DNA from: a virus
Strand: one strand, 5' to 3'
IMG/VR virus record: IMGVR_UViG_3300022752_000322
Span: 1-27,127 of that record
Length of the DNA: 27,127 nucleotides
Part shown: piece after piece, positions 1 through 27,127 of the stretch
Layout: each line of letters begins with the position of its first letter
How positions within the stretch are numbered: the stretch's first letter is position 1
The notes under the pieces: model-generated
Databases searched by the model: none
The model's input: the letters and a program-made list of their open reading frames with translations, nothing else
Told to the model about the DNA's origin: nothing
Program-made: the position numbers and the translations under genes

Positions 1-408
1 AAAAACCTCTATTAATGCTCCATTAAAATTTTCAATTGCAGAATTTATTAATTTAAAATTATATTTTTTAGTATTACTTACATTAATAATCCAGCTTTCA
101 TTAGCAGTAGTAACAACAGGAGTTCCACTAATAACTTGTAAATTTATATTATTATAAACTACCGATAAAGTAATAGTTGTTTCAAGAAGAGTGCTACTAA
201 CAGCTTCAAAAATTTTAGTGCCATTAAAAATATCATTATTATCTCCATCATTAACAACAATAAGTCCAGTAATATTTATTTTGCAATAAGTATCAAGTGC
301 AATAAGATGATTGCCCTCTATTTGTAAAGTTAAAATTTTACCTTCGGTTTTATACTTTACTACCGCTCCATTAATAATTCTATTGTTTGTAAGTGTAGTT
401 GAAAACAT
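1..408 (-). CDS. Partial hypothetical protein at the end of the tail-fibre module
   Basis: The frame is open from an ATG at 408-406 through the left window edge, giving the first 136 residues of a longer protein that begins MFSTTLTNNR. The visible part is rich in Thr, Asn, Ile and Val with alternating hydrophobic residues, as in beta-structured virion proteins, and has no motif I recognise. It starts 3 nt after the stop of the upstream gene (411-413), so it is translationally coupled to the tail-fibre cluster. Its place last in a Mu-type baseplate/fibre gene order suggests a fibre accessory or second receptor-binding subunit. That role is inferred from position only; the C-terminus is missing. 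Confidence 0.6.
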   Translation of the reverse strand, partial: MFSTTLTNNRIINGAVVKYKTEGKILTLQIEGNHLIALDTYCKINITGLIVVNDGDNNDIFNGTKIFEAVSSTLLETTITLSVVYNNINLQVISGTPVVTTANESWIINVSNTKKYNFKLINSAIENFNGALIEVF

Positions 409-410
409 AT

Positions 411-857
411 TTAATAATTTACAATAATGTTATTAACATCATCAATAGTTATTGCATTGTTTAAAGTTGTTAAAAAAGAACTTTCTTTTTGATATACACT
501 AGAACTATTATTAAAAAAAGCATTTGCTAAACTAGTTGATTTTTCTTTATCTAAAATAACCCAAGTTATATCATCAGCAAGTCTCCATTCAATAGGAAAT
601 ATGCTTAAATTAAATCTAGTGCAAAATAAAGTTCTTGCATTTTCAGTGCCTTTATATTCTTGATTATTAAAAATAATATTGCTATTTAAAGCTTCATCTC
701 TTTTTGTTTTTATTTCGGCAAATTTTGATTGTTTTGCTTTTTTAAAAAAATATTCTTTTTGCTCTTTTTCATTTGCTAGAGTGGCTTCGTAGTTAGCAAA
801 TATAATATCGCTTTCAAAAAATACTTTTTCATCATTAATAATGTTATAGTATATCAT
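411..857 (-). CDS. DUF4376-like tail fibre accessory protein
   Basis: This 148-residue protein follows the tail fibre gene. Its middle reads FAEIKTKRDEALNSNIIFNN and then an Arg-rich, Trp-containing stretch ending in DITWVILDKE. This resembles the DUF4376 type of phage tail protein, in which Lys/Arg-rich helices precede a W-containing segment and which is usually found beside tail fibres, often with chaperone-like roles. A longer frame extends 30 codons upstream to 947, inside the tail fibre gene. I chose the internal ATG at 857-855 because an AGGAGTT ribosome-binding site sits 3 nt before it and it begins just past the stop of the fibre gene (859-861). Family assignment is tentative; the tail-module role is likely. 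Confidence 0.6.
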   Translation of the reverse strand: MIYYNIINDEKVFFESDIIFANYEATLANEKEQKEYFFKKAKQSKFAEIKTKRDEALNSNIIFNNQEYKGTENARTLFCTRFNLSIFPIEWRLADDITWVILDKEKSTSLANAFFNNSSSVYQKESSFLTTLNNAITIDDVNNIIVNY

Positions 858-858
858 T

Positions 859-2070
859 TTAACTCCTAATTTTGATTGATTTAATTCTGCAAGCTTGATT
901 CGAAACTCCGCCTGTTGTTGAAAAGTTTTTCCAATAAATTTTTCCATCCGATGTATAAACTAAACCACTGCCTGCAGTTTGATATCCGTTATTTGTGGCT
1001 ATTAATACACCATCCAATGTGGTACCACTAAACTGTTCGCTACCATAACAATATAAATCAGATCCACCTGCTCCAGTTGTTGATAAATACATTTGAATAT
1101 CAAACTCCAAAGGTTCAGTTGTGCTTACAATGGTAGCATTGCCACTTCCTGCGGTGGATGAAAAAACTAATATTGATTCATTGCTACCTAATACAAGTTT
1201 TTTATCATTTGCATCCCATTTTGCAGGAGCAATATTATTAGATGCATTTGTGCGAATTAAGGCATAATCTAATAAACCTAAATTTGTATAGCCACTTGGA
1301 ATTGTTGGTGATAAATAAGAAGTTGAAAAAACAATGTCATAGGCTTGTGTAGAATTATTTTGAATAACATAAGTTCTATAAAATGTGCTTACAGCTCTTG
1401 CCCCTGTATCTAATCCATTTTGACCAGTGCCAGCAGTCCAAGATCCACTAGATTGAATTTTTTTATTAATTGCAGGTAAATAAATTTGATTGCCAGATAA
1501 TGTTATATAAGTTCCAGCTCCAAAATCTATTGTATCGTTTGGTGAAGATGTGCTATTACTAACAGAAACTTTATTGTCAATATAAGAAACACCGTAAATT
1601 GTTTTTGTTGCTGGGTTAACACCTTCTAGTTTAATAAAGTTAGTGCCATCATATCTAAAAACAACATCCACAGTTGTTAAAATATCACCAGTCACAACAT
1701 CGTTTCCATTGGCTTTTTTAAGATTTTTTACACCAGTACCATTGACATTGACTGTTGAAGCTCCGCTATTGGCATTGCCAGCACGAAAGCGAATAATCAT
1801 TCCGTTAAAATACCCTTCACCAGCACCACTTGATACAGGAGACTTGAAAGGCGAAACTGGGCTTAATACATAAGCATTAGCGGTGCCTGAATCAGTAAAG
1901 AATTGACCGCCACTTGAATATCTTGCAGAGCCAATACCAAATTGTTCTAAATTAGAAGTAGATGGAGTTTGACCAGAGCTAATAATAAAATTATCTAAAT
2001 CAGCAACTTGATTCCACTCAATCGCCGCTATCGTGTTGCCATCTATTTTTGATGTGTTAAAATCAGACAT
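859..2070 (-). CDS. Tail fibre / receptor-binding protein
   Basis: This is a 403-residue fibre-like protein. The N-terminal 150 residues follow a plan common to tail fibres of Mu-like and lambdoid phages: an AAIEWNQVADL segment, then SGQTPSTSNLEQFGIG, then DSGTANAYVLSP, then a GMIIRFRAGNANSGASTVNV strand and a YDGTNFIKLEG strand. The rest is Gly/Ser/Thr/Asn-rich beta structure without a catalytic motif and probably forms the trimeric distal fibre that binds the host. It is preceded by an A-rich leader (AAAAAACT directly before the ATG) rather than a Shine-Dalgarno sequence. It lies 17 nt after the gp48-like gene, the normal place for the Mu fibre gene. Class is confident; receptor specificity cannot be read. 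Confidence 0.85.
   Translation of the reverse strand: MSDFNTSKIDGNTIAAIEWNQVADLDNFIISSGQTPSTSNLEQFGIGSARYSSGGQFFTDSGTANAYVLSPVSPFKSPVSSGAGEGYFNGMIIRFRAGNANSGASTVNVNGTGVKNLKKANGNDVVTGDILTTVDVVFRYDGTNFIKLEGVNPATKTIYGVSYIDNKVSVSNSTSSPNDTIDFGAGTYITLSGNQIYLPAINKKIQSSGSWTAGTGQNGLDTGARAVSTFYRTYVIQNNSTQAYDIVFSTSYLSPTIPSGYTNLGLLDYALIRTNASNNIAPAKWDANDKKLVLGSNESILVFSSTAGSGNATIVSTTEPLEFDIQMYLSTTGAGGSDLYCYGSEQFSGTTLDGVLIATNNGYQTAGSGLVYTSDGKIYWKNFSTTGGVSNQACRIKSIKIRS
861..867 (-). promoter_or_regulatory. Shine-Dalgarno site deciding the start at 857
   Basis: On the minus strand AGGAGTT lies 3 nt before the ATG at 857-855. It is one of only two strong Shine-Dalgarno sequences I noticed in the late operon. 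It argues for the shorter of two possible starts of the downstream gene. Confidence 0.75.
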
Positions 2071-2087
2071 AGTTTTTTAAATTAAAA

Positions 2088-2693
2088 TTATAAAGCATTA
2101 GAATACCTAAAAAATAATTGAGTGTTTGCTGGTTTTAGTTTGTTAAATAAACAATCTAAAATTGCTGGTTGTTGAGATGTTAAAGTAAATGGAAATGTTA
2201 AAGGAAAACCATTTGGCTTTATAGAAGCAGGCAATGTAATTACAATTGTAAATGGTGCTGATGCTTCGCTAATTAACAAAAACGGCAATGTCAATGGAAA
2301 TGTTGATGTTGCCACTCCGTTAGATACTTGAATATTATAACCAAGTATAGATGCAACATTTTTAAATTGTTTTTCGGTTGTTGCATTGATACCAGCTAAT
2401 TTTAACAAAACATTTAACCTTCTTTGCTCTATTGTAGAAGCTACTGGAATACAATCGTCAGGAATGCCTACAAATGCTTCCCACTCTTCAATCAATTGAG
2501 TTGTTGTTTGAGGGTTGTATTCGTTAGAAACTTCGTTTATTTTACTTCTAAAATTTAACCACTCACTAGCCAAGCCTAGCAATATTTTTCTTAATGTTGA
2601 GCCGTCCCTATTTTTAGCTTCGTGCAGACTATCGTCTCTTAAATATTGTGCTAAAATATCGGCTTGTTGTGTTTGTGTTCTATCTTTTAACAT
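2088..2693 (-). CDS. Mu gp48-like baseplate protein (DUF2313/YmfQ family)
   Basis: The 201-residue product matches the YmfQ/DUF2313 pattern of contractile-tail phages, the protein that links baseplate wedge to tail fibre (P2 gpI-like role). The core is a helical segment with WEAFVGIPDDCIP, then TIEQRRLNVLLKLAG, then TEKQFKNVASILGYNIQV, which is the typical run of these proteins. Cys-containing IPDDCIP corresponds to the conserved short loop before the helical RR segment. The C-terminal third contains two repeats of a PLTLPF or PLTFPF phrase around residues 145-175. The start ATG overlaps the stop of the baseplate J gene (TAATG), indicating coupled translation. Confidence 0.8.
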   Translation of the reverse strand: MLKDRTQTQQADILAQYLRDDSLHEAKNRDGSTLRKILLGLASEWLNFRSKINEVSNEYNPQTTTQLIEEWEAFVGIPDDCIPVASTIEQRRLNVLLKLAGINATTEKQFKNVASILGYNIQVSNGVATSTFPLTLPFLLISEASAPFTIVITLPASIKPNGFPLTFPFTLTSQQPAILDCLFNKLKPANTQLFFRYSNAL

Positions 2694-4036
2694 TATGGAT
2701 AAGTTATTGTTCCTAGGGTTGCTAATTGTGAATCACTCACTACTGTTGTGGTTGATGGTGCCGATAATGTAAAAGTTGGCGAGTTGCCGTCTTCATCAAT
2801 AACACCATAAATTAAAGCATTTACTTGATTTACTGTAATATCGTCGCCTACATTAATTGCAGGGCTTTTAAAATAATCAGTAAGTGTTGTTGTGATTGCA
2901 GTTTTCATAGCCACAGTGTTAGGGCTTAATGTTGCGAATGTTATTGCAATTGGCACGGCAGTTGGTGCAGATACCACAACATAATTATCGGGAGTGTTCG
3001 CAGGTTTAATTCCAGTGTCAAAATCAATAATTGCATTTTTAACAGCATTTACTTGTGAGGCTGTTGGAATTATGTTTGTATCATTATCACGAGTAAAATA
3101 GATGGTGACATAACCAGCCGATGGTGTTGCAGTTTGAACCCATACCCTAGTAATACCAGCAATTTTTTCTTTGATAAATACAGGCAATCCAGAAGCTGTA
3201 AACGGTGCAGTAAAATTAGAGCATCTTTCACTTAATCTACTTCTTAACTCATCGTCTGTTTCAACATCTAAACCAAGTGTCAAGCCATCATAACTTAAAT
3301 AACAACTATCATTAACATTTACTATTGGACTTATTAAAGATAATTGCGAACCGCCAGCAGAATTGCCATTTACACCATAATCAAGAGCTTTTATATAAAC
3401 AAAAGCAGTTGTAAAGCTTGCAGTTATTGTGCCAGTGGCAGGGCTTGCAGGTGATCCGCTTATTGTATAAGTAAATTGAGTGTTTGATATAACATTAATT
3501 GTTGCAGTGATATTATATTCGGTTTGAGAAGCCCCAGCAATAGTAACAGATACACCAGTTGCTAGATTGTGATTAGAAGTTGTTGTTGCAGTTGCAGTAG
3601 TGCCACTTCTAGTCAATGTTGTTATACCTATTGTTTGAGCTGATATTGTAGCACTTGCTTGTGTTTCGTATTGTGTGCCATCGGCTTTTTGTATTGCAGT
3701 TGCAGTAGGAATTGTCGTAGAAGCAACCCCAGTAAATACAGCATAACCTTCGGCTTTGACGGGATCTTTACGAGTAATACCAAACCAAGAAGCCCATAAT
3801 TCTAAATAGTCGTCAGTTGCAGTTTGTGGGAACAGTTGTTTTAAAACTTCTTTTATATTATCATTATTCTCATCAAAACCAGCCGACATTGATTTAACCA
3901 AGCCAAGAGCAAAAGAGTTTCTAATATTAGGATCTATTTGCTTTGTTGTATCGAGCTGTCCTGCATTTACGGCAAGAATTAAGGCATTTGCAAGTCTTTC
4001 TTGTATTTGTGAGATTGTTGAAAACTCTATTGCCAT
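2693..4036 (-). CDS. Baseplate J-like protein (Mu gp47 type) with inserted beta domain
   Basis: This 447-residue protein is a baseplate wedge component in the Mu gp47/P2 gpJ family. The N-terminal helices (residues 1-95) end in DDYLELWASWFGITRKDPVKA, which is diagnostic. The strand FTGVASTTIPTATAIQKADG follows, and the C-terminal half contains ETDDELRSRLSERCSNF and the IPTASQVNAVKNAI region of the family. Residues about 140-209 are an extra Thr/Ala-rich beta domain with SNHNLATGVSVTIAGA and TQFTYTISG, similar to the FCCH-type domain seen in many phage structural proteins. A related segment is present in the tail terminator at 11819-12886. The gene is coupled to gp48 downstream and touches gp46 upstream. 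Confidence 0.88.
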   Translation of the reverse strand: MAIEFSTISQIQERLANALILAVNAGQLDTTKQIDPNIRNSFALGLVKSMSAGFDENNDNIKEVLKQLFPQTATDDYLELWASWFGITRKDPVKAEGYAVFTGVASTTIPTATAIQKADGTQYETQASATISAQTIGITTLTRSGTTATATTTSNHNLATGVSVTIAGASQTEYNITATINVISNTQFTYTISGSPASPATGTITASFTTAFVYIKALDYGVNGNSAGGSQLSLISPIVNVNDSCYLSYDGLTLGLDVETDDELRSRLSERCSNFTAPFTASGLPVFIKEKIAGITRVWVQTATPSAGYVTIYFTRDNDTNIIPTASQVNAVKNAIIDFDTGIKPANTPDNYVVVSAPTAVPIAITFATLSPNTVAMKTAITTTLTDYFKSPAINVGDDITVNQVNALIYGVIDEDGNSPTFTLSAPSTTTVVSDSQLATLGTITYP

Positions 4037-4468
4037 TTATAAATTTAAAAAAAGATTATAATATTTACTATTTACTTGCAATTTATTTATTAAATCTACT
4101 TCAATACTAACTTTTGTATCTTGTTTAGTAGCTTTGACATTTGTTTTACTAATTATACTATCGTCAATCATCCATTTTAAGCCGTCTTTTATTGATGTTT
4201 CAATCATTGTTAAATTAGATTGAGTTTGTTTGGCTTGTGTTGTATATAGCCACAGTAAAGAACCTACTTCGTAGCCAGCAACACGATTAAAAGCATTGGT
4301 AAAATGTCCCCTTCTTAATGTGGGTTCGCTTACTTTATCGCTTCTTCTTTCGCAAAAAACAGACATATAAAGGGCAGTATCAAGACTATCGGTTTTGGCA
4401 ATATCGCCGTTTTCAATATCTATATCCCAGTAATCTTTTTTTTGTGTGAGTTTAAAATCTATTGCCAT
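4037..4468 (-). CDS. Mu gp46-like baseplate protein
   Basis: At 143 residues this has the usual size of the Mu gp46 (P2 gpW / T4 gp25-like) baseplate wedge protein. Recognisable features are the opening DFKLTQKKDYWDIDIENGDI, the central RRGHFTNAF followed by GSLLWLYTTQAK (normally RRGWW...GSRLWLL), and the helix with IKDGLKWMIDDSII. Its stop directly abuts the ATG of the gp47-like gene. The gene begins 65 nt from the divergently oriented gp45-like gene, so the shared 64-nt gap must hold regulatory sequence for both strands. Function follows from family and Mu-like order. Confidence 0.8.
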   Translation of the reverse strand: MAIDFKLTQKKDYWDIDIENGDIAKTDSLDTALYMSVFCERRSDKVSEPTLRRGHFTNAFNRVAGYEVGSLLWLYTTQAKQTQSNLTMIETSIKDGLKWMIDDSIISKTNVKATKQDTKVSIEVDLINKLQVNSKYYNLFLNL

Positions 4469-4490
4469 TTTATTTTAAAAAATTTATAAT
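4462..4490 (+). promoter_or_regulatory. Candidate sigma70-type promoter for the inverted gp45-like gene
   Basis: TTGCCA at 4462-4467 and TATAAT at 4485-4490 are separated by 17 nt on the plus strand. The -35 half overlaps the start codon of the divergent gp46-like gene. It would start transcription about 35 nt before the gp45-like ATG. The match is good but the region is very AT-rich, so a chance -10 is possible. Confidence 0.5.
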
Positions 4491-4532
4491 TATAAGATAA
4501 AATATTCTATTAAAATAGCACGGCAAAAAACT

Positions 4533-5012
4533 ATGATTATCAAAGGACATATTACAAAAACTGATGGCACTTATGCTACTATTACTTCAATGTATGGTGA
4601 GGTTTATGATGATGTATTGTTGCTATACCCTTACGGCTCACAATCGAAGGTTAAACCAGCAGATACAACTCTTGTTTTATTATTCGGTTGCAATGGCAGT
4701 AAAACAAATCTATTCGGCATACCTTACGAAGTAGCAACACAATCAATTCTAGAAGAGGGCGATAGCGAAGTAAAAAATAGAGTATCTAAAAACGGCTTCA
4801 AAGCAGGCACTAGTAAAAACACTATTGTAGGTGATACTGACTGCGATAAATCTTTCAATGCTTTATCTTACAAGGTAAATAACATTAAAGTAGTAGGTAG
4901 CCAACAACCAACAATTAGCAACCCTGCTGGCGGAGTGGTAATAGATGCAGAATCAAGAGTTGCGATTGCAAGCATAATTACAGCTTTAAAAAATCACGGA
5001 TTAATTGCTTAA
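4533..5012 (+). CDS. Mu gp45-like baseplate spike/assembly protein, inverted
   Basis: The 159-residue protein resembles Mu gp45, the baseplate protein that contributes the membrane-piercing spike and its assembly. Family-like features are VLLLYPYGSQSKVKPAD, a strand containing TTLVLLFGCNGSKTNLFG, the GDSEVKNRVSKNGFKA segment (normally GE..L....G), and a C-terminal NPAGGVVIDAESRVA region. It is encoded on the strand opposite to every neighbouring tail gene but in the exact Mu slot between gp44 and gp46. The leader is GGCAAAAAACT directly before the ATG. It must be transcribed separately from the rest of the baseplate operon. Family call is fairly confident; whether it provides the spike tip itself is not visible. 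Confidence 0.72.
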   Translation: MIIKGHITKTDGTYATITSMYGEVYDDVLLLYPYGSQSKVKPADTTLVLLFGCNGSKTNLFGIPYEVATQSILEEGDSEVKNRVSKNGFKAGTSKNTIVGDTDCDKSFNALSYKVNNIKVVGSQQPTISNPAGGVVIDAESRVAIASIITALKNHGLIA

Positions 5013-5017
5013 ATTTC

Positions 5018-5045
5018 TTGACATTTGTTTTTAATGTTTTAAAAT
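5018..5045 (+). promoter_or_regulatory. Sigma70-type promoter for the coiled-coil gene
   Basis: TTGACA at 5018-5023 and TAAAAT at 5040-5045, 16 nt apart, lie just past the stop of the gp45-like gene and about 50 nt before the next ATG. The same hexamers recur upstream of the plus-strand operon and the last plus gene. Confidence 0.6.
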
Positions 5046-5050
5046 ATGTA

Positions 5051-5069
5051 TATCAAAACTATTTTGATA
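5051..5069 (+). promoter_or_regulatory. Operator-like palindrome at the transcription start
   Basis: TATCAAAA and TTTTGATA form perfect 8-bp arms around a CTA centre. The palindrome begins 6 nt after the -10 hexamer of the preceding promoter, covering the expected +1, where a repressor would block initiation. Confidence 0.45.
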
Positions 5070-5096
5070 ATTAACTAACTAAAAAAATATACAATT

Positions 5097-5387
5097 ATGA
5101 TTAAAATTATAACTAGGTTATTTAAAAAACCTGAAAATAAATTATTAAATCAGCTTAATGAAATAGATGAGCTTAAACAAACAGTAGAAAGTTCGTATGC
5201 AAGAGAAGATATGATGCGAGATGAATACAAAAAAACCAAAACAGCTTTAGAATTCAAAATTGCAATCAATGAACAATACTCAAAACAAAATCAAATATTG
5301 CTACAAAAAGTTGCAGACCTAGAAAATCAATTATATAAACAAATTTTATTAAATAATGAATTATTGTCTAAACTATCTAATAAATAA
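5097..5387 (+). CDS. Small coiled-coil protein of unknown function
   Basis: A 96-residue, Lys/Glu/Gln/Leu-rich protein. After a basic N-terminus (KIITRLFKKPENK) it is almost wholly predicted helix with heptad-like spacing of Leu and Ile (LLNQLNEIDELK, VADLENQLYKQILL), so an oligomeric coiled coil is likely. It has no signal peptide or membrane helix. It has its own promoter and operator-like palindrome, sits on the plus strand inside the late minus-strand operon, and its last 11 nt overlap the 3' end of the convergent gp44-like gene. It may be a moron-type accessory gene that travelled with the inverted gp45-like gene, or a regulator. I do not recognise the family. Confidence 0.65.
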   Translation: MIKIITRLFKKPENKLLNQLNEIDELKQTVESSYAREDMMRDEYKKTKTALEFKIAINEQYSKQNQILLQKVADLENQLYKQILLNNELLSKLSNK

Positions 5388-6453
5388 TCAAGTCGTCGGC
5401 AAAATTATTGCCTTTATTATTTATTTTGCCTACACTAAACGAACCTTGCTCTACAATATCAAGAGTAGTAAATGAACCTTGTAAATTTTGGCTAAACTGC
5501 ACTCCTTGTATTAAAAAAGTTCCCTGAACTTCCATATCATAATCAATAATATCTACAAGAGTGTTTGGTTGCCATAATGTATTGTTGCTAGAATAGAAGC
5601 CAAGAGTAGTGCAAGTATATCTTGAACCCTTGGCTCTTCTAAGTTGTATATTCCACTCGGCAAGGGCTTTTAATGATTTACTTTCACTTGCAGTATGCAT
5701 TGTCAATATTTTTCTTCTAGTTGCTCTAATTTGTGGATCGGTTGCCCTGCCTTTTTGCGAAATACCTAGTTTAGTGTGAGTTTTATTGTTGCCTTGTGAA
5801 TACACTTCAATAAGATTAAATCTATCTACTGTTGATAATTTTAATCTTGATGTTAGAATATTTGTATCGGCTGTATAATTATTTATTAGCATATTCTTAA
5901 CAACATTATTATCTTCTCGAATAATGTTAAGATCGCCGTTTTTATCAATTTTAAGCAACACTTGTAATTTTTTAGCATACTTATCTAAAAAATCAAAAAT
6001 AGACTGCCCCTGCTCTGTTTTTATCGTTTCTTTTGCTTCTAAATTTAGAATACCAACTTTATTAATTACTTTTATTGAAAAACCGTTGTCTTTTAAAACA
6101 AGATTAACAAGCTTTTCAAAATTTCTTTGATTATAAGCTTTTTGTATAATGTCTGAATCAATTATGTCACCGCCAATATCTCGCCCTGATGCTGTTTTAG
6201 AATGTGAACTTGGCGAAACTTCTTTTTCTAGCTCTTCTATAAAGCCAGTTGCTATTAATATCTTATCAATAAAAACCTTTGCTTTTTGCCCCAGTTTAAT
6301 ATCGTTTATAAGTCTACCTTGTTTAGTCTCTTTTACTGTTGTTGTAAATGAAAAAGAAGAAGAGAAGTTTTCTATTGAAGAGTTAACGGCAATATCGGTA
6401 AAACCCTCATATCTAACTCCGTCGACTTCAAGATAAATATTATTACTAAACAT
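5377..6453 (-). CDS. Mu gp44-like (gpP) baseplate hub protein
   Basis: This 358-residue protein fits the Mu gp44/P2 gpD-like hub that forms the centre of the baseplate at the end of the tail tube. It opens with IYLEVDGVRYEGFTDIAVNSSIE, where the hub family has an extracellular-type strand followed by FSF..., then GQKAKVFIDKILIATGFIEEL and the characteristic SGRDIGGDIIDSDI (normally GRS...DLVDCS). Later come FDFLDKYAKKLQVLLKIDKNGDL and a C-terminal NTLVDIIDYDMEVQGTFLI strand. The start overlaps the 3' end of the gp43-like gene by 8 nt. The stop overlaps the convergent plus-strand coiled-coil gene. Confidence 0.85.
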   Translation of the reverse strand: MFSNNIYLEVDGVRYEGFTDIAVNSSIENFSSSFSFTTTVKETKQGRLINDIKLGQKAKVFIDKILIATGFIEELEKEVSPSSHSKTASGRDIGGDIIDSDIIQKAYNQRNFEKLVNLVLKDNGFSIKVINKVGILNLEAKETIKTEQGQSIFDFLDKYAKKLQVLLKIDKNGDLNIIREDNNVVKNMLINNYTADTNILTSRLKLSTVDRFNLIEVYSQGNNKTHTKLGISQKGRATDPQIRATRRKILTMHTASESKSLKALAEWNIQLRRAKGSRYTCTTLGFYSSNNTLWQPNTLVDIIDYDMEVQGTFLIQGVQFSQNLQGSFTTLDIVEQGSFSVGKINNKGNNFADDLIIY

Positions 6454-7639
6454 TTGTTAAAATTTTTATATTGCCTTGTATTTGTGAGCTATCACTAAAA
6501 TTATTTAACAATCTAATTGTCTCTTTTAAATCTAGTGAACCATACAATTTAAAAACAAGAGTATTTAAGCTAATTGGATTAATAACATTATAATCGGCAA
6601 TATTCGGCAAGCTAATTGCTAGTTGTGAAAATATATTAGTCGCTTCAATTTTCATTTGTAATAATACATCTCGTAAATCTTTATCGACAGTATCTGGCAA
6701 TTGATTAAAACCATTTTCTAAATCGGCAATAACTTGGTTTAATTCTTGTAAATTATTGTATTCTATATTAACCGAAGCATCGTAGGCAGTGGCTAACACG
6801 GCAACATTAACAAAATTATTTAACTGGTCTTGATTTGTTTTGATATCTTGTTGAGTTTGTGAATTGCCAACAATAGCTTGATCGCTTTCATTAAAGCCGA
6901 ATAGTTTTTTAGTAGTATTAAATAAATCTGCTGAGTTTTTAAAAGCAACCCCTAAATTATCAAAAGAAGTTCGTAAGTTTGATGCTAAAACTGACGGAGC
7001 TTGCACTAGTTTATTAGCACTATTGACAATCTGGTTTAATGATGTTGTTAAATCGGCGAAGCTATCACCAGCACCTTGTATTTGTTTGGCAACATTATTT
7101 ATTTTGTTTGCAGTTCTTTTTAATGTTTTAACTCCTGAATCAAATTTTGCCTTGGCATTTTTTACCGACTTCCAACCAGCATCAAAAGCCTTCTCATTTT
7201 TACCTAAAATATCTGATTTTAATTGTGCTAAAAAACCTTTGGTTGCAGTTATTTTAGTAGGTAAAACATTTTGAGAAGCAACTTCAAAATTTATTGTAAA
7301 TTTAGTTATACCAAGTTCTTTAATACTCTCGGCAAATGTATAGCCTACAACAACAACTTCTAAATCGCCAAAAGAAGGGTGCACTAGTGTGCCAACTCCT
7401 GCTTTGTCTAATTCTTTAATTAAATCGTCTCTTTCACTATAACTTACATTATCATCGGTATAAACATTTAATGTAAATTTTTTTTCAAGACCGCCTAGAT
7501 CCTCAACATATCTTTCGGTTTTGTTTGGGTATTCGTGAGTTTGTGTTTTTCTACCACCGCTACCACTTGATTCTTGATAAAAGAAAAAAGCATCTCTAAA
7601 CTGCCCGTCTGGCAATCTTGCTGTGTTAAATATCGTCAT
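6446..7639 (-). CDS. Mu gp43-like (gpN) DNA circularisation-type tail protein
   Basis: The N-terminal about 100 residues match the DNA_circ_N domain of Mu gp43: FRDAFFFYQESSGSGGRKTQ near the start, EYPNKTERYVEDLGG, FTLNVYTDDNVSYSERDDLI and GTLVHPSFGDLEVVVVGY. The domain also resembles tail-tube initiator/baseplate proteins, and in Mu the protein is needed for tail assembly. The remaining 250 residues are mostly helical with Lys/Asn-rich coiled segments. Its start codon overlaps the last base of the tape measure stop, giving tight coupling. The protein is 397 residues, somewhat shorter than Mu gp43. Confidence 0.85.
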   Translation of the reverse strand: MTIFNTARLPDGQFRDAFFFYQESSGSGGRKTQTHEYPNKTERYVEDLGGLEKKFTLNVYTDDNVSYSERDDLIKELDKAGVGTLVHPSFGDLEVVVVGYTFAESIKELGITKFTINFEVASQNVLPTKITATKGFLAQLKSDILGKNEKAFDAGWKSVKNAKAKFDSGVKTLKRTANKINNVAKQIQGAGDSFADLTTSLNQIVNSANKLVQAPSVLASNLRTSFDNLGVAFKNSADLFNTTKKLFGFNESDQAIVGNSQTQQDIKTNQDQLNNFVNVAVLATAYDASVNIEYNNLQELNQVIADLENGFNQLPDTVDKDLRDVLLQMKIEATNIFSQLAISLPNIADYNVINPISLNTLVFKLYGSLDLKETIRLLNNFSDSSQIQGNIKILTNV

Positions 7640-9021
7640 TAGAACCCCGCAAAAACTGAATTGACACCAACTGGTAAGAAGTTGTTAGGGCGAGGAGTAA
7701 AACCTGCACTAGAACCTTGTGGCAAACCTTTTATATTGACATCTAATTGACCGCCTGCTGTCAATTGTTGTGGTTTATTAATTTGTTCTGGCTGGTTTAT
7801 TTTTGGAGCAACCATTTCCGACAATTTATCAAGACCAATAAAATCTAAAACAATAGAAGTATCGGCTCTAAACTGATTAATCAATCCCATTACCATTTTT
7901 AATTTTTCTGCAACATAATCAAAAGCACTTGCAAATGTATTTACAAGAAAATCTTTAATTATTATCAAGTCGTCTTTTAATAAAAGGAAAGTAGCAATTA
8001 AACCAGCAACTGCAACACTTATTAAACCTATTGGACTTATAAGAAATAAAAGGGCAACGGCAAATCCTTTAACTGCAAAAACAAGAGAGGCAAAAATAAT
8101 TACAAGTGGTGGAAGTATAGCAACTAATCCAGCAACAATTAAAATAAACTTTTGTGTTTGAGGGGTTAATTGCTGGAAGTATTGAATACCTTTAATTAAA
8201 ACACCTAAAAATTGAGTTGCATATGGTAATATTGCAATTCCTAATTGAATAGACAAATCTTTATAGGCAGAGCCTGCAATTCTCATTTGGTTTGCAAAAC
8301 CAGTTTGAGTTCGCAAAAAATCTCCGTGTGAGTTTGCAGTCATTTTTACAACATAACTATATCGTTGCAAGACTTTTTCTGCCTGAGTTAAATCGCTCAT
8401 TTTTTTTGCTATACCTTGTATTTTTAAAAACTGATTAAGATTTTCTTCTGTCATAACAACACCAAGTCTTTTTAAGCTCTCCGTTTCACCAGTAAAAATA
8501 CCAGCAAGGGCAGTTTGCACTTCGCTAATATTTAAGTTTTTAAATGATGCTAAATCACCAGCTAAGCCTACTAAACTTGTTGACAATGTAGATGCTTTTT
8601 CTTGTGAAAGTCCCATTGATGTTGACATATCGCCGAATAAAGCCGCCATATCAAGGGCAGTGCCTTTATCAATACCAAAGTTTTTACCTGCTAATAATGA
8701 AAATTCTTTCACAGTTTTTGAGGCTTCACCAAATGCAACATCTACCTTGTTTATTGATTCGCTATAATCCGATGCATCTTTTATAAATTTTGTAGCAAAT
8801 AAACTTATTGGCAAAGTTGCTTTTAAAAACATATCTTTACCAAATTGCATACTTTTAGTGCTAATTTTATCCAATTTATCTTTTAATTTATCAAGAGAGC
8901 TAGCCATTGATTGTGCCACTCTTTTTGTTGTAGTTGATACAGCTTCTAGGTTTGCTTGTATTTTCTTTAATTGAGGGGTTATGTTATCAACTAAATCGTA
9001 TATGTATGAAACTTTAAACAT
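7639..9021 (-). CDS. Tail tape measure protein (short)
   Basis: At 460 residues this is a compact tape measure. The N-terminal 60 residues are amphipathic helix (VDNITPQLKKIQANLEAVST). They are followed by a TMP-type core: FIKDASDYSESINKVDVAFG, a GTALDMAALFGDMSTSMGLS segment, LAGIFTGETESLKRLGVVMT and QTGFANQMRIAGSAYKDL, all familiar from phage tail tape measure proteins. A strongly hydrophobic block lies at about 292-348 and could insert into the host membrane on injection. By the usual rule of about 1.5 A of tail per residue, a tail of roughly 70 nm is implied (inference). It overlaps the frameshifted chaperone gene by 8 nt. Confidence 0.9.
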   Translation of the reverse strand: MFKVSYIYDLVDNITPQLKKIQANLEAVSTTTKRVAQSMASSLDKLKDKLDKISTKSMQFGKDMFLKATLPISLFATKFIKDASDYSESINKVDVAFGEASKTVKEFSLLAGKNFGIDKGTALDMAALFGDMSTSMGLSQEKASTLSTSLVGLAGDLASFKNLNISEVQTALAGIFTGETESLKRLGVVMTEENLNQFLKIQGIAKKMSDLTQAEKVLQRYSYVVKMTANSHGDFLRTQTGFANQMRIAGSAYKDLSIQLGIAILPYATQFLGVLIKGIQYFQQLTPQTQKFILIVAGLVAILPPLVIIFASLVFAVKGFAVALLFLISPIGLISVAVAGLIATFLLLKDDLIIIKDFLVNTFASAFDYVAEKLKMVMGLINQFRADTSIVLDFIGLDKLSEMVAPKINQPEQINKPQQLTAGGQLDVNIKGLPQGSSAGFTPRPNNFLPVGVNSVFAGF

Positions 9022-9205
9022 TTTTTTCTAGTTGTTTGTTAATTTTTTCGGCTTCTTTTTGAAGTCTTAATATTTTTGTTATTGGCTGTAATTCGAGCCA
9101 TTCAAAACTAGCCGAGCCTTTATAAAAATATCCAAGATTACAAATTATTGATTCAATAGAAACCTTGTTGTGAGTAAAGCCCCCTATTTTAAGGTCTTCA
9201 TCCAC
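9014..9205 (-). CDS. Tail assembly chaperone, frameshift extension (GT-type C-terminal part)
   Basis: This short frame (about 63 residues, ending KEAEKINKQLEKNV) lies between the chaperone gene and the tape measure, where lambda has T of G/GT and Mu has its gp41/gp42 pair. It has no ATG near its beginning; the only candidate is the GTG at 9205-9203. It overlaps the 3' end of the upstream gene in the -1 frame. The frame is closed upstream by a TAA just before codons ATA TTT AGA GGT, so entry must occur in a short window that contains a slippery run of eight T. A -1 shift there would join 144 residues of the first gene to about 66 residues of this frame, giving a product of about 210 residues. 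Confidence 0.75.
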   Translation of the reverse strand: MDEDLKIGGFTHNKVSIESIICNLGYFYKGSASFEWLELQPITKILRLQKEAEKINKQLEKNV

Positions 9206-9645
9206 GAAACAATAAAAAAAACCTCTAAATATTTAGCCAATAGCTCCTCAAAATCTTCATCGCTAATTTTTTCAATATCAAGAGCAGTAAGAGGTTGTTT
9301 TATGTCTTCATCTTTAAAAGCAACATTCAATAGTAAGTTTGCAAACAATTTAAAATAGCTAACAATGTCAAAATTAGGGCTTGCATATAAAATAGCCTTA
9401 ATAGCCTTGGCATCCAAACCATTTTCATTTTCTATTTGTTCGCTTGCTTGTTGTTTTGATAAAGATTGTGTCATGCCAAAAATAGCTTCTATAAACTTCT
9501 TTTTTAGCAACAAGGTTTTATCTTTGTCTTTATAAGATGGTGCCGATAAATAGATTTTATCTAAATCAATAAAAGAATTTTTATCACCATCTTTAAATTG
9601 AACTTTGATAGAATTTTGTAAATCAAAAATAATTTTATCTTTCAT
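9184..9645 (-). CDS. Tail assembly chaperone (G-type, zero frame)
   Basis: A 153-residue, largely helical acidic/basic protein between the tube and tape measure genes, matching the position and size of tail assembly chaperones that bind the tape measure during tail polymerisation. It starts with MKDKIIFDLQ, contains a Gln/Glu/Asn-rich segment (SLSKQQASEQIENENG) and ends FFIVSWMKTLK after the slippery run. A longer frame reaches 9684 inside the tube gene. I prefer the ATG at 9645-9643 because it begins one base after the TAG of the tube gene and avoids a 38-nt overlap. No sequence motif is decisive; the assignment rests on position and the frameshift arrangement. Confidence 0.75.
   Translation of the reverse strand: MKDKIIFDLQNSIKVQFKDGDKNSFIDLDKIYLSAPSYKDKDKTLLLKKKFIEAIFGMTQSLSKQQASEQIENENGLDAKAIKAILYASPNFDIVSYFKLFANLLLNVAFKDEDIKQPLTALDIEKISDEDFEELLAKYLEVFFIVSWMKTLK
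9213..9223 (-). promoter_or_regulatory. Programmed -1 ribosomal frameshift site
   Basis: The minus strand reads GGTTTTTTTTA here, in the upstream frame GTT TTT TTT ATT, which contains the canonical slippery heptamer T TTT TTT. Slipping back one base gives TTT TTT TAT and enters the downstream frame. The site falls between the last stop of the -1 frame and the stop of the zero frame. Confidence 0.75.
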
Positions 9646-9646
9646 A

Positions 9647-9991
9647 CTAAATTGCAGGATCGCCTTTAAACATATATTCAACAACTTCTAAATCTTCAAT
9701 TTGCGGTAATTTTTCCATTACACAGCCTGAAAAATTTTGATTTCTAAACGAAATTGTGTTGTTGTCGCCATTGTTATAAAAACTTGTAAATAATTCGATA
9801 TTTTCAGGGGTTGCTCTTACTGGCACACTGATAATGCTAATATTAGTCGAAACATCGCTAGTAATTAATTTTGAACCATTAACTTGACTAAAAACATTTC
9901 TTGTAATAGAGCCAGCTTCGATTTTAACTTTACCTTCGTAAGCTATTGGCTTACCGTTGATAACCAAATCGCCTTGTTTTAATATTGCCAT
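9647..9991 (-). CDS. Tail tube protein (Mu gp40/gpM type)
   Basis: The 114-residue product has the size and strand pattern of the Mu tail tube protein, which stacks in hexameric rings inside the sheath. It starts AILKQGDLVINGKPIAYEGK and has the GSITRNVFSQVNGSKLITSD segment typical of Mu tube proteins, where GG.r..v.g......y......pr is conserved, followed by a central TPENIELFTSFYN helix. It lies directly after the sheath gene and before the chaperones, as in Mu. It is expected to be produced in high amounts and has only an A-rich leader. Confidence 0.82.
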   Translation of the reverse strand: MAILKQGDLVINGKPIAYEGKVKIEAGSITRNVFSQVNGSKLITSDVSTNISIISVPVRATPENIELFTSFYNNGDNNTISFRNQNFSGCVMEKLPQIEDLEVVEYMFKGDPAI

Positions 9992-9999
9992 AAATTTAT

Positions 10000-11556
10000 T
10001 TATTCAAATGTTGGAGTAAAATTAACTATAAATTCTCTTACTTGGGTTACGATATTAGCAATTGATTCTGCTGTTATCTTGCCATCAATTAAGGTTATAA
10101 CTACTGATTGATCTAATGCATCAACAAAAGCTTTTAATTCACTATCACCAGCTCTTAATAATACATAGTTATTATTATTAGTTTTATAACCTGATAATGC
10201 ACCATAATATTTTTTCATAAGGTTAATAAAGCCTTCTTTATTTATCATAGCACGACCAGCTATCAATTCGCCAGTTGTTAATCGTCTTCCAATTAAATCA
10301 GCTTTTAAATTGTTAAATACATATTCTCTAATAATAGTTAATGTATCAAAATAATTGACATATTTAAAAGTTTTATCTACTTGACCTTGTGCATCTGTTT
10401 TATAAGTAGTCATTACTTCGTTAATAATGATGCTTGTATTAGAAGGGTTGTTTCTTAATAAAGTTAAACCACTATTTGCAAGCTCATCAGCTTCAGCATC
10501 GCTAAAATCATTGCCACTTTCAATAATAGGTAAATCATAAACTGGGGTTCCGGCATAAGGAACACCACCATAATAATTACCACCGACTGTTTCGCCATTA
10601 GTTGCGAAACTTGAAACATTCGCACCAACCGACAATCTTAATTCTCTAATACCAGCAAAAATTGATGCAATTACAAGGGGGTTTTCAATAATAGCTCCAC
10701 CTTTTAATTTTGTTGCAGAGACTAGTTTGTTAGCAATACCACAAAGTGTTTTTTGGTTTAATCCATCTGCAAAAGTGTTTAGATTAGCATAAGTATCTAA
10801 TTTACAAAATACACCAAGTCCGTCGAGAATTTTATTATCTAAATTAAATCTTGCTTCGGTAAATGTTGATAATGTAGAAGTGCCCCACTCGGCAGGATAA
10901 ACAATAGTTGTAAATCTTTTATCTACAATCGGATCGAATAATGAAGTCAAGACAGGGTTTGTTGCACCACTTGACATTGCAGTTATTGTTGTAGTTATAC
11001 CAGCAACAGAGCCATCAATAGCAAGAGAGATTGTATTACCTTGTGTGCCTTTATTTACGGCAGTTAATGCAACTGAACCAGTAGTATTAACAGCGGTTAC
11101 AGGCGAATAAGTATTAGCAGTAATTGCAGTCTCTAATTTACCGCCAATTACGGTTGCAGTATCGCCAACAGCAACAGCAATTTCATATTTACCATTAATT
11201 TTTGAATCAATGTAAATAGTTAATGTGCCTACTGCGGTAGCAGTGCCTGAAAAAGCAATCGAGCCAGTTGCCGCAACACCAGAAGCATTATCGGTTAAAC
11301 CAATTGCAGAAACTTTTGGTTTAATTTTAGAAACTGATAGAGCGTCAATTAAAGATCTACCAGCTTTTGCAATTTGTGATTTTGCACCGAATAAATCATT
11401 AAATTCTTTTTTGCTTAAAATACCTTCTTTAAGCTCACCGCTAGAAGCAGTGCCACTTATCATACAACCCACTAAAAGAATTGAGCGGTCGCCTGCATCT
11501 TTTGCGGTTAATGCTGATCTAATATTAGACGTTCCTTTTGGAAATGATTGTCCCAT
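10000..11556 (-). CDS. Contractile tail sheath protein (Mu gpL type)
   Basis: A 518-residue sheath subunit. Residues 1-90 form an N-terminal domain with RSILLVGCMISGTA. Residues about 90-190 are a Gly/Ala/Thr-rich beta insertion (SIAFSGTATAVGTLTIYIDS and a repeat-like ITANTYSPVTAVNTTGSVAL) of the type seen in Mu-like sheaths. The conserved C-terminal half contains RFTTIVYPAEWG, GGVPYAGTPVYDLPI, DEADELANSGLTLLRNN-like GLTLLRNNPSNTSIIINEVM and a KYVNYFDTLTIIREYVFNNL segment. The C-terminal strand (EFIVNFTPTFE) is the part that mediates subunit linking in known sheaths. Start: an AAAAAAGG purine stretch lies just before the overlapped stop/start TAAATAATG. Confidence 0.92.
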   Translation of the reverse strand: MGQSFPKGTSNIRSALTAKDAGDRSILLVGCMISGTASSGELKEGILSKKEFNDLFGAKSQIAKAGRSLIDALSVSKIKPKVSAIGLTDNASGVAATGSIAFSGTATAVGTLTIYIDSKINGKYEIAVAVGDTATVIGGKLETAITANTYSPVTAVNTTGSVALTAVNKGTQGNTISLAIDGSVAGITTTITAMSSGATNPVLTSLFDPIVDKRFTTIVYPAEWGTSTLSTFTEARFNLDNKILDGLGVFCKLDTYANLNTFADGLNQKTLCGIANKLVSATKLKGGAIIENPLVIASIFAGIRELRLSVGANVSSFATNGETVGGNYYGGVPYAGTPVYDLPIIESGNDFSDAEADELANSGLTLLRNNPSNTSIIINEVMTTYKTDAQGQVDKTFKYVNYFDTLTIIREYVFNNLKADLIGRRLTTGELIAGRAMINKEGFINLMKKYYGALSGYKTNNNNYVLLRAGDSELKAFVDALDQSVVITLIDGKITAESIANIVTQVREFIVNFTPTFE

Positions 11557-11747
11557 TATTTACCTTTTTTTTGAGTTGATATAACTTGATTAATAACCTC
11601 AATGCAGTTATCAATAGCAGAATCTTTTAATCTATTTCGCCAAAATAAATCTGTTGGCACTCCGTTTTCATCATTAATTTCAATGATGGCATCTTTTGGT
11701 AATTGACCTTGCGGAGTTCTTAAATTTTGGTTTAATTTTATTTGCAT
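11556..11747 (-). CDS. DUF2635 small protein (Mu gp38 position)
   Basis: A 63-residue protein beginning MQIKLNQNLRTPQG and containing FWRNRLKDSAIDN, equivalent to the W.RRL.DGDV signature of DUF2635 proteins that sit immediately upstream of sheath genes in Mu-like phages. Its function is unknown there too. A longer frame begins at 11801, but the family match starts at the ATG at 11747-11745. The stop overlaps the ATG of the sheath gene. A conserved CATAGTTT element lies 66 nt upstream of the start. Confidence 0.7.
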   Translation of the reverse strand: MQIKLNQNLRTPQGQLPKDAIIEINDENGVPTDLFWRNRLKDSAIDNCIEVINQVISTQKKGK

Positions 11748-11795
11748 AACAAAATAATTTTTAATATAGTTATATTGTTTATTTTTGTTAATTTT

Positions 11796-11819
11796 TTGCA
11801 AGGCAATAAACTATGATTT
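11796..11819. promoter_or_regulatory. Conserved CATAGTTT/AAACTATG element upstream of the DUF2635 gene
   Basis: In the 71-nt gap before the DUF2635 gene, GCAAGGCAATAAACTATGAT on the plus strand matches the leader and start of the gp45-like gene (GCACGGCAAAAAACTATGAT) at 18 of 20 positions. Here the ATG opens only a six-codon frame. On the minus strand it reads as a CATAGTTTATTGCC element with TATAAC 41 nt downstream of its C, the same spacing as at the gp46 gene. Confidence 0.4.
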
Positions 11820-12886
11820 TATCTAGTATTTAAATCATAATCTAAACCTTGCTCTATAAATACACCTTCGACCCTTTGTAATGGCACACCTAAATCATAA
11901 TCGGTTGTATCGCCAACTTGAATAAAGCCTTGCACTACAAAATCAAATCTATGTGTATAAGTAGCGGTTATATAATCATCAGCTTCATCGCCTACATACT
12001 GACAAGGTTGCATCTCTTCATCAGTTAAATCACTTTCAAAAATATAATTAGCTAGTGCTTTTAATATTGGTTTTAAATAGGCTTTGGCATTATCGGCAAT
12101 ATCGCCACCAAGAATTGATGTTGTTGCTGGTATAACTATATAAATACTAAAACTTTGCTGTGCCGAGTTCCAGTAGTCTTCATTTGTTCTTTTTGCAGTC
12201 GATGAGTCACCCACGACAGTATCATTTCTATAAGCTTGGTTTTGCCCCATAACAACATAAAGCCAAGTTTGTAAAACTCCGCCCAATCCTGCTGTATAAA
12301 ACTCTTGTATTCTTTGCGGTGTTGCAGAATGTGCTATTCTAGTTGCTGTGCTTACTTTTATTGTGCCTTGTGCTGGTGATTGCATTGCACCAGTTGTTGT
12401 ATAGCTAAAAGAAGTATCTGTTAATTTAGTTATTTGTTTATAACCATTATAATTATCGTAATCATCAAGCAATAAAAAACCGCCATTGACATTAGAAGGG
12501 TTGCCACTTACTTTAAATGTAAAAATTAATTTACTTGGCACACTTACAAGCTCCCAAGTTCCATTAAATCCAACTGCTCCTGATATTTCAATGTTAATTG
12601 GCAAAATCTGTGGAGCGAATAAAGATGGATCGCTTAATTTGTGATCTGTCAATGCTGTTGCTGTGGCAATACCATTGGAAAAAGTTATTGTGCTTAATGC
12701 AATAGGTTCTTTTGCACCTTTTATAGTTACATAATCACCAGTTAGTAAATTGTGATTAGTTGCCGTCGTGCAAGTTATTATCGAACCTGCCCTTGTTAAT
12801 GATGAGGCATTAATAATACTTGAAAAATCATTTGTATATTTTGGCAAAATATCTTTTAGCCTATTAACAACTTGAATACCTTTCAT
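11819..12886 (-). CDS. Tail terminator/neck protein with nested FCCH-like insertions
   Basis: The 355-residue protein sits in the Mu gp37 slot between the gp10-like protein and the DUF2635/sheath genes. Residues 190-355 form the recognisable part: EFYTAGLGGVLQTWLYVVMG, an IYIVIPATTSIL strand, a long helix ending LKALANYIF, and YTHRFDFVVQGFIQ before QRVEGVFIEQGLDYDL. This fits phage neck/tail-terminator proteins. Residues about 29-61 plus 150-183 resemble the beta insert of the baseplate J protein (TNHNLLTGDYVTIKGA, then TDTSFSYTTTG). Residues about 65-140 look like a second copy nested in the first (TALTDHKLS, AVGFNGTWELVS, IFTFKVSG). Terminator role is inferred from position and C-terminal pattern. 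Confidence 0.7.
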   Translation of the reverse strand: MKGIQVVNRLKDILPKYTNDFSSIINASSLTRAGSIITCTTATNHNLLTGDYVTIKGAKEPIALSTITFSNGIATATALTDHKLSDPSLFAPQILPINIEISGAVGFNGTWELVSVPSKLIFTFKVSGNPSNVNGGFLLLDDYDNYNGYKQITKLTDTSFSYTTTGAMQSPAQGTIKVSTATRIAHSATPQRIQEFYTAGLGGVLQTWLYVVMGQNQAYRNDTVVGDSSTAKRTNEDYWNSAQQSFSIYIVIPATTSILGGDIADNAKAYLKPILKALANYIFESDLTDEEMQPCQYVGDEADDYITATYTHRFDFVVQGFIQVGDTTDYDLGVPLQRVEGVFIEQGLDYDLNTR

Positions 12887-13359
12887 TTTTTACCCCCTAA
12901 CACTTGTTTTAATCTGATATCAATATTTCTTTTAATTTTATCTTTATTTTTCATAACAGTTTTTTTAAATGGTTCTCTTGCTTCCATTTTTGATGTTCCC
13001 TCTTCTAAAAATTTAGCATACTCTGGTGCATTTTCATTTGCTCCAAACTCTAATTCTCTATTGCCTCGAACAGCAAAATCAACTGACTTTCTAAATTTAC
13101 CAGTTATTACCGCTGGTGTTTCGCTTGGTGCCGAGGCTGTGTGTAGTTTAGGTTTTTTTAATTTACTGCCACCAATTCCTTTATATACTTTATAACCTCT
13201 ACCACTTTTTGCTTGTTTCATATCTTTATTTAGATCTGCAACCAATTCTTTACCAGATGTATAAAAGCCTTGGCGAATTGCTTTTGTTAATTCTACTGGC
13301 AATTCGTAAAGAAATTTTAATGTTTTTTGATTTTGTGAACCTTCTTTTACTTTTATCAT
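12883..13359 (-). CDS. HK97 gp10-like tail completion protein
   Basis: A 158-residue basic protein of the HK97-gp10/virion morphogenesis type that caps or completes tails before head joining. It has an N-terminal helix with LTKAIRQGFYTSGKEL, a basic loop rich in Lys and Gly (residues 50-72), PAVITGKFRKSVDF (normally TG.L..si), and near the C-terminus a YAKFLEEGTSKMEAREPFKK phrase equivalent to the YA.~vEfGT......PF..pA signature. Overlaps the next gene by 4 nt (ATGA-type junction), consistent with operon coupling. Confidence 0.85.
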   Translation of the reverse strand: MIKVKEGSQNQKTLKFLYELPVELTKAIRQGFYTSGKELVADLNKDMKQAKSGRGYKVYKGIGGSKLKKPKLHTASAPSETPAVITGKFRKSVDFAVRGNRELEFGANENAPEYAKFLEEGTSKMEAREPFKKTVMKNKDKIKRNIDIRLKQVLGGKK

Positions 13360-13748
13360 CTTTTATTAGCATTGATTGTTTTATCGCCTTTTTCAATACT
13401 TCTTAATCTAATAATTTTATCGTCAATATCAATATTATCGGTATTTACAATTTTATAATAAATATTTTGATACTCAATCCATAATTGCTTATCTAATGGT
13501 ATTGATGAGTTGTAGCGAACATAAAAATCAGTGTTAATCCCTTTTTCAATATTAACTCCATCTATAAACTCTTTTGCTGTGTTTGTTTTTACCATCGCCC
13601 AAACTGTTGCTATTGTTGTAAAGCCAACTGTTGCCGAACTATTAGGGGCATTGTTTGGAATAATTGCAGTAGTTAGAATTTTAATTCTTTTATCAAAATC
13701 ACTAGTGCAAATCTTTTTTACATTTTTCTTTATTGATTGGCATTTCAT
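13356..13748 (-). CDS. Head closure / head-tail adaptor protein
   Basis: At 130 residues this matches SPP1 gp16-like head closure proteins. The family core is visible as DFDKRIKILTTAI near residue 17 (normally l..Ri.i......), then GFTTIATVWAMVKTNTAKEFIDG, equivalent to W..waaV....g.E. A later strand, DFYVRYNSSIPLDKQLWIEY, matches the conserved R......p..ri...g...I pattern. The ring would close the connector after packaging and bind the tail terminator. It overlaps both neighbours by 4 nt; its upstream neighbour ends in TGA within ATGA. Confidence 0.82.
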   Translation of the reverse strand: MKCQSIKKNVKKICTSDFDKRIKILTTAIIPNNAPNSSATVGFTTIATVWAMVKTNTAKEFIDGVNIEKGINTDFYVRYNSSIPLDKQLWIEYQNIYYKIVNTDNIDIDDKIIRLRSIEKGDKTINANKR

Positions 13749-14308
13749 AAAAAGAATTTTTGTGGTATAATGTAAGGGTAAAATAAAGACTTAAAAAGAG
13801 AGTTGTTTTCAATTACACAATCACCTGAGTTTTCGTAAAGATAAGCACAAACACTTAAACAAGCTTGCTTGATAGCTTCTGGTCTGTTAGGGTAATCGGC
13901 TTTAAATGTAATTATAACAGCTTGTTTTCGTTCGTAAGTATCTGGGAATTGTTTATCTTTTTTTATGTAAATTGATGAGTAGTATTGATCGTCGGTAAAG
14001 TAATAATCACTAGAACTTAATGTTTGTAGTGTGTTATTTATATCGTAATATTGTATTGATGTGATTGATTTTAGTTTGCTTTTTTTTACTTCTATACCAT
14101 TGTAAAATGGAAAATTATCAAGATACAACTTAAATTCTTTTTCTACAAATTCTCTGCCAGTTATATTCTCGCCAATTTGTCTTGATACTTTTATAAACGG
14201 TGTTAAAATATTATCAAAATCACTGCCATCAATTCGCAAAAATGTTTTGATTTCGGCAAGTGTCAAAACCTCGGTTGTGGCATCTGTTAATAATACTATG
14301 GATTGCAT
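13745..14308 (-). CDS. Head-tail connector protein (HK97 gp6 / YqbG-like)
   Basis: This 187-residue protein is the adaptor ring that sits under the portal. The start has the typical LTLAEIKTFLRIDGSDFDNILTPFI pattern (normally vtL.e~K.hLrid..~dD~~i..~i), followed by helical GENITGREFVEKEFKLYLD and a YYDINNTLQTLSSSDYYFTD strand. The C-terminal helix reads RPEAIKQACLSVCAYLYEN, also characteristic. It overlaps the upstream gene by 13 nt and the head closure gene by 4 nt. Confidence 0.88.
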   Translation of the reverse strand: MQSIVLLTDATTEVLTLAEIKTFLRIDGSDFDNILTPFIKVSRQIGENITGREFVEKEFKLYLDNFPFYNGIEVKKSKLKSITSIQYYDINNTLQTLSSSDYYFTDDQYYSSIYIKKDKQFPDTYERKQAVIITFKADYPNRPEAIKQACLSVCAYLYENSGDCVIENNSLFKSLFYPYIIPQKFFL

Positions 14309-14637
14309 ATGATTTGTATTTTTCTTTCGCCAGCTTCGACAGAGCTTGAAACTAAACGAATAAAATTGAAAGGGTTGTCGTAATTACTTTCAATTTCAAT
14401 AAATTTGTTAGGGGTTACTTTAATCTCTTTTGCAGTGCCTGAAACTGAACCGTATAATTGATAAAAATTAACTCCATCAATAGAGCCTTCAATAGTTAAT
14501 TTAATTCCAGTAAAGGCACTAGGCATTAATACACCAGCTAAATGAGATCCGCCAAGTTCGTAAGCAGTGGAGGTGGTGCCACCGTTTGCTATTGTTAATT
14601 CTACAAATTCTCTTGTGGTTTGAAACTTACTCGGCAT
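14296..14637 (-). CDS. Hypothetical beta-rich virion-associated protein
   Basis: A 113-residue protein with the look of a single beta sandwich: GIKLTIEGSIDGVNFYQLYG, then IKVTPNKFIEIESNYDNP and FNFIRLVSSSVEAGERKIQI. The phrase EGSIDGVNFYQL resembles domains in which a small-molecule or protein-binding sandwich compares measured strands, often found in phage head or fibre proteins near connector genes. It lies between the small acidic protein and the connector, in head-joining context. I do not recognise a named family; a decoration or connector accessory role is a guess. Confidence 0.6.
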   Translation of the reverse strand: MPSKFQTTREFVELTIANGGTTSTAYELGGSHLAGVLMPSAFTGIKLTIEGSIDGVNFYQLYGSVSGTAKEIKVTPNKFIEIESNYDNPFNFIRLVSSSVEAGERKIQIICNP

Positions 14638-14851
14638 TTTTTACTTTTTTTGTTTTAAATTGTTTATTTTCTAAATTATCAATAGCTTGATTTTCTAAAT
14701 CGTCAATTGCTTTTTCGCCCCAGCCTTCGGCTAAAAATACTTCGGCTAAATCGTTGTAAATATCATAAACTTCGCCTTCTATATACTCAAAACATTGAGT
14801 GCCAGTTTCATTTTTTGAAGCTACTGTGGTTTTTAAAACTTTAATTTCCAT
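14627..14851 (-). CDS. Small acidic phage protein
   Basis: A 74-residue protein starting MEIKVLKTTVASK. Its centre, YIEGEVYDIYNDLAEVFLAEGWGE, resembles small head-module proteins of many HK97-like phages, in which a Gly-Glu-x-Tyr strand precedes a short helix ending in Gly. The C-terminal 25 residues are low-complexity (ENQAIDNLENKQ). A TTG at 14860 would add three residues, but the ATG at 14851-14849 is the better start. The gene begins about 20 nt past a strong terminator, so it is presumably read by partial readthrough. Function unknown. Confidence 0.6.
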   Translation of the reverse strand: MEIKVLKTTVASKNETGTQCFEYIEGEVYDIYNDLAEVFLAEGWGEKAIDDLENQAIDNLENKQFKTKKVKNAE

Positions 14852-14870
14852 AATAAACAATTTAATTTAT

Positions 14871-14898
14871 AAAAAGAGGGGGCTTAAAAACCCCCTCT
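14871..14898 (-). terminator. Strong intrinsic terminator after the capsid/decoration genes
   Basis: On the minus strand AGAGGGGG (14898-14891) and CCCCCTCT (14882-14875) form an 8-bp GC-rich stem with an 8-nt loop, followed by five T and an AT-rich tail. It lies 6 nt beyond the stop of the decoration-type gene. It is the only strong intrinsic terminator I find in the window. Confidence 0.88.
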
Positions 14899-14904
14899 AA
14901 TTAG

Positions 14905-15306
14905 TTATGCAACGGGTGCAGTTTTAGGGTGTCCAAGAATAACAGAAACACCAGCAGTTAAGCCAGTGGTCACTCCTGTCGAAACAATAGATGGTCTTAT
15001 GTATCTTTTTGTTCCATTATAACCAAATCTTGCACGAGAGTGAGCAGTTGAAAGAGCGGCATCAGCCTCTAATCCAATTAAGTCCTCATCGGCAACAGAT
15101 CCACTATAAGTGCCCGAAACATCAGACTCTTGTAAAAGTATGGTTACAGTTCCGTCGGTTCTTGCACCAGTCATATTTTCAAGTGTTGTTGATTCGAAAC
15201 CCCAAGTGTCAACTTCATTACCAACAATAGTAGTGTTTGTTGTAATTGATTGAATATTAAGACCATTTACAATCTTAATATTATTTTTTAAATCTCTACT
15301 AGCCAT
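14905..15306 (-). CDS. Probable head decoration/stabilisation protein
   Basis: A 133-residue protein immediately downstream of the major capsid gene, in the usual place of decoration proteins. It is composed mainly of short strands with many Thr, Ser, Gly and Val (TTNTTIVGNEVDTWGFESTT, DGTVTILLQESD) and a YIRPSIVSTGVTTGLTAGVS stretch that is often seen in phage proteins at this position. It has a strong AAGGAGA ribosome-binding site and is followed directly by a strong terminator, both consistent with high expression at the level of the capsid protein. No enzyme motif. The role is inferred from position, expression signals and composition. Confidence 0.65.
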   Translation of the reverse strand: MASRDLKNNIKIVNGLNIQSITTNTTIVGNEVDTWGFESTTLENMTGARTDGTVTILLQESDVSGTYSGSVADEDLIGLEADAALSTAHSRARFGYNGTKRYIRPSIVSTGVTTGLTAGVSVILGHPKTAPVA

Positions 15307-15314
15307 ATATATTT

Positions 15315-15321
15315 TCTCCTT
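15315..15321 (-). promoter_or_regulatory. Strong Shine-Dalgarno site of the decoration-type gene
   Basis: AAGGAGA lies 8 nt before the ATG at 15306-15304 on the minus strand. Most neighbouring late genes have only A-rich leaders, so this site suggests high translation. Confidence 0.75.
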
Positions 15322-15331
15322 TTTAAATTAA

Positions 15332-16504
15332 TTATGCAGAAATTTTTAGTTTTCTTAAACCTTCGGTTAAAACAACTTTACCACCAGTTCTTTTATAAAC
15401 GATAAATCGTCTTTTACCACTAATTGCCTGAGTGTATGGATCTTCGATTAATTCAAAGTTAACATTATCAACAATAGTGTAGCATTTACGAAAATCGCCA
15501 AGAATAATTGGGAAAGTGCCTGCGGCTACATTCGGCATATCATTAGCTAAAACATAAGGTAAGCCAGCAACAGTGTTCGGCATATCTTTACTACCAATAC
15601 TAGGAACAAATAAATATTGACCATAACTATCTTTTAATGTTCTAATATTGCCGTGTAAAGTTTGTCTATTAAACATCCAAGTTAAATTATAACCTACTGG
15701 TATTTGACCTTGAATAGTATAAAGAGAATCACCAGTTAAAGCTGATGCACTTCCTGAGTTAGTTTCACCAATTCCAGAAGCAGACATTAAACCTTGTGGC
15801 TTAGCAACTCCGTTTCCATTAACAAAAGCCGCACCTTCTAATCTAGCCATATCTTCGGCAATATCAGAAGTAATTTCACTTCTCATATTAAATACAGAAT
15901 CATTAAGAAGCTCATAAGAAATGTCGGTGTAGACCATCATTTTTTCGGCTTTAATAGTTTCTTGACCGTAAGTTGAGTTTGATTGACTTGCAGTTTGCAA
16001 TTCACCTATCCAACCACCAGCGGCTAAACCAGTTCTTGATGGAATTTGAATCTCTTTACGAGTAGTGCTAACAACTCTTGCAACAGAACGAACAGGCGAA
16101 ACTTCGGTAATTTTTTTAATAATTTCGTTTGAATATTCAGCAGGAGACAAATAACCACCAAGAGTATCATCCGATTGACGAAGCAATTTAATCTCAGGGT
16201 TGATTGCCATTTTAACAGCACCTTTAACTAAAAGATCTTCAAAAGTTTTTAGCTCTTGTGTTTTGGCTTGTTTTTCTTCACCACCTAGACCTCTTTTAAG
16301 ATCAGCTTCAAGTGAATTGTATTGCTTTTCTAACTCTTCAATTCTGTTAGCTTTTTCTTGCAGTTCTTTAAATTTAGCTTGATTTTTTGCTTCTTGCGCA
16401 TCAAGTAAAGAGTTGATTTTGGCTTCTTGCTCAGGAGATAATCTTCTAGTTTCATCTCTTAATGCATTTAAGGCCTCTATGTGTTTTTGTTCAAAATCTG
16501 ACAT
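15332..16504 (-). CDS. Major capsid protein, HK97 fold
   Basis: This 390-residue protein builds the head shell. Residues 1-100 are a charged coiled coil (ALRDETRRLSPEQEAKINSL and onward), the delta/scaffold domain that is normally removed by the prohead protease encoded upstream. The mature region starts near residue 105 and shows family phrases: DDTLGGYLSPAEYSNEII, VVSTTRKEIQIPSRTG, the E-loop-adjacent GWIGELQTASQS, YTDISYELLNDS, AAFVNGNGVAKPQGLM, LTWMFNRQTLHGNIRTLKD and VPSIGSKDMPNTVAGLPYVL. It ends GKVVLTEGLRKLKIS. Only 5 nt separate it from the protease gene. Confidence 0.95.
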   Translation of the reverse strand: MSDFEQKHIEALNALRDETRRLSPEQEAKINSLLDAQEAKNQAKFKELQEKANRIEELEKQYNSLEADLKRGLGGEEKQAKTQELKTFEDLLVKGAVKMAINPEIKLLRQSDDTLGGYLSPAEYSNEIIKKITEVSPVRSVARVVSTTRKEIQIPSRTGLAAGGWIGELQTASQSNSTYGQETIKAEKMMVYTDISYELLNDSVFNMRSEITSDIAEDMARLEGAAFVNGNGVAKPQGLMSASGIGETNSGSASALTGDSLYTIQGQIPVGYNLTWMFNRQTLHGNIRTLKDSYGQYLFVPSIGSKDMPNTVAGLPYVLANDMPNVAAGTFPIILGDFRKCYTIVDNVNFELIEDPYTQAISGKRRFIVYKRTGGKVVLTEGLRKLKISA

Positions 16505-16509
16505 ATTGT

Positions 16510-17178
16510 TTATTTTTTTAAATTATTTATAAAATTGTTTAAATCTGTAATGATTTTTTGTTTTGTTGTATCAGCATCTCGCTGATTATCTTGGCCAGCA
16601 TCTCGCTGGCTTGTGAATTCTTTTACTTTGCTTATTAATGTTTTAGCTTCTTTGTTTGAGAAGCCATTATCTGTCAAAGTTTGTTCTATATCCCTTAATG
16701 TTTCAAACGACTTGAAACCAGTTACCTTCGCTTGTGGGTTCATTGCTTTATTTACTAGTGATATTTCAAACAAATTGATTTTTTTCAATAATCTAATTCC
16801 GTCTTTTTTCATCTCATAATCTTCGACAAAGTATCCGATAGACATCTCTTGAATTGATCCAAGTTTTATTTGTGCGATCAAAGAATGCATTCTAGGATCT
16901 ACTTTTGGTAAATTAGCTTTAACAAATAAACCTTTATCGTCTTCATACAATTGAAATGATTTGCCAAGTGGCAACTCATCCATTTTATGAGCCCACAAAA
17001 TAGGCACTTGCGAATTTTTAGTTAGTGAATCAGTAAAAGCACCACGAACCACGACATCGTCGCCATAATCTACATTATTAAAAGTTGATGCATAACCCTC
17101 AAAAACAAAATACTCACTTTCTTCGGTGATTGCTTTTATTTCAAGTGGAAATGATTTTATTTCTTTTTCTATTTTCAC
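16510..17178 (-). CDS. HK97-family prohead protease (S78)
   Basis: The 222-residue serine protease matures the capsid by cleaving the delta domain of the major capsid protein. The core fits family S78: VFEGYASTFNNVDYGDDVVVRGAF, then PILWAHKMDELPLG with likely catalytic His64, then LGSIQEMSIGYF with likely catalytic Ser113, and the NLFEISLVNKAMNPQA motif. The start is GTG at 17178-17176; no ATG lies nearby before the conserved core. Residues 191-203 near the C-terminus contain a duplicated QRDA(G/D) phrase encoded by two GC-rich hairpin repeats. The gene is downstream of a 87-nt gap that also carries a plus-strand promoter. Confidence 0.93.
   Translation of the reverse strand: MKIEKEIKSFPLEIKAITEESEYFVFEGYASTFNNVDYGDDVVVRGAFTDSLTKNSQVPILWAHKMDELPLGKSFQLYEDDKGLFVKANLPKVDPRMHSLIAQIKLGSIQEMSIGYFVEDYEMKKDGIRLLKKINLFEISLVNKAMNPQAKVTGFKSFETLRDIEQTLTDNGFSNKEAKTLISKVKEFTSQRDAGQDNQRDADTTKQKIITDLNNFINNLKK
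16572..16610. repeat. Two-copy hairpin microrepeat within the protease gene
   Basis: CAGCATCTCGCTG occurs at 16572-16584 and again at 16596-16608. Each copy is an inverted repeat (CAGC, ATCTC loop, GCTG). The second extends to a 6-bp stem GCCAGC/GCTGGC at 16594-16610. The repeats are GC-rich against an AT-rich gene and encode the repeated QRDA residues. Confidence 0.7.
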
Positions 17179-17200
17179 AATTAAAAAATGTTAATTTGTA

Positions 17201-17228
17201 TTGACAATAATTTGTATATCTTTAAATT
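17201..17228 (+). promoter_or_regulatory. Sigma70-type promoter for the plus-strand gene at 17266
   Basis: TTGACA (17201-17206) and TAAATT (17223-17228) are 16 nt apart, about 37 nt before the ATG. Imperfect TTTAAAT/ATTTAAA arms flank the expected start site (17221-17248). Confidence 0.6.
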
Positions 17229-17265
17229 TATATTGTTTTATATTTAAAAATCATTATAAAAAACT

Positions 17266-17553
17266 ATGAATATTAACATTAATATTAAATTTAACGGCTC
17301 TTATTTATTTTTTAGATGGGTTTTGCAACACTATAAAAAGCAATTACCTTATAACGGCGAGATTAAGCAGTTTGCGATTGAAAACAATTACTGCCCTAAG
17401 ATATGCGACCAGTGGAGGAATTATGGAGTTGGTTATAGAGTTTGGAATTTACTATATAAAGACTTGATTATTAGTTTTTTGATGGGTAAAATAGATAATC
17501 CAAATATTTATGAGCTTGAAAAAAAATTTTTAGGCTTAAAACAAAAAAAATAA
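17266..17553 (+). CDS. Plus-strand moron-like small protein, unknown function
   Basis: A 95-residue protein inserted between the protease and MuF genes on the strand opposite to the late operon. It is basic and aromatic (RWVLQHYKKQLPY, NNYCPKICDQWRNYG, VWNLLYKDLIISFL), with two Cys four residues apart but no further metal ligands visible, and no membrane helix or signal. It has its own TTGACA promoter and an AAAAAACT leader before the ATG, and ends tail-to-tail one base from the stop of the MuF gene. Independent transcription inside a structural operon is typical of morons carrying host-interaction or superinfection functions. I do not recognise the family. Confidence 0.65.
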   Translation: MNININIKFNGSYLFFRWVLQHYKKQLPYNGEIKQFAIENNYCPKICDQWRNYGVGYRVWNLLYKDLIISFLMGKIDNPNIYELEKKFLGLKQKK

Positions 17554-17554
17554 T

Positions 17555-18715
17555 TTACTTATCTTTGTATCTTTCCCAAATATTAGTAGACCAAGTCCTG
17601 CCTGCATCACCTCCCCATAAATCCCAAGCAATTCGCCAAGTTGTAGGTTCGCCATCCCTAAACTCATAATGAGTTGAACGATAATTACCGTGCCTAGAAA
17701 AAAAAGAATACATTCTTTTAACTGTCGATAGTGTTAAATTCTCTCTATTTTTTAATTGATTAGCTCTTTTAACTCCAACAGCTGTTCCACCCCTGCCATA
17801 TTTTCGCCTCCATTCTAAGGCTCTTGCTCCTGCTGTTGCCATCGCTTCGGTAGGCTTGAAAGTTTCGGTTGCTTTTGCTTCAAACGATTTTTTACCAAAC
17901 TTATTAGAATAATCTGCGATACAACGACAGCCAATTGACTCCTCGGCTGGCAAGTTAGGATCTCTTGGGAATTTTGCACTACTTCCGCCAACTAAAAAAT
18001 TATCATTAACATTGACCTGTTGAAAATCGGCTTGTGCATGTGTTATTCTAGTTCTTTTATCAAGCAAAGCGACCCAAGTTTTAAGCACTTCAATTGGCTT
18101 GCCGTCAATTTCTAATTGTGTATCGTCTATAAGCTCGCCCTCTTCTTGCCTAGTCCAGCTTTCGGTTAAACCAACAACTTGTGAGGCGATTAATTGAGTT
18201 CTTGCTTCGCTTTTATCAAGTAAGTTTATTTTAATATTTCTAGCAATAATAATCCACTCAGGCAAAGCTTTTTGGTTGTTAAACTTAATCTCTTCTTGTG
18301 ATATAGCTAACAATATTTCTTTTGTATTTGTTTCGGTTATATATTTTGCTTGTCTTTCACTTTCATTGGCAATAAAAAATGTAGCAGACTCTTGAAACTG
18401 TGTATTGACTTCTTTTAATTTTTCTTTTGCTTTTGGATCTGTAATGTCTTTTGTTTCAAAATCAATGCCAAAGTTTAAGCCTTTTTGTTGCAAGTCTTCT
18501 CGCAAGGCAAAGCCAAACTCTTTTACTGTTTTTCGCATTATATCTCTAATCTCTTTTAAAAACTCTGGGTAATAATTATTTGCCAACTCACTAGAATTTA
18601 TATTGCCATTTTTACGATAGATATTTTCAGCATCATTTGCCATATGTTTAAATATAGCCTTGATTTTAGGTATAGAATTGGCTTCTAACTTTCTTTTGCG
18701 AACATCAATTTCCAT
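17555..18715 (-). CDS. MuF-like minor head protein with C-terminal GRGGT/WGGD domain
   Basis: A 386-residue head morphogenesis protein. Residues 120-266 carry the Mu F (SPP1 gp7-like) domain, seen as LTESWTRQEE, KTWVALLDKRTRITHAQAD and the closing GCRCIAD. Such proteins bind the portal inside the head and are needed for assembly or ejection. Residues about 286-386 are a separate domain: AGARALEWRRKYGRGGTAVG, SLTLSTVKRM-like LTLSTVKRMYSFFSRH, and GEPTTWRIAWDLWGGDAGRTW. This motif block is a recurrent module in phage head proteins and proteases of proteobacterial phages, with no function that I know. The gene overlaps the portal gene by 11 nt. Confidence 0.85.
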   Translation of the reverse strand: MEIDVRKRKLEANSIPKIKAIFKHMANDAENIYRKNGNINSSELANNYYPEFLKEIRDIMRKTVKEFGFALREDLQQKGLNFGIDFETKDITDPKAKEKLKEVNTQFQESATFFIANESERQAKYITETNTKEILLAISQEEIKFNNQKALPEWIIIARNIKINLLDKSEARTQLIASQVVGLTESWTRQEEGELIDDTQLEIDGKPIEVLKTWVALLDKRTRITHAQADFQQVNVNDNFLVGGSSAKFPRDPNLPAEESIGCRCIADYSNKFGKKSFEAKATETFKPTEAMATAGARALEWRRKYGRGGTAVGVKRANQLKNRENLTLSTVKRMYSFFSRHGNYRSTHYEFRDGEPTTWRIAWDLWGGDAGRTWSTNIWERYKDK

Positions 18716-20066
18716 AATATTCTTTTGCTTTTAATTCTATATACTCATCACTATAAAATCTTCCACCATCTTGTTTTTGTTGAGATTTCATTATTCTTAT
18801 AAACTCGCTTTTTGCCATAGGCTCATCTCTATTATCTTCAGTGTTTATGTCTTCGCCTACTGGCACTAGATTAGCTGGCTTATATATAGTATCACCACCT
18901 TTTATTGCTTCATAGCCAATCATTGCTCTAATTTCATTATCACTTAATACACCAGTTTGGCTGGCTATTTTTGCATTCTCGAATTTTCTTGTTTCAAGAG
19001 CCTCAATTGCCGATTCATCAAAAGAATATTCTAACTCTTCCGTGCCTGCATATCTTGTAAGTAATTTTGCAGATAAAAATTTTAATAATCTTTTAAGGAC
19101 TGGTATTACAGCATTATCATAATAAGCATATTTAGAAGCATCCATATTAGAAAATGTCATATTATTCGAGTTAACCATTGGCAACGGTATTTTTAGAGCA
19201 TTGTAGATTGATTCCGTCACTGATTTTTTGAGTTGTGGGAAGTCCATATCTTTTATTGATAGTGATAATTGTTTCCAGTCAAAATCACCGCCTAAAAAGA
19301 CCATTTCACCAGCATTTTGTGAGCCAGCTAGTTTTTGTTTCATTAAATCTTTTATTTTATCGATTTGTTCAGGCTGTAATTCATTTGTGCCCTTGTGAGT
19401 TAACATCCCACTTGGTCTTGCACCATTTTTAAGTAAAGAATAATTGTGTATTGATGCAGTAACGAACTGTGCGATTTCTAATTGACAGCCAATAAAGGCA
19501 CTACAACCTACTAGATTGGTTGATGAGAATTTAGGGTTGAAACTTCGCAAGTGTATCAATTCATTTTGCCTTGCATCAATAAATCTTTTTTTTGCATCTC
19601 TTTTATATATTGTCGAATTAATAGCAGTTGACACTGTATATTCTCCCATATATCCATCAGAGCCAGCCAAAATTGTTATGTCTGTTGGCTTGATAGTATT
19701 TATTTCTATTGGCAGTGTTTCACCTATTATATTTATGTATGCATTTCCAGTTAATAAATAATAACTTGCAATCTCTTTAATAAATAATTGGGGGTCAGTA
19801 AAGGGGTTAGGGTTTTTAAGAATATCGAGGGCTTTATGTTTGTAAATAAAGTCGCCAGTTTTTTTATTCTTTAAAACAATATCAATTGAGCTTATCGAAT
19901 CACTTATTAGATTAGTTGCGGTAAATACAGGGCAAGCATCATAAAAATAATTAATAAAGGCACTAGCACTATTATTGGAACTATATTCTTGATTAAGAAA
20001 GTTAAATGCAAACCAGTCTTGCATTCGATAGCTTTTTTTCTCTTGTTTTTTTTTAAAGAATAACAT
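18705..20066 (-). CDS. Portal protein, HK97 family
   Basis: The 453-residue portal forms the dodecameric DNA channel at the head vertex. Typical HK97-portal segments are ACPVFTATNLISDSISSIDI near residue 50, LLTGNAYINIIGE, LIHLRSFNPKF, SIHNYSLLKNGARPSGMLTH, MVFLGGDFDWKQLSLSIKDM, and PLPMVNSNNMTFSNMDASKY. The C-terminal part includes GVLSDNEIRAMIGYEAIKGG and ends with a basic tail. Its ATG at 20066 follows a 68-nt gap with a CATAGTTT element; no Shine-Dalgarno sequence is evident. The stop overlaps the MuF gene. Confidence 0.93.
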   Translation of the reverse strand: MLFFKKKQEKKSYRMQDWFAFNFLNQEYSSNNSASAFINYFYDACPVFTATNLISDSISSIDIVLKNKKTGDFIYKHKALDILKNPNPFTDPQLFIKEIASYYLLTGNAYINIIGETLPIEINTIKPTDITILAGSDGYMGEYTVSTAINSTIYKRDAKKRFIDARQNELIHLRSFNPKFSSTNLVGCSAFIGCQLEIAQFVTASIHNYSLLKNGARPSGMLTHKGTNELQPEQIDKIKDLMKQKLAGSQNAGEMVFLGGDFDWKQLSLSIKDMDFPQLKKSVTESIYNALKIPLPMVNSNNMTFSNMDASKYAYYDNAVIPVLKRLLKFLSAKLLTRYAGTEELEYSFDESAIEALETRKFENAKIASQTGVLSDNEIRAMIGYEAIKGGDTIYKPANLVPVGEDINTEDNRDEPMAKSEFIRIMKSQQKQDGGRFYSDEYIELKAKEYYGN

Positions 20067-20099
20067 TTTGATAAAATATTTTTTTAAATAAAAATTAGT

Positions 20100-20135
20100 T
20101 TTTTTTTATAAAAAGTCATTAAAAAAAACTATGAT
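20100..20135. promoter_or_regulatory. CATAGTTT/AAACTATG element between terminase and portal genes
   Basis: In the 68-nt gap between the large terminase stop and the portal start, the plus strand reads AAAAAAAACTATGATT, matching the leader-start sequence of plus-strand genes at 4533 and 17266. Here the ATG opens only nine codons. On the minus strand the CATAGTTT element lies 65 nt before the portal ATG. Confidence 0.35.
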
Positions 20136-22585
20136 TAAAAGGCATAAAACTCTTTTTTAACAAATAATGCAATTTTACAAGCATCAATTAAAGTGTCAAC
20201 AAAATCATCGTGTGCAGATTGATTAAATGATAACAACTCCTCAACAATATCGTTAAAATTTTCTATGCAATTATTTAAAATAACATTAGGATCGCTAGAA
20301 TTTAAGCAAGGTATTATATTATTAGCTCGCATAACTTTATCACCATCTCTTGGCAGTGTTTGTTTAATCATTGCCTCGCTAGGCACTGGCAAACCATCCT
20401 TTCTATATTGTTGCAATAAGTAAGTTCCGTGTGCTTTATCTTCAATCCATATATAACGGAAGCCATATTGTATTTTTGGCATAATCCAAGGTCTTATCCA
20501 ACTATCAATCTCTACCGAATTTATTTTTTTTCTTTTAACATCTATTAGATACAATTTTTTATTTAGAACTCCCCAGTAGCTAAAACAAGTAAAATCATTA
20601 TGTTGTTTGTCTTTATAAGCCAAGTCGGCAGTTATAAAAGTGTAATCATATTTAGATGGCAAGTTATTGGTAAATATGAAACAATCTCTTTTAAATAGGG
20701 CACCGCTTGACAAAATAGGGCTTTGTTGGTATTGTGATAAAAACATAAACTCATTTTTTTGCAACTCTTGTAGGCGGTCTTGTGTATATTGCGAAGGTAA
20801 TTGACACACTCCATCGACTACAAGTGGCATTTTAAGTAGCTCGAATTTATATTTATCTAATAAAAAGCCTGACATGTCTTCAAGATGCAATCTTTGTTGT
20901 ATGTTGATAATAGGCACTTCGCTATCATTAAGCCTACTTAATAAAGTCTCTTCGAAGTATATTTTAACCTTGTTTCTGCGAACTTGTGAGTAAATGTCGG
21001 AGGGCTTATTTCCGTCATCTAGTATTAGGCCGCCCGAAAACTCTTTTGCTCCTCGAATGCCACAATTATGAACTAATACTTGACTATTATTTATAAAAAA
21101 GTTATTATAGTCTTTTATGGTTAAACAATAACTTGATTCAAAATGATTACTATTGATAATATCGACTATTTTCCTATTCCCTCTTTTAAAGAATACTTTA
21201 TTAGTAAGTGTGGTAAAGTTTTTACTAATATTAAAAAGAGACTGCTTAAACCTTGCCTTGACAAAAAAGGATATTACTACATTAGCCTTAAATGTATAAA
21301 AACTAATAAATCTGTAAAACATAGAATTCACAGGCTGGTTTGTTTGACTTTTATTGGCAAGCCTAATGGATTGGTAGTAAGGCATCTTAACGGGAATTCT
21401 AAAGACAATAGATTGGAAAATCTTGCTTATGGAACTCAATCCGATAACGAACAAGATAGCATAAAACACGGCACTCATTATAGAAACACTAAATTTACAA
21501 TTGAGCAAGTAAGACAAATAGCAAGTGACAAAAGACCATATAAAGAGATAGCAAAAGAGTTTGGAACTGCGAGAAATTATGTTTCTGATATTAAATCTGG
21601 CATTTTTTGGGGTAGAGAGACCGAAGGTATTAGGTATCGAAGAGGTAGAGTTGGGGCAAATCCTCTTCAAGAAAGATTCACCAAGGAACAAATTCAATTT
21701 ATTATTGATAAAAATAATTCTAGAAAAACAATTTTTGAAAAATACGGAATAACAATTCACATTATTAAAAGCATTAGAAAAAAGTTTAAAACCAATTTTT
21801 AAATCTTTTGCCTCTATTTCTTTTCCATTTTCTAGATAAAAAATATGGTCTGGAGTTGCATTAATAATCTCATCATTATCTAACTTTATTTTTAAAAATG
21901 GCGAAATTTCGTTTTTTACAAATCTTTCAATCTCTTTAAGCTCTCTTTTTTGTTTTTTAAAGTTATATGCCCAAACTTTAATTTTTAGCTTATTTTCTAC
22001 AATATAGCCTAATTTTAAATAACCATTTTCTGTTAAAATTAAAGTATCATAATCAAAACAACCAAAACCTGTAATCTGACCACCAATAGATGAAAACAAT
22101 ACAACTCCACCATCGGCAGTAGTTATTTTTCTACTAGAAAAAGTAGGCTTGCCAGTCTCTTCTTGTATATAAGATTGCCAAAACTCATCAATAGGCTGAA
22201 CCTCTTGTGCCTCTTCTTTTATGCCATTATTATACATAGCTAAATAAACTGGGTTTGTTAAAATATTAGCTAAATCTCTTGATATATCGTTTAGTAATGC
22301 TTGCGAATAACTAGTATAAATAAAGTTAGCCTTGGGGTTTGTGGCCAGTGTATAAGCTATAAAATATCTAGCAACTGTTGTTTTAGCCGATCTAGGGCAT
22401 ATATTGATATTCAATCTTTTATGCTTTAAATCATAGACATCTTGGAAGGCTTGCAATAATTTAGGGTGCAATGGTTCTTTTATAAACTTTCTGCCTTCAA
22501 TCAATCGAAACATATATAAAAACCAAGTTTCAAAACCTTTCTTATGAAGTAGCTGTCCAAAGTATTGAGGGTTTTTAATCTGCAT
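20135..22585 (-). CDS. Terminase large subunit, interrupted by an intein
   Basis: The 816-residue precursor is a packaging ATPase/nuclease that would be 484 residues after splicing. The N-extein (1-175) has a Walker A-like [13 protein letters not shown] (63-75), the [11 protein letters not shown] motif and then the intein. The C-extein (508-816) begins [10 protein letters not shown], has Walker B GLILDD (519-524), [24 protein letters not shown]-type motor residues (for example QRLH), and an RNaseH-like nuclease with TADLAY (Asp654), WIEDKAHG (Asp716) and HDDFVDTL (Asp793/794/797). It is the only large terminase here, so the intein must splice for packaging. It overlaps the small terminase gene by 11 nt. 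Confidence 0.95.
21065..22060 (-). mobile_element. Intein within the large terminase (332 residues)
   Basis: Residues 176-507 have intein splicing blocks. Block A is [18 protein letters not shown] with Cys1. Block B is [14 protein letters not shown] with the TxxH motif, followed by [15 protein letters not shown] (normally A..LK.GD.l). Blocks F and G are [15 protein letters not shown] and QVLVHN with the terminal His-Asn, followed by Cys as +1 residue. Insertion is between GFG and CGIRG, just before Walker B, a conserved nucleotide-binding site of the kind inteins favour. Between the blocks, residues 262-481 contain no LAGLIDADG or HNH motif; they are the antisense translation of a separate plus-strand endonuclease gene. 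Without that overlap the splicing domain is about 112 residues. Confidence 0.93.
21143..21802 (+). CDS. NUMOD4/HNH homing endonuclease nested antisense in the intein
   Basis: A complete 219-residue gene on the strand opposite to the terminase. Residues 9-30 form a NUMOD4-like motif ([21 protein letters not shown]). Residues 58-105 form an HNH nuclease: [17 protein letters not shown] with His63, then [20 protein letters not shown] with His81 and Asn93, then TQSDNEQDS. Two helix-turn-helix-like DNA-binding regions follow ([10 protein letters not shown]...[10 protein letters not shown], 118-152; [10 protein letters not shown]...[10 protein letters not shown], 179-214). It lies wholly inside the intein and in exact codon register with it. 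Its 11 Leu and 12 Ser codons include no TTA, CTA or TCA. It would cut intein-less terminase alleles to spread the intein; that activity is inferred from the family. Confidence 0.92.
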
Positions 22586-23243
22586 CTTCTATAATTTTAT
22601 TTATATGCTGTTCGTATGCTTCTTTCTCTTCTTTTTCAATATAAACCACTTTTGATTGTATCTGCCCTGAGTGTTCGGTTTCGGTCTTTAAACTAAACTC
22701 ATCTTTTGCCTTTCTTTCTGCATACCATTTAGCGGTTGAAACATCGCCTTCATCTAATGCTTTATTGATTACAAGGATTGATTTAATTAGCGGTTTTTTT
22801 TGTAATGTTTTGCAATGGTCTAAAAAGCCTTCCGTTGCATCACAATAGTTATAATAAGTCTGTTTTGATATATCAGCCCAAATGCAAGCATTATCAATGC
22901 TAAATCCCTTTGCAAAGCCCTCTTCTAATTTTGCAATAACATCAGGCGTCATTGATGATGGTCTTCCAGCTTTTATTTTTTCTTTTCTTATAATAACTTT
23001 AGCAGGTTTTTTTTTAACTTTTTCAAGTTTTTGTTTGTTAATAATATTTTTACATTTGATAATAAAGGCAGGTTTTCTTTTGCCTTGGTTGATATAAGTG
23101 CCTCTAGATATACCAACAACTTTACAAGCTTCGGTAATTGTCTTTCCCTCTTCTAGTGCATTATAAAAGATTTGCTCTTTTTCCTCTGTCAAAGCTATTA
23201 AGTGTTTATTAATTTCTTTCTTAACTATTTTTCTTTTTGGCAT
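22575..23243 (-). CDS. Terminase small subunit-like DNA-binding protein
   Basis: The 222-residue protein precedes and overlaps the large terminase gene by 11 nt. It contains two helix-turn-helix-like segments: ITEACKVVGISRGTYIN (about 35-51) and, after a Lys-rich linker, a GRPSSMTPDVIAKLEEGFAK start followed by SIDNACIWADISKQTYYNY. Further on, STAKWYAERKAKDEFS is a phrase typical of phage small terminases that recognise packaging sites. A basic N-terminus (PKRKIVKKEINK) could aid DNA binding. Its promoter and a GC-rich cos-like island lie just upstream, as expected for the first late gene. The product is longer than many TerS proteins, owing to the duplicated HTH. Confidence 0.82.
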   Translation of the reverse strand: MPKRKIVKKEINKHLIALTEEKEQIFYNALEEGKTITEACKVVGISRGTYINQGKRKPAFIIKCKNIINKQKLEKVKKKPAKVIIRKEKIKAGRPSSMTPDVIAKLEEGFAKGFSIDNACIWADISKQTYYNYCDATEGFLDHCKTLQKKPLIKSILVINKALDEGDVSTAKWYAERKAKDEFSLKTETEHSGQIQSKVVYIEKEEKEAYEQHINKIIEDAD

Positions 23244-23267
23244 ATTATTTTAAGTTTTTTTTAAATT

Positions 23268-23295
23268 AAATTAATCTTTTTTTTTTATTTGTCAA
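23268..23295 (-). promoter_or_regulatory. Late-operon promoter upstream of the small terminase
   Basis: On the minus strand TTGACA (23295-23290) and TAATTT (23273-23268) are 16 nt apart, about 25 nt before the ATG at 23243. It faces left, towards the whole late operon, and uses the same -35 hexamer as the plus-strand promoters. Confidence 0.6.
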
Positions 23296-23334
23296 GAGTT
23301 TTTTAAAATATTCTATTTTTTAGCTTAAAAAAAT

Positions 23335-23360
23335 GCTACCCCCTCCGCCGAGCGGATCCC
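23335..23360. other. GC-rich island with small hairpin, candidate cos site
   Basis: This is a 26-nt GC-rich block in an otherwise nearly AT-only intergenic region. It contains a perfect 5-bp inverted repeat, TCCGC and GCGGA with CGA between (23344-23356). It lies about 90 nt upstream of the small terminase gene, where cohesive-end sites of HK97-like phages are found. Cleavage is not shown by the sequence; another protein-binding site is possible. Confidence 0.4.
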
Positions 23361-23438
23361 TTATTTTATTGAGTTTTTGCCATTTTGCACTTTTTTAAAA
23401 AAAAGTTAAAAAAATATCACTTTTTTTTAAAAAACTTG

Positions 23439-23467
23439 TTGACAATTATTTCGTTTTACTTTAAAAT
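23439..23467 (+). promoter_or_regulatory. Rightward promoter of the plus-strand operon
   Basis: TTGACA (23439-23444) and TAAAAT (23462-23467), 17 nt apart, lie about 50 nt before the ATG at 23520 and diverge from the late promoter. A-tracts upstream (23401-23436) may act as an UP element. Confidence 0.7.
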
Positions 23468-23471
23468 TATC

Positions 23472-23497
23472 TTAACAAAATAATTTTATTTTGTTAA
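23472..23497 (+). promoter_or_regulatory. Operator-like 26-bp palindrome at the early promoter
   Basis: Perfect 12-bp arms TTAACAAAATAA and TTATTTTGTTAA are separated by TT. The site begins 4 nt past the -10 hexamer and covers the expected start of transcription. A shorter palindrome, GTTAATTTTAAC (23493-23504), overlaps its right end. The half-site TAACAAAAT recurs near 26859 by the last promoter. Confidence 0.6.
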
Positions 23498-23519
23498 TTT
23501 TAACTTATTAAAAAACTAT

Positions 23520-23858
23520 ATGAAAAATAAAACAACTAAAACACTTTTTACTAAAGAATTTCTTGATAACCTTGAATTTTTAATAGAAAATCAAAATGTT
23601 GTAGAAGAGTATGAAGAAAATCTTACATATCACGGACTTGGCGGTTTAGATCCAGATGGATACTGGACATATAGCCAAGAATTAAGAGATTTAGCCGAAA
23701 AATTTGAGGATCTTTTTGAAGAGGTAAAACAACAAATTAATGATTATTATAATACTGATTTTACAGAGTTATTTGATTTTTTTGAAGAGAATAGAAATAC
23801 TAATTATTGCGATCTAGAAGCAAAATTAATCGAATGTTTAGAATGTTATATGTCATAG
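23520..23858 (+). CDS. Acidic small protein, first gene of the plus-strand operon
   Basis: A 112-residue protein with 27 Asp/Glu against about 9 Lys/Arg, so strongly acidic. After a basic N-terminal 12 residues (KNKTTKTLFTKE), it has acidic helices (VVEEYEEN, LAEKFEDLFEEVKQQI, DFFEENRN), a Gly-rich GLGGLDPDGYWTY segment and an ending with two Cys (LIECLECYMS). I do not know the family. Its position as the first gene behind a strong, operator-controlled promoter, and its acidity, would fit an early host-takeover or DNA-mimic type protein, but that is speculation. The leader is A-rich without a Shine-Dalgarno sequence. Confidence 0.6.
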   Translation: MKNKTTKTLFTKEFLDNLEFLIENQNVVEEYEENLTYHGLGGLDPDGYWTYSQELRDLAEKFEDLFEEVKQQINDYYNTDFTELFDFFEENRNTNYCDLEAKLIECLECYMS

Positions 23859-23917
23859 ATTAACCCCCACCTCACCACGAAACAAACCCATTTAACAACT
23901 AACAAGCAAAAAATTAT
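23859..23917 (+). other. C-rich, G-poor intergenic leader before the methyltransferase
   Basis: This 59-nt gap contains TAACCCCCACCTCACCACG and further C/A-rich sequence with almost no G. It resembles the gap at 25457-25486 (CACCACAAAAAAACCCA). Such unstructured C-rich, G-poor RNA could serve as a Rho-loading (rut-like) site or an unstructured ribosome entry; neither is proven. Confidence 0.35.
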
Positions 23918-25456
23918 ATGAAAAACTTATTAGATACTATCAAAGAAAATAATCAAGATTTTGAGTTTTACCCAACTACTCAAAAAATGGTAAATATAAT
24001 CGCTAACAATATAGGCAAAAGATTATTGACAGAGGGGCGGTTTTTAGATATAGGGGCAGGCAATGGTAATTTTTTTAATAAATTAGCTAATTGTGTTGAT
24101 ACTAGCCATTTAGATAAATTTGCAATTGAAAAAAGCCAAATTTTAATTAACCAAATGCCCAGTGATATTGCAATCATAGGGGCAGATTTTCATCAGCAAA
24201 CATTGATTGACAAAAATTTTGATTGTATATTTTGCAACCCACCATATAGCGAGTTTAAAACTTGGATGCAAAAAATTATAACCGAAACAAATTGTAACAA
24301 TGTTATAATGATAGTGCCCGATAGATGGCAAAAAGACGATGATTTATTAAAATTAATTAAAAAAAGGGATTTTGATTTTCAAATTATCGGCAACGAGAGC
24401 TTTTTGGATGCAGAAAGATCGGCAAGAGCTAATGTTGACATTATTTATTTTTCTAGATACAAAATTGAAAAAGAAAAATATTATAGAGATAACGGAAGAG
24501 GTAGAGCAATTGAGCGATCTTTTGTTGATTTTTTTAATGAAAACTTCGCCGACTTATCGCAACCAGCAAAAGAGCCCGAAGAGTTAAAAGACCAAGTTAA
24601 AAATGAACTTGTAGCTGGGAATAATCTAATTGAAAAAATGGTCACCTTGTATAACATAGAATTTAACAATTTATTAGATAGCTTTAAAAGTTTATCAAAA
24701 ATTGATGATGCAAGCCTAAAAAATATTGGCATTAATAAAACTCAATTAATGATATCTTTACATGAGCAAATTGATAAATTAAAAAATAAATATTGGCTTC
24801 ATTTAATACATAATTTAAAAGAATTAAAAACTAGATTGATATTTAGTTTTAAAGAAAAATTATTAAAATCTATTACTCACACTATCGGCAATATAGATTT
24901 TAACGAAAATAATTGTTATGCTGTTTTAATATGGATTATTAAAAATGCTAATCAATCATTTAACGAGCAATTATTATTTATGTTTGATTTATGCATTGAG
25001 CCTCATAATGTCAAAAAATACAAGTCTAATAAAATGGTTTTTGATACCGAAGAGAGAAACTGGGGATCAAAAGAATTAAAATTTAAAAATAAAAAAGATG
25101 TTAATAAAATTATTTTGGATTATAGAATTATAACCGAAGAGGGATCTTATAATGTGGGATCGAGATATTATAGTTATAATAATGTTACTAATGATATCAT
25201 TAATTGCTGGGAGGTTATATGCTATAATTTACTAGGTCATAAAAATTTTGGTGATATTAAATTCTTTAAAAATAGAAATGTGCATTTAAAATTTAATGTT
25301 GAATTTTCAAAAGCTTTCAACATACAAGCTAGCTTATTAAAGGGCTGGATTAAAGATAAAAAAGAAGCGATGCAGGAGTTCGACAATGTAAAAGAAAGCG
25401 ATTTAAATTTTAATTATTTTCATTTTTCTAATAATAAACAAATTTTATTAGATTAA
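23918..25456 (+). CDS. Orphan N6-adenine DNA methyltransferase with DUF4942-like C-terminus
   Basis: The 512-residue protein has a class I SAM-dependent methyltransferase fold. Motif I is FLDIGAGNGNFF (42-53), with a following acidic AIEKS, a GADF segment near 88-91, and catalytic motif IV CNPPY (106-110), which is typical of adenine-N6 methylation. Residues about 230 to 500 resemble the DUF4942 domain found fused to phage and mobile-element methyltransferases, including NCYAVLIWIIKNA and a FFKNRNVHLKFN strand near the end. No restriction endonuclease is adjacent, so it may protect phage DNA from host restriction or alter gene control. The start follows an AAAAAATTAT leader. Confidence 0.82.
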   Translation: MKNLLDTIKENNQDFEFYPTTQKMVNIIANNIGKRLLTEGRFLDIGAGNGNFFNKLANCVDTSHLDKFAIEKSQILINQMPSDIAIIGADFHQQTLIDKNFDCIFCNPPYSEFKTWMQKIITETNCNNVIMIVPDRWQKDDDLLKLIKKRDFDFQIIGNESFLDAERSARANVDIIYFSRYKIEKEKYYRDNGRGRAIERSFVDFFNENFADLSQPAKEPEELKDQVKNELVAGNNLIEKMVTLYNIEFNNLLDSFKSLSKIDDASLKNIGINKTQLMISLHEQIDKLKNKYWLHLIHNLKELKTRLIFSFKEKLLKSITHTIGNIDFNENNCYAVLIWIIKNANQSFNEQLLFMFDLCIEPHNVKKYKSNKMVFDTEERNWGSKELKFKNKKDVNKIILDYRIITEEGSYNVGSRYYSYNNVTNDIINCWEVICYNLLGHKNFGDIKFFKNRNVHLKFNVEFSKAFNIQASLLKGWIKDKKEAMQEFDNVKESDLNFNYFHFSNNKQILLD

Positions 25457-25490
25457 TAATCTCCACCACCACAAAAAAACCCAAACTTTT

Positions 25491-25513
25491 TTAAAAAAAC
25501 TTTAAAAAAACAC
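25491..25513 (+). repeat. 23-nt intergenic direct repeat, copy 1
   Basis: The sequence begins TTAAAAAAACTTT, continues with a second seven-A tract and ends CAC. It is identical to 26803-26825. The two A-tracts are spaced about one helical turn apart. It lies just upstream of the nucleotidyltransferase gene. Confidence 0.75.
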
Positions 25514-25533
25514 TATTATAACAATAAATAAAT

Positions 25534-26472
25534 ATGCATATTTTAGTAAAAATGTATTTTGGTAGCCATTTATATGGCACTAATACAGAAAATTCCGATT
25601 TAGATATTAAAGGAGTTTATTTGCCATCAATACAAGATTGTGTTTTAAATAAAATAAAAAAAAGCATTGCAAATAATACAAAAATTGGTAATGGCAAAAA
25701 CTCAAAAGAAGATGTTGATTGCGAATTTTATTCTTTACAATATTTTTTATTAGAATTAGGTAAGAATGGCGATACAACTTTTCTTGACATGATACATGCT
25801 CCTAAAAAATCAATAATTGAAACAAGTTTAGAATGGGAAAATTTGCAAGCAAATAGATCAAAATTTTATACTAAAAATTTAAAAGCTTATATTGGCTATT
25901 GCAGAAGTCAAGCATCTAAATACGGCATTAAAGGGTCAAAATTAAATGAAGCTAAAAAAATATTAGATATTTTTAACAAACATAATGAAAGCGAAAAATT
26001 AGCTAATTTTTGGGAAGAATTGCCAAACAGTGAGTATTCTAAAAAATATAATATAGATAATTGCCAAGAAAAAGATAAACGAACTTTTGATTTTTGTGGT
26101 AAAAAATTAATGGCTAATACAAATGTATTTTTTGCAAAACAAACTATACAAAAATTTTATGATTGTTATGGCGAAAGGGCAAAAATGGCACAAGATAATG
26201 AGGGCATTGATTGGAAAGCTATTTCACATGCTTTTAGGGTTGGCTATCAATTGCAAGAGATTTACACAACAGGAGATTTACAATTCCCTTTAAAAAATAA
26301 AGAATTTTTAATTAAAATAAAAACAGGAAATTTTCATTATGTTAAAGATGATATCGCAACAAAATTAGAAGATTTAATTGATAATATTGAAAATTTAGCA
26401 AATAAAAGCAATTTTCAAGAACAAGTTGATTTAACTTATGCAAATAATTTTATTTGCAATTTATATAAATAA
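25534..26472 (+). CDS. RlaP-type nucleotidyltransferase (DNA polymerase beta superfamily)
   Basis: The 312-residue protein has the signature of the RlaP family: GSHLYGTNTENSDLDIKGVY (10-29) with Asp22 and Asp24 as the metal-binding pair, and DVDCEFYSLQYFLLELGKNG (about 60-79) with a likely third acidic residue. A long helical C-terminal domain follows, including YIGYCRSQASKYGIKGSK and ISHAFRVGYQLQEIYTTGDL. RlaP proteins occur in many phages and near RNA-repair ligases. They are presumed to transfer a nucleotide to an RNA or protein substrate, but the true substrate is unknown. Downstream, the next gene starts 3 nt later. No RNA ligase is seen in this window. Confidence 0.85.
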   Translation: MHILVKMYFGSHLYGTNTENSDLDIKGVYLPSIQDCVLNKIKKSIANNTKIGNGKNSKEDVDCEFYSLQYFLLELGKNGDTTFLDMIHAPKKSIIETSLEWENLQANRSKFYTKNLKAYIGYCRSQASKYGIKGSKLNEAKKILDIFNKHNESEKLANFWEELPNSEYSKKYNIDNCQEKDKRTFDFCGKKLMANTNVFFAKQTIQKFYDCYGERAKMAQDNEGIDWKAISHAFRVGYQLQEIYTTGDLQFPLKNKEFLIKIKTGNFHYVKDDIATKLEDLIDNIENLANKSNFQEQVDLTYANNFICNLYK

Positions 26473-26474
26473 AT

Positions 26475-26774
26475 ATGCAAACAAACAAAACAACAATAAT
26501 AAAAATTATTATTAATACAGAAAAATACTTAACTTCACTTGCAAAAGACTTTACTTCACTTGCTATATTAGGTTTTTTCTTTTGGTTTAATTATAAATTT
26601 ATTGGCGGTAGCTATTTTGTAAATTTTTTAATTTTATTGTATATTTTAATGGGAATTGTTAATTTAAAAATAACCAAAAGCGATAAAAATTCGTCAGTAT
26701 ATTTTAATGTTTCGCAAGATAAAATTGATAGAATCGAAAGCATTTTAAATGAAGATCAACATCCGCACAAATAA
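26475..26774 (+). CDS. Small two-helix membrane protein
   Basis: A 99-residue protein with two adjacent hydrophobic stretches, LAILGFFFWFNYKFIG (about 27-44) and YFVNFLILLYILMGIVNL (about 47-64), joined by a short GGS loop, and a polar C-terminal 35 residues. Small proteins with this helical hairpin and the KFIGGS type loop are common in phages and are usually of unknown function. Topology resembles a class II holin, but no endolysin is nearby and the setting is an early-type operon, so a membrane-targeted accessory role is as likely. It starts 3 nt after the RlaP stop, so the two are coupled. Confidence 0.6.
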   Translation: MQTNKTTIIKIIINTEKYLTSLAKDFTSLAILGFFFWFNYKFIGGSYFVNFLILLYILMGIVNLKITKSDKNSSVYFNVSQDKIDRIESILNEDQHPHK

Positions 26775-26802
26775 AAATATGACTAACATTATTTTAAAAT
26801 AA

Positions 26803-26825
26803 TTAAAAAAACTTTAAAAAAACAC
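26803..26825 (+). repeat. 23-nt intergenic direct repeat, copy 2, abutting a promoter
   Basis: Identical to 25491-25513. Its last base is directly followed by TTGACA of the next promoter, so its phased A-tracts lie where an UP element would contact RNA polymerase. Confidence 0.75.
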
Positions 26826-26853
26826 TTGACAACTATTTTTATCTTGTTAAAAT
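26826..26853 (+). promoter_or_regulatory. Promoter of the last, partial plus-strand gene
   Basis: TTGACA (26826-26831) and TAAAAT (26848-26853) are 16 nt apart. TTGTTA and TAACAA half-sites (26844-26849 and 26859-26864) flank the -10 region, and TAACAAAAT matches part of the 23472 palindrome. Confidence 0.6.
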
Positions 26854-26912
26854 ATATATAACAAAATTAAAAAGCGTTTTTGATTTTGATTTAACTTAAA
26901 TAAAAAACATAT

Positions 26913-27127
26913 ATGAAACAATCTCCCTCACAAAAAAGACTAGAAACCTTAAAAGTATTTTCTGCCTATTGTTGCGAAACTTATAAAAATAAACTTAAAA
27001 GCAATAGTAAGCTATTGCAACAAGTTTATAATATTATTGCTAAAATGAACGGCGAGGGTTATATGAATTTATTTTATGGCAACACTAGAAACAACGGAAT
27101 TTATATAAAAGCATTGCAAGATTTTTG
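26913..27127 (+). CDS. Partial plus-strand protein, unknown function
   Basis: The ATG at 26913-26915 opens a frame that is still open at the right edge, giving at least 71 residues starting MKQSPSQKRLETLKVFSAYC. It is basic with CC near residue 20 (AYCCETYKNK), a helix LLQQVYNIIAKMNGEG, and an aromatic YMNLFYGNTRNNGIYIKALQ stretch. It resembles no family that I can name from this fragment. It has its own promoter preceded by a 23-nt repeat, and an AAAAAACATAT leader. Its expression unit is thus separate from the methyltransferase operon. The C-terminus is unseen. Confidence 0.55.
   Translation, partial: MKQSPSQKRLETLKVFSAYCCETYKNKLKSNSKLLQQVYNIIAKMNGEGYMNLFYGNTRNNGIYIKALQDF

Follow-up and report, generated by a model that had tools for sequence, protein, structure and literature searches.

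The large terminase gene (terL) of a viral contig very likely carries a homing intein whose endonuclease is a separate, independently expressed gene, nested antisense in a disordered loop of the HINT splicing domain. The contig (IMG/VR record IMGVR_UViG_3300022752_000322) was analysed over its full 27,127 nucleotides, here called the window. Judged by sequence, the intein interrupts terL precisely at a site that is conserved, its splicing blocks are intact and conserved, and a full-length NUMOD4/HNH_3 gene is conserved on the other strand, purged of every codon that would stop terL.

The terminase intein and the gene on its opposite strand

Features of the window locus are collected in Table 1. 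The terL gene was flanked by a putative terS (22575-23243) and a portal gene (18705-20066). An earlier note on this DNA, made from the letters alone, had described a terL intein with intact splicing blocks (Cys1, TPDH, HN then Cys), boundaries at codons 176 and 507, no in-frame endonuclease and an antisense HNH gene, and all of these points were borne out, the coordinates being exact to the codon by open reading frames, PF14890, TIGR01445 and HNH_3/NUMOD4. Pfam Intein_splicing (PF14890) matched residues 183-507 in a scan of window TerL (E 1.5e-14), the first position of the TIGR01445 (intein_Nterm) match was exactly TerL codon 176, and alignment to 15 intein-less relatives placed the junction at GFG↓C (arrow, insertion point). 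The note had also named use of another intact terL as grounds for doubting the intein; the window record contained one terL and no second copy.

Table 1. Positions of the terminase, intein and endonuclease features in the window
Feature	Position	Strand	Evidence
terL open frame (precursor: N-extein, intein, C-extein), 816 aa	20135..22585	-	PHROG terminase large subunit 1.7e-73; Terminase_6C (Pfam)
N-extein, TerL codons 1-175, ending ...QITGFG	22061..22585	-	alignment to intein-less relatives
Intein, TerL codons 176-507, 332 aa	21065..22060	-	Pfam, TIGR01445, alignment to intein-less relatives
N-terminal splicing region of intein, 86 aa, Cys1 and TPDH block, outside HNH gene	21803..22060	-	splicing-block dN/dS 0.08; AF2 pLDDT 60-87
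C-terminal splicing region of intein, 26 aa	21065..21142	-	splicing-block alignment
C-extein, TerL codons 508-816 plus stop, first residues CGIRGAKEF (Cys+1)	20135..21064	-	alignment to intein-less relatives
NUMOD4/HNH_3 endonuclease gene, 219 aa, codon-on-codon antisense to terL, wholly within intein	21143..21802	+	ORF, Pfam, PHROG, PDB, AF2
Sigma-70-like promoter candidate for HNH, TTGACT-17-TATTAT, -10 end 34 nt before ATG	21080..21108	+	similar match at corresponding place in several relatives

Cys1, TPDH, the terminal HN and Cys+1 were all found between Cys176 and the residue after Asn507. PF14890 matched 12/12 inteins scanned, and in an alignment of inteins (n = 12) Cys1, Thr69, His72 and Asn332 were invariant. 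The block F His is replaced by Asn in the window intein (YNNF), which retains the penultimate His; the intein of the cultured phage BUCT618 has neither the block F His nor the penultimate His. A Pfam scan of the TerL frame gave no nuclease family within the intein, where a large intein with its endonuclease in frame would have one, and terL was a single 816-aa frame, not the two ORFs of a split intein. In the AF2 model, intein residues 1-94 and 295-324 formed a HINT-like core (pLDDT roughly 50-87), residues 95-294 had pLDDT of 23-41, and Foldseek matched the model to NpuDnaE (3.7e-6) and to other mini-inteins; the intein is predicted to be a HINT fold around a disordered loop.

The 219-aa ORF matched HNH_3 (E 4.1e-12) and NUMOD4 (E 2.7e-7) in Pfam and HNH families in PHROG (best E 4.6e-41), and both Pfam domains were matched in 13/13 HNH proteins scanned. 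Its closest solved structure, by sequence (E 1.7e-9) and fold (Foldseek 1.2e-8 with an AF2 model of pLDDT 82.6), was I-HmuI, the HNH nickase of a Bacillus phage SPO1 intron (PDB 1u3e), with which it shares NUMOD4-HNH_3-type architecture and C-terminal DNA-binding helices. I-HmuI differs in being intron-encoded on the sense strand, and the present family has an extra C-terminal helix-turn-helix-like part. In the alignment the HNH motif reads VRH versus VDH in I-HmuI, placing Arg at the metal-binding Asp position; with Arg-His in this family for the Asp-His of I-HmuI, nuclease activity is not assured.

The promoter candidate upstream of the HNH start sits in codons of the C-terminal splicing block. 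TTGAC(T/C)-17-TAT(G/T)AT was found at the equivalent position in L054, L052, L046, L048 and L053 (locus labels, see below), TTGATT-17-TATGAT at that position in L040, and TTGACA-17-TATGAT at a shifted distance in L047. Compared with synonymous recoding, the match was not significant locus by locus (p 0.02-0.66), because the amino acids at that place favour the motif; TTGACT-17-TATTAT is a positionally suggestive candidate for the HNH promoter. A Shine-Dalgarno sequence (AGGAG) preceded HNH in L040, L046, L047, L048 and L072, and none was found before the HNH gene of the window. The main genes of the window had essentially no Shine-Dalgarno sequences and A-rich upstream regions, which suggests a host not reliant on them.

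Recurrence, empty sites and probable mobility

A search for the same layout in other phages, which the earlier note had proposed, turned a seemingly single case into a widespread family. The nested antisense layout was found at at least 14 complete loci, on IMG/VR contigs, a Clostridia MAG contig (L040) and in one cultured Escherichia phage (BUCT618, OM735461), for which the record annotates only 'terminase large subunit'. The 14 loci were the window, L055 (on the L002 contig), L054 (on the L003 contig), L052, BUCT618 (L030), L042, L043, L044, L046, L047, L048, L053, L040 and L072; L052 has a near-identical contig, L051, and a cut-off one, L057, and an extra locus, L045, ends at a contig edge. 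Searches were made with the HNH protein, then with HNH alignments, plus an intein N-domain alignment, which was a narrow one, a wider set of N-terminal sequences having diverged too far for scanning.

All nested loci were in terL, at several insertion sites: TGFG↓C in the window, L054 and L052, and elsewhere, in the Walker B neighbourhood, GG↓CIIIDD, GGC↓CLVDD, GML↓CIDD and FLL/AII/CIF↓CDD. At every nested locus HNH started 25-34 codons before the intein end, always in the codon-on-codon antisense register (phase 2), a constancy of the sequences that points to a single ancestral nesting event. No HNH relative lacking an open antisense frame was located inside a TerL intein, so the set does not represent open cases picked from many broken ones. 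Nothing near BUCT618 terL was found in E. coli genomes. Matches of phage-plasmid dnaE-HNH were rejected as overlaps, since HNH there is a tandem same-strand gene, as were HNH matches in phages Aurca01, Medea1 and Aramis, which are same-strand or free-standing. In L028 (1380-2069) a second HNH-type ORF, on the terL strand, overlaps the 3′ end of an intein-bearing terL.

TerL relatives of the window were found at 23 loci. Fifteen full-length ones, 77-97% identical to it in TerL, were uninterrupted across GFG↓(C/S/A)G at codon 176; these terminases have 484 aa (one shortened by a contig end, one with an internal stop), as does window TerL minus its intein. The same intein with its antisense HNH gene was present in 2 of the 23 loci, L002 (99%) and L003 (84%). 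TerL of L005 is 97% identical to that of the window and has no insert, so presence and absence vary between near relatives. HNH was found in 3/3 intein-bearing records of the window group versus 0/15 intein-less ones, the latter being up to 36 kb (some 18-36 kb) and possibly fragments, which qualifies the absence. Flank identity gave no clean co-conversion tract. Near the window-type site, TerL mini-inteins of 144 or 163 aa without a nuclease were found in L082-L085.

The HNH and splicing-domain trees were broadly alike. Window HNH grouped with that of L052, which has the same insertion site (support 100/99), and window TerL grouped with that of L040 (support 100/100), a disagreement indicating that element and host gene have separate histories, as would be expected of an element moving between terminase lineages. 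In L049 (3968-4654) a free-standing NUMOD4/HNH gene lies antisense in the terS-terL gap, adjoining an intein-less terL, an arrangement that may plausibly be an earlier stage of the nested design.

Joint movement of intein and nuclease is not the only way to read these patterns. NUMOD4/HNH genes are common free-standing phage elements, and the L049 relative beside an intein-less terL indicates that this lineage can live outside inteins; a splicing-competent intein could have been invaded by an unrelated HNH gene with its target elsewhere, serving as a safe harbour for it without joint homing. This is unlikely, in that among window relatives neither HNH nor intein was found without the other, the relationships of HNH, splicing domain and insertion site agree with one another and differ from the TerL tree, and the L049 gene itself adjoins terL, as though terL were its target. 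According to PMC12613952, which cites Kala et al. (2014), HNH proteins encoded close to terminases are a widespread component of packaging modules, and the nested HNH protein could likewise serve DNA packaging, its location in an intein being incidental. This is very improbable: window HNH belongs with the homing endonucleases of NUMOD4/HNH_3 type that resemble I-HmuI, and no HNH match was obtained in the records of 15 close relatives with intact TerL, some of which span 18-36 kb and all of which may be fragments.

Selection on the two frames

In the phase 2 register an HNH codon TTA, CTA or TCA is a stop in terL. Across the 14 HNH genes none of these codons was observed versus ~122 expected from local codon usage (3.9-16.7 per locus; per-locus p 1.5e-2 to 1e-12), window HNH having 0 versus 10.8 expected (p ~1e-7), and free-standing HNH relatives contained 1-17 each. 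The terL frame was open across HNH in 14/14 loci, in agreement with the claim in the earlier note that it must stay so. That note had allowed that homologous inteins might reveal the frame as degenerate; they show it maintained.

Pairwise dN/dS of HNH, where dS could be estimated, was 0.07-0.20. For the splicing blocks it was 0.08-0.11 (0.08-0.10 in close pairs) and for the exteins 0.07-0.09 (close pairs). For the terL frame across HNH it was 2.1-2.7 in close pairs and 0.8-1.3 in more distant ones, indicating a stretch that is kept stop-free and not conserved. Stop avoidance thus upheld the idea of a frame held open, with the refinement that selection on the part across HNH, where dN/dS is close to 1 or higher, acts only against stops. 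On these sequence comparisons the HNH protein and the splicing domain both appear conserved, and the terL-frame peptide across HNH appears open and otherwise free; its hydropathy gave no consistent sign of selection (z -3.8 to +2.9).

Antisense endonuclease genes are known in nuclear group I introns, and the insert might be imagined to leave as RNA, as a group I or II intron with an incidentally open frame. This is exceedingly improbable: no Rfam match, as intron RNA would give, was found in the window at gathering threshold, the splicing-block residues are under strong purifying selection as protein (dN/dS 0.08-0.11) with a predicted HINT fold, and selection maintains an open frame for which an RNA intron would have no use. 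An origin of the open antisense frame in codon bias or chimeric assembly, for which the frequent openness of codon-on-codon antisense frames in GC-rich genes and the p values of only ~0.005-0.015 for L042-L044 taken alone could be cited, has next to no probability and was refuted by p values down to 1e-12 in AT-rich members, by recurrence of the layout in independently assembled contigs and an isolate genome, and by selection visible in both frames.

Proposed mechanism and relation to other nuclease arrangements

For the homing intein with a nested antisense endonuclease gene, the following course is proposed. TerL would be translated as a precursor from which the intein excises itself, giving the 484-aa terminase; the excised intein would include ~220 aa of unselected antisense-derived peptide. 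The opposite strand would yield a transcript of its own for HNH, with its promoter probably lying within the C-terminal splicing block, and expression separate from terL would let the nuclease follow its own schedule. The HNH protein would cut or nick intein-less terL near the insertion site, and repair from the carrier would copy intein and HNH gene jointly.

In textbook homing inteins, nuclease and splicing domain share a single polypeptide, so that expression of the nuclease follows that of the host gene. As in large inteins with in-frame LAGLIDADG or HNH domains, the endonuclease-encoding stretch here splits HINT at the same topological place, and the insertion point falls within a conserved motif of a phage protein of DNA metabolism; unlike them, the endonuclease is out of frame, on the other strand and a separate polypeptide, and the in-frame stretch is an unconserved loop. 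Antisense nesting would uncouple the nuclease from host-gene expression, with ~660 bp serving two proteins on two strands. Fractured genes, in which a free endonuclease gene separates the two parts of a split intein, are said to have been described by Dassa and colleagues in 2009. The present system resembles these, of which L073 and L079 are TerL examples, in having an independent endonuclease gene between the N and C parts of the intein, and differs in that the intein is contiguous and translated through the endonuclease gene. Some group I introns, including nuclear ones, carry antisense homing endonuclease genes. There too the gene is opposite in strand to its host gene, but introns act as RNA and need no open host frame across it.

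Hidden HNH genes of the ShiLan type in phage DNA methylases, reported to show no features of inteins or introns (PMC11855218, 2025), are also nested in a host gene with its frame open across them, and have a disjunct distribution suggesting homing, as here. The ShiLan HNH lies on the same strand in another frame; here it lies on the opposite strand and the insert is a HINT intein (PF14890). The Mic1 terminase inteins paper was rejected as prior art, its endonuclease being a domain within a large TerL intein and not an antisense gene. No published antisense endonuclease gene in an intein was found in the open-licence literature searched, and a homing intein of this kind, without the in-frame endonuclease that defines large inteins, is apparently undescribed. 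Within that literature the suggestion that no such design had been described stood, and with 14 loci the design is not a one-off.

The chances are about even that such inteins form a class of their own among homing inteins, with three layers in a single stretch of DNA (an open linker of a splicing protein; a complete antisense endonuclease gene; the promoter and ribosome-binding site of that gene, embedded in C-terminal splicing-block codons), which would free expression of the nuclease from that of the late terminase gene, and that this class belongs to a wider, overlooked habit of phage inteins of carrying out-of-frame endonuclease genes, antisense HNH in TerL and same-strand +1-frame DUF559 or zinc-finger HNH in other inteins. 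The family offers a natural example of coding on both strands in which one frame is directly shown to be selected only for freedom from stops, and splicing domains that would tolerate 200-residue unselected loops. An evolutionary series for endonucleases colonising inteins would comprise terL without an intein but with an antisense HNH next to it, the mini-intein, the nested antisense gene and the split intein. Standard annotation conceals the nuclease gene, as in the BUCT618 record, which lists the terminase only; as a cultured phage, BUCT618 makes the design accessible to bench study.

Other arrangements were seen among the loci collected. In L073 (2976-5667) and L079 (3-2289) a split intein interrupts terL, and a zinc-finger HNH gene on the same strand lies between its two parts; L080 (3625-4593) has a contiguous TerL intein of 381 aa with a nested same-strand +1-frame zinc-finger HNH of 322 aa. 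Contiguous inteins outside TerL, several of them apparently in helicases, contain same-strand +1-frame zinc-finger DUF559 (Vsr/EDxHD-like) nuclease ORFs across which the host frame is open (L075:2282-3103, L076:3679-4809, L078:3757-4614, L081:3676-4740, L088:190-1065 and L089:3628-4557); judging from these ORFs, this is apparently a second out-of-frame nesting design. In a helicase-like gene of L086 (2931-5987; identical frame in L087) a TnsA-like nuclease ORF (PF08722) stands between the two parts of the intein that splits the gene. With the +1-frame and split cases, antisense nesting is one of several nuclease arrangements in phage inteins that are not in frame. Elsewhere in the window, a gene of the RlaP nucleotidyltransferase family (25534-26472; RNA repair pathway, E 5e-13) lies downstream of a methyltransferase-like gene.
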